A DNA stretch of 64,000 bases, taken from positions 1 to 64,000 of the forward strand of contig REDR01000043.1 of assembly GCA_007693385.1 (NCBI GenBank), in the 5' to 3' direction. The position numbers were made by a program, and so were the translations under genes. The first letter of the stretch is position 1. Each line of letters opens with the position of its first letter. This document shows positions 1-64,000 of this stretch, piece by piece. A model generated the notes under the pieces. It saw only the letters and a program-made list of their open reading frames with translations. It had not been told where the DNA came from and did no database searches. The DNA comes from Anaerolineaceae bacterium. Its GTDB lineage: Bacteria > Chloroflexota > Anaerolineae > Aggregatilineales > Phototrophicaceae.

Positions 1-69
1 GGCGACTGGTTGCCCGGCTTCGAGCTAGCCGTCAAAGACATCTTCCCGAAAGAGCCGGATGCAGATTAG
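1..69 (+). CDS. C-terminal fragment of an upstream CDS (…GDWLPGFELAVKDIFPKEPDAD*), truncated by window edge
   Basis: Open frame from base 1 to TAG at 67-69; too short to assign. Confidence 0.5.
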   Translation, partial: GDWLPGFELAVKDIFPKEPDAD

Positions 70-101
70 GCCGGTTCAACATTCCATCCAGCATGGGGCA
101 C

Positions 102-131
102 TTGCTATTCGCGGTTGATGTTGGTTACAAT
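102..131 (+). promoter_or_regulatory. Putative sigma70-type promoter TTGCTA-N18-TACAAT, overlapped by a 10-bp perfect inverted repeat (CGCGGTTGAT…ATCAACCGCG, 110-139)
   Basis: Hexamers at 102-107 and 126-131; arms 110-119 and 130-139; upstream of the glycogen genes. Confidence 0.5.
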
Positions 132-177
132 CAACCGCGTATTCTGTAAAGATAAATAAATCGCAGGAGAATTGCTT

Positions 178-1941
178 GTGGGCGCTCTAGGATCATTTAC
201 GTTTGTACTACACAGCCATCTGCCCTATGCGCGGCTGGCGGGGCGCTGGCCGCACGGTGAAGAATGGATTCACGAAGCCGCTAGCGAAACGTATGTCCCC
301 CTGTTACAAACACTCTATGACCTGAAAGAAGACGGCGTGAAGTTCAAGTTGACAATTGGTATCACGCCGATTTTAGCGGAACAATTAGCCGATGAACTGG
401 TTCTCGATCATTTCGACCAGTATCTTGATGACCGCATCGCCTCAGCCGTGCGCGATATGGCCTACTTTGGCGGTGAACCGGATGCTTCGGTGGACGAAGT
501 ACCGGAAGATGAGGCGGTGACGACAAAATCCGTCCGCACACTTTCCACCCACGACGAGCATCTGCGCTATCTCGCCGAATGGTACAAAAACTGGTACGAG
601 AGCGTCAAACGCGCTTTTGACGAGCGCTTCAACCGCGACATCATCGGCGCATTCCGTCAGCTACAGGACGAAGGCTACATCGAAATCACCACCAGCGCCG
701 CCACGCACGGCTATCTGCCCTTGCTTTCGCGTGATAGCACCATTCAGGCGCAATTGCGAACCGGCATCGCCAGCTATGAGCGCATGTTCGGCAGAGCGCC
801 GCGTGGCATCTGGCTACCGGAATGCGCCTACCGTCCGGCATACGTGGACGCCGACGGCCAGACACGACCCGGCATCGAGACGTTTCTGGCGGAAAACGAC
901 CTCAAAGTGTTCTTCAGCGAGACGCACACCATCACCGGCGGGCAACCCGTCGGCGTGGCGGCGGGCGATGTGATCGGCCCATACGGTGACATCAAGCGCC
1001 GTTACGTCATACCGGCCTCACCGCAATACATCACACCCAAGCGCGACGTGACCACCTACCAGCCCTATTACGTCAGCGAGACGGTGCAAGGACCGGACGC
1101 GGAGGCGCATTCCGGCGTCGCCGTCATCGGGCGCAACAACCGCACCGGCCAGCAAGTATGGAGCGCCGACTGGGGCTATCCCGGCGACTTCGATTATCGT
1201 GAATTCCACAAGAAGGCCGGTACCAGTGGCCTACAATACTGGCGCGTCACCGGCGCGAAGACCGATCTCGCGCACAAAGACTACTATCATCCCGAATGGG
1301 CGGCCTATAAAGTCGAACAACACGCCGAGCATTTCGCCCATCTCGTCGGCGATCTACTGCGCGAATACTACAACGAAAACGACGAACCCGGCCTCATCGC
1401 CTCCAACTACGACACCGAACTATTCGGCCACTGGTGGTTTGAAGGCGTGCAATGGCTCGGCAAAGTTCTGCGGCATCTGGCGCAAAATCCCGACGTGGAA
1501 TTGACCACCGCCAGCGAATACGTCGAGCAGAACCCGCCCGGACGGGTTCTCCACATCCCCGAAAGCTCATGGGGTGCCGGTGGCAATCATTTCACATGGA
1601 GCAACGGCGAGACCGGCTGGATGTGGGCGCCCATCCATGAGGCCGAAGAGCGCATGGAGAACCTCGCCCGCCGTTACGCCGATTCCGGCGAATCGGAAGT
1701 CACCGTTCTTAAGCAGGCCGCCCGCGAAGTTCTGCTGTTGCAGAGTTCCGATTGGCCGTTCCTCGTCACCACCGGACAGGCGCGGGAATACGCCATCCAG
1801 CGTTACAGCCAGCATCTGGAGCGCTTCAACAAGCTGGCCGATAGTCTGGACGCCGGCACGCCCGATGTCGCGCTGGCGCATGAGTTGTTTGAACTGGACA
1901 AAGTGTTCCCGGACATTGATCCGCGCTGGTTCATACGCTAA
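178..1941 (+). CDS. GH57 family 1,4-alpha-glucan branching protein
   Basis: GH57 motifs HSHLPYAR, GIWLPECAYRP, SNYDTELFGHWWFEG; GTG start 7 nt after AGGAGA. Confidence 0.9.
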   Translation: MGALGSFTFVLHSHLPYARLAGRWPHGEEWIHEAASETYVPLLQTLYDLKEDGVKFKLTIGITPILAEQLADELVLDHFDQYLDDRIASAVRDMAYFGGEPDASVDEVPEDEAVTTKSVRTLSTHDEHLRYLAEWYKNWYESVKRAFDERFNRDIIGAFRQLQDEGYIEITTSAATHGYLPLLSRDSTIQAQLRTGIASYERMFGRAPRGIWLPECAYRPAYVDADGQTRPGIETFLAENDLKVFFSETHTITGGQPVGVAAGDVIGPYGDIKRRYVIPASPQYITPKRDVTTYQPYYVSETVQGPDAEAHSGVAVIGRNNRTGQQVWSADWGYPGDFDYREFHKKAGTSGLQYWRVTGAKTDLAHKDYYHPEWAAYKVEQHAEHFAHLVGDLLREYYNENDEPGLIASNYDTELFGHWWFEGVQWLGKVLRHLAQNPDVELTTASEYVEQNPPGRVLHIPESSWGAGGNHFTWSNGETGWMWAPIHEAEERMENLARRYADSGESEVTVLKQAAREVLLLQSSDWPFLVTTGQAREYAIQRYSQHLERFNKLADSLDAGTPDVALAHELFELDKVFPDIDPRWFIR

Positions 1942-2008
1942 AACGATAGACGATTTTCGCGGATCGCCCGATGTTGGGTGATCCGCCACACCTTCAGAGG
2001 GGGGCTAC

Positions 2009-3472
2009 TTGAAAGTTCTTTTCGTCAGCGCAGAGGCCGTCCCGTTTGCGAAAGTTGGCGGTTTAGCCGATGTGGTCGGCTCTCTGCCCAAAGCGCTACG
2101 CCGTGATGAAAACATCGACGCCCGCGTGATCGTGCCGGGCTACGGCTTCATCCCGCATCATCGTTACAACATCAGCCACCTGATGACCTTCCAGCTACCG
2201 CTACACACCGGCACCGCCGACGTGCGTATCTATACCACCGTCCATGAAGGCGTGCCGTATTACTTCGTGCAAGCGTGGCCGTACTTCGGCGATGAAGCCA
2301 GCGTCTACACCGACTGGGATTGGGACGTGCCGCGCTTCATCTTCTTCAACCAGATCGTCATGGGCGCGGTAGAAGCCATCGCCGAGCGCCTCGACTGGTT
2401 CCCTGATGTCCTGCACGTCAACGACTGGCACACCGGCCTGATCCCGTTCTTGATGTCCGAATCGCCCGATCCGCGCTGGGGACGTGTCGCCAGTCTACTC
2501 AGTATCCACAATCTAGCTTATCAGGGAGATCGCACCGGCGGCTATCTGTGGTCGTCCGGCATCCCGACGCGCTCGCATCCGTTCCTCAACGCGCACGGCC
2601 TCACCGACAACATCATGGCGATAGCTACCGCCTACAGCGACATCGTGACCACCGTCAGCCCGCGCTACGCCGAAGAAATCCAATACCCGTATCGCGGCGA
2701 AGGGCTTCAAGAACTGATCAAAGTTCGCCATGCCGATCTGTACGGCATCCTCAACGGCATCGACACCGAGCTATGGAATCCGGCCACTGACTCCGAATTA
2801 GCCGCCAATTTCGACGCCACCAATTTCACCGAGCGCCGCATCGCCAATAAGCGACATCTGCAACAACTGGCCGGACTGCCACAGAACGACGATGCGCTCA
2901 TCATCGGCGTGGTCAGCCGTCTAGCATCGCAGAAAGGCTTCGGCATGGCGCTTCCCGCGTTGTGGACGTTCCTCGCCGGATACAACGCGCAGTTGATCGT
3001 TCTCGGCGCGGGCGATCCGCACATCGAGTCCGAGTTTTCGCGCCTCAATGATATGCTAAACTGGAAGGCGCGGGTCTACGTCGGATACGACGCCGCCACC
3101 GCCCAGCACATCTACGGCGGTAGCGATGTCTTTCTGATGCCCAGCCATTTCGAGCCGTGCGGCATCGGTCAGATGGTGGCGATGCGTTACGGCGCATTGC
3201 CCATCGTGCGCGAGACCGGCGGATTGGCCGATACGGTAGATAATTATGATGACGCCGACGGCGAAACCGGCACCGGCTTTGTCTTTCAATGGGAAGAATC
3301 GGCGGCGGTGCTGGGTACATTGCGCTGGGCATTGCGCACATTCCATGAACGCCGCGACGCATGGATCGCGCTACAACGTCGCGCTATGCAACGCGATTTT
3401 AGCTGGAAGAATAGCGCAGGGCAGTATACCGCCCTGTATCAAAAAGCCGTCCAGAGAAAGAGGGACAATTAA
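2009..3472 (+). CDS. glgA: Glycogen synthase (GT5)
   Basis: N-term [54 protein letters not shown]. Confidence 0.95.
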
Positions 3473-3474
3473 AC

Positions 3475-4731
3475 ATGAAAGTAAAAGCGATTATCCTCGC
3501 CGGTGGTGAGGGCACACGTCTGGAAATCTTGACCAAGAAACGCGCAAAACCCGCCGTGCCATTCGGCGGTAAATATCGCATCATCGACTTCACGCTCAGC
3601 AACTGCGTCAATTCCAATATTTTCGACGTGCTGATCCTCACCCAGTACCGCCCGCACAGCCTCATGGATCACATCGGCAAAGGCCGCCCGTGGGATTTAG
3701 ACCGCAGTTTCACCGGCGGCGTGCAAATCCTCCAGCCGTATAAAGGCCAATACGACACCGACTGGTACGCGGGCACGGCGGACGCCGTATCGCAGAACAT
3801 GAACTTCGTGCGGCATGGCCGCCCCGAATACGTGCTGGTACTATCCGGCGATCACATCTACGAGATGGACTACGACGTGCTGATTCAGTTCCACCGCGAA
3901 AATCAAGCGGAAGTCACCGTCTGCACCATCCGCGTGCCGATGGAAGATGCCAACCGTTTCGGTATCCTCGATGTTGACGACAGCTACCGCGTCAAAGATT
4001 TCGTGGAGAAGCCAGCCAATCCGCCCGGCAATCTAGCCAGCATGGGCGTCTACGTCTTTGACTACGCCGCGCTAGAGCATTACATCGCGCTTGACCAGCA
4101 AGTGCCGGATTCGCCGAAGGATTTCGGGCGGAGTATCGTCCCGATGATGGTCGCGGACGGGCGGCGCGTGTTCGCTTATCCGTATGGCGGCTACTGGATT
4201 GATGTCGGCACGGTAGAAGCCTACTGGGACGCGCACATGGATTTGCTCGCCCAACCGCCTTCGCTCAATCTCAATGACCGCACATGGATCATTCATACCC
4301 GCAGTGAGGAACGCCCGCCGGTGCGCGTGCAGGCCACCGCGCAGATCAAAGGCAGTCTAATCACCGATGGCGCGATCATCGCGGATGGCGCGGTAGTCGA
4401 AAACTCGGTGCTATCACCCGGCGTCTATGTCGGGCCCGGCGCGGTTGTCCGCGATTCCGTCGTCCTCAATGATGCCTACATCGAAGCCGGTGCGACGGTT
4501 GATCGCTGTATCGTCGATAAAATCGCGGTGATCGGCACACAGGCGCGGGTGGGTGATGGCGCGGTTGGTATCACCTGTGTCGGCAAGAATACGCATGTGC
4601 CGTCCGGCTATGTGATCGGCGGCGGGTGCATCCTCGACGTTGACCTGACCGCCGCCCACTTCGAGCAATTCGCCAACAAGACCGTGCCCGATGGTACGCA
4701 TCTGGTCGGCAAGAGGCCGCGCAAGGCGTGA
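3475..4731 (+). CDS. glgC: Glucose-1-phosphate adenylyltransferase
   Basis: [55 protein letters not shown]-terminal left-handed beta-helix-like repeats. Confidence 0.96.
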
Positions 4732-5003
4732 TCTAAAACCTGAATGATGTGGCCGCGTACTGCGCGGTCACTCTGGCTGAACATACGCCCCGCCCGCCGA
4801 CCAGCAAATCCCGTATCATCGGGCATAAGCGGGCACGGTGCTTCATGCTTTCGTTCTGGTCTTGATTCGTTCGGTTTGTTGCGCGTTGTTGCGCGTTCCC
4901 GCGCATCCTTCGCCTGTTGTTGCGCGAAAAAAAACGCGATGCGCCGCCGCAACAAACCACGACGACGCACCGCGCCCCATCTTTTCCGGTTCCGTCTCCG
5001 GTT

Positions 5004-5300
5004 CTAGGTGATGACGACGGAATTATCGCCGCCGAACTCGTTCTGCACGTACTGGTCGGCTGACCAATCGTTATGCCATTCGCCATCAACCAGATAGCGG
5101 AACTGATATTCGCGACCCGGCTCCAGCTTCACATCAATAGCGAAGCACTTGTCGGTCTTGCGTTGCTTCATTGGGTGCGATGTCTCGCTCCAGTCATTGA
5201 AATCCCCCACCAGAAACACCGTGCTGGCGTCCGGTAGCGGTTGTGTCTCGAACTTGACCTTGATAACCTTGCCTTTTTGCAATGCTTGTTTTTTCAACAT
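5004..5300 (-). CDS. Small stand-alone isoamylase-N/CBM48-like (AMPK-beta-like) glycogen-binding domain protein
   Basis: VFLVGDFNDWSETSHPMKQ…YQFRYLVDGEWHNDWSADQYVQNEFGGDNSVV; AGGGAG SD upstream of ATG at 5300. Confidence 0.8.
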   Translation of the reverse strand: MLKKQALQKGKVIKVKFETQPLPDASTVFLVGDFNDWSETSHPMKQRKTDKCFAIDVKLEPGREYQFRYLVDGEWHNDWSADQYVQNEFGGDNSVVIT

Positions 5301-5442
5301 GCTGACGATCTCCCTGCGTGTCATCTACACATTTTGATTCGCATTCTATCACAGCGCATCACCCGCCACAATTTACATCTGTCCTGTTTTACGCGGCGTT
5401 TTTTTGTGTTATTTGCCTAATTATCGGTGTTTAGCGTGCCAT

Positions 5443-5509
5443 TTGTCATGTTAAACTGGTAACGCATAATTTTTCACGCTATGCTAGGATGTATCACTTG
5501 AACAAGTGA
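5443..5509 (+). promoter_or_regulatory. Putative promoter TTGTCA-N16-CATAAT (5443-5470) followed by palindrome TCACTTGaaCAAGTGA (5494-5509)
   Basis: Direct reading; upstream of glgP. Confidence 0.45.
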
Positions 5510-5541
5510 CAATGGCAAAATAAACAATAGGAGTTTCTTTG

Positions 5542-8112
5542 ATGGTTAAACCTGTAGCAACCGTCAATGTAGTACCGAAAATCCCGCGTAAACTCAAACG
5601 GCTGGAAGAGCTGGCGAGCAATCTGCGCTGGGCCTGGGATTTCGAGACGATCATGCTATTTCGTCGTCTGGATACCGACTTATGGATTGAGACCGGACGC
5701 AATCCTTCGTGGATGCTGGGGCTGGTCAGTCAAGAGCGCTTCAACGAAGCGCAAAACGATCCGTCTTTCATGGCGCATTATCAACGGGCGCTGGATAGCT
5801 TCGACGCTTACATGAGCAGTAAAGATACATGGTACGACAAGACCTATAACGGCAAGGAACGCCCGATCATCGCCTACTTCTCCACCGAGTTCGGCATCAC
5901 CGAATGTCTGGCGAATTATTCCGGCGGTCTGGGCATCCTCAGTGGCGATCACCTCAAGAGCGCCAGCGATCTCGGCCTGCCTCTGGTCGCCGTCGGCCTG
6001 CTGTATCAAGAAGGCTATTTCCAGCAGTACCTCAACGCGGACGGCTATCAGCAAGAGAGCTATCCGATCAACGATTACGGCAATTTGCCCGTCACGCTCC
6101 AACGCGATAAAGACGGCCAGCCGATCAAGATCAGCGTGCCAATGCCCGGACGCGAAATACTGGTGCAAATCTGGAAGGTGCAGGTCGGGCGCGTCGCGCT
6201 GTATCTGCTGGATAGCAACCTGCCGGAAAACGAGCTAGAAGAAGACCGCAACCTGACTGACCGCTTGTATGGCGGGGATCGTCGCACGCGCATCCGTCAG
6301 GAGATCATCATGGGTATCGGTGGCATCCGGGCGCTGGATGCGCTGGGCTTGCGTCCGACCATCTGCCATATGAACGAAGGCCATAGCGCGTTTCTCGCGC
6401 TAGAACGCATCCGTCAGTTGATGGACGAGCACGGCCTGACGTTCGATCAAGCACGCGAAGTCAGCCGGGCGCATAACCTGTTCACCACCCACACGCCGGT
6501 ACCGGCGGGGCTGGAGCGCTTCGGCTTTGATCTGATTGACGAACACTTCACCGACTATTTCGCGCAAATCGGCCTCACCCGTGAGCAATTCATCAACTTA
6601 GGCCGTGAAGATATGGGCGATTACGAGCTATTTTCTATGCCGGTGCTTGCCGTCAATCTGTCGTCGAATTCAAACGGTGTGGCGCAATTACACGGGCAAG
6701 TCTCGCGCCAGATGTGGCACTGGGTCTATCCCGAATTGCCGGAAAACGAAATCCCGATTCAGGCCATCACCAACGGCATCCACATGATGAGCTGGGTCAG
6801 TGGCGATATGCAAAGCCTGTTTGATCGCTACCTGAATCCGGCGTGGCGCACCGACGAGAGCAACCCCGAAATCTGGAAGGATGTTGAGGAAATCCCACCG
6901 GCGGAGCTATGGCGCACGCATGAACGCCGTCGTGAGCGTCTGGTCGCCTTCACGCGGGAACGCCTTCGCGATCAATTCGTGCGTCGTGGCCTGTCGCAGA
7001 TGGAAATCGAAGGGGCTGACGAAGTGTTGAACCCCGACACGTTGACCATCGGTTTCGCCCGTCGCTTCGCCACCTACAAGCGGGCGACTCTGCTCATGCG
7101 TGACCTTGACCGGCTGGATCGCCTGCTGAATGATCCGGAGCGCCCCGTGCAGATCATCTTCGCGGGCAAGGCGCACCCGCACGACGAAGGCGGTAAGGCG
7201 CTCATCAAAGAGATCGTCCACGTCTCGCGTCTGCCGCAATTCCGTAACCGCATCGTGTTCCTAGAGAATTACGACATGCTCATCGGGCGCTATATGGTGC
7301 AGGGCGTGGACATCTGGCTCAATAACCCGCGTCGCCCCAAAGAGGCCAGTGGTACCAGTGGCATGAAGGTCATCTATAACGGTGGCCTGAATTGCAGTAT
7401 TCTCGATGGCTGGTGGGCGGAGGCTTACTCGCCCGATGTCGGCTGGGCGATTGGTAACGGCGAAGAGTACGAAGAGGATAATTGGGCGCATCAGGATGCA
7501 ATAGAGGCCGAAGCGCTATACAACGTGCTGGAACAGGACATCGTGCCGACGTTCTACGGGCGCTCCCGCGATGGCTTGCCCCGCGAATGGATTAACAAGG
7601 TCAAGGCGTCCATGCAGAAACTCGCGCCGTTCTTCAACACGCGCCGCATGGTACAGCAATACGCCGAAGACTACTACCTGCCGATGCACGAGCGCGTCAA
7701 GCGTATGGGCGAGCCAAACGGCCAGACCGCGCTGGACTACGCCGCATGGCGCATCAGCCTTGATGCGTTGTGGCGTAATGTAGCGGTGGAATCCGTAGAC
7801 GTGGGCGCGGCTAAAGTGTCCACAGGTGGCGATGTGCCCGTTGAGGCGTCGGTACGTCTCGGCGACCTGACGCCGGATGACGTGACCGTGCAACTGTACT
7901 ATGGTCAGCTAGACACACGCGGTCATATTCGCGGCGATGTCGGCCAATCGGTAGATATGGCGGTGGCGTCTGATGATAGCGGTGGGGTGTATACGTTCAA
8001 AGCGAAAGTCACCCTCAGCGAAACCGGCGACAAGGGGCTATCCGTCCGCGTGATCCCCAAACATGACCTGTTGCCGACGCCGTTCCAGCCCAACCTCATC
8101 ACATGGGCGTAA
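5542..8112 (+). CDS. glgP: Alpha-glucan (glycogen/maltodextrin) phosphorylase, GT35
   Basis: IAYFSTEFGITECLANYSGGLGILSGDHLKSASDLGLP; PLP site RRPKEASGTSGMKVIYNGGLNCSILDGWW. Confidence 0.94.
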   Translation: MVKPVATVNVVPKIPRKLKRLEELASNLRWAWDFETIMLFRRLDTDLWIETGRNPSWMLGLVSQERFNEAQNDPSFMAHYQRALDSFDAYMSSKDTWYDKTYNGKERPIIAYFSTEFGITECLANYSGGLGILSGDHLKSASDLGLPLVAVGLLYQEGYFQQYLNADGYQQESYPINDYGNLPVTLQRDKDGQPIKISVPMPGREILVQIWKVQVGRVALYLLDSNLPENELEEDRNLTDRLYGGDRRTRIRQEIIMGIGGIRALDALGLRPTICHMNEGHSAFLALERIRQLMDEHGLTFDQAREVSRAHNLFTTHTPVPAGLERFGFDLIDEHFTDYFAQIGLTREQFINLGREDMGDYELFSMPVLAVNLSSNSNGVAQLHGQVSRQMWHWVYPELPENEIPIQAITNGIHMMSWVSGDMQSLFDRYLNPAWRTDESNPEIWKDVEEIPPAELWRTHERRRERLVAFTRERLRDQFVRRGLSQMEIEGADEVLNPDTLTIGFARRFATYKRATLLMRDLDRLDRLLNDPERPVQIIFAGKAHPHDEGGKALIKEIVHVSRLPQFRNRIVFLENYDMLIGRYMVQGVDIWLNNPRRPKEASGTSGMKVIYNGGLNCSILDGWWAEAYSPDVGWAIGNGEEYEEDNWAHQDAIEAEALYNVLEQDIVPTFYGRSRDGLPREWINKVKASMQKLAPFFNTRRMVQQYAEDYYLPMHERVKRMGEPNGQTALDYAAWRISLDALWRNVAVESVDVGAAKVSTGGDVPVEASVRLGDLTPDDVTVQLYYGQLDTRGHIRGDVGQSVDMAVASDDSGGVYTFKAKVTLSETGDKGLSVRVIPKHDLLPTPFQPNLITWA

Positions 8113-8135
8113 CAGTCGGTTAGTCTCGATATACT

Positions 8136-8173
8136 AAAAAGGGCGGTCTGCGTTTCGATGCAGGCCGCCCTTT
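8136..8173 (+). terminator. Rho-independent terminator after glgP (possibly bidirectional)
   Basis: AAAAAGGGCGGTCTGC-GTTTCGAT-GCAGGCCGCCCTTT. Confidence 0.75.
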
Positions 8174-8206
8174 CGCGTTTGTCCCAACTCGCGCCATGCT
8201 AGCGCG

Positions 8207-9808
8207 TCATTCTATCTCGAAGATCAGCACCGCCATCGGCGGCAATGTCTCCACCGGCTTATAATCCTCGAATCCACCGTCTGCTAAGTCCGGCTGGGCG
8301 ATGGCTTCATCGACTTCGCCGTAGATCAAGCGCAGTGTCGCGCCTTCCGGCAAGCTATCCGCCGCTAGCGTCAGGCCGTAATTGTCGATTTCACGGTCGC
8401 GCAGGTTCAACACCACCAGCACCGTTTGTTCGTCCGCGTCGCGCAGGAAGCTGAACACCGTGCCCGCGCCGGATGTCACCGGAACGTATGACCCGCGCCG
8501 TAAAGCTGGCGTCGCGTTGCGTAGCGCGATCATCTCGCGGTAGTGATTCAGCAGGCTGTCGGGGTCGGCGTCCTGTACCGCGACGGTCACGCCGTCCGCC
8601 CAATCGTCGTTAATCGCTGACCATGGCGTGCCGGTGGTGAAGCCGACGTTGGGTAAATCGCCGTCCCATTGCATCGGCGTGCGGATTTCGGGGTCGGGCT
8701 TGGTGCCGGTCATGCCGATTTCCTCACCGTAGTAAACGAAGGGCACGCCGGGCAACGTCAGCAGGATATTGGCCGCCACTTTCGCCGCTTGGAAATCGCC
8801 CCGTAGCTGGCTCATTACACGGTTTTGATCGTGGTTGGTGATGAACGTCGCGTATTGTTGATCGGGGTACAGGCTGAGGATGGTATTCATCTGGTTGACC
8901 AGCGTGCTGGCGACGCCGAAGCTGGCCGCCCGGATGATCGCGTCAGCCAGATCGAACTCGAACACGATGTCAACGCCGGTCCCGGTGTACGGCGCGGCCA
9001 TGATGCTACTACTCCACACCTCCCCGACGAGCAGGGCGTCGGGATTCACGTCATTGACGAAGGCGCGGAAGTCCGTCAACCATGCGCGGGTGGCCGGTGT
9101 ATTTTCCTGATTGCGCCCTTCTATGATGATGTGCTTGATCGCGTCCAGCCGGAAGCCAGCCACACCGACATCTTCCAGCCAGAAGCGGGCGATGTCGTGC
9201 ATCTCGGCGGTGACATCCGGATTGCGATAGTTCAAATCCGGCATCCCACCCCAGAATACGCCGTAATAATAGCGCCCGCCGCGTTGATGCCATACGACTT
9301 GATTATCCGGGCCGCGAAAGCCGGGGTCTTCTTCTTCCCAGATGTACCAATCGCCGAATTCGCCGTCGGGGTCATCTGCCGAAGCGATAAACCATGGGTG
9401 CTGTACCGAGCTATGGTTGACCACCAGATCAATGATGATGGCGATGTCGTGCGCTTCCGCCGCTTCTAGCAATGCTCGGAAATCTTCCATCGTGCCGTAG
9501 TCGGGGTTAATGTCGCGGTAGTCGATCACGTCATACCCGTGATAGCTGGGTGAGGGCGAGATCGGCATCAGCCAGATACCGCCGATTCCCAACTCTTGCA
9601 GATAATCCATCTTTTCGATGATGCCCTGTAGATCGCCGATGCCGTCGCCGGTGCTATCGTAGAAGCTCCGCACGAATATTTCGTAGAATACACGATCATT
9701 CCACCAGAACAGACCGTCCTCATCATCGCTTTCGGCGGCACTAACCGTCGATAGCCCTAGCGGGACGAGTAACGCCAGAATCATCAACCAACGAAACACA
9801 ACTATCAT
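8207..9808 (-). CDS. Secreted GH13 alpha-amylase/alpha-glucosidase family protein
   Basis: Signal peptide MIVVFRWLMILALLVPLGLSTVSAAE; GH13 regions DLVVNHSS, GFRLDAIKH, GEVW, FITNHDQNR. Confidence 0.9.
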   Translation of the reverse strand: MIVVFRWLMILALLVPLGLSTVSAAESDDEDGLFWWNDRVFYEIFVRSFYDSTGDGIGDLQGIIEKMDYLQELGIGGIWLMPISPSPSYHGYDVIDYRDINPDYGTMEDFRALLEAAEAHDIAIIIDLVVNHSSVQHPWFIASADDPDGEFGDWYIWEEEDPGFRGPDNQVVWHQRGGRYYYGVFWGGMPDLNYRNPDVTAEMHDIARFWLEDVGVAGFRLDAIKHIIIEGRNQENTPATRAWLTDFRAFVNDVNPDALLVGEVWSSSIMAAPYTGTGVDIVFEFDLADAIIRAASFGVASTLVNQMNTILSLYPDQQYATFITNHDQNRVMSQLRGDFQAAKVAANILLTLPGVPFVYYGEEIGMTGTKPDPEIRTPMQWDGDLPNVGFTTGTPWSAINDDWADGVTVAVQDADPDSLLNHYREMIALRNATPALRRGSYVPVTSGAGTVFSFLRDADEQTVLVVLNLRDREIDNYGLTLAADSLPEGATLRLIYGEVDEAIAQPDLADGGFEDYKPVETLPPMAVLIFEIE

Positions 9809-9975
9809 CAAACGTCATCCTTCATCACTTATGCTGAATTTTTACCGGCCAGTATAGCACAGTCATTAACGCGGGCTAATGGTTCATCACAGGATTTCGG
9901 CGTATCACTTCGGACGCATCCCGTATTATGATATACTCCACGATGTAAGCGAATGAAAAGACATAAGGCTGAAAC

Positions 9976-10392
9976 ATGACAAAGAAAATCGCCGCACTGT
10001 TGTTCATGGCGTTGTTACCGATTGTCGCCGCCTGTGGTGGCGATTCCGCACAGGGACGGACTGCTGATGTCGCACAGGCCGAAGCGGGCGGTTTGATCTC
10101 TCCCACATCCTATCAATCGGAATTTGACGGGGTGCAACATCTACTGTTAGATGTGCGGACGCCGCAAGAATTCGCCGAAGGCCACATCTCCGGCGCGGTC
10201 AATATCGCGGTGCAGGACTTATCCCGTCGCCTGAACGAACTGCCGCAAGATCAGCCGATAGTGCTATATTGCCGTAGCGGAAACCGCAGTCAGGATGCGA
10301 TGCGTATTCTGCACCGCGCCGGATATACGGCGGTCTACGATATGGGCGGCATCATTGATTGGGTCGCGCAGGGCTTCCCGACACAGCGTTAA
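9976..10392 (+). CDS. Rhodanese-like lipoprotein
   Basis: Lipobox PIVAAC; LLDVRTPQEFAEGHI; active-site loop YCRSGNRS. Confidence 0.88.
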   Translation: MTKKIAALLFMALLPIVAACGGDSAQGRTADVAQAEAGGLISPTSYQSEFDGVQHLLLDVRTPQEFAEGHISGAVNIAVQDLSRRLNELPQDQPIVLYCRSGNRSQDAMRILHRAGYTAVYDMGGIIDWVAQGFPTQR

Positions 10393-10669
10393 CGCCAGAT
10401 CGTAAGCCACACAATTCAGAAATCTTCGCGCCGCCCGCGTCCATCGCTGGCGGTTTTTCGCGTCTGCTGTCGTTTATCCGCCGGATGGGGGAGGCGTAAG
10501 ACGTTGCGCTGTGCCATAAATAGATGTGTGCCCGCCCGATATGTTGCCATAACCCCTAATGATTGGGCATCCTGACAACTTCACAGCCGACTTTGACGTA
10601 TAATTCATCGTCGGGCGAAAGCCGACTAAACCGACGTATTCGGACGATATACGAGAGGGAAAAGACCAG

Positions 10670-11623
10670 ATGCAGACGCTTATTTCTGTTGAAGATGTGA
10701 CCAAGAATTACGGCGAATTCCGCGCAGTGGACAACGTGACATTTGATGTGCAGGGTGGGGAAGTCTTCGCCATGTTGGGGCCAAACGGCGCCGGTAAATC
10801 AACCACCATCCGGATGATACTCGACATCATCCGCCCCGACTCCGGCAAAATTTACATCATGGGGGAGAAGATCAGCGACAAGGCGAAGGACATCATCGGC
10901 TATCTACCCGAAGAGCGCGGCCTGTACCGTGATGTTAAGGTGATTGATGTCATGGTGTATCTGGGTACGTTGCGCGGATTGAGCGCGAAGGCGGCGCGTG
11001 AGCGTAGCATGGCGTTGCTTGAGAAGCTGGAACTGGCCGAAAATGCTGAGCAGAAGGTCAAAGAGTTCAGCAAGGGGATGCAACAAAAAGTGCAATTCGC
11101 GGTCACGATTCTGCATGAGCCGCGTATCATCATCGTTGACGAGCCGTTCTCCGGTCTTGATCCGGTCAATACGCGCTTGATAAAAGAGATGTTACTTGAA
11201 CTGCGCGATCAGGGCACGGCGATCATCATGAGTACCCACCAGATGCATCAGGTGGAGGAGATGGCGGATCGCCTGATGATGATTAATCGTGGTCGGCGCG
11301 TGCTATATGGTGATGTGGCCGATGTGCGCCGTCAGTACGCCGAACACGCCGTCGTCGTCGAAGGAGAGGGCGACTGGTCAACTTTGCCGGGCGTGGTGCG
11401 CGTGCGCAAGGATAATAACAGCCGTGATGGGACATTGCTCTATCTGCGCGATGACGCCTCCGCCGATGATGTGATGTCGGCCATTGCTAGCTCGGCGGTG
11501 CATCGTATTGACCGCTTTGAGGTCGCGTTGCCCAGTCTGAGCGATGTGTTCATCGCGTCCGCCGGTGAGCATCCCGAAGACATCGAGCGCGAACAACGGG
11601 AGGAGGCGGCGCATGTTGGCTAA
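10670..11623 (+). CDS. ABC transporter ATP-binding protein (NatA-like exporter)
   Basis: Walker A GPNGAGKST, signature KEFSKGMQQKVQ, Walker B IIIVDEPFSGLDP. Confidence 0.92.
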   Translation: MQTLISVEDVTKNYGEFRAVDNVTFDVQGGEVFAMLGPNGAGKSTTIRMILDIIRPDSGKIYIMGEKISDKAKDIIGYLPEERGLYRDVKVIDVMVYLGTLRGLSAKAARERSMALLEKLELAENAEQKVKEFSKGMQQKVQFAVTILHEPRIIIVDEPFSGLDPVNTRLIKEMLLELRDQGTAIIMSTHQMHQVEEMADRLMMINRGRRVLYGDVADVRRQYAEHAVVVEGEGDWSTLPGVVRVRKDNNSRDGTLLYLRDDASADDVMSAIASSAVHRIDRFEVALPSLSDVFIASAGEHPEDIEREQREEAAHVG

Positions 11624-12872
11624 TATCTGGAAAGTAGCCGGACGTGAGTTTCGCTACAATCTACGCAAGCCGTCGTTTCTTTTTTCCGCTTTCGGGACGC
11701 CGCTATTCATCTTTGCGATATGGTTTGTCATCTTCTTGATCGAAACTGGCGGTGGCGCGTCGCCTGACCTGAACAACGTTTTCGGTTATGTCGATCAAAG
11801 CGCGATACTTTCCGGTGAGACGTTGACCGACACGGTAGAGATTGACGACGACGAAAGCCGGACATACACATTCCGCCCATTCGCGGACGCGGACGCGGCG
11901 GAAGCGGAACTAGAAGCGGGTGAGATCGACGCCTATTACGTCATACCGGCGGATTACGAGCAGGGCGGCATTGTTCAGCGCTTCAGCCTTGGTGACATCC
12001 CCAATAGCGTAGATTGGGCGTTGAATCGGCTTGTGTCGTCACATCTGGGCGAGCGTGCCGGTGTTGATCCGGCGTTTATCCCGTTGCTGGGCAATCCGGT
12101 GGAGGAGATGCGCGTCACGTTGTTGGATAGCGGGCGCGAGTTCGACGGCGAATTTCCGGTCTTGCTGTTCCTGTTCCCGATGGCGCTGGGCATCATCTTC
12201 TTCATGTCCGCACAGACCAATAGCCAGTTTTTGATGACCGGCCTTGTCGAAGAGAAGCAGAATCGCATCATCGAGATTCTGGTGACGACGATCAAGCCCA
12301 TCGAGTTATTGCTGGGGAAGGTCGTCGGGCTGGGCGGATTGGGATTGTTGCAGTTTACGGTGTGGATGGTGTTGATACTGGTCGTGCTGTTGCTCGCGCC
12401 GTTTGTCGGCTTGCTGTCGGGCTTTTCGATTGCCGATCTGCCCATCGATTTAATCTTCGTCGGGTTGATCTACTTCACGCTGGGATACTTCCTGCTGGCG
12501 AGTGCGTTGGCGGCGGTTGGTGTGCTGGTCGGCAATGAACAGCAGAGCAATATGTTCGTGCTGATTTTCATGGTGCCGTTTTACTTTGTGCCGCTCTTCT
12601 CGTTGACCACTTTCTTTGAAGCGCCGAATGGGGCGTATGTGACGTTCATCTCGATCTTCCCGCTAACGTCGCCGCTTTCGATGATGCTACGTATGGGGGT
12701 TGGTATGGTGCCGGTGTGGCAAATCGTGCTGGGTGGTGTCTTGCTGACGATCACCACGATCATCACCGCATGGCTGGCCGGGCGCATCTTCCGTTGGGGG
12801 CTTCTGCTGTATGGTGTGAAGATCACCCCTCTGCGACTGTTTAACGTCATGCTCAATCGCGCATCGAGTTGA
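11613..12872 (+). CDS. ABC-2 type permease (NatB-like), start overlaps the ATPase gene
   Basis: N-terminal TM, long extracytoplasmic loop, EEKQNRIIEILVTTIKPIELLLGKVVGLG; ATG 11613 after GGGAGGAGG. Confidence 0.85.
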   Translation: MLANIWKVAGREFRYNLRKPSFLFSAFGTPLFIFAIWFVIFLIETGGGASPDLNNVFGYVDQSAILSGETLTDTVEIDDDESRTYTFRPFADADAAEAELEAGEIDAYYVIPADYEQGGIVQRFSLGDIPNSVDWALNRLVSSHLGERAGVDPAFIPLLGNPVEEMRVTLLDSGREFDGEFPVLLFLFPMALGIIFFMSAQTNSQFLMTGLVEEKQNRIIEILVTTIKPIELLLGKVVGLGGLGLLQFTVWMVLILVVLLLAPFVGLLSGFSIADLPIDLIFVGLIYFTLGYFLLASALAAVGVLVGNEQQSNMFVLIFMVPFYFVPLFSLTTFFEAPNGAYVTFISIFPLTSPLSMMLRMGVGMVPVWQIVLGGVLLTITTIITAWLAGRIFRWGLLLYGVKITPLRLFNVMLNRASS

Positions 12873-12909
12873 TGAGCGCTATCTGTCCGATCACGAAAGG
12901 GGAAATGCG

Positions 12910-14157
12910 GTGTTTGGTAGAAATATGCGCGTCGTGTTCATGTATGAATTGAAACAGAATGCGCGACGCAAAGGCTTTTTATTCACGTTATTCGGCGTGC
13001 CGGTCATCGGTCTGGCAATCCTATTCTTCATCATGCAGACGACGGGTGGCGAACCGTTTAGCGGATTAGAGGATATTGAATTCGACATGATGGAAGTGCA
13101 GGTCGCCGGTTATGTCGATCAAACCGGCGCGTTCGAAACGCCCGGCCAACTCGCGGAGGATAATTTGCGTCGCTTTGACACGTCAGAGGCGGCACGCGAA
13201 GCGCTCGACGCGGGTGAGATTGATGTGTACTTCGTCATCCCGCCGGATTACTTCGATAGCGCGGAAATCGAGTTCTACGCGCCGACGTTCTCGCTGGTGT
13301 TAATCACCCGCACGCCGATGCGCCAGCTATTCTATAGTCAGGTACTGGATAACGGCCTGTCGATGGAGACGCTGAGCCGCGTCGCCACGCCGATGAGCTT
13401 CGAGCGCATCCAGTTCAGCCTTGAGGAAGTCGGCGAGAATGACCGTCCGGTTAACGATGAAGCGCAACAAATGACGCTGGTCAACATTAGCGGCCTGTTG
13501 CTGGTCTTCACGGTGTTCAGTACGAACGGCTATCTGATGCAGAGCGTCATCGAGGAGAAGTCGTCACGCTTGATCGAGTTGTTGATTGCGGCGGTGCGGC
13601 CTACGCAATTGCTGGCCGGTAAGATTATAGCGCTGGGCGTGTTGGGGTTGCTGGTGGTCGTCGTGTACGTGTCGGCGCTGGTGCTGGGCGCGAGCATGGC
13701 GACGGATACCGGCGTCTTTCTGGATGGTCTGAGTGTTCCGACGCATCTATGGTTCGTCGGCATCATCTACTATCTGCTGGGGTATTTGCTGTATTCGGCG
13801 ATCTTCGGGGCGATTGGCGCGGTATCGACTTCGCTCAGCGAAGGCTCCAGCGTGCTGTCGGTGTTCATCATCCTGATTATCCTGCCGTATATCTTCACCA
13901 CGCAGTTTGTCAACGATCCGAACGGCTTGATGGCGATGGGCTTCAGTGTCTTTCCATTGACTGCACCGATAGCGATGATTATGCGAGCGTCGATCACGGA
14001 CATTTCGATTTTGGAGCATGTGGTCATCATCGCTATACTGTCTGTCTCGACGCTGGGCATGTTATGGATGGCGGGGCGCTTGTTCCGTGTACAGACCTTG
14101 CTCAGTGGCAAGATGCCCGGCCCGCGTGAACTGCCGCGCTTGATATTCGGCGGCTGA
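12910..14157 (+). CDS. ABC-2 type permease (NatB-like), paralogue of the preceding gene
   Basis: EEKSSRLIELLIAAVRPTQLLAGKIIALG; same topology. Confidence 0.85.
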   Translation: MFGRNMRVVFMYELKQNARRKGFLFTLFGVPVIGLAILFFIMQTTGGEPFSGLEDIEFDMMEVQVAGYVDQTGAFETPGQLAEDNLRRFDTSEAAREALDAGEIDVYFVIPPDYFDSAEIEFYAPTFSLVLITRTPMRQLFYSQVLDNGLSMETLSRVATPMSFERIQFSLEEVGENDRPVNDEAQQMTLVNISGLLLVFTVFSTNGYLMQSVIEEKSSRLIELLIAAVRPTQLLAGKIIALGVLGLLVVVVYVSALVLGASMATDTGVFLDGLSVPTHLWFVGIIYYLLGYLLYSAIFGAIGAVSTSLSEGSSVLSVFIILIILPYIFTTQFVNDPNGLMAMGFSVFPLTAPIAMIMRASITDISILEHVVIIAILSVSTLGMLWMAGRLFRVQTLLSGKMPGPRELPRLIFGG

Positions 14158-14194
14158 TATTCGAGTACGCGATAAGTGAGGAGGCGAGGCGATC

Positions 14195-14272
14195 ATGGAT
14201 TTAGGTTTAAGCGGTATGCGGGTGTTGGTGGCGGCGTCCAGTGATGGACTGGGCGCGGCTACCGCCCGATAG
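14195..14272 (+). pseudogene. Truncated N-terminus of a short-chain dehydrogenase/reductase (MDLGLSGMRVLVAASSDGLGAATAR*)
   Basis: Intact SD GAGGAGG then 25 codons resembling an SDR Rossmann beta1-Gly-rich loop-alpha1, ending in TAG. Confidence 0.6.
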
Positions 14273-14303
14273 AAAGCATGATCTAAAATCAGCAAACGTA
14301 ACC

Positions 14304-14332
14304 TTGACGAAACGGCGGATGCGGCATAAAAT
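14304..14332 (+). promoter_or_regulatory. Promoter of tRNA-Gly: TTGACG-N17-TAAAAT
   Basis: Hexamers at 14304-14309 and 14327-14332, ending 10 nt before the tRNA 5' end. Confidence 0.75.
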
Positions 14333-14342
14333 TCAGGTGTTT

Positions 14343-14415
14343 GCGGGTGTAGCTCAGTTGGTAGAGCGTTTGCTTCCCAAGCAAAATGTCACGGGTTCGA
14401 GTCCCGTTACCCGCT
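14343..14415 (+). tRNA. tRNA-Gly (anticodon CCC)
   Basis: Cloverleaf: acceptor GCGGGTG/TACCCGC, anticodon stem TTTGC-TTCCCAA-GCAAA, T arm ACGGGTTCGAGTCCCGT; CCA not encoded. Confidence 0.96.
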
Positions 14416-14420
14416 ATGTA

Positions 14421-14454
14421 TCGGCGCTTATGCGGAGTAAGCGCCTTTCTTTTT
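14421..14454 (+). terminator. Rho-independent terminator after tRNA-Gly
   Basis: GGCGCTTA-TGCGGAG-TAAGCGCC TTTCTTTTT. Confidence 0.8.
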
Positions 14455-14560
14455 GCCATTGACGGATAATCGCGCCTTCCCGTAGAATGACCACATTCTA
14501 ATAAACGATTATCCGCGTGATGCGCGGTGTCTTCATCTTCATTTTAAGGAGCAAATCACA

Positions 14561-15229
14561 GTGAGCGATTTTGTCATCGAGGCGGAAAATCGTACCGTCG
14601 TCGGGAAAAAAGTCAAGCAATTGCGGAATGATGGGCTGGTACCGGTGACTGTTTACGGGCCGAAGATTCAGCCGGTCAATTTACAGGTGCCGTATCGCAA
14701 GCTAGAGATCGCGCTGATGAACGCGGGCGGTACGAACATCATCGACATGAACATGGAAGGCCGCACGATTAAAGTGCTGGCGCGTGAAGTTCAGCGCAAT
14801 CCGATCAAAGGGTTCATCCTGCACGTAGATTTCTTCGCCATCGACGAAGATAGCAAAATCGCGACGGCGGTGCCGGTGCAATTGATCGGCGAGAGTCCGG
14901 CGGTGACTTCGGGCAAGGGCATCTTGATGACCGGCGTCAACAGCGTCAACGTCGAAAGCCTACCGAGCAAGCTGATTAACATTGTGGAAGTCGATATTTC
15001 GTCACTGGAGAAAATCGGCGATTCGATCAGCGTCGGCGACCTCGATCTTGGTGAACATATCACCATCCTCGATGATCCGGCGGAAACGCTGGCACGTATC
15101 GCGCAGAGCGCGGCGGCGCGTCGTCAGGAGATGCTGGACGCTGGCTTCGAGCTGGATGAATCCGGCGAGATCATCATACCTGACACGGCGAGCGTCGAAG
15201 AAGAAGAATTCGACGACGACGACGAATAA
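14561..15229 (+). CDS. rplY: 50S ribosomal protein L25/Ctc family
   Basis: EAENRTVVGKKVKQLRNDGLVPVTVYGPK; acidic C-terminus typical of Ctc. Confidence 0.92.
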   Translation: MSDFVIEAENRTVVGKKVKQLRNDGLVPVTVYGPKIQPVNLQVPYRKLEIALMNAGGTNIIDMNMEGRTIKVLAREVQRNPIKGFILHVDFFAIDEDSKIATAVPVQLIGESPAVTSGKGILMTGVNSVNVESLPSKLINIVEVDISSLEKIGDSISVGDLDLGEHITILDDPAETLARIAQSAAARRQEMLDAGFELDESGEIIIPDTASVEEEEFDDDDE

Positions 15230-15257
15230 TTCCGATATTTTCGCGGCTTGTTGTGCC

Positions 15258-15285
15258 TTGACAAGCCGCTTGGATACGCTACAAT
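15258..15285 (+). promoter_or_regulatory. Promoter of tRNA-Leu: TTGACA-N16-TACAAT
   Basis: Hexamers at 15258-15263 and 15280-15285. Confidence 0.75.
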
Positions 15286-15304
15286 GCTAGCGTATTCCAC
15301 ACTC

Positions 15305-15388
15305 GCCGAAGTGGCGGAATAGGCAGACGCGCTACGTTCAGGGCGTAGTTCCCGTACGGGAGTGTGGGTTCGACTCCCACCTTCGGCA
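15305..15388 (+). tRNA. tRNA-Leu (anticodon CAG)
   Basis: Acceptor GCCGAAG/CTTCGGC, anticodon stem CTACG-TTCAGGG-CGTAG, long variable arm, T arm GTGGGTTCGACTCCCAC. Confidence 0.96.
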
Positions 15389-15393
15389 CAGAA

Positions 15394-15417
15394 ACCCGAC
15401 AACCGTCGGGTTTTTTT
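15394..15417 (+). terminator. Rho-independent terminator after tRNA-Leu
   Basis: ACCCGAC-AACC-GTCGGGTTTTTTT. Confidence 0.88.
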
Positions 15418-15481
15418 GATTCACGGCTATCTGTCTGATGATCTGGCGGATGGGCGCTCTGTTTGATGACGGGGTGCGTTG

Positions 15482-16834
15482 CTACTTTTTCAAGCCAGCC
15501 CGCCAGCGTTCCTGCGCGTAATCCTGCGGCGTGTCCACATCGCGCAGGATGCTATCACTGTCCACATTGACATAACGGATGTGATCGGCGTGGGCATTCA
15601 TGAAGGTGCGTGGCGATTCATTGCGCGGCAAGTTGAAAATATCGCCCCAATGCCGCCGCCCGATGATGATCGGATGGCCGCGCCGCATCTGGTAGCTGGG
15701 CACGATGATCTGGTCGGTGTTTTCCGCGTAGGTGTTGAGCAACTGATACAGCACCTTGGGCTGTAGCTGGGGCTGATCGCCTAATACGAGCATGGCGGCG
15801 GCGATGTGGTCGGGCAATGCCCGCAGGCCGACTTTTAGCGATGATAGCATCTCGCCGGATTTGAAAGAGCGATTGTATACCGCGTTCACGCCATACGGCG
15901 CGATGGCATCTTTGACCTGTCGCGCTTCGTGGCCGACGACGACATTGATCGCGTCGAGGCGGGCGGCGTGTAGTTGCTGGATGATATGCTCGATCATCGT
16001 CGGTTTATCACCCCACGGCATCAAGATTTTGGGCTGTCCCATGCGCGTTGATAGCCCCGCCGCCATGATGACCGCCGCTACCGGACGCTGGACTTCGTAG
16101 ACCGGATCAGCGCCACGATCTGAGCCGATGACGACGCTGTGCAGGCGCTGGGTGCGTAGCGCGATACGGGCGATCAAACGCGCCCGTGCCCGCGTGTTGA
16201 TGTGCGGCGCGACGCGATTCAAGAAGGCCACCGTCCGCGCTCCTTCCGGCACATTACGCAAGCCGAGCGTCTCATCGCGGATGACTTGCGCCAGCCACGG
16301 CGAACGGATGCGCCCGCCTTTGGGGAAGCCGTAGCGGTCAATGATGGCCTGTGCGTTGTAGATGTGGTCGTCATCTAGTGGTTGACCGATGGCGGCCATT
16401 GATGCCACCTGTATCACTAGCGATGTTTCCGGTGGGATGACCGGCTCGTGCGAGAAGGGCGCTTTGAGGGGTAAACGGTTGGCGGCGTCCGCTTCGATCA
16501 ACAGCACATCACTGTCTACCGCGTCCATCAGGTGCGGAATCCAGCTCGGTTGTGGCCCGTATACCGCGCCACCCTTTATTTTATCGTACAAAAACACAAA
16601 GCCGCTTTCGGATAGCGCCTGCGAGATGACATCACTGCCCGCGTCGGGGGCGATGGCACGCGGGAGCAAACCGAGTTGATCTTCTTCGATGCTGGTGGTG
16701 GTCGTCGCCAGTACCCGCCAGCCCATCTCGGCCAATTCGTGCCCTAGATTGAGTAGCGTTGATGTTTTGCCGCCCGCTCCGATAAAGGCGACGACATCGC
16801 CCGCCACGATATTAAACGCTTCGTACAGCTTCAT
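15482..16834 (-). CDS. Fusion: YqeC-like (N-term) + MocA-like molybdenum cofactor nucleotidyltransferase (C-term)
   Basis: N-term VVAFIGAGGKTSTLLNLGHELAEMGWRVLATTTTSI (YqeC); C-term AAVIMAAGLSTRMGQPKILMPWGDKPTMIEHI (MocA). Confidence 0.88.
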   Translation of the reverse strand: MKLYEAFNIVAGDVVAFIGAGGKTSTLLNLGHELAEMGWRVLATTTTSIEEDQLGLLPRAIAPDAGSDVISQALSESGFVFLYDKIKGGAVYGPQPSWIPHLMDAVDSDVLLIEADAANRLPLKAPFSHEPVIPPETSLVIQVASMAAIGQPLDDDHIYNAQAIIDRYGFPKGGRIRSPWLAQVIRDETLGLRNVPEGARTVAFLNRVAPHINTRARARLIARIALRTQRLHSVVIGSDRGADPVYEVQRPVAAVIMAAGLSTRMGQPKILMPWGDKPTMIEHIIQQLHAARLDAINVVVGHEARQVKDAIAPYGVNAVYNRSFKSGEMLSSLKVGLRALPDHIAAAMLVLGDQPQLQPKVLYQLLNTYAENTDQIIVPSYQMRRGHPIIIGRRHWGDIFNLPRNESPRTFMNAHADHIRYVNVDSDSILRDVDTPQDYAQERWRAGLKK

Positions 16835-16858
16835 CTCGCCCTCTCTGATGCTCGTTGA

Positions 16859-19090
16859 CTATATGACGCCGACGCCGTTCGCCCGCAAATGCGCCACCAC
16901 GCGATCCGGCGTTAGCGGCAGATGATCGAACCAGACGCCGGTAGCATCGTGTACCGCCGCGCAGATGGCCGGGCCAAGCGGTAAGAACGGCATCTCCGCC
17001 ACGCCCCGCGCCCCCCACGGCCCGATAGGGTCGGGGTATTCCAGAATGACCGATTTAACCTCTGTCGGGATGTCGAGCGCGGTGGGGATTAAATAGGTCG
17101 AAAGATACGGGTTTTTGATGCGCCCCGCCACGCTGACCAGATTTTCCATGAGAACCCAGCCTTGCGCCTGTACGATAGCGCCTTCAACCTGTCCGATGAC
17201 CTGTTGCGGATTGACCGCCTTGCCGACATCGTTGGCTGATACGACTTTGACGATAGCGATGTGGCCGGTCTCAATATCGACTTCGACTTCGACGGCTTGC
17301 GCCGCGTAGCCATAGGCGAAATTCGGCTGGCTCTTGCCGGTTTTCGGATCGTATGAGGTGGTCTTGGGTGGGCGATACATGAATTCGCCGATGGCTGGCC
17401 GTTCTTCGTCGTGCCATTTCTGGAGCGCGATCTGCGCCGCGCCGCGTAGCGCATTGCCAGCCATGAACGTTAAGCGCGATGCGGAAGCGCTACCGGATGA
17501 TTCCGAGTTGGCGGTATCTGTCGGCGCTAGTTCAACTTTGTGCAGAGGCACGCCGACGGCCTCCGCCGCCATCTGCATGATGACGGTGTGCGAACCCTGC
17601 CCGACATCCGCCGCGCCCTGTCGCACGACCACGCGCTCGACCTGTGCCTTGCCGTGTAGCTCGATGCCCGCCCAGCTATGCTCGGGGAAGCCGAAAGCGT
17701 ACCCGACGTTCTTAAATCCACAGGCGAAGCCGACACCACGCCGCCGCGCCGGATTTGCCGGTTGTGTGGTCGCTGTAGCGCGGATCATGTGGCCGTCCGC
17801 GTCCTGTTGCCAGTAGCTTTCTAACCCGCACGCCTCGATGACCTGCGGCATACTGACGCCGGGCGGAAGCGGCGTGCCGACGGACAGGATACTGCCTTCG
17901 CGGATGCTATTTTTCAGGCGGATTTCCACCGCGTCCATGCCTAGCGCCTGCGCCAGTTTGTTCATCTGGCCTTCCGCGCAGACGGCGGCCTGCGGTGCGC
18001 CGAAGCCACGAAACGCGCCGCACGGGATATTGTTGGTATAAACGCCGTAGGTATCAATATGCGCGTTCTCGATCTCATACGGGCCGGTAATCATCAGGTT
18101 GGCGTTGGCTAGCACTTTGGTTGATGTGTAATCATACGCGCCCGCATCGCCGACGACACGCGCCTCTACAGCGATCACGCGCCCGTCTCGCGTCGCGCCC
18201 CATTTCGCCCACATCCGCATCGGGTGGCGCTTATGATGATACTGGATGGACTCCTCGCGGCTCCACATGATCTTGATCGGCTTGCCGAGTTTCATCACGG
18301 CTAGCGCCAGCACGATCTGCACCGACATATCTTCGCGCCCGCCGAACGCGCCGCCGATGGCCGGATAGATGACGCGCACACGTTCTTCCGGGAGGTCAAG
18401 CGCGTGGGTGATCTGCCATAAATCCTCATGCGTCCACTGTCCGGCGACGATCACCGTGATGCGGCCTTCTTCATCCAGATAGCCCAGTCCGGCCTCCGGT
18501 TGCAGGTAGGCGTGTTCCTGATAGCCGGTGCTGTATTCGCCCTCGACGATCACATCGGCGCGTTGCCACGCGGCGGCGACATCGCCCTTGCGGATCAGCC
18601 AATGACACAGGATATTCTGCGGGTTGTTGGCGTGCAGTTGCGGCGCGTCCGGTTGCATCGCTTCTTCCATGTCGAACACGGCGGGCAGGTCTTGATAGTC
18701 CACGTCGATCAGTTGCGCCGCGTGCTCCGCCGTCCGCGCATCCTCCGCGACGACCACCGCGATCACGTCCATGTAACAGCGCACGATGTCGCCATCTGGC
18801 CGACTGCTCCCCGGCCCGCACATCACCGGCTGGTCTTTGGTGATGAGGCCGTACTCGTTGACGGGCACATCGGCGGCGGTGAATACCGCGACCACGCCGC
18901 GCAGGGCGGCGGCGCGTGATGTATCCACCCGTGTGACGCGAGCATAGGCGCGGTCACTCCAGCGCATTTTCATGTAAAGCTGGCCGGGCATGTCGATGTC
19001 GCCCGGATATGGCGTGTGACCGGTCACTTTGCCGCGCCCGTCGATGCGCTTCACGCTCTGGCCGATGTGTATGGTCTTGTCTTTTGGCAT
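16859..19090 (-). CDS. Xanthine dehydrogenase family, molybdopterin-binding subunit
   Basis: GGAFGGREDMSVQIVLALAV; GAFRGFGAPQAAVCAEGQMN; catalytic-Glu region GARGVAEMPFLPLGPAI. Confidence 0.92.
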   Translation of the reverse strand: MPKDKTIHIGQSVKRIDGRGKVTGHTPYPGDIDMPGQLYMKMRWSDRAYARVTRVDTSRAAALRGVVAVFTAADVPVNEYGLITKDQPVMCGPGSSRPDGDIVRCYMDVIAVVVAEDARTAEHAAQLIDVDYQDLPAVFDMEEAMQPDAPQLHANNPQNILCHWLIRKGDVAAAWQRADVIVEGEYSTGYQEHAYLQPEAGLGYLDEEGRITVIVAGQWTHEDLWQITHALDLPEERVRVIYPAIGGAFGGREDMSVQIVLALAVMKLGKPIKIMWSREESIQYHHKRHPMRMWAKWGATRDGRVIAVEARVVGDAGAYDYTSTKVLANANLMITGPYEIENAHIDTYGVYTNNIPCGAFRGFGAPQAAVCAEGQMNKLAQALGMDAVEIRLKNSIREGSILSVGTPLPPGVSMPQVIEACGLESYWQQDADGHMIRATATTQPANPARRRGVGFACGFKNVGYAFGFPEHSWAGIELHGKAQVERVVVRQGAADVGQGSHTVIMQMAAEAVGVPLHKVELAPTDTANSESSGSASASRLTFMAGNALRGAAQIALQKWHDEERPAIGEFMYRPPKTTSYDPKTGKSQPNFAYGYAAQAVEVEVDIETGHIAIVKVVSANDVGKAVNPQQVIGQVEGAIVQAQGWVLMENLVSVAGRIKNPYLSTYLIPTALDIPTEVKSVILEYPDPIGPWGARGVAEMPFLPLGPAICAAVHDATGVWFDHLPLTPDRVVAHLRANGVGVI

Positions 19091-19125
19091 TGTGTTTCGC
19101 CTCTTGATTTTTCTGCCGCCCGATC

Positions 19126-20886
19126 TCAGGCGGTGACTACTTCTGTCGATGATTCGCCGGCCTGTACACGTCGCGCTTCTTGATGCAGGATGCGCCGCAA
19201 GATGGCGATGGTGGCCGCGTATGTCGGATCAACGCCGGTATAACTCAGGTTGCTAGAGCCGAGATTGTGGCCGCGTCCCATCGGTGTATCCGACGCATAA
19301 TGCACGAAGCCGATGTCGAACGGGACGCCGTGCAGGTCTACGATTTCGTCCTGCGGGTGACGGTTGGGGCGGAACGCCTCGTAGACGGCGGATAGATACG
19401 GCCCGCCTTCCATTTCGATGTCGGTGTAGCCTTCGCGGTAGAAAACGCCCATATAGCGCGTATTCTGTAGGAACGTGCCCGGCACGCTGATCGCCTTTTG
19501 ATTGTCCAGCACCATGCCGTAAGCCATGTATGGCGCGACATCCTGCGCGGCGAAGCAATTGCTGAATAGATAGGTGTTTTGCGAGTGTTCGTCGTGTATC
19601 AAGTTGGGGATCATCACATCGCCGACGCGCCCGTTGAGTGTGGCCGCCTTGCCCATCACATACATGCCCTGCAAGCTCCCGATGCGTTCGGTGATGCGGT
19701 TCAGGATTTCGTAAGCCGCCAACCCTAGCGGATAGTCAATATTGATGATGAGCGCGTCGCTATGCGCCAGATGTGCGGCGTGGTCGTCGCCGCATAAGCG
19801 CTCGTCCATCCAATCAAGCCGCAATTTTTTAACCTCGATGACCTGCGCGGCGATCTGAAAGCCGCTTTCGTTGGGCACGCGATACACGCCGATTTTCTGC
19901 TCATCGTCGGCTTGCTGGGCTTCGGCCTGTGGATTATCCGCTAGATATTTCTTCAGCACGTAATACAGGAAGTTATTCAGGCTGGTCTGCTTATGCTCGT
20001 TGATGATGGCGGTGTACTCCTCCATCAGTGTTTCATGACCTTCGGCCTGTATGTATTCGATCAACGCCTGCTTATGACGCAAAGCGAAGCCGGTCAACAG
20101 GTTGGGGATGGCGTGCGTATTGCTGGACACGAAATACACCGGACGTCCGTCCGCTTTAATGCCGTTCGCCAGCGCTTTCTCGTTGATTTCCTCCCACCAG
20201 TAGGCGGTGGCCTTGCGGTACGCGGCGGCGGATGAAGCCAGCGACTTGAGCGACAGGTGCTTTTTATCGGCGGCGATCTTGTGGAGCGTGCCGAAGAAAT
20301 CATGCGCCCAGATCAACTGCAAGCGGCGGACTTCGCTCAGGGTGATGCTCAATATTTGTGCCAGCAAATCCGCTTCGGATTCACTGAGCGGATGCTCACG
20401 CTCTTGATTCTGCCGCAGGAAAAGCCGCGCCACTTCACTTTGTAGCAGTTTGTGTAGTTTGTTCCATTCGATCTGATACGCGGTCAGGATGGGCACGAGA
20501 TCGTCAATATCGGAGCGACTGGCGATGAACACCGCTAGCGTGTGCTTGCCGTTGTAATGTGTGCGCCGCCGCCGTCCGGGGGCGTGTACCTGTTGCCATT
20601 TGCGGATGCGCTTATAGCCCGCGTCGATGAACGATTGCTCGATCTGCCCGATGACGATCTGCTTAACATCGGCCATCATCGGCGGCAGGCGCAGACTGCT
20701 GTAAGTCAATGCGGCGATGTCCGGCTGGCCTTCGCGTGCTTTGACATGAAGCGGCGATTCCATCGCCATGTGGCTCTCTTCTAGCGTCCTGATCTGTATC
20801 GCCTCACTGGAGCGTAGAAGCGAATAGTACGTCCGCATGTACAGCTTGATCTCTTCACTGCCGGTCTGTGGTACTGTCCTGTCCAT
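19126..20886 (-). CDS. Uncharacterised ~586 aa protein (resembles, from memory, proteins annotated DUF6909) with a nucleoside-phosphorylase-like C-terminal half
   Basis: C-terminal GRVGDVMIPNLIHDEHSQNTYLFSN…YTDIEMEGGPYLSAVYEAF recalls PNP/UDP phosphorylase motifs; ATG after GGGGGG SD. Confidence 0.6.
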   Translation of the reverse strand: MDRTVPQTGSEEIKLYMRTYYSLLRSSEAIQIRTLEESHMAMESPLHVKAREGQPDIAALTYSSLRLPPMMADVKQIVIGQIEQSFIDAGYKRIRKWQQVHAPGRRRRTHYNGKHTLAVFIASRSDIDDLVPILTAYQIEWNKLHKLLQSEVARLFLRQNQEREHPLSESEADLLAQILSITLSEVRRLQLIWAHDFFGTLHKIAADKKHLSLKSLASSAAAYRKATAYWWEEINEKALANGIKADGRPVYFVSSNTHAIPNLLTGFALRHKQALIEYIQAEGHETLMEEYTAIINEHKQTSLNNFLYYVLKKYLADNPQAEAQQADDEQKIGVYRVPNESGFQIAAQVIEVKKLRLDWMDERLCGDDHAAHLAHSDALIINIDYPLGLAAYEILNRITERIGSLQGMYVMGKAATLNGRVGDVMIPNLIHDEHSQNTYLFSNCFAAQDVAPYMAYGMVLDNQKAISVPGTFLQNTRYMGVFYREGYTDIEMEGGPYLSAVYEAFRPNRHPQDEIVDLHGVPFDIGFVHYASDTPMGRGHNLGSSNLSYTGVDPTYAATIAILRRILHQEARRVQAGESSTEVVTA

Positions 20887-20989
20887 AATCCCCCCAACGT
20901 GTCACTACTTGCGGTCAATGCGCCAAGATTAGCAGACGTGAATTAAGATGGGTTTAAATCGCGTTTGCCCGTCGTCCGGCAAGACGCAC

Positions 20990-21430
20990 TCACTCCTCGC
21001 GTGCCCGCTTTTCGCGCTCGGCGGCCATCTTCCGGTTGAGTTGCTGGCGGCGCTTCTTGGCGCGGCGGACTTCCGCTTGTTTTTCTTCACGCTCTTTCTT
21101 GAGTTGCTTCTCGCTCACTTTGATCTTGCGTTTCGGCGCAAAAAGCGCGTAGATCGTGGCGAAGAAAACCATGAACAAGAAGAACATCACGCCGCCGACG
21201 ACGTACTGCACGATTTCTTGATCGAAGCTATCCGACGTGCCCTGTATGCCGCGTAACCGTTCACTGTCGGCGAAAAAGCTATCGTACAGCCAGCTATGCA
21301 CCGGCTCGCTGAGTATGAAAGCCAGCGCCGCCATCGCTATCGCCAGCAGGAGGCCGAGCACGGGCAACCACTTCGTAATGCTTTTGCGCTTGCTCATGCG
21401 GTTTTGATAATCTCTCTGGACAGATGACAT
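20990..21430 (-). CDS. Small membrane protein with two TM helices and a highly charged C-terminal coiled tail
   Basis: Two hydrophobic segments then EKQLKKEREEKQAEVRRAKKRRQQLNRKMAAEREKRAREE. Confidence 0.65.
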   Translation of the reverse strand: MSSVQRDYQNRMSKRKSITKWLPVLGLLLAIAMAALAFILSEPVHSWLYDSFFADSERLRGIQGTSDSFDQEIVQYVVGGVMFFLFMVFFATIYALFAPKRKIKVSEKQLKKEREEKQAEVRRAKKRRQQLNRKMAAEREKRAREE

Positions 21431-21470
21431 GATGTGTTACTCCTGATTCTATGAATGTAATGAAATTTGA

Positions 21471-22904
21471 TTATTCGCCGTTTTCGGGCGCTTTGTTGGC
21501 GTCTAATAGCGCCTGTATGATGCTATAGTAGCCGGTACACCGGCATAGATTGCCGCTGATGCTCTGTAGTGCCTGCGCCCGCGTCGGTTGCGGATGCTCT
21601 TCGAGCAGTTTCGCGCCGGACATGATGAATCCCGGCGTGCAATAGCCGCATTGCACCGCGCCTTTGTCGATGAACGCCTGTTGTACCGGATGCAGTTCAT
21701 CGGAGTCGGCCAGCCCTTCGACGGTAATCACATCCGCATTATGAGCGCGGGGCGCGGGCACCATGCAGGCCATCACCGCCGCGCCGTCCAGAAATACGGT
21801 ACACGCGCCGCATTCACCTTCCGCACAGCCTTCTTTAGTGCCGGGCAATCCGGCGTCTTCGCGCAGGAAGTCGAGCAATGTTTTGTCGTGGCCGCCGTCT
21901 AGCGTCACCGGTTGGCCGTTGATTGTGGTCTGGATCGGTGTTCCGGCGGTGTGGGTGGCTGTTGTCGTCGTCCCGCGCCCTTTGTGATCGCCCCATAGCA
22001 TCGCCGCCGGACGCTCCCACGCGGGCGCGGCGCTATCATCGGCCAGCGCATTGAGTGCCCGCTTGACCAGCACGCGGATCATCTCCACGCGATAGGCCGC
22101 CGTGCCGCGTATATCGTCCATCGGGGTCGGTGTGTCGGCGGCGATAGCGGCGGCGTCGGCGATGATCGCCGGTTCAAGCGTCTGGCCGATCAACGCCGCT
22201 TCAGCTTGCGGAGCGCGGATGATGGTCGGTGCGACACTGCCGAGCGTGATACGAGCATCGCGCACCGTCTGGCCGTCTAGCGTCAGCACGACGGCCACAT
22301 TAATCACGGAAATCGCCTGTGCGGAGCGTAACCCCAGCTTGAGGAATACGCCGCGCTGTTCGGCGGTCAAGCCGTCAAACGCGACGGAGACCAGCATTTC
22401 ATCAGGGCGCATGACGTGGCGGCGATAGCCGGTGTAAAACTCGGCCAACGGTACGACGCGGCGGCCTCCGCTCCGTGATTCCAGCGTGACGCTCGCGTTC
22501 ATTGCCAGCAGGGGCGGGATGGTGTCGTTAGCCGGTGACGCGGTGATGAGGTTCCCGGCGATGGTGGCGCGGTTGCGGATTTGCGGCGCGCCGACTTCCC
22601 AGCAGGCTTGCGCCAACGGGAGCGCCCGTTCTAGCAGGAGGTCGTTCCCTACGATGTCGTTATGCGTCACCATCGCGCCCAGATGAATACGTCCGTCGGC
22701 GTCGGCGGTGATGGCCGCCATGCCGGGCACCCGCGATACGTCGATCAACACATCGACATCAGGCCGCGCCCCGCGTTCTAGTTCCAGCAGTAGGTCGGTG
22801 CCACCGGCCACGATGCGGGCGCGTTCGCGGCTTTCGTCCAGTAAATCTAATGCCTGTTCTAACGATAAAACGGTGTGATATTCTCGCCACATACGCCTGT
22901 ACAT
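21471..22904 (-). CDS. Fused molybdenum hydroxylase subunit: FAD-binding (CoxM-like, N-term) + 2Fe-2S (CoxS-like, C-term)
   Basis: RIVAGGTDLLLELERG…RNRATIAGNLITASPANDTIPPLLAM; GCAEGECGACTVFLDG and QCGYCTPGFIMSG…NLCRCTGYYSI. Confidence 0.92.
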   Translation of the reverse strand: MYRRMWREYHTVLSLEQALDLLDESRERARIVAGGTDLLLELERGARPDVDVLIDVSRVPGMAAITADADGRIHLGAMVTHNDIVGNDLLLERALPLAQACWEVGAPQIRNRATIAGNLITASPANDTIPPLLAMNASVTLESRSGGRRVVPLAEFYTGYRRHVMRPDEMLVSVAFDGLTAEQRGVFLKLGLRSAQAISVINVAVVLTLDGQTVRDARITLGSVAPTIIRAPQAEAALIGQTLEPAIIADAAAIAADTPTPMDDIRGTAAYRVEMIRVLVKRALNALADDSAAPAWERPAAMLWGDHKGRGTTTTATHTAGTPIQTTINGQPVTLDGGHDKTLLDFLREDAGLPGTKEGCAEGECGACTVFLDGAAVMACMVPAPRAHNADVITVEGLADSDELHPVQQAFIDKGAVQCGYCTPGFIMSGAKLLEEHPQPTRAQALQSISGNLCRCTGYYSIIQALLDANKAPENGE

Positions 22905-22962
22905 TGCTCCAGATCGTCGGTTAAAAAAGCGCCCGTTGTGGGCGGTTGGTTCGTGTATTCTG

Positions 22963-23586
22963 TCAGCTTGTCCCGCTTGCCGGTTCGATCTCTAATACGG
23001 TGATCGGGTTGACGTTGATGATGCAGGTGTCTTGATATTGCGTGCGCGTCTGCTTGCGTCGGTCATAGGTGTGGACGTGGCCGTGTAGCATATAGCGCGG
23101 CTTGTACCATTCCATGAAGCGCAAAAGCGCCTTGAATCCGGTGTGGGGCAGGTCGTCGGCGTCGTGGATGCCACGCGGCGGGCTATGCGCGATCAGTAGG
23201 TCAATCGGCCTGCCCATCGTGCGCTGTAATAGGATTTGCGGCCCCATGCCCATCACCATGCGGTGCATCTGGCTTTCGGTATATTGCACCGTGCCGTTAT
23301 TGTACTGCATAGAGCCTTCCAGCCCGACCATTGTCAGCCCGTGAAAGTTGATGATGCGTTTATGCAGATCATCGCCGCCGGGCGGCTTCTCGTCGTAAAT
23401 CTCATCATGGTTGCCGCGCACGTAATACAACGGCACGTTCAGCACGGATACCATGAATTCGAGATAGACCGGCGGCATGTCGCCACAGCTAACGATGCAA
23501 TCAACATCGTTATACCGTCGGCGTAAATTGGCCGCGTTTTCCATCTGCGGCATAACTGTATCGCTAACACACAATATTTTGACCAA
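22963..23586 (-). CDS. Metallophosphoesterase
   Basis: SDTVMPQMEN…VSCGDMP…VRGNHDE…AHSPPRG…HGHVHTYD. Confidence 0.88.
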   Translation of the reverse strand: MVKILCVSDTVMPQMENAANLRRRYNDVDCIVSCGDMPPVYLEFMVSVLNVPLYYVRGNHDEIYDEKPPGGDDLHKRIINFHGLTMVGLEGSMQYNNGTVQYTESQMHRMVMGMGPQILLQRTMGRPIDLLIAHSPPRGIHDADDLPHTGFKALLRFMEWYKPRYMLHGHVHTYDRRKQTRTQYQDTCIINVNPITVLEIEPASGTS

Positions 23587-23596
23587 GATAAAAACC

Positions 23597-24439
23597 CTAT
23601 TTTGCGCTCTTTTGCCTCATTTCTTCCGGTTTGTACCGCATTGGTTGGCCGGTACCGCCACGCCGCACCATGATGATTTCCGCCAATATGCTGACCGCGA
23701 TTTCTTTCGGCGTCTCCGCTTCGATCTCTAGCCCGATGGGGGCGCGGATACGTTCCAGATCATCGACGGTCAGGCCGCGCTCCGCCACTAAATCGCGGAC
23801 GGTCAGCGCCCAGCGTCGCCGGCTACCGATCAGGCCGATATAGGCGGCGTCGGTGGCGAGCAGGGCGGGGATAAGGTCGATATCGACGGGCAGACCGCGA
23901 GTGACCGCCGCCACGCTGGTTCGCGCTGAAATATTCGCATAGTCAGCTACCTGTGACGGCGGGCAGACCACATATTCATCGCAGTCGGGCGCGTGTTCGG
24001 GGTTGCAGAACTCAGCGCGATCATCGCACAGCGTCACATAGTAGCCCGCCCATTTGCCCAACTGTGCCAGCGCTACGCCGACATGCCCCGCGCCGATCAC
24101 CAATAGATGCGGCGCACCCAACACCGGCTCGATGAAAATTTGTGCGGTGCCGCCACAGATGCCCGGGTCGCCGTCGGTCAGGTTGTTGAGCGTGTATGTC
24201 TGTAAGCTAGCTTCACCATCGCGCAGGGCTTGTAATGCGCTCTCGATAACTTTAGCTTCCATCGCGCCGCCGCCCACTGTGCCGACGATGCGCCCATCGG
24301 GATAGACTAGCATTTTGCTTCCGGCGTGGCGCGGCAGAGAGCCATCCGTGCTGATGACGGTGGCGAGCGCGGCGGATTCTCCGGCGTCAACCACTGCCGC
24401 TAACGCGGCAATCACGGCTTTGTGATCGTCTGCCATCAT
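23597..24439 (-). CDS. XdhC/CoxI family protein (molybdenum hydroxylase maturation)
   Basis: GSLPRHAGSKMLVYPDGRIVGTVGGGAMEAKV; LLVIGAGHVGVALAQL; YIGLIGSRRR. Confidence 0.92.
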   Translation of the reverse strand: MMADDHKAVIAALAAVVDAGESAALATVISTDGSLPRHAGSKMLVYPDGRIVGTVGGGAMEAKVIESALQALRDGEASLQTYTLNNLTDGDPGICGGTAQIFIEPVLGAPHLLVIGAGHVGVALAQLGKWAGYYVTLCDDRAEFCNPEHAPDCDEYVVCPPSQVADYANISARTSVAAVTRGLPVDIDLIPALLATDAAYIGLIGSRRRWALTVRDLVAERGLTVDDLERIRAPIGLEIEAETPKEIAVSILAEIIMVRRGGTGQPMRYKPEEMRQKSAK

Positions 24440-26895
24440 TCGATCTCAATCTCCCCGATTAACAGCCTGTCGGCGTCTACCGCCCATACATCCGATTGAA
24501 TCGCCACGCGCTCAAACGTGAACGGATCATAGAAGCCGATCCCGACGATATAGCGCCCACGCGCTACACCTTCTAAGTCTACCATAATCTGCCCGGAAAT
24601 AACGCCGTCCAACCAGTTAGCGGGCGGCAGTGTGCCCGCGCCGAGATAGCCGTCCATCTGCGCGACGGGTGGCGCGTCGATTTCGTCGTATAGATGCACG
24701 AACAGCTTATAATCGCCGCGTATATCCGCGCCCGCCCGCCACGCGGTATCGACGCGCAGATGACCGTTTTCGATCATCGCTTCTGCGGTCAGCAGATCAA
24801 AGCCGCCGTCTTGAAATATGGCGCGGGCTGGGCTGTCGTCTTGCTCCGGCGGCGCGGCGATGACCAGCCAGTGATGATATGGCATGTAGACGCCGCCTTC
24901 CGGTGTGATGTCGATGGTCAGCGTCGCGGAGTTCGTCGGCGGGATGCGTGTAGCGACTTCCAGCCATTGGCCGGACTGCTGGATGATGTGGCGCGTAGCG
25001 AGAGGCTGGCCGTCTACCGCGATGTGTAGCCTGCCGCGCTCGACGGGATGCAGGCGTGTAATCAGAATCAGGTCGCGTCCGTGAGCGTCCGGCGGCAATT
25101 CAAAGCGGAAGGATTCCGCTTCGTTGATGCGTCGCCCGCCATCGGTGACGCGGCACGGCGGCGTATCACACGCGATATAGTCCAGCGTGTAGAACTCGGT
25201 CATGAAGCCGGGCAGGTCGGGCGATGTGCGCCATGTGTAACCGGCGTCCGCTTCACTGGCTAAATCGGCCACGTCTATTTCAGCGATGATGCGGGCGATG
25301 CGCGGCGTGATGCTGGCCTGTCCCGGCTGGTCGCGCCGATCAGAGTCGAGCGTCGCCCAATCTACGCGATAAATGCCCTGAAATTCCGCGCCGAGCGCGA
25401 CGTTATCCGCCGGATCATATTCTGCATAGAATCCGGCCAGCCGTTCACCGTAAAGCGGCGTCTCTACCAGATAATTCAGCCCGCGTGCGGTGGTATAGGC
25501 GGCGATGTAGTCGGGACGTTCGCGCAGTAGAAATTGACCGACAGCGCCGGGCCCGTGTCGCCAATAGTCCGCCGCGCCGGTGGTGGTTAGCCCGACCATA
25601 TCGAGCGTCTGTCTTTCACCGACATAGCGCATCATGCCCACGTCATGCACCGCGATGACGGCTGAGGGGTCAGTGTGTTCGTTCAGCCATCGCGCCATCG
25701 GGAGCGGTTGCGCGACCACGTTCCCCACATTGACGCGATACAGCCGCAAGAATTCGGCGGCGCTGTGCGCCGTCATGAGGATGGTCAGCGCTACTGACGC
25801 GGCCAGCAGGTAGCGCGGCCACAACACATAACGGTTGCCGTGCCAGCGCATCAGCCCGCGCCACAGCGCCCAACCGCCCAATCCGGCAAGCGGGTAAATC
25901 AGCGCGTAGAGTGGCATCTGGTAGCGTTTGAAGTGCCAGAAGGCGGTGTCTAGCGTGGCGATAGCGCCACTGACGGCGACAAACCAGCCCAGCACGATCA
26001 GCGCAAGCGCCGGACGCGCCCGCACCAGCCACAGCCAGCCGATCACCGCCAGCAAGGATAGCGCTGGGACGATGAATTGCGTATCCACTGCGAAGCCCAG
26101 CCACATCTGGCCGAGATTATCCGCGATGCGCTCGAAGGCGATCCGCGCCGAAAAAGGCACCGCGCCGAGTATGGATTTCGCTTGATTGCCGGACGCTGAC
26201 AGACTGCCGGTTATCAGCGCGTTGACCGCCGGTTGCGTCATGACCGCCAGCAACGGGACGGCCAGCCAGCGCCAATCGCCGCGCCGGTCTTTTGCCCGCC
26301 ACAGTTTGACGGCGTAAATGCCGACGACGATCAGCGCCATGATGCTACCTTCCGGGCGCATCAACGCCAGCGCGCCCGCGCTCAACGCGATGGCGCGAAT
26401 ATCGCCGAACCACAGCGCGGCGAAGGTGGTCAGCGTCAGGGTGATGATGACGCCGGTTTCCATGCCGCTATGAAAGTGCCACGCCATCGCGCCGTGTGTG
26501 GCGAATAGCACGCCGCCGAGTATCGCCCAGCCCGCCGGAATCCCCGCGTCACGCCACAGCGCGATCAATACGCGCAGACTGATTCCCAGCATTACCGCGC
26601 CGACGATCAGCGCCCATATGCCCAATGCCAGCCCGCGAAAGCCGACCAGATAGCCACCGGCCAGCACGAACGGATATAAGAAGCTGGTCGCGCCGGATGA
26701 AGGCGGCGAACCGGCGTTATAGACGTATGGCGTGCCCTCTGCGATCCCCCGCGCATATTGAAAATGAATGTATACGTCATCCAGTGGCATGACGACATCG
26801 CCACCGCTGATTTGTATAGATGTTCCGAGATAAAACGCCAGAGTCAGCGCCGGAATCAACAGGCACAGGGCGCGGATCAATCGGTTAGTAGCCAT
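24436..26895 (-). CDS. Polytopic membrane protein, GT-C-like glycosyltransferase candidate
   Basis: Many TM segments; PLDDVYIHFQYARGIAEGTPYVYNAG (DD-x-YI-x-YAR loop); periplasmic-like C-terminal region. Confidence 0.6.
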   Translation of the reverse strand: MATNRLIRALCLLIPALTLAFYLGTSIQISGGDVVMPLDDVYIHFQYARGIAEGTPYVYNAGSPPSSGATSFLYPFVLAGGYLVGFRGLALGIWALIVGAVMLGISLRVLIALWRDAGIPAGWAILGGVLFATHGAMAWHFHSGMETGVIITLTLTTFAALWFGDIRAIALSAGALALMRPEGSIMALIVVGIYAVKLWRAKDRRGDWRWLAVPLLAVMTQPAVNALITGSLSASGNQAKSILGAVPFSARIAFERIADNLGQMWLGFAVDTQFIVPALSLLAVIGWLWLVRARPALALIVLGWFVAVSGAIATLDTAFWHFKRYQMPLYALIYPLAGLGGWALWRGLMRWHGNRYVLWPRYLLAASVALTILMTAHSAAEFLRLYRVNVGNVVAQPLPMARWLNEHTDPSAVIAVHDVGMMRYVGERQTLDMVGLTTTGAADYWRHGPGAVGQFLLRERPDYIAAYTTARGLNYLVETPLYGERLAGFYAEYDPADNVALGAEFQGIYRVDWATLDSDRRDQPGQASITPRIARIIAEIDVADLASEADAGYTWRTSPDLPGFMTEFYTLDYIACDTPPCRVTDGGRRINEAESFRFELPPDAHGRDLILITRLHPVERGRLHIAVDGQPLATRHIIQQSGQWLEVATRIPPTNSATLTIDITPEGGVYMPYHHWLVIAAPPEQDDSPARAIFQDGGFDLLTAEAMIENGHLRVDTAWRAGADIRGDYKLFVHLYDEIDAPPVAQMDGYLGAGTLPPANWLDGVISGQIMVDLEGVARGRYIVGIGFYDPFTFERVAIQSDVWAVDADRLLIGEIEIE

Positions 26896-27886
26896 AAGCG
26901 AAAATGTCAATGAACGAATGAATATCAGGATTAAGCGGATATAGTACCGGATAGGTTGCGCCCGCGTCGAGGTAGGTCTGGATTTTGGCGCGACATTCGT
27001 CGGGCGTGCCGCTAGCCGTCACCGCTTGAATGACTTCATCGGGCACTAGATGGGCGGCCTGTTCGATCTGTTGCGCGGATGGCCTTTCGGGTAGCGCCTG
27101 CTCGATGCGCTCGATGAGATCAGCGCGGACGCCGTTCGCCCGCATCACAAGCGGCTGTTGCCGGATGTATTGCGCCACCATAGGCCGCGCCCGTTCCAGC
27201 GCTCGCTCGCGCAGGGAATCCACCGAGCAGACGATCAACTGCGGGCGTTCGATCTGGTCGAGTGTTCGCCCGCCCTGTGTCGCGCCGATTTCGAGCTGAT
27301 GCACCGCGTCGGCGGTGTACTCCGGCGTGACCAGATAGTTGAGTAGAACGCCGTCAGCGATTTCACCGGCCAGCGCCATCAACTTCGCGCCGGTGGCGGC
27401 GATGTATACCGGTACATGGCGCGGCGTCTGGCGTCCGTGCGCGGCGTCGATCTGCACATCGGTCAGATTAACCCATTGCCCGCGCATGGTCACCGTCTCA
27501 CGCGCTAGCAGGCCGCGCACCGCCGCGACGACCTCACGCATGGCGATCAGGTATTTTTCGCGGCTGACACCGACTTTCGAGGCTAGCGGCTCGTGCCAGA
27601 CGCCCAGCCCGCAGATGATACGATCCGGCGCGAGATCGTCCAGTGTGTAGAATGTGCTGGCAAGGGTGGCGGCGTTGCGCGTCCAGATGTTGGTGACGCC
27701 GGTGCCGAGATAGATGCGCGACGTGTGGGCGGCGTAGGCGGCAAGCGGCACGATGGCGTCCCGCGCCAGTCGGCTTTCGGCCTGCCAGACAGCATAAAAC
27801 CCGCGTGACTCGGCGTATTGCACATACTTGATCGCGCTCTTTAGCGGGATGTTATCCTGTAGATACAAGCCGATCCGCGTCGTCAC
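26885..27886 (-). CDS. LLM-class (F420-dependent, Mer-like) oxidoreductase
   Basis: AESRGFYAVWQAESRLARDAIVPLAAYAAHTSRIYLGTGVTNIWTRNAATLA; PVYIAATGAKLMALAGEIADGVLLN. Confidence 0.88.
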   Translation of the reverse strand: MTTRIGLYLQDNIPLKSAIKYVQYAESRGFYAVWQAESRLARDAIVPLAAYAAHTSRIYLGTGVTNIWTRNAATLASTFYTLDDLAPDRIICGLGVWHEPLASKVGVSREKYLIAMREVVAAVRGLLARETVTMRGQWVNLTDVQIDAAHGRQTPRHVPVYIAATGAKLMALAGEIADGVLLNYLVTPEYTADAVHQLEIGATQGGRTLDQIERPQLIVCSVDSLRERALERARPMVAQYIRQQPLVMRANGVRADLIERIEQALPERPSAQQIEQAAHLVPDEVIQAVTASGTPDECRAKIQTYLDAGATYPVLYPLNPDIHSFIDIFAYGY

Positions 27887-27888
27887 CG

Positions 27889-28551
27889 CTAAACCTCACG
27901 GTTGCGTATTTGCTGTAGAACCTCCATCAACGGCGTTAGATGTTTGCCGCGCTGAATGATGCGCGTGTAGTTCTCAAGGTCTTCGGGCAAGTCGATGTCT
28001 TGCAACATGCGGTCTGATTGATACACGTTGACTTCCGCGCCGGCGTCGCGTGCCAGTACCGCGTGACGCTGAAAGCTGTTATCGCCGTAACCGTATTGGA
28101 TCAGGCCGGGCGGCTGGATGTACAGCGCATTGGTGCCGTCACGCTCGCGGTCTGTGGCGATGACCACGCTGGGGTGGGACTTGCGTCCCATCTCGATGAT
28201 GTCGATCACGTCCTGCGCGGTGATGAGAGGTAAATCTGCGGGGAGGATGAGTATTGAATCACAGCGCCAACTGGCGACGACGGATGTCGCCCGCATCAAC
28301 GCGGTATTGAGTTCCGGCGCGCCGCTTTCCTGTATGGTCTTTGCGCCGTATTCCCGCGCCAGAGCTAGCGCGGAGTTATCGCGGCTGATGACCAGCGTTC
28401 CGGCTACCTGCCGCACCTGTCCGACCACGCCCAACACATGGCGGAACATGGCCTCCGCGACTTTCTGCCGGTCTTCCGGCGATAGCATATCGGCCAGACG
28501 GCTCTTCGCCAGTCGCAACGGTTTGACGGGGATAATGACCCATGTACTCAT
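27889..28551 (-). CDS. cofC: CofC-like guanylyltransferase (2-phospholactate/phosphoenolpyruvate)
   Basis: MSTWVIIPVKPLRLAKSRLADMLSPEDR; ILPADLPLI; adjacent to cofD with ATGA overlap. Confidence 0.9.
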   Translation of the reverse strand: MSTWVIIPVKPLRLAKSRLADMLSPEDRQKVAEAMFRHVLGVVGQVRQVAGTLVISRDNSALALAREYGAKTIQESGAPELNTALMRATSVVASWRCDSILILPADLPLITAQDVIDIIEMGRKSHPSVVIATDRERDGTNALYIQPPGLIQYGYGDNSFQRHAVLARDAGAEVNVYQSDRMLQDIDLPEDLENYTRIIQRGKHLTPLMEVLQQIRNREV

Positions 28552-29504
28552 TTCATACTCCAATCCGCCAGCCACGCGATGATGTCGTGTGCTAATCGCT
28601 GGCGTGCGTGTTCGTCGTCCATCAAGGTATTCAGCGCGTTCAATCGGATGTGCGCCGCATCTGTCGGTAGTTCTGGCGCGGCGTCGCGCTCGTCGTAAGC
28701 GAACCCGTTAATCAGGTCGCTGTAGTATTCAACCACCGTTTTGACCGATACATCAAGGCCAAACTCCGCCATGATCTTGGCCGTCGGCCCTTTGACCGCC
28801 CGCCCGCCGATCAACGGCGTCACCGCGATGCGCGGCACATCACGCCCGCCGATCAAGTCGCGCAGGCCGGGCACTTGCAAAATCGGCTGGATGGATAGCC
28901 ACGGATTCGACGGGCCGATGATGATCGCATCGGCGCGGCTGATCGCTTCGCTGACTTCCGGCGTGATGCGGGCGTCTTCTATCCCCACAAACGACAGGCT
29001 ACGTAACGCTGGTTGCCAGCGATGTTTGACGAAATACTCCTGAAATGCTAGATCGCCATGAGCTTGTGTATGGGCGATGGTGCTAACAGGGGAGTCCGTC
29101 ATAGGTAGGATAACACACTTTATACCAACGCTTGCCGAAAGATCACGGGTGATTTGCGTCAGTGTCGCGCCTTCCCGCAGGCGTGCGGTGCGCGTCATGT
29201 GGGTGGCTAAATCCTGATCGCCCAGCCGGAACCACGGGCTTTCGCCATAGCGCCGCAAAGTTTCAAACGCGGTGAAGGTGTCATCAGCCACGCCCCAGCC
29301 CTGAGCGCGGTTGACCAGCCCGCCCAGCGTGTACATGATCGTATCTACATCCGGGCAGATGCGTAGGCCGTAATGCCAGAAGTCGTCGCCGGTGTTGACG
29401 ATGATCGTCAGTTGTTGCGGCTTTAGCGTGTGGTAAAGTCCGTGTGCTAGCTTCGCGCCGCCCACGCCCCCGACGAATAAAACGATGTGGCCTTGATACG
29501 TCAA
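28548..29504 (-). CDS. cofD: CofD-like 2-phospho-L-lactate transferase
   Basis: VLFVGGVGGAKLAHGLYHTL…VNTGDDFWHYGLRICPDVDTIMYTLGG; IGPSNPWLSIQPIL. Confidence 0.94.
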   Translation of the reverse strand: MTYQGHIVLFVGGVGGAKLAHGLYHTLKPQQLTIIVNTGDDFWHYGLRICPDVDTIMYTLGGLVNRAQGWGVADDTFTAFETLRRYGESPWFRLGDQDLATHMTRTARLREGATLTQITRDLSASVGIKCVILPMTDSPVSTIAHTQAHGDLAFQEYFVKHRWQPALRSLSFVGIEDARITPEVSEAISRADAIIIGPSNPWLSIQPILQVPGLRDLIGGRDVPRIAVTPLIGGRAVKGPTAKIMAEFGLDVSVKTVVEYYSDLINGFAYDERDAAPELPTDAAHIRLNALNTLMDDEHARQRLAHDIIAWLADWSMK

Positions 29505-29537
29505 AATGCGTCCTTCCTGTGATCTGTCTGGCGGCTC

Positions 29538-30146
29538 TCAGCGCCAGATGGTGACATCGCCTAGCGGACGGCGCGTTTTACTACGCGCCTGCGCCGGATA
29601 GCCCACCGTTAACATGCCTTGCGGCAACCAGTCGGCGGGCAGGCTCAGCGCGTCGCGCACGACATCCGGGCAGAATAACGGCGCACACATCCAACAAGCG
29701 CCTAATCCGGCATCGTGCGCGGCCAGCAGAATGTTCTGTCCGGCCATCGCCACGCTTTGCACCGCCATCGTCATCTCATGCCCCGCCCGTCGCTTGTCGG
29801 GGTAGGCGTCCATGTCGGCCATCGTCGCGGATAGCAAGATCACCACCGGCGCGGATGTGATGCGCTGGTATGACCGCGCCACATCTTGCTGAATCACGGC
29901 GACGGGTAGGCCGTCGGCGGTCAGATCGCGTTGTAGGCGTTCGCCCATTTGCGCGGCCAGATGCGCCTTCTGCCCCGTCGATTCGATCACGGCGAAGCGC
30001 CACGGCTGGCGGTTATGCGCTGATGGTGCCCACGTCGCCGCCGTCAGTAATTCTAAGATCAACGGACGCGGGACGGGGCGCGGCTCATAGCGCCGGATCG
30101 AACGCCGCCCGAAGATGACATCGCGTAACTGCTTCCCTCTGGACAT
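29538..30146 (-). CDS. Nitroreductase family protein, candidate dehydro-F420-0 reductase (FbiB C-terminal-domain-like)
   Basis: FGRRSIRRYEPRPVPRPLILELLTAATWAPSAHNRQPWRFAVI; located between cofD and cofE. Confidence 0.85.
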   Translation of the reverse strand: MSRGKQLRDVIFGRRSIRRYEPRPVPRPLILELLTAATWAPSAHNRQPWRFAVIESTGQKAHLAAQMGERLQRDLTADGLPVAVIQQDVARSYQRITSAPVVILLSATMADMDAYPDKRRAGHEMTMAVQSVAMAGQNILLAAHDAGLGACWMCAPLFCPDVVRDALSLPADWLPQGMLTVGYPAQARSKTRRPLGDVTIWR

Positions 30147-30169
30147 GCTCTCACACTCATCGTCCGCGC

Positions 30170-30931
30170 TTAACGGTAAAGGTCTTTTTCCGGTGGCCGG
30201 TTCAGGTCGCGGGCGGTGCTATGCTCCGTCGGCGGATAGCTCAGGCCGCGCACCAGCACTAGCGGCAGGCCTTCGTCGCCTTCACCGCAGACCAGATGCG
30301 CGGCGCTGGCGATCAGGTCGCCGTAACCTTGAAGGCTGATCGCCAATTCGCGCCCGAACAGGTCTTTCTGCCCGCGTAGATCGACCAGCGACGGTAAGCC
30401 CGCCGTCCCGATGGCGACGCCGATATTGCCCATGCGGAACGGCCTACCGTGCGAGTCGCTGATGACGACGCCGACCTGCACGCCTAGCGCTCGCCGTATG
30501 TGGTCGCGGATGGCCGACGCGCTGGCGTCGGGGTCTTCCGGCAGTAGCAGAACCCAGTCTGGCGCGTCCTTGACGTTGGACTGGTCAATGCCAGCGTTGG
30601 CGCTGATGAAGCCCAGCCGATGCTGTGTGACCAGCACGCCGCGAGCCTGCCGCGATATGCCGGTACTTTCCGCCAGCACCAGCGCGACGATGCGCGGGTC
30701 TTTGCCGGTACTCTCCGCGACTTCGCGGGCGCGTTCGTCCGGCTGTACGGTGTTCAGGTCTACGAAGCGGCCTTCGGCTTTGGATACGATCTTGGACGAG
30801 ATGACCAGCACATCGCCGGTTTGAAGCGCCACCGCGTTCTGCTGTAGCGCGTCGTCGATGATCTGGTTCAGGTTGTCGCCCGCTTTGATGATCGGGACGC
30901 CGGATAGCGCTTTGATGCTGAGTTCAGTCAA
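30170..30931 (-). CDS. cofE: Coenzyme F420-0:L-glutamate ligase
   Basis: GDVLVISSKIVSKAEGRFVDL; VVISDSHGRPFRMGNIGVAIGTAGL. Confidence 0.93.
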   Translation of the reverse strand: MTELSIKALSGVPIIKAGDNLNQIIDDALQQNAVALQTGDVLVISSKIVSKAEGRFVDLNTVQPDERAREVAESTGKDPRIVALVLAESTGISRQARGVLVTQHRLGFISANAGIDQSNVKDAPDWVLLLPEDPDASASAIRDHIRRALGVQVGVVISDSHGRPFRMGNIGVAIGTAGLPSLVDLRGQKDLFGRELAISLQGYGDLIASAAHLVCGEGDEGLPLVLVRGLSYPPTEHSTARDLNRPPEKDLYR

Positions 30932-31598
30932 TGTTCGTGATGCGGATGCCCGCGCCCTTTACCCGATACGTCTTGTTGATGTAGAGCAAGACCGGCGTCA
31001 GCGCTTCCGCCGCCGCCGCGTTCGCCAATGGCCCGGCGTCGAAGCCGCGCAGACCGGCGGCCTCCACCAGCTTGATCGTCTCTTGCTTGGCGTCGGCGTC
31101 GTCACCACACACCAGCACATCGCAATTGACCGGTGCATCGGGGTCTTTGAGCTTCTCCGCGCTGACGTTCTGGAAGGCGGACACCACGCGCACTTCATCG
31201 CCCAGAATGGTCTGCGCTTCCTGCGCGGCGCTGTGGCCTGCGGGGATGTGTACCGTCCGCACAGCAGGCGGCTGTAACGGCACGGTGACATCGACTAGAA
31301 TCTTGCCGCTTAGATGTGGTTTGACGCCCTCCAACGTGGCGCGATGGGCGCTATAGGGCACGCTGAGGACGACGATTTGCGCTTGTTGGGCGGCTTCGTC
31401 GTTGGAAAGCCCGATCATGTATTCCGCGCCGATTTGCCGGTTGAACGTGTCAGCGAAAACGGCGGCACGTTCCGCATCGCGTGAACCGATGATGACGCGG
31501 TAGCCCTTCAGCGCCCAGCGCATCGCCAGCCCACTGCCTTCTTTGCCGGTGCCCCCCAGCACGGCGATGGTCATCATTAAAGGGGAATTGTCTGCCAT
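30924..31598 (-). CDS. fno: NADPH-dependent F420 reductase
   Basis: IAVLGGTGKEGSGLAMRWALKGYRVIIGSRDAERA; last position of the F420 cluster. Confidence 0.9.
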   Translation of the reverse strand: MADNSPLMMTIAVLGGTGKEGSGLAMRWALKGYRVIIGSRDAERAAVFADTFNRQIGAEYMIGLSNDEAAQQAQIVVLSVPYSAHRATLEGVKPHLSGKILVDVTVPLQPPAVRTVHIPAGHSAAQEAQTILGDEVRVVSAFQNVSAEKLKDPDAPVNCDVLVCGDDADAKQETIKLVEAAGLRGFDAGPLANAAAAEALTPVLLYINKTYRVKGAGIRITNID

Positions 31599-31667
31599 AA
31601 AAATATCCTGTTTATGAAATAGTTGACTGCGGTTGCTATCATATCACCCACAGGGGCGCACGGCAAC

Positions 31668-32351
31668 TCAACTAAATGGAATGTTAATGATGGCGGGGGT
31701 ATCCAGCGCGGCGAGTTCCGCACGGATGGCGGCTAGCACCGCGTCTTCATCGGATGTGTCGGCTAGCCGTAGCGTCATCTGTCGATCCGGTGCGGCGCGG
31801 TCTTTGCGATCAATGACGCGGGGGCGGTGGGTGATGCGTAGGCCGGGCGCGATGTCGTCCTGCCCGCGTTGCGCCTCCCAGATGCGCTCGATATGCGTGT
31901 CGGCGATGCCCAGCCGGTGGTAGATGCGTTCTACGAATTGATCGGCGTTGCTGTACAGGTCGGCGATGATTCGCGCCGCTTTGAAGCGGTCTGCGGTGGT
32001 GTAGATGAAACTGATCGGGCGGCGTGTCGGGTTGAGGATGGGTGGCGCTTTGGCGATCAATGGTGAGAGTGCCAGCCGGTAATATTGTTCGTCGGCGCGG
32101 GGGTGGTTTGGCTCGGACGGGATCATCTGATGGCGGTAGGCCAGTTCGACACCGCGCACCCGCGCATAGTAATGCACGCCGCCGCTTTGCTCCTTAAATG
32201 GCCGCCCACTGAGGAAGAAGGCGACGAATTCCACATCGGTATAATGCCGGATGCGCTTCACCGGAATACGATACCAGCGTTCGCGCTGTGCGGCTAAGAA
32301 GTCTTTCTTGCGGTTGATGACGCCGACTAGAACGCGCTCTTCGTCGTGCAA
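31668..32351 (-). CDS. Conserved hypothetical protein
   Basis: Long ORF in the operon direction; no family recognised. Confidence 0.6.
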   Translation of the reverse strand: MHDEERVLVGVINRKKDFLAAQRERWYRIPVKRIRHYTDVEFVAFFLSGRPFKEQSGGVHYYARVRGVELAYRHQMIPSEPNHPRADEQYYRLALSPLIAKAPPILNPTRRPISFIYTTADRFKAARIIADLYSNADQFVERIYHRLGIADTHIERIWEAQRGQDDIAPGLRITHRPRVIDRKDRAAPDRQMTLRLADTSDEDAVLAAIRAELAALDTPAIINIPFS

Positions 32352-32378
32352 GATGCCCCCCTACTGTGCTATCCGCGC

Positions 32379-32630
32379 TTACAGGGTGCCCGGCGCGTCC
32401 TCGTCCAGCAATTTTTGCTCTAGCCAGCGCATCTCGTTGAGCGCCTCGTCGCGTTGACGCGCCAGCGCACGGTAACGCGCCATGTCGTCCGGCGTCATGC
32501 CTTCGGCGTCGTGGCCGTAAGCTGATAGCAGGCTGTGAATCTGCTGGCGTAGCGCCTCGTAGGTGGCGACTTTCTCGCGGTAGGCGTGAACCTGTCCCAT
32601 CATGTCATCTGTTTGATCTGGCATGGTCAT
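32379..32630 (-). CDS. Small hypothetical protein, likely helical
   Basis: ORF in operon context. Confidence 0.5.
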   Translation of the reverse strand: MTMPDQTDDMMGQVHAYREKVATYEALRQQIHSLLSAYGHDAEGMTPDDMARYRALARQRDEALNEMRWLEQKLLDEDAPGTL

Positions 32631-32650
32631 ACAATCTTCCCGTCTCCGGT

Positions 32651-33676
32651 TTACTCAAAATTTCGACTCGTCCGGTGTGATGTGCCCGGACGCTTGAGTG
32701 CTTCTTTAGTCGGTGCGCCGTTTTTCTCGTCGTCGCCGTTCATGTTGCGCGTGGATGACACCACGTAAAGCGGGCGATCACGGGTTTCGTCGTAGATACG
32801 CGCCACGTATTGCCCCAATATGAACAGGAAAAATAGCTGAAACGCGCTGAGCATCAACAGTAAGACGATGGTGGTCGCTTGCCCGCCGAAGAAATCCGGC
32901 CCGCGCATGATGCGAAGCGTCGCCACTACCGGGATCGTCAACACGGCTAGAAATCCCAATATGCCGCTGAAGTACACCATGATCTGCAACGGGAAGTAAG
33001 AGAAGCCGGTGATGGCGTCCCACGCGAAGCGGATCATCTTGCGTAGCGGGTATTTTGTCTCTCCGGCGTGGCGGGCATGGCGCACGTAATCGACGCCGGT
33101 CTGCCGGAAGCCGACCCAGCTTGTCATGCCGCGTATGAAGCGGTTATGCTCGCGCATTTGCCGCAATACGCGCACGACGCGCTCATCCATCAGCCGGAAG
33201 TCGCCGGTATCAAGCGGAATATTCACATCGGTGATGCGATAGATCAGGCGATAAAACAGCTTGGCCGTCCATATCTTGAAGCGACTCTCGCCGTGTCGCT
33301 CGGCGCGGACGGCATACACCACCTCGTAACCCTCACGCCATTTAGCGATTAAATCGGCGATGACCTCCGGCGGGTCTTGTAGGTCAGCATCAATCAGGAC
33401 GACAGCGTGACCGTCCGCGTAGTCGATGCCGGCAGTGACCGCGATCTGATGGCCGAAATTGCGGGCGAAGTTCAGCACTTTCACGCGCTCGTCCTGCGCG
33501 GCGATGGCGTCTATCAAGGCCAGCGAACCGTCTTGACTGCCGTCATTCACCATGATGGCTTCCCATGATTCGCCGGTGGCGTCCATGACATCGCGCAGGC
33601 GCTGGTACAAAAGCTGTATGTTGCCTTCTTCGTTGTAGATCGGTGTGATGATCGAAAATTGCGGTCTATCGGTCAT
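32651..33676 (-). CDS. GT2 family glycosyltransferase (polyprenyl-phosphate sugar synthase/DPM1-like) with two C-terminal TM segments
   Basis: FSIITPIYNEEGNIQLLYQRL; DADLQDPPEVI; C-terminal TM pair. Confidence 0.9.
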   Translation of the reverse strand: MTDRPQFSIITPIYNEEGNIQLLYQRLRDVMDATGESWEAIMVNDGSQDGSLALIDAIAAQDERVKVLNFARNFGHQIAVTAGIDYADGHAVVLIDADLQDPPEVIADLIAKWREGYEVVYAVRAERHGESRFKIWTAKLFYRLIYRITDVNIPLDTGDFRLMDERVVRVLRQMREHNRFIRGMTSWVGFRQTGVDYVRHARHAGETKYPLRKMIRFAWDAITGFSYFPLQIMVYFSGILGFLAVLTIPVVATLRIMRGPDFFGGQATTIVLLLMLSAFQLFFLFILGQYVARIYDETRDRPLYVVSSTRNMNGDDEKNGAPTKEALKRPGTSHRTSRNFE

Positions 33677-33782
33677 AATCCGTCAAATGGCTTTCGATGT
33701 TATAGCGGTGTCCTGAACACTATTACTCTTTAAGCTGTTAGAACACCTGCGCGAATTTTGGTTACGCTTTTCTGTGATTATT

Positions 33783-34730
33783 TCAGGCGGGCAGGATGCG
33801 TGTGCCGGTTTCGCCGCGTAGGGCGCGAGTCAGGTTTTGCGGGTCGGTGATGACCGCCTGCGGCCCGCCATTCTGCACGAAATCGACGACGGCTGAAACT
33901 TTGGGCAACATGCTTCCCTGTGCGAAGTGGCCTTCGTCGATGTAGCGGCGGGCTTCGGCCAGCGTCATCTGGTCGAGATCGACCTGTTCCGGCGTGTTGA
34001 AGTTCAGCGCGACTTTCTCGACGGCGGTAGAGATGACGAACAGATCAGCCCGCAGGGTGAGCGCGAGCAGACTGCTGGCGCGGTCTTTGTCGATCACGGC
34101 GTACACGCCGCGCAACATGCCGGTTTCATCGCGGATGACGGGAATGCCGCCGCCGCCGCAGGCGATGACCACATAGCCGCCGAGCATCAAAGCCTGTATC
34201 GCGTTGATTTCATGCACGGCACGCGGAATCGGGGAGGCGACCACCCGCCGCCAGCCGCGTCCGGCATCTTCCATCACATCCCATCCCGCCGCTTGATAGC
34301 GCTCCGCTTCTTGCTGAGTCATGAAGCCGCCTACCGGCTTTGTCGGGTTCTGGAACGCGGGATCATCGGCGGCGACGATCATCTGCGTGACCACCGTCGC
34401 GCAGGTACGGTTAACGCCGCGTCTGCGTAGTTCGCTATCCAGCGCTTGCTGGAGCATGTAGCCGATGCTCCCCTGTGTGCTGGCGACGATAATATCCATT
34501 GGTAGCTCGTGCAGACCTTCTTTCGCGGCGATCTCGGCGCGGCGCAAGTTATAGCCGACCTGCGGGCCGTTGCCATGTGTGACGACGACGTGCCAGCCGT
34601 CCATAATCATATCGACGATGTGGCGGGAAGTCTGGTGGACGGCCTGCCATTGGCGCTCGATGCGTGGGTCTGTCGGGTCTTGAATCAAAGAATTGCCGCC
34701 GACGGCGACGATAGCTAACTTTTCTATCAT
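33783..34730 (-). CDS. arcC: Carbamate kinase
   Basis: VAVGGNSLIQD; VVTHGNGPQVGYNLRRAE; GWRRVVASPIPRAVHEI; CGGGGIPVI; DKDRASSLLAL. Confidence 0.94.
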   Translation of the reverse strand: MIEKLAIVAVGGNSLIQDPTDPRIERQWQAVHQTSRHIVDMIMDGWHVVVTHGNGPQVGYNLRRAEIAAKEGLHELPMDIIVASTQGSIGYMLQQALDSELRRRGVNRTCATVVTQMIVAADDPAFQNPTKPVGGFMTQQEAERYQAAGWDVMEDAGRGWRRVVASPIPRAVHEINAIQALMLGGYVVIACGGGGIPVIRDETGMLRGVYAVIDKDRASSLLALTLRADLFVISTAVEKVALNFNTPEQVDLDQMTLAEARRYIDEGHFAQGSMLPKVSAVVDFVQNGGPQAVITDPQNLTRALRGETGTRILPA

Positions 34731-34782
34731 GATCTATTTCCTGTCGTGTCAATATTCTGCGCCAACCTATACCCAGTGTAAT

Positions 34783-35247
34783 CTAGCGCAGATGTTCGCG
34801 CAAATCCCACGCATGACAGGTATAGCGGCGCAGGCTGTAGCGTTCCAGCAAGATGAGGCCGGTGGGGTGCGGTGTGGAGACACGCTGTAACGCGGCGGCG
34901 TTGACGCATAGACGCGGCAAGACATCCAGCAGGGAATCCGGGCGGCTGATGACCAGCGTACCCGCTTCGGTATCGTCCAGAAATTTAGAGACGGTGAGCA
35001 ATGTCGCCCGCGAGATTGCATGTGCGACCACATTCAAGCGCCGGTCTGGTTGAATGTCGGCGTCTTCCAGCACGCGGGTGATGATTTCGGCGGTGCGCTC
35101 GGCTTCGGAGTCGGTGCTATGGCGTATGCTGTGGATCGTCTTTTCGGCCAACCACACGGCCGCCTTATGCGCTTGATTATAGCCTAGCGTGGACAGATCA
35201 CCGTCGGGTAGTCCTTCGCTTTGCGCGTGGGGCATCCAGTAAATCAT
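34783..35247 (-). CDS. Histidine phosphatase-like protein (divergent: no clear RHG motif)
   Basis: MIYWMPHAQSEGLPDGDLSTLGYNQAHKAAVWLAEK; STDSEAERTAEIITRVLED. Confidence 0.55.
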   Translation of the reverse strand: MIYWMPHAQSEGLPDGDLSTLGYNQAHKAAVWLAEKTIHSIRHSTDSEAERTAEIITRVLEDADIQPDRRLNVVAHAISRATLLTVSKFLDDTEAGTLVISRPDSLLDVLPRLCVNAAALQRVSTPHPTGLILLERYSLRRYTCHAWDLREHLR

Positions 35248-35292
35248 AAATCTGGCCTATCGTGTCAGATGGCAAATATTACACGGCGCGAC

Positions 35293-35703
35293 TCATTCGC
35301 GCTGAATGCGACGCACCCAATCGTCATATTCTGCTGTGTCGATGGTGCGCGTATCGCGCAGATGGCGAAACATGCGCTCTAGCTGATCTTCGACGATGCG
35401 CCGCCGTTTAGCATAGTAGACGGAGCGCTCGCGCGGTTCGCGTGGCTGTTTGGCGGCGATGGATTCCAGACGCTCGCGCATGGCGTCCAGCATACCGGCC
35501 AGTTCTTCGGCGGCGCGTTCTTCGCGGCGTCTGCGCTGGCCGAGCGCGAATACAGCCAGTACCGCGACCAGACACGACACGGAGGCGGCCACAAGGCTCA
35601 GCGTGGCGTCAACGCCGCTATTGGCGGCGATCAACGTCGCGGCACCAAAACCGGCAGTCCCTAAAATGCCCGTCGCGCCCATGACCTGTGTAAATCGTTT
35701 CAT
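35293..35703 (-). CDS. Small membrane protein with two TM segments and charged C-terminus
   Basis: Two hydrophobic segments; operon context. Confidence 0.55.
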   Translation of the reverse strand: MKRFTQVMGATGILGTAGFGAATLIAANSGVDATLSLVAASVSCLVAVLAVFALGQRRRREERAAEELAGMLDAMRERLESIAAKQPREPRERSVYYAKRRRIVEDQLERMFRHLRDTRTIDTAEYDDWVRRIQRE

Positions 35704-35792
35704 GACGATATGCTTTCCGTTTGTGTATGCATGGTGTCATTTTACCAGAAGATGCGGTTTTTGGCCGTATTTTCGCCGGATGCAGTGGTAGG

Positions 35793-36440
35793 CTATTTGA
35801 TGACGTTACCCATCATCTCTTTGACGTAATCCAGTTCATCCTGATTGACGGTGTGTGCCATGCCGGGATAAATCCGCTTCTCGACGGACGCGCCCAACTC
35901 CGTGAAGATGTCGGCGCTCCGATGGACGCGCCCGACGGGAATATGGCTGTCTACGTCGCTACAGCCGAGAAAGACCGGCGTTGAATCCAGTCCGCCGTCA
36001 TAACCGGCTAGCTCATTGTCCGCGCCGATTAACCCGCCACTCAGCGCGACCACGCCGCCGAAACGACGCGGATAACGCGCCGCATACTCCGACGCCAGAC
36101 ATGCCCCCTGCGAGAAGCCCAACAACATGATGCGCTCCGATGCGATACCGGCATTCATCACCCGCTTGACCAGCGCATCCACCGCCATCAGCGCCGAAGC
36201 CAGATGCGGCGCGTTTCGCGCACGCGGCATCATGAAGCTGTATGGATACCACGTATAGTTGGCGGCCTGTGGCGCGAGATAGGCGAAGCCGGTCACGTCG
36301 ATATGGTCTATCAAGGTGAGCATCTGGTCGTTCTGGCCGCCGCGTCCGTGTAGCATGACCATCGCGGCGCGGGCTGTTTCGAGTGGCTGACCGCGCTCGG
36401 CGACGGGCTGGCCGTCGTGGGGGTGTTCGTGCTTTGTCAT
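35793..36440 (-). CDS. Alpha/beta hydrolase (phospholipase/carboxylesterase family)
   Basis: MVMLHGRGGQNDQ; GFSQGACLASEYA; FLGCSDVDSHIPV; ATGA overlap with the following gene. Confidence 0.88.
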   Translation of the reverse strand: MTKHEHPHDGQPVAERGQPLETARAAMVMLHGRGGQNDQMLTLIDHIDVTGFAYLAPQAANYTWYPYSFMMPRARNAPHLASALMAVDALVKRVMNAGIASERIMLLGFSQGACLASEYAARYPRRFGGVVALSGGLIGADNELAGYDGGLDSTPVFLGCSDVDSHIPVGRVHRSADIFTELGASVEKRIYPGMAHTVNQDELDYVKEMMGNVIK

Positions 36441-37816
36441 GTCGTTTTATCTCCTTCGATCAATCGCTTTGCGAAATGGTTATGACGCTCGACCAGCACC
36501 GGCACATCTAACGTCATCAGGACGCCATCGCGCACGATCACGCGCCCGTTAATCACGGAGGCGTCCACCGTCGCTGATTCGCAGAACAGCAACGCCGCTT
36601 TGAGGTCGTGTTGAGCGCCCGCGAACGCGATCCCATCCACGCGATACGCGACGAAATCTGCCGCCATGTCCGGCGCGATGTGGCCGATGTCGTCGCGCCC
36701 CAGCACCGCCGCGCCGCCACGTGTGGCGACGTTGAGCATCTCATCCGCCGCCATTCGTCCGGAGTCCGGCGAGCCGTTGATGCGCTGAAGTAGCATGGCG
36801 ATGCGGGCGGTGTTCAGCAGGTGGCCGCTATCGTTCGATGCTGTGCCATCCACGCCCAGCCCGACATTCACGCCCGCGTCGAGCATTCCGCGCACCGGCG
36901 CGATGCCGGAGGCCAGCCGCATATTGGAGCAGGGGCAATGTGCTACGCCGGTGCCGGTGCGGGCGAATAGCGCGATCTCGTCGCTGTCAAGCTGGACACA
37001 ATGCGCGTGCCACACGTCATCACCCACCCAGCCGATGTCTTCGACGTATTCGCCCGGCCTCATGCCGAATTGCGCTAGACTATAGTCGATGTCGCTGGCG
37101 TTCTCGGCCAGATGCGTATGCAGGCGCACGCCGTAGCTACGCGCCAGCGTTGCCGATTCGCGCATTAAGTCCTGCGACACGTTGAACGGCGCACACGGCG
37201 CGACGCCGACGCGCACCATCGCATAGCGTGCGTTGTCGTGATAAGTCTCGATGACGCGCATCGTATCTTTTATGATGGCGTTCTCGTCGCTTTCGATGAT
37301 GTCATCGGGCGGCAGGCCGCCTTTGCTCTGGCCGACAGACATCGAGCCGCGAGTCGGGTGGAAGCGCATCCCGACATCGCTCGCGGCGCGGATGGTGTCA
37401 TCCAGCGTCACATCGTTGGGGTATAAATACAGATGGTCGCTGGACGTGGTACATCCGGACAGGATCAATTCGGCCATAGCGACCTGTGCCGATGTGTAGA
37501 TCATCTCGGCGGTGATATTCTGCCAGATGGGGTAGAGCGATGTCAGCCAGCCGAAAAGCGTCTGCGTCTGCGCGACGACCCGCGTCAACGATTGCGACAT
37601 ATGATGATGTGTGTTGACCAAGCCCGGGATGACGATGTGCTTATCCAGAATCAGTACATCGTCGGCTTCGGCATGGTGACGCGGTTCTAGCGCGTCGGTG
37701 CGCCCGACAAATGTGATGACGCCATCTTCCGCGAAGATCGCGCCGTCGTCTATCTCGCGCCGCTCATCATCCAGCGTGATGAGTTTGTGAATATTCTTGA
37801 CCAGTAAGCGCCGCAC
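36437..37816 (-). CDS. Amidohydrolase, 8-oxoguanine deaminase-like
   Basis: IVIPGLVNTHHHMSQSLTR; FHPTRGSMSVGQSKGGLPPDDIIE; GTGVAHCPCSNMRLASGIAPVRGML; VGLGVDGTASNDSG. Confidence 0.88.
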   Translation of the reverse strand: MRRLLVKNIHKLITLDDERREIDDGAIFAEDGVITFVGRTDALEPRHHAEADDVLILDKHIVIPGLVNTHHHMSQSLTRVVAQTQTLFGWLTSLYPIWQNITAEMIYTSAQVAMAELILSGCTTSSDHLYLYPNDVTLDDTIRAASDVGMRFHPTRGSMSVGQSKGGLPPDDIIESDENAIIKDTMRVIETYHDNARYAMVRVGVAPCAPFNVSQDLMRESATLARSYGVRLHTHLAENASDIDYSLAQFGMRPGEYVEDIGWVGDDVWHAHCVQLDSDEIALFARTGTGVAHCPCSNMRLASGIAPVRGMLDAGVNVGLGVDGTASNDSGHLLNTARIAMLLQRINGSPDSGRMAADEMLNVATRGGAAVLGRDDIGHIAPDMAADFVAYRVDGIAFAGAQHDLKAALLFCESATVDASVINGRVIVRDGVLMTLDVPVLVERHNHFAKRLIEGDKTT

Positions 37817-37832
37817 GTGTTCCGCCTTTGCT

Positions 37833-38723
37833 TTATTCTTCCGTCTCTTGTGCGGCGATGCGCCACGCCGCTTTGATCGTATTCTGTAACAACATGGTGA
37901 TGGTCATCGGACCGACGCCGCCCGGCACGCGGGTGATCGCGCCGACGATGCCCCGCGCTGATTCTAAATCAACATCACCGACGAAACGATAGCCGCGCTC
38001 GCTGTCGGGATCATCAATGCGGTTCGTGCCCACGTCGATGACCGTCGCGCCAGCTTTGAGCCACTCGCCCTGAATGTAATTGGGGATACCGGCGGCGGCG
38101 ATCACGATGTCGGCGTTTTGCAGGACGGCGGGCAGGTCTTTTGTGCGGCTGTGGGCGACGGTGACGGTGGCGTTGGCCTTCAGCAACATCAGCGCTACCG
38201 GCAGGCCGACGATATTACTACGCCCGACGACGACGGCATTCGCGCCGCTAATCTCCGCGCCGATCTCTTGCAGAAGCACCATACATCCCGTCGGCGTAGC
38301 CGGTGTGAATAGCGGTTCGCGCCCCTTCATGCCCAGCGTGCCGATGTTGACCGGATGAAAGCCGTCCACGTCTTTATCCAACCGCACCGCCTCTAATATC
38401 GCCTCTTCGTCGATCTGGTCGAATAGCGGTAGTTGCACCAGTATGCCGTGAATTTGCGGATCGTCGTTTAGCGCATGGACGGCGTTTAGCACGTCATCGT
38501 GCGTGCAGTCCGCTGAAAAGACGTGGGCGACGGAGTGAATACCAGCCGCTTCACAGGCGCGGCGCTTCATGCGGACGTATTGCGCGGAGGCCGGATCACC
38601 GCCGGCTAGCACCACGCCGAGTCCGGGCGGGTGGCCGTGTTTGGAGGCGAAATCCGCCGTTTCGCGCTGAATGTCCTCGCGGATGCGCTCGGCGATGGCG
38701 CGTCCGTCAATGATCTTCGTCAT
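37833..38723 (-). CDS. folD: Bifunctional methylenetetrahydrofolate dehydrogenase/cyclohydrolase
   Basis: VQLPLFDQIDEEAIL; KDVDGFHPVNIG; VVVGRSNIVGLPVALML; VIDVGTNRI; PGGVGPMTITMLLQNT. Confidence 0.96.
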   Translation of the reverse strand: MTKIIDGRAIAERIREDIQRETADFASKHGHPPGLGVVLAGGDPASAQYVRMKRRACEAAGIHSVAHVFSADCTHDDVLNAVHALNDDPQIHGILVQLPLFDQIDEEAILEAVRLDKDVDGFHPVNIGTLGMKGREPLFTPATPTGCMVLLQEIGAEISGANAVVVGRSNIVGLPVALMLLKANATVTVAHSRTKDLPAVLQNADIVIAAAGIPNYIQGEWLKAGATVIDVGTNRIDDPDSERGYRFVGDVDLESARGIVGAITRVPGGVGPMTITMLLQNTIKAAWRIAAQETEE

Positions 38724-38890
38724 GTTAGTCCCCCTTCGTGTGTTTTGATCGTGCGTTATTTGTCAACGCTTTTGAACAACTCATCTACAAAAATTTGCCC
38801 TAAGTTCGGCGGGAATCAGGTAACATAATAACAGTCAAATTATACAAAAAACACATCCGACTTTTAGCCGCCGGAGTGAAGGTTTATATC

Positions 38891-41800
38891 ATGAAATATC
38901 CTGATAGCAAGCAGAAACAGCAGAACCGTTCCCAAGCAGAGACCTTGCACGGGCGCTCTGTACAGGGGCAATCGTTAGTGGAGTATGCACTCATCGCTGT
39001 GTTGATCGGGCTGGCGCTAGGGCTGGGGCTGGCATCAACGCAGGATGCGGTCAGCCGCGTTTTTGAGCGTACCGTATATAGCCTACTGGGTGAAGAGCCT
39101 GAACGCCGTGATGGGGGTGGCCCCGCCGATTTCTGGCTGACTGTCACATGGGTGGCGGAAAATCCGCCGGAACAGCGCCGCCTGCCAACGCGCACGCTCG
39201 CGCCTGCTAGCGCGACGCCCACCGAGATACCGTCCAGTGGGGACGATAACGGCGACAACGGCGACAACGGCGAGCCAACTGTCGAGCCACCCACGCCGCA
39301 ACCAAGCCCTACACCGCTTGACATCGGTCACCACGCTCCATGGGTGGATACAGCCGATAATCAAAACTGGTACCGGCTGGGTAGTCCGGCATTTTTGGGT
39401 TATAGCCCATGGTTTGCCGATTATTATTCCGGCACGAACTTCAACGAATTCATTGAGGCGCGTCCCAACGGCGACCTATACGGCCAACGTGCCCGCTTCG
39501 TACTAGATTTCCCGAATCCGATCTTCAACGCATGGCAGACGGCGGATAACGCGCCATTTGCTGACGCGAACAACCAGTTCTCCGCCCGTTTCCAGCGCCG
39601 CATTTACGTGCCGCCGCATCAGGATGACGATACCGAGACACAGCCGGTAGACCTGCAATTCAACGTCACCGCGTCTGATGGTGTGCGCGTGTGGTTATTG
39701 CCGCAGATCGGGCCGAACGAATATGATTCGCCCGGCTGTACCGGCTGTCAGGTCATCAACGAGTGGACGAACGGCCTGAACTCTGTATCCGTGCCGCGCA
39801 GTGTGACGCCCGGCATGTACATGCTACAGGTGGATTACTATAACAACGGCGGCGACGCCATCTTGCAACTGGACATCAGTACCACGCGCAACCCTGACGA
39901 CGCGCAGATCACCGGCAACGCGGATAACTTCACCGTTGTCGATACCACGTCGCAATGTAACTGGGGTCTACGCACCACCGATGATTCCAACTCGCTTGAC
40001 CGCCTGTGGGATAAGCATTCGCAGGGCGATCTCGCGCAGAATACCGTGTGTTATCTGGAATTGCGCGGCTTCATCACTGTGCCCAATGAATTACCCGATC
40101 CGGTGTTCGTGTTCTGGGATGTGTGGGATTTAGCGGCTGGTCATGGCGCATGGCTGGAAATCGCGGAGTATACGGCACTCCCTGACGCGCCGTTCGCGCT
40201 TGACCGTGACGCGATCCAGTGGCAACGGATTGATATTCACAGTGGCGGCACGCGCAATTACAACTGGACGCGGCATGAGGTTGATCTGTCGGCTTTCAGT
40301 GGCCGCAATGTGACGTTCCGCTTCGCGCAGTTGACCGGCGGCGCGAATGATCGCCTGTGGCATATCGACGACATCGAAGTGAAAAGCGGCACAAATGGCG
40401 AATTCACCGCCGAGCCAATCGGCCCGGATACGCTGTTCGAGCTATCATCACCGTCGGATGCCGCCAGTTTCATCACCACCGGCCAGTGGCAATTGACCGG
40501 CAACAACACCCGCCCGGGTTCGACGTGCTGTTCGTGGGAATTACGCCCCGGCGGCGCGTATACCGGCCTGAGTACCGCGCCGACATCGCCGAACGCGGCG
40601 GGGCGTGTACAGGAAAATATGCGCGTCCATTACGTGCAAATCGTGCCGATGATCGACACGACGCTTTCGACGGAAGATCGTGATGGCGATACCGGCCCGC
40701 CGGTGCTGTCGTTCTGGCACGCTTACGACGTTGATCGTTATGTCGGGCTGGAAGTGCAATACCGCGCTGAAGGCAGTGACGAGTGGCTGGTGGTGCCCGG
40801 CGCGATACCGGATGAACCCGCCGGACGCCTGCTTGATGTGACCAACAATAACGACAACGCCTCACGCGACAACAACATCATGCGCCCGATGGATGTGACG
40901 TTGCAGTACATCGTCGATGCCAACGGTGACCCGATAGAGCGTTATCATCTGCGCTTCGCTATGCTGGTGCATGGCCTCAGTCCGGCAACCGGACACGGCG
41001 ATTTCCCGTCGGTGGGCGCGGGCTGGTGGATCGACGACATCGACCTGCACCGTGAGGGCGACCAGCGTTTCCTCGACTATCCGTTCTATGATGCCGCCGA
41101 GCAAGGCGTCGATAACTGGCTGGCGACGGGGACATGGTGGCGCACGACTGAAGAATCTCGCGTTGGCGCTCACTCCTTCGCGGACAGTCCAAACGGCAAC
41201 TTTCAGGCCAATACCGGCTCGCCGAATGACAGCTTGCATCTGATGACGGCGCATCCGATTGACCTCAACAACGACACCCCGAATAATCTTGATGCGGCGC
41301 TGAATCCGGATGGACGGGCGGGCAATACCGGCGGCATGGCCGAAAACCCGTATCTGACCTTCTGGCATAAACGTTTCTTGACCGATCAAGCTAGTATTCA
41401 TGTTGAGTGGCGGCGCGTTGATGAGGACGACACCGAATGGAAGCCATTATGGGCGTACCGTCGCGGGATGGGCTATCATGATGACTGGGAAAGCCGCACA
41501 CGGGTTAATGCCGCGTGGGAATACACGCGCATCAGCCTGCAACCAATCCTCGATCAGCTTGTGCGTCCGGGTGATGCCGATTACGATCCGGACGGTGACC
41601 TGACCGCCGATGATATTCACATTCGCTTCCGTCTGGAGAATTCCAGTACAGAGGTTGATCGTGGCTGGTTCATCGACGACATCCGGCTGGAAGAGTATAG
41701 CGAAACGTCGTTCCGCCTGTGGAGTGGTCCGAGTAATGACTTCGGACAGGGGCAGGATGTCATGTTCAATGCCAGCCCGGATAGCTTCGGCTGGTCGAAT

Positions 41801-44188
41801 ACATGGCGTTTGGGCGGCGATTGGCAACGCACGAACATCGACAGTCATTCCGGCGTATTCTCTTTCCATGAAAGCGTCGGTAGTGATACACAAGCGCCGT
41901 CGCACATCAATGACCCGTACACCCGCACCCGTACCGATACGTACAACATCCTTGAGTTGCAGACGATCATCGACATGCGGGCGACGGATGCCACGTTAGA
42001 GCCGACGCTGTACTTCTGGTCGCGCTTCTATGCCCGTTGGAGTGACCGGATGCGCGTTCAGGTATCCTATGAATTGCGGCCTGATGAATATTCTGCGATG
42101 GAAGGGCGTTGTCGTGGTGGCGTGCTGGCGCAATGTTTCGAGCGTGATTGGGGCTGGAGTCGCTGGTACGATGCCAGCACCAGTGCTTCGCAGAACAATT
42201 CGCTGTACGCGAGCTGGGACAGCAACGCTAGTGGTGATCGCCGCACGTTCTCGTGGCAACGCTGGCAAGTTGACCTGACCAGCATCCGCATCAACAACAG
42301 TAATCGCGTGTATCTGGTGCCGCATGACGGCGACCCGGGACGCCGCATCCGCATTCGCTTCCTGTTCGATGCGCTGAGTGGTAACGAGACGGACAAGCGT
42401 GACGGCTGGTATATTGACACGATCACCATTGAACCGCGCCGTAACCTGACCATTGCCCGCATCGCCGATCAGCCGTTCCTCGACGACGCCAACAATATGT
42501 TTAACTGGGTTGGCGAAGGTGGCTGGGGCATTGATCCCTCCGTGAGCTTACGCACGACGGAAGGTATCACCGCGCTCGGTTCGTGGACGGAATCGTGGTG
42601 GGACATGACGCCGGATTGTAACAATAATAATCCGCGTGGGCTTGGGACGGAAGACACGTGTGTAGGGTATCTGTTCGATAATGATGACTTCACTAACGCG
42701 CCATTGACCCGCATCGTATCGCAGGTCAATTACAATATGGGTCAGGGTTCGCCGCGCACGGGTATCCCTAACGACTTCTTCGCCGGACAATGGGTACTCA
42801 ATACGCCACAGGTGGGCGCGGGCTTCGGCATCGAGCCGGGTGAATATCGCTTCACCGCTACTGCTGATGATGGTATGCGGATGCGCTGGCAGGAGATTGA
42901 CGCCGCCGGTAATGTCATCGCTAATCAAGCCGGTTCGTGGAATATCATCAATCGCTGGCAGAATCAGGGCGATACAACCCGTTCCGGCACGGTCAACTTT
43001 GAAGAGGGCAAGCGCTACCGCCTGACGTTGCAGTATTACGAATGGGCGGGCGGGGCGACCATCGTGCTATCCGTCGATCAGGGGAATACTTTCTCCTTCG
43101 CCGATACGCCGCGCTTGACCAGCGACCCCTCGCAACCGGATGAGCCGCCCCTGCGTTACGCGAATTCGTCGTTGATCTCGGATGGTACGTTCGATCTGAG
43201 TAATACCGTCAATCCGGTTCTGGAATACAAGACAGCATATAAGATGCGCTGTGATTCGACGTTGCGCGTCGAAATATCGACGGATGGCGGCTTTAGCTGG
43301 GGACAGAGCAATCTGGGGCGCGGGAGTTTCGACAATCCCAATATCAACAATAACACGCGGCTACCCGACGATCCCTTTGGCTGGCGCGTGGTGCGCCACG
43401 ACCTGTCGGATTATGAAGGACAGGAAATCATGGTGCGCTTCCGGCTTGACCGGCAGAACACGCCACACTTGAATGACCGTAACGGCTGTGGCGATAACCC
43501 GCCAGCCAACACCAGCGGCTACTACATCGGCGCATGGTTGACGGACATCATCATCGCACCGGTGGGCGTGTTGCCACCACCTGATCCGAACGCGCCTGAT
43601 CCTACGCCGGAACCTGAACCAGAGCCTATCGCGTGGTCGTCACAGAATATCGGCTCAGGTCAGACAGGCAACGTCGTTGAGGACAATGGCACGTTCACCA
43701 TAACTACGCTAGGTGGCGACATCTGGGGTAGTACGGATCGCTTCCACTACATGTACACCCCGCTTTCCGGTGATGGTGAGATAATCGCCCGCGTGACTAG
43801 CTTCACTGGCGATAACGGGTGGCGCAAAGCGGGCGTGATGATCCGTGAGACGTTGAACGCCAATTCCACCCACGTGCTGATGGCGGTGACCGGTGGCAAC
43901 GGCAATGGCGTCTCCATGCAGTGGCGGCCCAGTGCTGGTAGCACTATGGACAGTGATCATGCTACTAGCGCGCAGACGATGCCGCATTGGGTGCGGCTGG
44001 TGCGTCAAGGCAATACGTTCACGGCGTATCACTCCAATGATGGCGTGACGTGGACACAGCAACACTCTCGTAATATTACTATGGGGGCGGATGTCTATAT
44101 CGGCATCATGGCGAGTTCTCACAATACGGGCAATTCGGCGGTAGCGACGTTTACCGACGTTGAAGTGATCGGCGACGTTGGCAACTGA
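38891..44188 (+). CDS. Giant multidomain surface protein with Flp/class III prepilin N-terminus, PA14-like regions, repeated jelly-roll-like units and a C-terminal DUF1349/LamG-like domain
   Basis: QGQSLVEYALIAVLIGLALGLGLAS (G|Q cleavage, E+5, Y+6); repeated unit endings WHIDDIEV, WWIDDIDL, WFIDDIRL, WYIDTITI, AWLTDIII; Pro/Asn/Gly linkers; C-term RKAGVMIRETLNANSTHVLMAVT. Confidence 0.85.
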   Translation: MKYPDSKQKQQNRSQAETLHGRSVQGQSLVEYALIAVLIGLALGLGLASTQDAVSRVFERTVYSLLGEEPERRDGGGPADFWLTVTWVAENPPEQRRLPTRTLAPASATPTEIPSSGDDNGDNGDNGEPTVEPPTPQPSPTPLDIGHHAPWVDTADNQNWYRLGSPAFLGYSPWFADYYSGTNFNEFIEARPNGDLYGQRARFVLDFPNPIFNAWQTADNAPFADANNQFSARFQRRIYVPPHQDDDTETQPVDLQFNVTASDGVRVWLLPQIGPNEYDSPGCTGCQVINEWTNGLNSVSVPRSVTPGMYMLQVDYYNNGGDAILQLDISTTRNPDDAQITGNADNFTVVDTTSQCNWGLRTTDDSNSLDRLWDKHSQGDLAQNTVCYLELRGFITVPNELPDPVFVFWDVWDLAAGHGAWLEIAEYTALPDAPFALDRDAIQWQRIDIHSGGTRNYNWTRHEVDLSAFSGRNVTFRFAQLTGGANDRLWHIDDIEVKSGTNGEFTAEPIGPDTLFELSSPSDAASFITTGQWQLTGNNTRPGSTCCSWELRPGGAYTGLSTAPTSPNAAGRVQENMRVHYVQIVPMIDTTLSTEDRDGDTGPPVLSFWHAYDVDRYVGLEVQYRAEGSDEWLVVPGAIPDEPAGRLLDVTNNNDNASRDNNIMRPMDVTLQYIVDANGDPIERYHLRFAMLVHGLSPATGHGDFPSVGAGWWIDDIDLHREGDQRFLDYPFYDAAEQGVDNWLATGTWWRTTEESRVGAHSFADSPNGNFQANTGSPNDSLHLMTAHPIDLNNDTPNNLDAALNPDGRAGNTGGMAENPYLTFWHKRFLTDQASIHVEWRRVDEDDTEWKPLWAYRRGMGYHDDWESRTRVNAAWEYTRISLQPILDQLVRPGDADYDPDGDLTADDIHIRFRLENSSTEVDRGWFIDDIRLEEYSETSFRLWSGPSNDFGQGQDVMFNASPDSFGWSNTWRLGGDWQRTNIDSHSGVFSFHESVGSDTQAPSHINDPYTRTRTDTYNILELQTIIDMRATDATLEPTLYFWSRFYARWSDRMRVQVSYELRPDEYSAMEGRCRGGVLAQCFERDWGWSRWYDASTSASQNNSLYASWDSNASGDRRTFSWQRWQVDLTSIRINNSNRVYLVPHDGDPGRRIRIRFLFDALSGNETDKRDGWYIDTITIEPRRNLTIARIADQPFLDDANNMFNWVGEGGWGIDPSVSLRTTEGITALGSWTESWWDMTPDCNNNNPRGLGTEDTCVGYLFDNDDFTNAPLTRIVSQVNYNMGQGSPRTGIPNDFFAGQWVLNTPQVGAGFGIEPGEYRFTATADDGMRMRWQEIDAAGNVIANQAGSWNIINRWQNQGDTTRSGTVNFEEGKRYRLTLQYYEWAGGATIVLSVDQGNTFSFADTPRLTSDPSQPDEPPLRYANSSLISDGTFDLSNTVNPVLEYKTAYKMRCDSTLRVEISTDGGFSWGQSNLGRGSFDNPNINNNTRLPDDPFGWRVVRHDLSDYEGQEIMVRFRLDRQNTPHLNDRNGCGDNPPANTSGYYIGAWLTDIIIAPVGVLPPPDPNAPDPTPEPEPEPIAWSSQNIGSGQTGNVVEDNGTFTITTLGGDIWGSTDRFHYMYTPLSGDGEIIARVTSFTGDNGWRKAGVMIRETLNANSTHVLMAVTGGNGNGVSMQWRPSAGSTMDSDHATSAQTMPHWVRLVRQGNTFTAYHSNDGVTWTQQHSRNITMGADVYIGIMASSHNTGNSAVATFTDVEVIGDVGN
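39244..39273 (+). repeat. In-frame 9-bp tandem repeat (GAYAACGGC)x3 encoding DNGDNGDNG in the linker
   Basis: GATAACGGCGACAACGGCGACAACGGCGAG. Confidence 0.8.
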
Positions 44189-44229
44189 TCGCCGCCGTCG
44201 GTTGTAACTGGTCGGCATGGCAAGGACTC

Positions 44230-44264
44230 AAAAAGCGCTCATCGGCATGGTGAGCGCTTTTTTA
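44230..44264 (+). terminator. Rho-independent terminator after the giant pilin-like gene
   Basis: AAAAAGCGCTCA-TCGGCATGG-TGAGCGCTTTTTTA. Confidence 0.88.
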
Positions 44265-44346
44265 ATTAAGCCTATATGGAATCACGCCGCTATGCTTGAT
44301 AAACTGAACGTATCATCACCATAAAACAGTGAGGGACTAACGATCT

Positions 44347-45279
44347 GTGACCGTTCAAGAACGATTGGGTATGTTATTCATTCTGGTTGGGCCGGGCGGC
44401 GTCGGTAAAAATGCGTTGATGGGGCATGTGATGGCGAATATGCCTGACCTGCGCCAGCTTCCCACCGCCACCACGCGAAACCCGCGTGAAAGTGAGCAAC
44501 ACGGCGTCCAACATCTTTTCATCTCAGTAGACGACTTCCGCCAGATGATCGCCAATGACGAGCTTCTGGAACATCAGGAAGTGCATCCGGGCAAGTTCTA
44601 CGGCGTGCCCCGCGCCACAGTAGAAGACGCCATCCAACAAAAACGCGATCTCATCGCCGATATTGAATTCAAAGGGGCGACGATCTTACGGGCGGCGTAC
44701 CCCGAAAACGCACAGGCGGTCTTTATCGCGCCGCCCTCGCTAGAGGCACTGGAAGTCCGTATGCGTGAACGCGGCGACAGCCAGACCGACATCGACAACC
44801 GCTTTGACCGTCTGCCGTCGGAGATGTTCTACGCGCCCACATGCGATCATGTCATCGTCAATGATAACTTTGAGTCGGCCTGCGCCGAATTGCTGGCGAT
44901 TATTCAAGTGATGCGCGGCGAAGTGCCCGCCGTTTCCTTCCCCAAGTACGCGGTTGAATATAGCGTTGAGGTATGGCCGGTGATGGGCACGGAGGCGATA
45001 TTGCCGGTGACGTGTCGTGACCTGCCGCTAGAATCCGCCCTGCGTGATGGCGAGACGCCCGATATGGCCGCCCAGCGCCTGCTAGAAGCGATGTGGCCGC
45101 AATCTATCGACGTGGCAAATCTGTATTATGATGCGCCTAACGGCCTGCCGTCTGTCGATTTTGGTCTGGATGAAGCGATGCAGACCTATCACATTCGCTA
45201 TCGTTATGCGTATCGACTGGAGCCGCAAATACTTGACGCGGACTCGTTTCGGCGGGTGCCGCTTGCGGAAATAGGATAA
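44347..45279 (+). CDS. Guanylate kinase-like protein with ~100 aa C-terminal extension of unknown function
   Basis: LFILVGPGGVGKNALM; TATTRNPRESEQHGVQHLFIS; LLEHQEVHPGKFYGVPRATVEDAI; extension from ~VEYSVEVWPVMGTEA. Confidence 0.75.
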   Translation: MTVQERLGMLFILVGPGGVGKNALMGHVMANMPDLRQLPTATTRNPRESEQHGVQHLFISVDDFRQMIANDELLEHQEVHPGKFYGVPRATVEDAIQQKRDLIADIEFKGATILRAAYPENAQAVFIAPPSLEALEVRMRERGDSQTDIDNRFDRLPSEMFYAPTCDHVIVNDNFESACAELLAIIQVMRGEVPAVSFPKYAVEYSVEVWPVMGTEAILPVTCRDLPLESALRDGETPDMAAQRLLEAMWPQSIDVANLYYDAPNGLPSVDFGLDEAMQTYHIRYRYAYRLEPQILDADSFRRVPLAEIG

Positions 45280-45288
45280 AGACCGATT

Positions 45289-46362
45289 ATGACGTTACAC
45301 GACATCTACCGTGAGGCCGGTGCGGAACTCGCCAGCGATGGCATCCCGTTGCATTTTGGCGATGTGGCGGGCGAATATCAAGCGGCGTTCAACGGGGCGG
45401 TTCTGCTGGATCGCTCGCATGAAGGCCGCATCGAGCTATCCGGCGCGGATCGCTTCGATCTGCTCAACCGCATGTCTACGAACGACACGCTGAACATGAA
45501 GACGGGCGAAGGCCGCCCGACGATCTTCACCAATGCCACCGCCCGCATTTTAGATCGCGTGCTGGTTTATCATCACCGTCCGGAGCGCCTGTTGATCGTG
45601 ACCGGCGCGGGACGGAATACAGCCGTTGGGCGCTACATACAGTCCAATATCTTCTATGGCGATGATGTGCAGGTACACAACATACAGGGCGCGACGGCGC
45701 AATTTGAGATTCACGGCGCGACGGCTGATGATGTGGCGTCGAAATTCATCGCCGCGTCGAAGTTCATCGACGCGGCGCCCGACGCTGGATCGGACGCGCT
45801 GTATTCAACGACGGTGGACGGCTTCAAAGCCGATTTCATCCGCGTGAAGAAGGCGCTATATGGTGCGGCGTGGCGCGTGATCGTCGGGCAGGGCAACGCG
45901 CCCGCGATGTGGTCGGCGCTACGCGAAGCGGGCGCGACGCCATCCGGCGGGGTTGTCTACAACGCGCACCGCATCCGCGCCGGTCTACCCAGCGTCGGCA
46001 CAGAGCTGACCGAGCGTTATATCCCGTTGGAGTTGGGGCTGTGGGATGAAGTCAGCTTCACGAAGGGCTGTTACACCGGACAGGAAATCATCGCCCGCAT
46101 GGAGAGTCGTGGCAAGCTGGCGAAGATGCTGGTGCGCTTGCAGACGGCGCAAGCGGTGGCGAGCGATACGCCGCTATTCAGCGCGGGCAAGCGTGCGGGC
46201 GAGATCACCAGTAGCGTCATCGCGCCGGATGGCGAATGCTACGCGATGGGCGTGGTCAAGGCGGGCGTGGTCAACGACGGGGCGACCTTACACACCGAAG
46301 ATGCGCCGTCTGCGCCGATTCATATCGGCGATATACTGGGTGTACAACCGCTACATGGCTAA
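45289..46362 (+). CDS. GcvT/YgfZ family folate-binding protein
   Basis: LLDRSHEGRIELSGADRFDLLNRMSTNDT; ELGLWDEVSFTKGCYTGQEIIARMESRGKLAKMLV (K-G-C-Y-x-G-Q-E). Confidence 0.9.
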   Translation: MTLHDIYREAGAELASDGIPLHFGDVAGEYQAAFNGAVLLDRSHEGRIELSGADRFDLLNRMSTNDTLNMKTGEGRPTIFTNATARILDRVLVYHHRPERLLIVTGAGRNTAVGRYIQSNIFYGDDVQVHNIQGATAQFEIHGATADDVASKFIAASKFIDAAPDAGSDALYSTTVDGFKADFIRVKKALYGAAWRVIVGQGNAPAMWSALREAGATPSGGVVYNAHRIRAGLPSVGTELTERYIPLELGLWDEVSFTKGCYTGQEIIARMESRGKLAKMLVRLQTAQAVASDTPLFSAGKRAGEITSSVIAPDGECYAMGVVKAGVVNDGATLHTEDAPSAPIHIGDILGVQPLHG

Positions 46363-46453
46363 TCCCGCAGACGTAAACCGTCGCAGGGTTGCGGCGAAAA
46401 ATCACGTTTGCGTTTATACTAAAGCTATTCGGGTTTCATCCACAGGAGGACTT

Positions 46454-47638
46454 ATGAAATATTGGTCGAAGTTTTTCGGTTTGCTGGCTATCGGGTTCGG
46501 GTTGTTGGGCGGGGTCATCAGCGCTCAGGCCGGAGCAGTCGGAGAAGAGCAACAGGCGGAATTCAGGCCGCCGGTGATGGTGGTCAATACCAGCTTTTTG
46601 AATGTGCGTACCGGGCCGAGTACCGGCTACACGGTGTTAATCACGGTGACCGGCGGCACACAATTGCCGGTGCTGGGTATTGCGCCGGATCGCGTATGGT
46701 ATCAGGTTTCAACGGCGGCGGGAGTCGGGTGGATTAACTCCGAGTTCGCCATCGGGCGCGGCGAATTCCGCAACGTGCCCACCGTTGAAGCGCCGGTGCC
46801 GGTAGCGGTTGGCGTGGATATGGCCGCGCCGGGGACGCCATCGCAGGCCGCCGCTTTCACTGGCGGGCGGGCATGGGGCGCTTCGGTGACGATCACGCAT
46901 CCGGCACGCCTGCAACCGGCGATGAGTTCGCCGTCGCCCGGTCAGGCCAGCGAGAATCCATCGCGCATCTATACGCTGATGTCGTCCGCTTCGAGCGATG
47001 GCTCGGTGTGGTATCAGGTCGATATTCCTGAATTGGGCGCGGTGTGGATCGAAGGATCGAAGGCGCAATTGCGGCCTTACGCCTGCCAGATGACGGCGGT
47101 TGTGATGCTCGGTACGGCACGGCCTAACATGGGCCCGGATGGTTCCGGCACGCTGACCGGTCAGGTGGCATTGCCGCCCGGCGCGGAAGCCTATCTACTG
47201 GATGTACAGGGCATGTTCTTCAAGATCGAGCTAGCCGACGGCAACACCGGCTGGTTACGTCAGGAAGAAGTCGCGGTTCGTTCGGCTTCGGTCACGTCGG
47301 CGTATTGCGCCACCGGCGGCGTTGATAGCGGGATGACTGCCGCGCCGTCCGCTTCAGCAGATGCTCCCAGCGCGGATCGCCCGCCGGGTTCTACCCAACC
47401 GCTTGTCTCGTCAGCGCGGGTGATCGTCAACACGCCGTTCTTGAACATCCGTAGCGGCCCCGGCTCGCAGTTTCCGGTCATCACGTCGGTTCCGGGTGGC
47501 ACGGTATTGGATGTGACCGGCTTTGCGCCGGATGGCGTGTGGTATCGCGTGTCCGGTAGCTTCGGCATGGGCTGGCTGGATAGCAATTTCGCCATCCTGC
47601 GCGGCGATGGTAGCCGCCTGCCCGTCGTCAATCGCTAG
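46454..47638 (+). CDS. Secreted protein with at least two bacterial SH3 domains
   Basis: Signal peptide MKYWSKFFGLLAIGFGLLGGVISAQA; VVNTSFLNVRTGPSTGYTVLITVTGG and IVNTPFLNIRSGPGSQFPVITSVPGG; true ATG 46454 after AGGAGG, so the ORF-track start at 46046 is too far upstream. Confidence 0.9.
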   Translation: MKYWSKFFGLLAIGFGLLGGVISAQAGAVGEEQQAEFRPPVMVVNTSFLNVRTGPSTGYTVLITVTGGTQLPVLGIAPDRVWYQVSTAAGVGWINSEFAIGRGEFRNVPTVEAPVPVAVGVDMAAPGTPSQAAAFTGGRAWGASVTITHPARLQPAMSSPSPGQASENPSRIYTLMSSASSDGSVWYQVDIPELGAVWIEGSKAQLRPYACQMTAVVMLGTARPNMGPDGSGTLTGQVALPPGAEAYLLDVQGMFFKIELADGNTGWLRQEEVAVRSASVTSAYCATGGVDSGMTAAPSASADAPSADRPPGSTQPLVSSARVIVNTPFLNIRSGPGSQFPVITSVPGGTVLDVTGFAPDGVWYRVSGSFGMGWLDSNFAILRGDGSRLPVVNR

Positions 47639-47691
47639 ATCGTCGGTTACGCTGATCGCAATTCGATAGAATCATAATTTGATAGAAATGA

Positions 47692-47717
47692 GAACCCCGG
47701 CGCATGTCGGGGTTTTT
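47692..47717 (+). terminator. Rho-independent terminator after the SH3 protein
   Basis: GAACCCCG-GCGCATG-TCGGGGTTTTT. Confidence 0.8.
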
Positions 47718-47764
47718 ATCTGCCCGCGTAAACAGTAGAATATCCCCCGTCCGCGTGGGCGGAT

Positions 47765-47805
47765 AGCCGGTACCTGCTAACCCGGCTTGACAACGAAAAC
47801 AGGAG
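47765..47805 (+). promoter_or_regulatory. Probable preQ1-I riboswitch (translational), overlapping the SD of the queuosine-precursor transporter
   Basis: P1 AGCCGG/CCGGCT, loop TACCTGCTAAC, A-rich linker TTGACAACGAAAA, pseudoknot CCTG (loop) with CAGG inside SD AGGAG; 8 nt to ATG 47814. Confidence 0.82.
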
Positions 47806-47813
47806 ACAATCGC

Positions 47814-48527
47814 ATGACGCAAGTAATCACGCAACCGGAGCGACTCTCGGGGTCGTTCAAGTATCTCGGTTTCATCACTGGCTCAATCGTCGCCGTGCTG
47901 ATTATCAGCAACATTTCCGCGACGAAGCTGGTGCAGATCGGGCCGATCATCACCGATGGCGGCACGCTCCTCTTTCCACTCGCGTATATATTCGGCGACA
48001 TCCTGACGGAAGTTTACGGCTATAAGGCTAGCCGTCGCGTCATCTACACCGCGTTCTTCTGGGTGCTGGTGGCGGCGGTGATGTTTCAGCTTGTCGCGTT
48101 AGCGCCGCCCGCCGAAGAATACGAATTGCAGGAGAGCTTCGTCGCTATTCTGGGGCAGACGCCGCGCATCGTACTCGCCAGCGTGATCGCCTATTTCGCC
48201 GGTGAGTTCATGAATAGTTACGTGCTGGCGAAGATGAAGATATGGACGGGCGGGCGCTCGATCTGGTCGCGGGTGATCGGTAGTACGGTAGTCGGGCAGG
48301 CGCTGGATACGTTCCTGTTCATCACCATCGCTTTCGGCGGTCTGTTCTCGCTGGGGACGATGTGGGCGCTGTTCTGGAGCGTGTATCTGTTGAAAGTGTT
48401 CATCGAAGTGGTGATGACGCCGGTGACGATCCGCGTGGTGATCTGGCTGAAAGCGCGAGAGGGCGTTGACATCTACGATCACGACACGAATTTTAACCCG
48501 TTCGCCATCCGCGAGTTGTTCCGCTAG
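47814..48527 (+). CDS. yhhQ: Queuosine precursor transporter (YhhQ/VUT family)
   Basis: LVQIGPIITDGGTLLFPLAYIFGDILTEVYGYKASRRVIYTAF; ATG 47814 after AGGAG. Confidence 0.92.
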   Translation: MTQVITQPERLSGSFKYLGFITGSIVAVLIISNISATKLVQIGPIITDGGTLLFPLAYIFGDILTEVYGYKASRRVIYTAFFWVLVAAVMFQLVALAPPAEEYELQESFVAILGQTPRIVLASVIAYFAGEFMNSYVLAKMKIWTGGRSIWSRVIGSTVVGQALDTFLFITIAFGGLFSLGTMWALFWSVYLLKVFIEVVMTPVTIRVVIWLKAREGVDIYDHDTNFNPFAIRELFR

Positions 48528-48703
48528 TCGTCGGGGAATTTCAATATTCCGGCGTAGGACGCAATTCATCGCGTCCTACGCTCGCGACCTTCTGTGATAT
48601 TGTCAATAACCTGAAATACACCCCGATTCATCAACCCGTTTTGCCAGATCATGATAAAATAAATGGCATCAACCAATATCATGTGACAGTATGAGGGGGC
48701 ATT

Positions 48704-49828
48704 ATGGGGCGTAAACAGCCGCCTGACTTCCGCAAGGAAGAAGTGAATAACATCATGCAACGCTGGCGGGCGGCGGATTCGTGTTCGCTGGTTGGCGTGG
48801 GTAGCGTGGGTAAATCGAACTTATTGCAACATCTGGCTGACCACGACACGCACAAAGCCTTTTTGAACGTCAACAATCCCGACGAGTTCAAAGCGATCAT
48901 CATTGATCCGGCGCTGATGGGGCCGTTGCCCTCCGGCGAAAATAGCGATCAGATACGATGCTGGGCGGGTTATGAGTTGATGATGCACCGCTTATTCATG
49001 GCGTTCTATCCGTTTGATATGCTGGGGCGCGAGGATGCCAAACGCTTTTATGAGGCGTATCAGTCATTACAGGATGGCACGAATCCGCTTTATGCTTACA
49101 TGGGTTTGCGCTATTTTGAACTCGGGCTGGATTTCTTCATGCGGCGCGGCGTGCGGATCGTGTTCATGTTTGACGAATTTGAGGATTTGCTGAAGCAGAT
49201 GCCGGTCAAGTTCTTCCAGACGTTGCGCGGCCTGCGTGACGCCAACAAGCGCCAGTTGAGCTATTTGACGTTCACGCGCTCGTCGTTGCCGGTGCTGGTC
49301 GATCAATTCGATATACCGGCGCTGGAAATCGAACCGTTCGTCGAGTTGTTCACCGACAATCTGCTGTATGTCGGCCCGTATAACCAGACCGACGCCCGCA
49401 GAATGGTCGAGAACCTGATGGGGCGCAATCAAAAATCATATCCGGAAGAGGTCGTGCGCTTCCTGCTGGATTCTACCGGACGCTATGCCGGTCTGTTGCG
49501 CTCCGCCTTCCGCGCATTGGATAAAATCGGCGAACTGGATAAAAGCAGTCTGATGAACGACGAAGCCCTGCGCCGACTGGCGAAGCAACGCGCCATCCGC
49601 GAAGAAGTGCGTACCCTGTGGCATAGCCTGACCGCTGTCGAGAAATACGTGTTGCGGGCGGTAGCTGAGGTCGGCGAATATGAGGATAGCGCGGGGGCGC
49701 GTCAGGCGTTGGAGATATTGGTGCAAAAGCGACTGGTACGCACTGACCGCACCGGCAACCGTGATCTGGTCATCCAGCCGCCTTTATTCCGCCTGTTTGT
49801 CGAGTCGAATCCGGGAGACGATGACTGA
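48704..49828 (+). CDS. STAND/AAA-like ATP-binding protein with C-terminal winged-helix-like region
   Basis: P-loop LVGVGSVGKSNLLQHL; Walker B-like VRIVFMFDEFEDL; R-rich sensor-like region; wHTH-like C-terminus. Confidence 0.75.
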   Translation: MGRKQPPDFRKEEVNNIMQRWRAADSCSLVGVGSVGKSNLLQHLADHDTHKAFLNVNNPDEFKAIIIDPALMGPLPSGENSDQIRCWAGYELMMHRLFMAFYPFDMLGREDAKRFYEAYQSLQDGTNPLYAYMGLRYFELGLDFFMRRGVRIVFMFDEFEDLLKQMPVKFFQTLRGLRDANKRQLSYLTFTRSSLPVLVDQFDIPALEIEPFVELFTDNLLYVGPYNQTDARRMVENLMGRNQKSYPEEVVRFLLDSTGRYAGLLRSAFRALDKIGELDKSSLMNDEALRRLAKQRAIREEVRTLWHSLTAVEKYVLRAVAEVGEYEDSAGARQALEILVQKRLVRTDRTGNRDLVIQPPLFRLFVESNPGDDD

Positions 49829-50439
49829 TGATTGAGCCGTACCACGTACCGGCGGGCTTTCAACGCACCGAGACTGAAGTCGCCCGTTCGCGTTTCATCG
49901 CGTCGGTAGATTATGCTGAAACCGCCGAGAATGCCAAAGCGTTCATCGCGGGGATTCGCGCCGAGATGCCGGACGCATCGCATCATGTGTATGCGTTTCG
50001 GGCGGGCTTCGGCGCATCGGTCACGGAAGGTATGAGCGATGATGGCGAACCGTCCGGCACGTCCGGGCCGCCGATACTGGCTGTTTTGCGCGGTAGCGAC
50101 ATCGGCGATATTGTGCTGGTCGTGACGCGCTACTTTGGCGGTACCAAACTGGGCACGGGCGGACTCGTCCGTGCTTATAGCGAAGCGGCGCATGTGGCGA
50201 TCAATAAACTCAAGACTGTGGAAAAAATCGAAAAAAGACTGCTGGGGATTGAAGTCCCCTACAGCCTTTTTGAGCAGGTAAAATTGTTGATCGCCCAGCA
50301 TACCGGCGAAATTGAGGATGAAGCCTTCGCGGTGGATGTCACGCTGATGGTGCGCTTTGCGGTGCGCGACATTTCAGCGTTCACCGCCGACCTGCGTGAC
50401 CTATCCGCCGGACGCATCACGCCGGTGCCGCTCGACTAA
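49828..50439 (+). CDS. YigZ/IMPACT family protein
   Basis: RSRFIASVDYAETAENAKAFIAGI…HHVYAFRAG…MSDDGEPSGTSGPPILAVL…VTRYFGGTKLGTGGLVRAYSEA. Confidence 0.93.
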   Translation: MIEPYHVPAGFQRTETEVARSRFIASVDYAETAENAKAFIAGIRAEMPDASHHVYAFRAGFGASVTEGMSDDGEPSGTSGPPILAVLRGSDIGDIVLVVTRYFGGTKLGTGGLVRAYSEAAHVAINKLKTVEKIEKRLLGIEVPYSLFEQVKLLIAQHTGEIEDEAFAVDVTLMVRFAVRDISAFTADLRDLSAGRITPVPLD

Positions 50440-52460
50440 CGTCCGGCGAGAATGGCGGCGATGTTCTTACGCGCACGTTCCAGCGCTGGATCACGCGGGG
50501 AGATGGCCTCCGCCCGCGCCAGATAGACTTTGGCGGATTCGTCCTGCCCATCTTCAAATAGATATTGGCCGACAATCGCCAGCAGGGGGACGTAGTTGGG
50601 ATTTGCCGCCAAGCCCTGACTCAGATAGTCCATCGCGGTGTCGGCGTTGCCCGTCTCCCATAGCATCTGCCCGATGCTGAGTAGTAATTCGGCCTCTTGC
50701 GGGTGATGCTCGTAGCCATCCATCAACGTTTCCAGCCCGCCGGTCACGTCATTACGCAGATACAGCGCCCGCCCCAGCAAGATGTACGCTTCGACGAGCG
50801 ACGGCGTGCTGTCGATCACGTCTTCTAAGAAGCGGATGTCGCTCCCGTTGATCGTCGCGCCGCCGGATACCTGCGCCTCGATCTCGCCCATTTTGCCCTC
50901 GAAGTCGGGGTCTTCGGTGGTCAGCAAAAGGCGGGCGATATCGGCCTGTGTCGCCATGTCGGACGTTAAATCCTGCGCTGTCACCAGCGCATCGGCGGCC
51001 AGCTCGTATTCTTCGGCGGCCATATACGCCACTGCCAGATTAACGTGACGGTCTACGCGCTCCGGCGCGGCTTCCGCCGCTTCTTCCAGCAGATCAAGCA
51101 CGTCTTCAAAATCTTCTAAGATGTCCAGTTGATCGACCACAGCGCGGACGTATTCACCGGATTTATCGCGTTCGATCAATTCGCGCAGGCTATCGACCAG
51201 CTCATCGGACGCTTCCTCCGCCACATCTAACAGTAATTGCGTGCGGCGCTGACGCACCACCAGCGACTCCGGCTGTAGCTTGAGCGCTTCGTCGTAGGCG
51301 GCGATAGCTTCCCATGATGCCAGCGCTTCGTCGTAGTCTTCGGGGTCAATCAGGATGACGGACTGTAGCAGGCTCTCGTCGTTGAGCAGTTCCAGCACCG
51401 CGCCGTAATTGCGATACAGTGCGGCATTGGCCGCTTCCGCTTCGATGCCGCGCTGGAAGGTGTCCAGCATGTCATCAAGGCGACTGCCGCGCCGGTACAT
51501 ATCGGCCAGCGTCAGCCAGCCCATCGCGCTTCGCGGATGATCGCTCACCGCCTGCTCTAAGATGCTGTAGCCTTTTTCCGCCTGTCCCAATTGATATAGC
51601 GCGTGACCGATGTAGACGGCGGCAAACGGGAAACTGTTCAACGTGGCGATGGCGTCATTCAAAGCGGTGCTGACGTTTTCCATGTCATTGCGATAGCCGG
51701 GCAGTAGCGCATGGCCGATAGCGGTAGATGCCGCCCACGCACCGAATGACTCGCCGGTGGCCGCGCCCGCGCCCGCTAGATCGCGCATCGCGCCCGGCAG
51801 ATCACCGTCCACCCATTTCAGCGCCATCAGAGAGCGCGTCAGGTTGGTTTGCCATAAGCCGATACCGCGTAGCAGGACGGCCAGCTTCTCGTCGGGCGCG
51901 GTGCTGGATTCATACGCATCGAAGCGCGGCGCAGACATGCCGACGCCGGTCATGATGTCTGTCGCCATTGTGACCAGTTGTGCGGTCAGTTCCGCCAACG
52001 TTTCGCCGTGATAGGTCAGCGTTAGCTGGCTGTTCTCGTCGTCTTCATCAACGAGATCATTCTCGACTTCCAGCACCAGCGACCAGCCCGCGCCGTCCCG
52101 CGTCAGTTCTGCGGCTACCGCGATGTTCTCGTTCAGGTTTTCCGGTTGCCAGTCCTCAATGCCGAATTGCGCGGTTGACCACGCGAAGGCGTCGTTATCG
52201 TCATCGGTGCGGACGAACAGCGTATAAGCCCGCGCATCACTCAGGCTATCCAGCAGATAAGCCAGCAAGCTCATCAGCCCGTTACCGAGCGCCGGTGAAT
52301 CAGTATGGCGGCACGGCCACACGCCGACGCGGTAATGCTCACGGGATTGGATGCTCTGTTGCAGATTGCCGGCGGTGCCGAATATCGCGGTGGGGACGTT
52401 CATATTCATCTGGAAACGCTCATGCAGGGTGATGAGCCGGTTGACAAACTTCTCGCGCAT
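50436..52460 (-). CDS. Large TPR-repeat protein
   Basis: Repeated TPR-like helices (AYILLGRALYLRNDVTGGLETLMDGYEHHPQEAELLLSIGQMLWETGNADTAMDYLSQGL). Confidence 0.8.
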   Translation of the reverse strand: MREKFVNRLITLHERFQMNMNVPTAIFGTAGNLQQSIQSREHYRVGVWPCRHTDSPALGNGLMSLLAYLLDSLSDARAYTLFVRTDDDNDAFAWSTAQFGIEDWQPENLNENIAVAAELTRDGAGWSLVLEVENDLVDEDDENSQLTLTYHGETLAELTAQLVTMATDIMTGVGMSAPRFDAYESSTAPDEKLAVLLRGIGLWQTNLTRSLMALKWVDGDLPGAMRDLAGAGAATGESFGAWAASTAIGHALLPGYRNDMENVSTALNDAIATLNSFPFAAVYIGHALYQLGQAEKGYSILEQAVSDHPRSAMGWLTLADMYRRGSRLDDMLDTFQRGIEAEAANAALYRNYGAVLELLNDESLLQSVILIDPEDYDEALASWEAIAAYDEALKLQPESLVVRQRRTQLLLDVAEEASDELVDSLRELIERDKSGEYVRAVVDQLDILEDFEDVLDLLEEAAEAAPERVDRHVNLAVAYMAAEEYELAADALVTAQDLTSDMATQADIARLLLTTEDPDFEGKMGEIEAQVSGGATINGSDIRFLEDVIDSTPSLVEAYILLGRALYLRNDVTGGLETLMDGYEHHPQEAELLLSIGQMLWETGNADTAMDYLSQGLAANPNYVPLLAIVGQYLFEDGQDESAKVYLARAEAISPRDPALERARKNIAAILAGR

Positions 52461-52551
52461 GGGTCACTCTCACTTCTCGAAAAGATATAATGACATTAAG
52501 TTTAACCGGATACCGGCAGGAAAACAGGGCGATCCGTGCCGTTCAGCGTAC

Positions 52552-52585
52552 ACAAAAACGCCCCGTCCAACGAATGGCGGGGCGC
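52552..52585 (-). terminator. Rho-independent terminator after gyrB
   Basis: Minus strand CGCCCCGCCATTCGTTGGACGGGGCGTTTTTGTG. Confidence 0.75.
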
Positions 52586-52607
52586 GGATTCTGCGTTGCG
52601 GACGGGA

Positions 52608-54599
52608 TTAGATGTCCAGATTACGCACGCGCTTGGCGTGGGTCTGGATAAAACTGCGGCGCGGTGGTACGGCGCTTCCCATCAACATATCGAAAACGCG
52701 GTCAGCTTCGGCGGCGTCTTCGATTGCCACCTGTAGCAATGTGCGCGTCTCGGGGTTCATGGTGGTATCCCACAACTGTGTGGCGTTCATCTCGCCTAGA
52801 CCTTTATAGCGTTGCATCTGCACGCGGTCAGGGTTCTTGAAGCGTTTCAACGCGCTTTCCAGTATTTGCGCGTCGTTCATTCCGGCACGCGGATACAGAT
52901 ATTCGTGATCTTTGCCGTTTTTCAACAGGTAGATGGGCGGCTGGGCGATGTATAGATGCCCCTCTTGAATCAACGGTTGCATGTGGCGGAAGAAGAAAGT
53001 CAGCAATAGCGTGCGGATGTGACTGCCGTCTACGTCGGCGTCGGTCATGATGATGACGCGGCCATAGCGCAATTTCTCGGTGGTGAAGTCATCGCTGATG
53101 CCGGTGCCTAGCGCAGAGATCAGCGACTTGACCTCGTTGTTATCCAGCACCTTATCCAGACGGGCGCGTTCAGTGTTGAGGATTTTACCGCGCAGGGGCA
53201 AGATGGCTTGAAAGTGACGATCTCGCCCTTGTTTAGCTGTACCACCCGCCGAGTCACCCTCAACGATATAAATTTCGCTCTCCGGCCCGTGCGATGAGCA
53301 GTCGGCCAGTTTACCCGGCAGGGTGGAGCTTTCCAGCAGACTGGGGCCGCTACGCACCAGATCGCGGGCTTTGCGGGCGGCTTCGCGGGCGCGTTTGCTG
53401 GTCATGCACTTGTCGATGATGCGCCGTGCCTCGCGCGGGTTCATCTCCAGAAAGTCGTTGAAGGCTTCGCTAGTCACCTGCGATACTGCGCCCTGTACTT
53501 CTGGATTCAACAGCTTGACTTTGGTCTGGCTCTCGAATGATGGGTCGGGGTGGCGTATGCTGACGATAGCGGTCAAGCCTTCCAGCGTATCTGTACCGCC
53601 GAAGTTGCTATCTTTTTCTTTGAGCAGGTTTTGTTTGCGGGCGTAACGATTAATGGCGCTGGTCACTGCGGAGCGTAAGCCGGTCAGATGCGTGCCGCCG
53701 TCCGGTGTGGCGATGGTATTGGCGAAGGCCAGTTCCATGACGTTGCTGGTGTCGTTGTACTGCAACGCGATTTCCACGCCGACGGTGTACGGCTCTTTCT
53801 TGGAGTTCTCCGGCACGATGTCGATTTCGCGTTCGGCGTAGATCGGATCGTGTAGCGCGGTACGGTTGCGGTTCAAGAATGCGGCGAAGGAGCGCAACCC
53901 GCCCTGAAAGTAGAATGTTGATTCGCGGGGGATCGGCTTCACGCGCTCGTCACGTAGGCTGATCGTCACTTTGCGCGTGACGAATGCTGTTTCGCGGAAG
54001 CGTTGGAGCAATTGCTGGTAGTTGAATTCGTTGTGGTCGAGAATTTCAAAATCCGGCCTAAAGCGGATGGTTGTGCCGGTGGATTCGCCGTCTTCTAGCG
54101 GGCGCACTTTCTTCACGCCGCCCTGCGGCTTGCCGTGCCGGTAGACCTGTTCCCACATGAAGCCATCACGGTAAACCTGCGCGACGAGTTCCTCCGATAG
54201 CGCGTTCACGGCGGATACGCCGACGCCGTGCAAACCGCCACTGACTTTATACGCGCCGTTATTGAACTTACCGCCCGCGCCGACCAGCGTCATGACCACT
54301 TCTAGCGCGGATTTGCCGGTTGGCTTGTGGATGCCTACCGGAATACCGACGCCGTTATCGGCGATGGATACCGAGTAATCATCGTGTAATGTGACCATGA
54401 TGCGATCACACCGTCCGGCCAGCGCCTCGTCGATGGCGTTATCAACCACCTCATGAATGAGGTGATGTAATGCGCGGCTGTCCGCACCGCCGACGTACAT
54501 GCCCGGTCTGGCGCGGATATGTTCGATGCCTTCAAGATAAACAATACTATCTTCGTCGTACTGCGGCTGGGCAGGCGGTACGATTTGCTGATCCGTCAT
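52608..54599 (-). CDS. gyrB: DNA gyrase/topoisomerase IIA subunit B
   Basis: RPGMYVGGADSRALHHLIHEVVDNAIDEALAG; GRDRHFQAILPLRGKILNTE; IIMTDADVDGSHIRTLLLTFFFR; QRYKGLGEMNATQLWDTTM. Confidence 0.96.
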   Translation of the reverse strand: MTDQQIVPPAQPQYDEDSIVYLEGIEHIRARPGMYVGGADSRALHHLIHEVVDNAIDEALAGRCDRIMVTLHDDYSVSIADNGVGIPVGIHKPTGKSALEVVMTLVGAGGKFNNGAYKVSGGLHGVGVSAVNALSEELVAQVYRDGFMWEQVYRHGKPQGGVKKVRPLEDGESTGTTIRFRPDFEILDHNEFNYQQLLQRFRETAFVTRKVTISLRDERVKPIPRESTFYFQGGLRSFAAFLNRNRTALHDPIYAEREIDIVPENSKKEPYTVGVEIALQYNDTSNVMELAFANTIATPDGGTHLTGLRSAVTSAINRYARKQNLLKEKDSNFGGTDTLEGLTAIVSIRHPDPSFESQTKVKLLNPEVQGAVSQVTSEAFNDFLEMNPREARRIIDKCMTSKRAREAARKARDLVRSGPSLLESSTLPGKLADCSSHGPESEIYIVEGDSAGGTAKQGRDRHFQAILPLRGKILNTERARLDKVLDNNEVKSLISALGTGISDDFTTEKLRYGRVIIMTDADVDGSHIRTLLLTFFFRHMQPLIQEGHLYIAQPPIYLLKNGKDHEYLYPRAGMNDAQILESALKRFKNPDRVQMQRYKGLGEMNATQLWDTTMNPETRTLLQVAIEDAAEADRVFDMLMGSAVPPRRSFIQTHAKRVRNLDI

Positions 54600-54662
54600 G
54601 TGCTTTCCTCACTGAGACTCCGGGTACGAAACACGCACGAAGCGGCGTGACTCTCTTCTTTA

Positions 54663-54691
54663 ATTATACATTACTCTGAGTGTACATACAA
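54663..54691 (-). promoter_or_regulatory. Promoter upstream of gyrB: TTGTAT-N17-TATAAT (minus strand)
   Basis: ATTATA at 54663-54668 and ATACAA at 54686-54691 on the plus strand. Confidence 0.65.
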
Positions 54692-54707
54692 CATGCGGCG
54701 GCGCGGG

Positions 54708-55178
54708 TTAATTGCCCGGCGGCGGTGAGTCGAAGAACAGCGCCCACCACAGCGTCCATGCTTCGGGACGCGGCGGGGATGTCTCGACGGTGAAAGCGGG
54801 TGGCGGGGTAGCGGTAGGCGGCGGGGCTTCGCCAATCGGCGACAGGGGCACGACCAGCACTTCGCCGGGCCGCACCATCTTGCCTTCGCCGCGTGCCCAT
54901 TGTTGCACGAAGGTATCGCTTTGCACCGCATCGCGTTCGGCGATCAGCGTGGCGCGTTCCAACCGCAGATATTCGACTTCGGCCTGTGCGTTGGCGTATA
55001 TGTCGCGCTGGACGCGATTGGACGCGATGCGTGTACTGAAGTTGATCGCCAGAATCAGCCCGATAGCTAAAATCGCGGCGAACATCACCTGCAAGCCGGA
55101 TAGTTGACCGGCTCGGCGGCGTGGCCGTTGCTTCTTCGGCTTGGGGCGTTGCGCTTGTTGGGTATCGGTTTCGCTCAT
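54708..55178 (-). CDS. Septum formation initiator (FtsB/DivIC) family protein
   Basis: Single TM then RVQRDIYANAQAEVEYLRLERATLIAERDAVQSDTFVQQWARGEGKMVRPGEVLV. Confidence 0.75.
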   Translation of the reverse strand: MSETDTQQAQRPKPKKQRPRRRAGQLSGLQVMFAAILAIGLILAINFSTRIASNRVQRDIYANAQAEVEYLRLERATLIAERDAVQSDTFVQQWARGEGKMVRPGEVLVVPLSPIGEAPPPTATPPPAFTVETSPPRPEAWTLWWALFFDSPPPGN

Positions 55179-55338
55179 AGTTGTGTATCCTATACGTCGC
55201 TCTATTGTAAATCGTTCCGGCTTCGCGTCAACTACTTATTGAAAATCGCTTCATTTGGCGCTAACATTCGGTTTTTGGCGATTTACTTTGTGGGGGCGCT
55301 TGCCCAACAAGCGAAGTTCCATAGGAGATAGATATAAA

Positions 55339-57702
55339 ATGGATTTGTTTACCGAGAACGCTAGTAACGCGGCTATTCTGGCCGTCGTGGTCAGCTTCAT
55401 CGGGCTGGCATTCGCGTGGTATCAACGCACGTGGGTGCTCAGTCAGGATGAAGGCAATGAAACAATGCGCCGGATCGCTTCGGCTATCCAGCGCGGCGCT
55501 CAGGCTTTCCTGAGTCGTGAGTATCGCGCTGTGAGCGTCTTTGTGGCGCTGGTGGCGATTGTTCTCGTCTTGCTCAGCCAGATTGACGGCTCGGGCATGA
55601 GCATCTGGACGGCAATCGCGTTCCTTTCCGGTGCGCTGGCTTCCGGTGTTGCCGGTTATGCCGGTATGTACATCGCGGTACGCGCCAACGTCCGCACCAC
55701 CCACGCCGCATCACAGAGCTTGAATCGCGGTCTGCGCGTGGCCTTCGCCAGTGGTACGGTGATGGGCACGATGGTCGTCTCGCTGGCTCTGCTGGGTGTG
55801 GGTATCCTGTTCATCGTGATCTTCAACCAGATCGAAGACCCGAATTCCGCCGCGAGTGCGCTGGCTGGCTTCGGGTTCGGTGGTACGTCCATCGCCATCT
55901 TTGCGCGTGTGGGCGGCGGTATCTTCACCAAAGCCGCCGATGTGGGCGCTGACCTCGTTGGCAAGACCGAAGCGGGCATCCCGGAAGATGATCCGCGTAA
56001 TCCGGCGACCATCGCCGACAACGTAGGCGACAACGTGGGCGACGTGGCCGGTATGGGTTCCGACCTGTTCGAGAGCTACGCTAGCTCGATCATCGCGGCG
56101 ATCACATTGGCGACACTGGTCGGCGGTGGTATCGTCACCTCGTCGGCTGAAATCGGCGCGTCGGCCAGCATCGCGGCGCAGGCTTTCCCGCTTATGGTGG
56201 CCGCCGTCGGTATGATTGTCAGCATTGGTAGCACTTACCTCGTGCAGACCAAAGAGGACGCCACACAGGAAGACCTGCTGTGGAGCTTGCGTAAAGGCAT
56301 CTACAGCGCTAGCGCGTTGATGGCGGTAGCTGTTGTGTTGATCGCGCTGTTGCTGGACATGGGCACGGGCGTCATCGTGGCGACGATTTCCGGTCTGGTC
56401 GGCGGCGTGCTGATCGGTTATTTCACCGAATACTTCACGGCGGATGCTTACGCCCCGACCAAGAGCCTCGCCGAGAGCGCACAGGGCGGTACCGGCATCG
56501 TCATCATTCGCGGTATGGCAATCGGCATGTTCTCCACGATAGCGCCGGTTCTGATCGTGATGGCGGTTACGCTGATCGCGGTTTCTGCGACTGGCCTGTA
56601 CGGTGTGGCGGTGGCCGCCGTCGGTATGCTGTCCACGCTGGGCATCACGCTGGCGACTGACGCATACGGCCCGGTGGCTGACAATGCGGGCGGCATCGCG
56701 GAGATGTCGGAGATGGGCGAAGAAGTACGCAAGCGTACCGACGCGCTGGATAGTCTGGGTAACACCACCGCCGCCACCGGCAAGGGTTTCGCCATCGGTA
56801 GCGCGGCGATGACCGCGCTGGCGTTGATCGCCGCTTTCGTGACGGCGGTGCAGGGCGATAGCGTGGTGACGACCACCTTTGCGGCGGTTGTGACCGATCC
56901 TAAATTCGTGTCCGGTCTGTTCCTCGGCGCGGTTTTGCCATACATCTTCAGCGCGTTGACGATGCTGGCGGTGGGTAGCGCGGCGCAGGCTATCGTGCTT
57001 GAAGTGCGCCGTCAGTTCAAAGAGATTCCGGGCATCATGGAAGGCACGAGCGAGCCGGATTACGAGCAATGCGTCGGCATCAGCACCGATAGCGCCCTGC
57101 GGCAGATGATCTTGCCGGGCGTCATCGCGGTAGCCGTGCCGGTGTTGATCGCGGTTTTGACCATTATTGGTCAGGGTAACGTCATTGGCGATTATGTCGG
57201 CTCGGAGACGCTGGTTGGCGTCCTGCTCGGCTCGCTGGTTTCGGCGTTCATGCTGGCGGTGATGATGGCGAACGCGGGCGGCGCGTGGGACAACGCCAAG
57301 AAGTACATCGAAGCCGGTAATTACGGCGGCAAAGGCTCCGAAGCGCACAAGGCCGCCGTCGTCGGTGATACCGTTGGCGATCCGTTTAAGGATACGTCCG
57401 GCCCGTCGCTGAACATCTTGCTCAAGTTGCTGGCGATTGTGTCGCTGGTTCTCGCGCCGATGATTGCCAGTGCGCTCAATGATGTGGACGATGCCGCCGC
57501 CTCCGGCGATCAACCGGCGATTGAAAGCGTGATTGATGATGAGGTCGATGAACTGGAAGAAGTCGATGACGCCTCAGCGACGACGGACGAAGAAGCCGAA
57601 GAAGCTGACGCGGACGAAGAAGCCGACGACGCCGACGCTGAAGAAGCCGAAAACGGCGAAGGTGACAACGACGAGACGGACGACGCAAACGACGAAGAAT
57701 AA
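55339..57702 (+). CDS. hppA: Membrane-bound ion-translocating pyrophosphatase, K+-dependent type, with a long acidic C-terminal tail
   Basis: DVGADLVGKTEAGIPEDDPRNPATIADNVGDNVGDVAGMGSDLFESY; GNTTAATGKGFAIGSAA; true ATG 55339 after AGGAG. Confidence 0.95.
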   Translation: MDLFTENASNAAILAVVVSFIGLAFAWYQRTWVLSQDEGNETMRRIASAIQRGAQAFLSREYRAVSVFVALVAIVLVLLSQIDGSGMSIWTAIAFLSGALASGVAGYAGMYIAVRANVRTTHAASQSLNRGLRVAFASGTVMGTMVVSLALLGVGILFIVIFNQIEDPNSAASALAGFGFGGTSIAIFARVGGGIFTKAADVGADLVGKTEAGIPEDDPRNPATIADNVGDNVGDVAGMGSDLFESYASSIIAAITLATLVGGGIVTSSAEIGASASIAAQAFPLMVAAVGMIVSIGSTYLVQTKEDATQEDLLWSLRKGIYSASALMAVAVVLIALLLDMGTGVIVATISGLVGGVLIGYFTEYFTADAYAPTKSLAESAQGGTGIVIIRGMAIGMFSTIAPVLIVMAVTLIAVSATGLYGVAVAAVGMLSTLGITLATDAYGPVADNAGGIAEMSEMGEEVRKRTDALDSLGNTTAATGKGFAIGSAAMTALALIAAFVTAVQGDSVVTTTFAAVVTDPKFVSGLFLGAVLPYIFSALTMLAVGSAAQAIVLEVRRQFKEIPGIMEGTSEPDYEQCVGISTDSALRQMILPGVIAVAVPVLIAVLTIIGQGNVIGDYVGSETLVGVLLGSLVSAFMLAVMMANAGGAWDNAKKYIEAGNYGGKGSEAHKAAVVGDTVGDPFKDTSGPSLNILLKLLAIVSLVLAPMIASALNDVDDAAASGDQPAIESVIDDEVDELEEVDDASATTDEEAEEADADEEADDADAEEAENGEGDNDETDDANDEE

Positions 57703-57737
57703 CGTCGGAACGCAGGTTCGTAGCTGAGTTTTTCAGA

Positions 57738-57773
57738 GTAGAGGTGCGGCATAGTCCGCGCCTCTATTTTTTG
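57738..57773 (+). terminator. Rho-independent terminator after hppA
   Basis: TAGAGGTGCGG-CATAGT-CCGCGCCTCTATTTTTT. Confidence 0.8.
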
Positions 57774-57776
57774 CGC

Positions 57777-58643
57777 TCATGACCAGCCATTGGCCGATTT
57801 GATGTATTCATACGCCGCCGTCAGCGCCTTGAATTTGACTTCCGCTTCTTCGGCGGGTAGCGTGCTGGTATCGGGATGATAGACCATCGCCCGCTTGCGG
57901 TACGCTTTCTTGACATCCTCTTGCGATGCACCGCGACTGACCCCCAGCAGGTTATAGCACGCGCTCAGATAATCGCCGATGCTCCCCGATGAGCGCGGTG
58001 GCCTTTGCTCCGTCGTTTCGCCTTCGTCGCTTTCGTAGCGCCCGCGCCATGTCTGGAATGTACTCCAGTCGTGCCAGTGGGTGTTGAAGTGTTGCGTTCG
58101 CTCTTGCTTGGCGCGGGCGGCGCGAAAATCCATATTTTTCCAGAAGGCCGGCGCACCGAAATCGGCGACCAGCCACTCGCCGCGAATGGCACGCGGGCGC
58201 ACTGACTTGCGATAGCGGCGCAAGCGGTCAAACGTGACCTTCGGCCCGTACCATATTTTGTAATCATTGCCGCTATTGATCTGTTCCATGTGGACGGGGA
58301 TGATCTCCGGCTTGCCGTCCTGCACGCGGTAGGCGTAGATGCGGTCATCGTTCAGCGTGTGCAGAGCCATCATCCACTCTTTGGGCTGAGCGCGGGCGTT
58401 GTCTTCCGGCAGGATTCGCGCATCGACGATGAATAGCGTGTTGATGCCGTTCTGTGTCGCGTCGGCCAGCGTCCGCTTCAGGGCGCGGGCGCTGGTGGCC
58501 TGCCCGATCATGTGAACGCGGATGCGGCTACCGCTCCAAAAATGCACCACGATGTCGGCATAGTTGCTGTTGAGCGATGCGTTCTGCACGCTCATTAACT
58601 TGTCGAATTTACCCTTTAGCCATTCTCTAAACGTCAGTGCCAT
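57777..58643 (-). CDS. Protein with C-terminal J domain and uncharacterised N-terminal region
   Basis: C-term [53 protein letters not shown] with HPD; start MALTFREWL overlaps the HDAC stop. Confidence 0.85.
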
Positions 58644-59526
58644 AATATCCCATTGCGATACATACCGTCTCAAAATGAATATCCACGATGTCGGCGATAT
58701 TCGGCGCATAGCCGCCGCCCATCGTGACCGCCACCGGAAGCCCCGCGCCGCGTAGCAAGTTCAGCACCAGCCGATCACGGGCGGCGAGTCCCGCTTTGCT
58801 GATGTTCAGCTTGCCCAGTCGATCGCCGCCGAAGGGATCAGCGCCGGATTGATAGATGGCGAGGTCGGCATCGGCCAGAAACAGCGCCCGTTGTACGCCT
58901 TCCTCCACCATTGCCAGATACTCGGCGTCTCCCGTGCCATCCGGCAGACCGATATCGAGATCGCTCCCGAATTTGCGATGCGGGAAGTTCTTCTCCCCGT
59001 GAATCGAAAACGTGAAGATGCTGTGATCTCCGGCGGTGATCTGCGCTGTGCCGTTGCCCTGATGCACGTCGCAATCGACGACCAGTACGCGCTGTACTAA
59101 TCCCCGCGCTTGCATGTCGCGGGCGGCGACGGCGGCATCGTTGAATACGCAGAACCCTTCACCGTGATCGGTGCAGGCGTGGTGTGTGCCGCCCGCCAGA
59201 TTGACCGCGATGCCGTCCGTGATGGCGGCCAGACACGCGGCGATGGTCGCGCCGGTGGAGCGCCGCGAGCGTTCCACCATTTCCGGCGACCACGGGAAGC
59301 CGATGCGCCGTTGTTCCGCCGCGCTGAGCGTCCCGCTTTTGACTTTGTGCAGATACGCCGCGTCATGACAGCGTAAAATCTGCGTGTCGGTGGCGGCGGG
59401 CGGCACACACATCTGCGCTCTGCGGCTGGCTTGCACGCGCTGGCGTAGGCGCGAATATTTGACCATCGGGAAGCGATGGCCGGGCGGCAGGGGCAACACA
59501 AAATGATCGGTATAAAACGCTTTCAT
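58627..59526 (-). CDS. Histone deacetylase/acetoin utilization (AcuC-like) family protein
   Basis: [71 protein letters not shown]. Confidence 0.94.
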
Positions 59527-59538
59527 ATCTCTTGACGC

Positions 59539-61014
59539 TCACCGGATACCGGCATCTTCTAGCAATAATTCCGCCGCCACTTTGCCGGATAGCGTCACCA
59601 TTGGCACGCCGCCGCCCGGATGCGTGGTGCCACCGGCGAAGTAAAGCCCGCGCACTTCCCGCGAACGGTTATGCGGACGCCGGAAAGCCGTCCATTTGCT
59701 ATTGGCGGATGGGCCGTACAGCGCACCGCGCCACGCGCCACTCATGCGCTCTAAGTCGGCGGGCGTGTAGATCGTCTGCGATTTGATCTTATCGGTTATA
59801 TCATAGCCAAAAGCGGCTAATTTGTCTAAGACGCGCCCGCCATAGTCGCGCAAGTCCAGCCCGGCCGATGTCGGCGGCATGTTGACCAGCACGAACCAGT
59901 TTTCACAGCCCGCCGGTGCATGGTCGGCGTCGGCCTTCGATGTGATGGCGACGTAGATCGTCGGATCGTCGGGCGCGGTCTGCGTCTTGAATATCGCGTC
60001 GAATTCCCGGCGGTAATCCGCCGAAAAGAAGATGTTATGATGCGCCAGCCCGCTATGCTGACCTTCGACGCCCAGCAACATGATGAAGCCGGAGCATGAC
60101 GGCTGATAATTTCGCAGGCGCTCCGCCCGCGCGGTGATCGCCGGTGTTTGCGATAATAGATGCTGGTATGTGGTCGTCACGTCTACGTTGGCGATGACGG
60201 CTTGCGCCGCGATGTGGTCGCCGCCGGTGATCTGCACGCCGGTCACGCGATCATCGCGGACGGTGATCGATTCGACTGGCGTCTCGGTGCGGATTTCGAC
60301 GCCGAGTTCTTCGGCAAGCGTCCGCATAGCGGCGGCGATGCGATAAATGCCGCCCTGCGGATACCACACGCCGCCGGTCAATTCGACATGGGCGATCACG
60401 TTCAGCGTGGCGGGCGCTGAATATGGACTGCCGCCGACGTATGTCGCAAAGCGTCCGAGTAGCTGGCGCATGTGCGGATGGCGCACGAAACGCCGGATAG
60501 CGCCGGACATGGTGCGGAACGGATCGACCTTTAGCCAGTCGGTGGGCGGCACGCGCCTGAAACTGCTGGGGCGCGGCGGGCGATCATAGATGAATACCGG
60601 GCCGGTGATGCGGTGAATGCGGGCGGCGTATGCTAGATAGGCTAGATAGCCCTCCACGTCACGCGGCTCTAGTCGCTCGATCTCGTTCGCCATGCGGCTG
60701 AGGTCGGCGTGCGCGTCGAAGATGACGCCATCCGGATAGAAATAGCGCGTGAGTGGCGTCACCGGAAGCAGTCGCACGTAGTCGGCGAAATCGCGTCCGG
60801 CTTCGCGGAATAAATCCTCAAAGACGTGGCGCATGGTGATGACCGATGGGCCGGTATCCCACCGGAAGCCGTCGCGCTCGACCTGTCCCATTTTGCCGCC
60901 GATGATGGGATTTTTCTCCAGAATGATGACGCGCTGACCGCGTACAGCCAGCCGGATGGCGGCGCTGAGTCCGCCGATACCGCCCCCGATGATGACGATT
61001 GGTTTTTGTGGCAT
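59539..61014 (-). CDS. crtI: Phytoene desaturase-type carotenoid oxidoreductase
   Basis: IVIIGGGIGGLSAAIRLAVRGQRVIILEKNPIIGGKMG; C-term GLYFAGGTTHPGGGVPMVTLSGKVAAELL. Confidence 0.93.
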   Translation of the reverse strand: MPQKPIVIIGGGIGGLSAAIRLAVRGQRVIILEKNPIIGGKMGQVERDGFRWDTGPSVITMRHVFEDLFREAGRDFADYVRLLPVTPLTRYFYPDGVIFDAHADLSRMANEIERLEPRDVEGYLAYLAYAARIHRITGPVFIYDRPPRPSSFRRVPPTDWLKVDPFRTMSGAIRRFVRHPHMRQLLGRFATYVGGSPYSAPATLNVIAHVELTGGVWYPQGGIYRIAAAMRTLAEELGVEIRTETPVESITVRDDRVTGVQITGGDHIAAQAVIANVDVTTTYQHLLSQTPAITARAERLRNYQPSCSGFIMLLGVEGQHSGLAHHNIFFSADYRREFDAIFKTQTAPDDPTIYVAITSKADADHAPAGCENWFVLVNMPPTSAGLDLRDYGGRVLDKLAAFGYDITDKIKSQTIYTPADLERMSGAWRGALYGPSANSKWTAFRRPHNRSREVRGLYFAGGTTHPGGGVPMVTLSGKVAAELLLEDAGIR

Positions 61015-61043
61015 GGTGTTGCATCCCGTGTGAATACGTGCGG

Positions 61044-62162
61044 TTATGTGGTGGGCTTGCGGCGCACGGTGCGCCCTTTCCAGCGCACGCCACCCAGCCG
61101 ATAATGCCAGTCAATCGCTTGAATTGCGATGCGCGTCATCAGCAACACGGAAACCGGCATCAGCAGGACATCTAGCACGCGCTGATGAGTGAAGCGTGTC
61201 GTCAGGGCGCGGATGAGGTATCCCAGCGCGATCAACCCGCCCGCCGCCAGTGGCGACCACGCCAGCCACGCCCACGGCCACACGAACAGCAACCAGTGAA
61301 AGACTGTCGCCAGCAGAAGCGCGGCCACACTGCCGCCATATCCGGCCAGTATGTTCTTCGCGTAGCCGTCGCGCACTGAAGGCCAATCATGATACATGCG
61401 GCAGGTAATAGCACGGTTGCCGTCCGCCATGCGAAGCTGTAATCCTGCGCCTTTGACGCGCCGCGCCAGCGTCACATCTTCCAGCACGTTGTCGCGCACG
61501 CTCGCATGACCGCCCATCTTGTGATAGGCCGCCTGCCGCCACGCCATACACTGCCCGTTCGCCGCGCCGAAGATGCTCAACGGGATGTAATGCGCCCCGA
61601 TTACCGGCAGATAGCCGACCACCACTAGCGCCATCAAAGGCACGGTCAGCCGTTCCGCCCATGTGACGGTGTGCTGTGTCGGCCATACGCTGAATAAATC
61701 GGCGTTGGTGCGTTGCATGTAGGCCACAGCCGCGCTTAACGCGCCGTGATGCGTCCAGCGCACGTCAGCGTCGGTGAAGATCAAGATGTCGCCGCGTGCC
61801 CGTTCCGCCATCTGATGACAGGCCCAATTTTTGCCCATCCAGCCATCGGGCAACGGCGCACCGCTTATCACGGTCAGGCGCTGGTCATCAATGTCCGCGA
61901 GGATGTCGCCGGTGCCGTCGGTTGAGCCATCATCCAGCACGATCAACTCGAAATCGGCGTAATCCTGTGCGAGTAGAGCGCGGACGGTCTGCGCGATGAC
62001 GGGCGCTTCATCCCGCGCCGGGATCATCACCGAGACGGACGGGGACGCGCCCGCCGTCGGCGCTTCTCCGGTCTTTAGGCGCGGAAAAAACAGCAAATTC
62101 GATAGCGTTATCAGCAAGATGACGGTCAGCGCGGCGGCGGCGAATAGCGAGAGCCAGATCAT
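61044..62162 (-). CDS. GT2 family glycosyltransferase, CruG/CrtQ-like by context
   Basis: VSVMIPARDEAPVIAQTVRALLAQDYADFELIVLDDGSTDGTGDIL; IFTDADVRW; C-terminal TM helices; between crtI and cruF. Confidence 0.8.
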   Translation of the reverse strand: MIWLSLFAAAALTVILLITLSNLLFFPRLKTGEAPTAGASPSVSVMIPARDEAPVIAQTVRALLAQDYADFELIVLDDGSTDGTGDILADIDDQRLTVISGAPLPDGWMGKNWACHQMAERARGDILIFTDADVRWTHHGALSAAVAYMQRTNADLFSVWPTQHTVTWAERLTVPLMALVVVGYLPVIGAHYIPLSIFGAANGQCMAWRQAAYHKMGGHASVRDNVLEDVTLARRVKGAGLQLRMADGNRAITCRMYHDWPSVRDGYAKNILAGYGGSVAALLLATVFHWLLFVWPWAWLAWSPLAAGGLIALGYLIRALTTRFTHQRVLDVLLMPVSVLLMTRIAIQAIDWHYRLGGVRWKGRTVRRKPTT

Positions 62163-62770
62163 ACCGCGTCCCCTCCGGCGGATCGCGTCAGCAACTTGAG
62201 GCGCGGCGGGTCGGTTAATTCGGTGCGGTGGTTGTAGATCATCAGCAGTGTGATGATACCCATGGCGGCCAGCCATTCGACGGGCGCGGCGGTCAGCAAC
62301 AGATAGGCGATGACGCAGGCGGCGGTGAACATCACCGCCCAGCCGCTACGGGTCAAGACCAGATACCAGAACGTCAGCGCCACCATAGCGACCAGTGGCA
62401 TCTGCCACAGCGACAGGCCGATCATCATGCCGCCGGTTGTCGCTATCGCTTTGCCGCCCTTGAAATGCAGGAATGGCGAAAACGCATGGCCGAAAACCGG
62501 CGCGACGGCGATCAATACCAGCCCCGCGCCGGTCATGTTGAAGATATACGCGGCTAACCCAACCGGCGCCGCGCCCTTGCTGATGTCCAGCATCAGCGCC
62601 AGCCCGCCCCATTTGACGCCACCGGCGCGGATTACGTTGAACGTGCCGGGGTTGCCGTCGCCATAGTCGCGGATGTCTACGCGCAGGAAGGCGAAGCCCA
62701 CCCACAGCGAAAACGGCATCGCGCCCGCGAAGAACGCGACCAGCACCAGCACGACATGCTCAACGCCCAT
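62159..62770 (-). CDS. PlsY-like acyltransferase with divergent motif 1
   Basis: GAMPFSLWVGFAFLRVDIRDYGDGNPGTFNVIRAGG; DISKGAAPV; GHAFSPFLHFKGGKAIAT; TM topology. Confidence 0.82.
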   Translation of the reverse strand: MGVEHVVLVLVAFFAGAMPFSLWVGFAFLRVDIRDYGDGNPGTFNVIRAGGVKWGGLALMLDISKGAAPVGLAAYIFNMTGAGLVLIAVAPVFGHAFSPFLHFKGGKAIATTGGMMIGLSLWQMPLVAMVALTFWYLVLTRSGWAVMFTAACVIAYLLLTAAPVEWLAAMGIITLLMIYNHRTELTDPPRLKLLTRSAGGDAV

Positions 62771-63554
62771 CTGCCGGTGCTTTCCAGTAGCAATACAGCG
62801 CGGTGAACAGGATCGCCCCCATCACGACGCCGCCGACCAGCGCCGGGCCCGGTTGCTCCCAGAATAGCGCCTGTCCGACGCTCTGCAAGAACCACACCAC
62901 CGCATAGACTGTCAGAAGCGGTGCGAGTGGTAGCGGTCGGCGATAGGGGCGGGCGGCGGCGGTGACGATGGCCGATACCAGCAACCAGCCGAAATAGTTC
63001 ATCAACGGGATGCCGAAGTACGCACCGTCTACCGTCCATGTCCAGAAGCCCCACGCCACCATTTGCGGATCGAGAAATAAATCCCACGCGGTCATCGCGC
63101 CGGCGCTGATGAGGATGAAGCGGAGCGCGTTATCGCGCCCGCCGATGACTTGCGCTACCGCCCACGATGGCACCAGCATCATGAACCACGCAAGCGGAAT
63201 CAGTAGCGGGACGTGGCCGACCTGCGGCTGTAGCAGATCGCTGTATACGTATTCGCCGAAGGGTAGGCCGGTTGATGAGCCGATGAACTCCGCCAGCCAC
63301 GTGAGAATCGCCACGATGCCCAGCGTGATTAACGTGCGACGCATTCCCCAACCGTTGAACATGGCGAAAGTCACGGCGGTGAATTGTATCATCAGCGCGA
63401 TGGTGATGGCCGTCGGGATGACTTCTTCGCCATACGTCCATTTGAGGATCGGCACGGCGATCATCGCTAGCATCCACACCACGACCAGACCGTATTGGAT
63501 GCCGTTCTTGCGGTTGATGTTCCAATCTCTTGTCAGTTCGATTAACGCTGTCAT
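62760..63554 (-). CDS. cruF: CruF-like carotenoid biosynthesis protein (1',2'-hydratase family)
   Basis: WLAEFIGSSTGLPFGEYVYSDLLQPQVGHVPLLIPLAWFMMLVPSW; DLFLDPQMVAWGFWTW…GIPLMNYFGWLL. Confidence 0.85.
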   Translation of the reverse strand: MTALIELTRDWNINRKNGIQYGLVVVWMLAMIAVPILKWTYGEEVIPTAITIALMIQFTAVTFAMFNGWGMRRTLITLGIVAILTWLAEFIGSSTGLPFGEYVYSDLLQPQVGHVPLLIPLAWFMMLVPSWAVAQVIGGRDNALRFILISAGAMTAWDLFLDPQMVAWGFWTWTVDGAYFGIPLMNYFGWLLVSAIVTAAARPYRRPLPLAPLLTVYAVVWFLQSVGQALFWEQPGPALVGGVVMGAILFTALYCYWKAPADGR

Positions 63555-64000
63555 CGTGTGTTGAGTAGCCTCTCCAAGTCTCCGTGTACTTCGAGCGCCG
63601 CGTTTCTGCCGCGCCCCTCAAAGATGGTCTGGCCGCTACGGGTGGATAGCCGCACGTCGAGATCGGAGCGCATGGTTTCATCAACGCGCTTGTGCATCTC
63701 GGTGCGGATTGGCGCTTTGAGCAGGCCGCCGGATTGACGCACCGCCGCTAGTTCGACGCGATGCGAACGGTCGGCGATGGTCAGATAAACGTGATCGTCG
63801 GTCAATTTCAGCGTCTCGACTTCCGCGCCGGTGTGCGTGGCGAACGGGTACAGCCGACCTTGAAAATAGAAGCCCATCAAGAAGCCGCGCCACACGCGCC
63901 CTAGCGATGGGATCAACGCCGCCGACGCGAACAGGCTGGTTAGCGGCACGTCGAAATGGTTGGATTGTGCCCAGACGTAGGCCGACGGGAAGTTCTGCCC
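63551..64000 (-). CDS. Tocopherol cyclase-like protein, C-terminal part (5' end beyond window)
   Basis: Frame stays open to the window edge, upstream residues GQNFPSAYVWAQSNHFD; C-term GFYFQGRLYPFATHTGAEVETLKLTDDHVYLTIADRSHRVELAAVR…IFEGRGRNAALEVHG. Confidence 0.6.
   Translation of the reverse strand, partial: GQNFPSAYVWAQSNHFDVPLTSLFASAALIPSLGRVWRGFLMGFYFQGRLYPFATHTGAEVETLKLTDDHVYLTIADRSHRVELAAVRQSGGLLKAPIRTEMHKRVDETMRSDLDVRLSTRSGQTIFEGRGRNAALEVHGDLERLLNTR

Follow-up and report, generated by a model that had tools for sequence, protein, structure and literature searches.

What kind of protein begins as a small pilin and then runs on for more than a thousand residues? This question was raised by a single gene in the window, by which we mean the whole 64,000-nucleotide stretch of Anaerolineaceae DNA that was analysed. 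An earlier note, made from the letters of this DNA, had read the gene at 38891-44188 as a protein of ~1765 aa carrying a Flp/class III prepilin signature, and had suggested either a large minor pilin or tip adhesin or a surface protein whose anchoring depends on a borrowed prepilin peptidase.

Architecture of the giant Flp-type protein

The open reading frame occupied 38876-44188 of the + strand, and translation from the ATG at 38891, which is preceded at 8 nt by a GAAGG ribosome-binding site, gave a product of 1,765 aa (hereafter the giant), the size claimed earlier. The predicted mature protein had about 1,739 aa, with a computed mass of 194 kDa and a pI of 4.5. Its parts followed in the order leader, G-Q-S-L-V-E-Y prepilin site, Flp-like helix, linker, two PA14-like domains, five MAM-like units and DUF1349, the second PA14-like domain lying between MAM-like units 4 and 5. 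The features of the locus were as follows.

37833..38723, - strand: folD, divergent neighbour and synteny marker, not part of the pilin
38891..44188, + strand: giant modular Flp-type prepilin, 1,765 aa (homologues)
38891..38968, + strand: leader peptide, aa 1-26, hydrophilic and net positive, G at its end (class III signal)
38969..39088, + strand: Flp pilin module, aa 27-66, QSLVEYALI..., helix that is hydrophobic and then, in its second half, amphipathic (alignment, model, profile)
39122..39160, + strand: conserved second amphipathic helix, aa 78-90, DFWLTVTWVAENP region (alignment, AlphaFold2 model)
39161..39319, + strand: disordered Pro/Thr/Asn/Gly-rich linker, aa 91-143 (model, composition)
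39323..39913, + strand: PA14-like domain 1, about aa 145-341 (profile match to PDB 6qe7, E 1e-31; model)
39926..40390, + strand: MAM/jelly-roll unit 1, about aa 346-500 (Pfam, model, motif)
40406..41056, + strand: MAM/jelly-roll unit 2, about aa 506-722, boundaries approximate (model, motif)
41057..41698, + strand: MAM/jelly-roll unit 3, about aa 723-936, boundaries approximate (model, motif)
41699..42445, + strand: MAM/jelly-roll unit 4, about aa 937-1185, boundaries approximate (model, motif)
42665..43093, + strand: PA14-like domain 2, aa 1259-1401 (profile match to 6qe7, E 2.7e-26)
43118..43558, + strand: MAM/jelly-roll unit 5 (InhA-like_MAM), about aa 1410-1556; end of family-wide conservation
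43622..44185, + strand: C-terminal DUF1349 concanavalin-A-like domain, aa 1578-1765 (Pfam; Foldseek)
44347..45279, + strand: guanylate-kinase-like gene, downstream neighbour and synteny marker
45289..46362, + strand: GCV_T aminomethyltransferase-like gene, synteny marker

The leader of 26 residues contained 5 K/R and 2 D/E; those of the homologues were 11-26 aa long. The stretch at aa 26-48 reads GQSLVEYALIAVLIGLALGLGLA, and the G that ends the leader was followed by QSLVEYALIAVLIGLALGLGLASTQDAVSRVFERTVYSLLG, then by the Pro/Thr/Asn/Gly linker and by ~1,600 residues of beta domains. Searched as a single sequence with Pfam, the giant gave InhA-like_MAM at 35.6 bits and DUF1349 at 33.0 bits (cut-off 32.4), with PA14 (20.9 bits) and Flp_Fap (15.3 bits over aa 26-58) both sub-threshold. 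The Flp and PA14 assignments, which lay below cut-off in single-sequence Pfam/NCBIfam searches, were settled by homologue-built profiles, and these made both PA14 domains secure through 6qe7, the PA14 dyad of RsgI3, as well as the Lap adhesin 6m8m. Each of the five MAM-like units was closed by a W-x-[I/T]-D-[D/T/I]-I motif, at aa 490, 712, 926, 1173 and 1549.

AlphaFold2, run on two overlapping pieces of the protein (mean pLDDT 74.5 and 83.2), predicted a helix at aa 28-66, made of segments 28-49 and 51-66, a second amphipathic helix at 78-90, disorder up to about aa 143 and beta-sandwiches from there to the C-terminus. The last domain resembled 3mep in a Foldseek search (TM 0.82 over the target) and also lectin/CBM folds. 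Whole-model matches of the first half were a mosaic of beta-sandwiches with low TM-scores, and no single one of them was relied on. No C-terminal anchor was visible. The anatomy proposed before these analyses (a linker, PA14-like regions, about five jelly-roll-like units and a DUF1349/LamG-like end) was right in every part.

Folds of the InhA-like_MAM, PA14 and DUF1349-like kinds occur in extracellular enzymes, and the giant might on that account be a secreted polysaccharide-degrading enzyme or a metalloprotease-like (InhA-type) protein that uses a pilin-like export signal. We hold this to be extremely improbable, for no catalytic domain was detected across the 1,765 aa in Pfam, NCBIfam and PDB sequence searches.

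The N-terminal pilin module and the range of the family

A tblastn search baited with the whole protein, and not with the prepilin motif, found relatives of the giant in 47 of 61 related genomes; a collection scan baited with the motif was left out as evidence for its conservation. All 24 fetched loci with an intact N-terminus, the window included, carried [G/A]-Q-x-[LM]-[VIT]-E-Y behind a short leader. The residue at -1 was G in 23 of them and A in one, and E+5 and Y+6 were invariant. In an alignment of 20 giants, Q27, E31, Y32, L34 and F58 were invariant and G26 nearly so, and the amphipathic half of the Flp helix was conserved as well as the hydrophobic half. A profile of the first 60 aa of the giants matched ordinary Flp pilins of 50-80 aa in a phylum-wide search (E down to 2.8e-18), and the small Flp of the same genome was matched at E 3.6e-12. 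The N-terminus was called a pilin module because of this profile homology to Flp pilins, rather than because of the motif alone.

These observations bear on a simpler reading, in which the giant is an ordinary surface protein with an uncleaved signal anchor, resembling a pilin by chance or convergence. The sub-threshold Pfam Flp_Fap score of the window giant would fit it, but the invariance of Q+1, E+5 and Y+6 with a near-invariant G-1, and the profile match with small Flp pilins (E about 1e-18), argue against it. A glutamate inside a membrane helix is likewise atypical of a plain anchor, and the gene was missing where Tad was missing (see below). Such an anchor is therefore very unlikely.

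The giant showed the leader ending in G/A, the E+5 and the hydrophobic helix of type IVc pilins, but not their small size, and since it has 1,765 aa against about 50-80 aa it is to be regarded as a modular, not a canonical, Flp pilin. It agreed with the definition of a modular pilin given by Raynaud et al. 2021 (PMC8179133) in joining a pilin module to PA14, MAM and DUF1349 domains via a disordered Pro/Thr linker. It fell outside the TadE/TadF/TadG class of tip pilins, which begin with a TadE (PF07811) or Tad (PF13400) domain, as a search of the genome for TadE gave no match to its gene and the N-terminal match was to Flp_Fap.

The fusion of a Flp module to a large arm is conserved across an order of Chloroflexota. 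The giants measured about 1,480-2,180 aa, and their place in the genome, with divergent folD on one side and the guanylate-kinase-like and GCV_T pair on the other, was the same across the family; at least the folD side was also kept in other families of the order. Because the locus is shared within family and order, the giant gene appears to be old and mostly vertically kept. In none of the neighbourhoods examined was it linked to tad genes. Relatives named in public records came from Anaerolineae and Phototrophicales MAGs, and the cultured Phototrophicus methaneseepsis ZRK33, whose genome is complete, apparently carries the gene as well. Outside the order, the longest ORF with the N-terminal profile had 522 aa among the matches listed, a hint, though no more than that, of a concentration of the giants in the order. 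One public record titled as a MAG of the cyanobacterium Pleurocapsa minor (L098) contained a Chloroflexota giant gene; the assembly was probably mislabelled or contaminated. In the window, an SH3_3-repeat protein (46376-47635) was encoded just downstream of the folate-type genes.

Conservation within the family stopped at about aa 1,556. The DUF1349 unit beyond it was missing from most family members, and similar stretches were present in some other families, so the far end of the giant looks like an exchangeable module. The order also contained other Flp-type fusions whose arms are unrelated to that of the giant, one of 2,182 aa with an arm of PPC, malectin and GH115_C (L057:149-6697) and one of 798 aa with an arm of Ig, cadherin and LamG (L061:4448-6844). 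Large TadE-type fusions were seen too: one of 975 aa in G027 (L199:3053-5980), and a 1,578-aa ORF of G014 (L197, - strand) that was considered as a diverged giant and rejected as such.

As the source is a draft genome in 137 contigs, a gene-calling or assembly artefact joining a small flp to a neighbouring adhesin gene had to be considered. The homologues refute it: independent assemblies by the dozen carry the same fusion, and one of them is the genome G027, a single contig (C1) with the giant at about 4,097,018-4,102,393. The probability left to an artefact is practically nil.

The Tad machinery and its co-occurrence with the giant

The window contained no tad genes, and all T2SSE, RcpC, TadE and Peptidase_A24 matches genome-wide lay on other contigs of the 3.59 Mb genome (137 contigs, 97% complete). 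On contig C133 the genes for CpaB/RcpC, CpaE, CpaF, TadB and TadC stood side by side, CpaE combining a response regulator with ParA, and no secretin gene was seen in this cluster. A Peptidase_A24, the only A24 prepilin peptidase detected in the genome, was found on contig C81, a canonical Flp of 54 aa on contig C22, and two TadE/TadG-type sets on contigs C130 and C71. Tad assembly genes and a prepilin peptidase thus share the genome with the giant, and this inventory resembles both the Tad set reported for Chloroflexales (rcpC-tadZABC, tadEEG, flp; PMC7332563) and the Tad operon of Litorilinea (PMC13319060). Linkage to a tad cluster is typical but not obligatory for Flp pilins; it was lacking for the giant and likewise for the small flp.

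The set on contig C71 (L046:4109-12506) was oversized, with adjoining genes for a 1,020-aa TadE-type, a 1,277-aa Tad/vWA-type and a 471-aa TadE-type protein, so that giant minor pilins also occur among TadE-type proteins. Apart from the tad cluster, contig C61 encoded another CpaF (L010:7439-8971), a diverged one with about 54% identity, and most genomes of the family had such a CpaF pair.

Among 37 family genomes, 27 had both CpaF and the giant, six had neither, three had CpaF without the giant (G004, G014 and G024), and in one the giant was present with no CpaF found (G028, 75% complete, 1,350 contigs). CpaF and T2SSE served as Tad markers; RcpC was dropped since it missed G032, which has both CpaF and the giant. 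G025 was recounted and no longer scored as lacking the giant, as its contig ends inside the gene. The association of CpaF and giant gave a one-sided Fisher p of 2.3e-4 in these 37 related genomes, a value that overstates their independence and that we take as support, not proof. The six Tad-less genomes gave no T2SSE-family match at all. In at least two of them, G010 and G016, folD directly adjoined the kinase gene with nothing between, and the same empty junction was seen in G004 and G014, which kept Tad. The Tad-less genomes fell in two to three places of a FolD tree in which several branches were weak. The three genomes with Tad and without the giant indicate that Tad does not need the giant.

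Each of the Tad-less genomes (G033, G016, G001, G010, G018 and G035), in which neither T2SSE nor RcpC was matched, encoded one or two small Flp-like ORFs. Those read in G033, G016, G001 and G010 (L184, L190, L192, L193) had the full GQ...EY signature; those of G018 and G035 are L189 and L191. Judged by their sequences, these ORFs are orphan pilins with no detectable Tad motor. Since the Tad-less genomes keep small Flps, it is specifically the giant, and not every protein with a Flp signature, that tracks the Tad motor.

This pattern weighs on the proposal that the giant is processed as a prepilin without being polymerised, being either held in the membrane or lifted to the surface by the Tad motor as a stand-alone adhesin. 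In its favour are the unlinked gene, an arm far larger than any pilin load that we found described, and the persistence of small orphan Flps without any T2SSE ATPase, so that some Flp-signature proteins seem to occur where there is no Tad motor. However, the giant itself was absent from exactly those Tad-less genomes, and the amphipathic half of the Flp helix was conserved along with the hydrophobic half, which makes a non-polymerised giant rather unlikely. Anchoring as the only use of prepilin peptidase, the second suggestion of the earlier note, is less likely for the same reason, that the gene is absent where the motor is absent. Its first suggestion, a large minor pilin or tip adhesin, fared better: the machinery was indeed elsewhere in the genome, a prepilin peptidase, cpaB-cpaE-cpaF-tadB-tadC, Flp and TadE/TadG were all found, and the homologues kept the Glu+5 and, with one A in 24, the Gly. 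On these two grounds it is the best-supported reading.

A probable adhesin of the Tad fibre and its known relatives

The giant is, in our judgement, quite likely a modular type IVc (Tad) pilin that is processed by prepilin peptidase and stands in or at the tip of a Tad pilus with an adhesive arm. Because the fusion is conserved across the order and missing where the fibre machinery is missing, its probable role is that of an adhesin of unusual size on the Tad fibre. We infer the following course. The leader would probably be cut at G26-Q27 by the only A24 prepilin peptidase detected in the genome, and the Flp helix would be assembled into the Tad pilus by the CpaF/TadB/TadC motor, where the giant would be a minor subunit, placed either at the tip or close to it, or scattered along the shaft. 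On its flexible Pro/Thr linker the acidic arm of ~1,600 residues, made up of beta-sandwiches of the PA14, MAM and DUF1349 types, would reach outward to bind a polysaccharide or a neighbouring surface. A carbohydrate-binding role is a candidate suggested by fold and sequence resemblance; the likeness of the PA14 domains to those of RsgI3 and the Lap adhesin, together with the lectin/CBM-like fold of the C-terminus, speaks for it, and a match to carbohydrate-binding folds identifies no ligand. Also counting against a modular Tad pilin are the two TadE/TadG-type sets that the genome already has as candidate tip proteins, the distance of the gene from tad, and the three Tad-positive genomes without it. 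A more far-reaching variant, of low probability, would have the giants copolymerised along the whole shaft as a "bottle-brush" adhesive pilus. As Flp is headless and its C-terminus would face outward, each shaft copy would project a long rod of beta domains via the Pro/Thr linker. No description of such a filament design was found in the literature searched.

Modular pilins and Tad tip adhesins are already known; what is new is the use of a helical Flp as the carrier, together with the size and the order-wide conservation. No report of a Flp-class modular pilin of this size was found in a literature search that left most subscription journals and bioRxiv outside. If the proposed role is true, it implies that there is room for a subunit of about 190 kDa both in the thin Tad pilus and in its export path, which is relevant to the way in which Chloroflexota build their Tad pili and expose them. 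The family of giants is old and conserved.

Canonical Flp/PilA pilins (PF04964) share with the giant the leader, the G-Q site, E+5, Y+6 and the amphipathic second half over about 45 aligned residues, but they stop at about 50-80 aa, whereas about 1,700 residues follow in the giant. The Flp-type minor pilins of Myxococcus, KilO (59 aa) and the all-helical KilK, are small and were proposed as adapters (PMC12075869); the giant merges this adapter class with an adhesive load. The tip proteins KilL/KilM/KilN of Myxococcus (Herrou et al. 2025, PMC12075869), CpaL of Caulobacter (PMC12607857) and TadE/F/G likewise belong to Tad machinery and combine a pilin-like N-terminus with variable C-terminal domains, proposed to sit at the pilus end, but they are TadE/F/G-type pilins with a beta-sheet head and the giant is Flp-type. 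The lectin-type PA14 domains of RsgI3 and Lap, to which both PA14 domains of the giant were matched at the level of sequence profiles, belong to an anti-sigma sensor and to a large biofilm adhesin, respectively, and are not pilin-borne as they are here. PilB and PilC of Streptococcus sanguinis, two modular type IV pilins (Raynaud et al. 2021, PMC8179133; PMC9934059), also consist of a class III signal, a short pilin module, a linker and a grafted adhesive module, theirs being vWA or lectin. Their carrier is an IPR012902-type pilin, in contrast to the all-helical Flp (type IVc) pilin of the giant. Only IPR012902 was covered by the survey of modular pilins, in which the largest protein reached 860 residues (PMC8179133), compared with 1,765 aa for the window giant and up to about 2,180 aa for others. 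With the giants, the modular-pilin principle reaches beyond IPR012902-type pilins into the Flp class, and their arms are much larger than in that 860-residue case.
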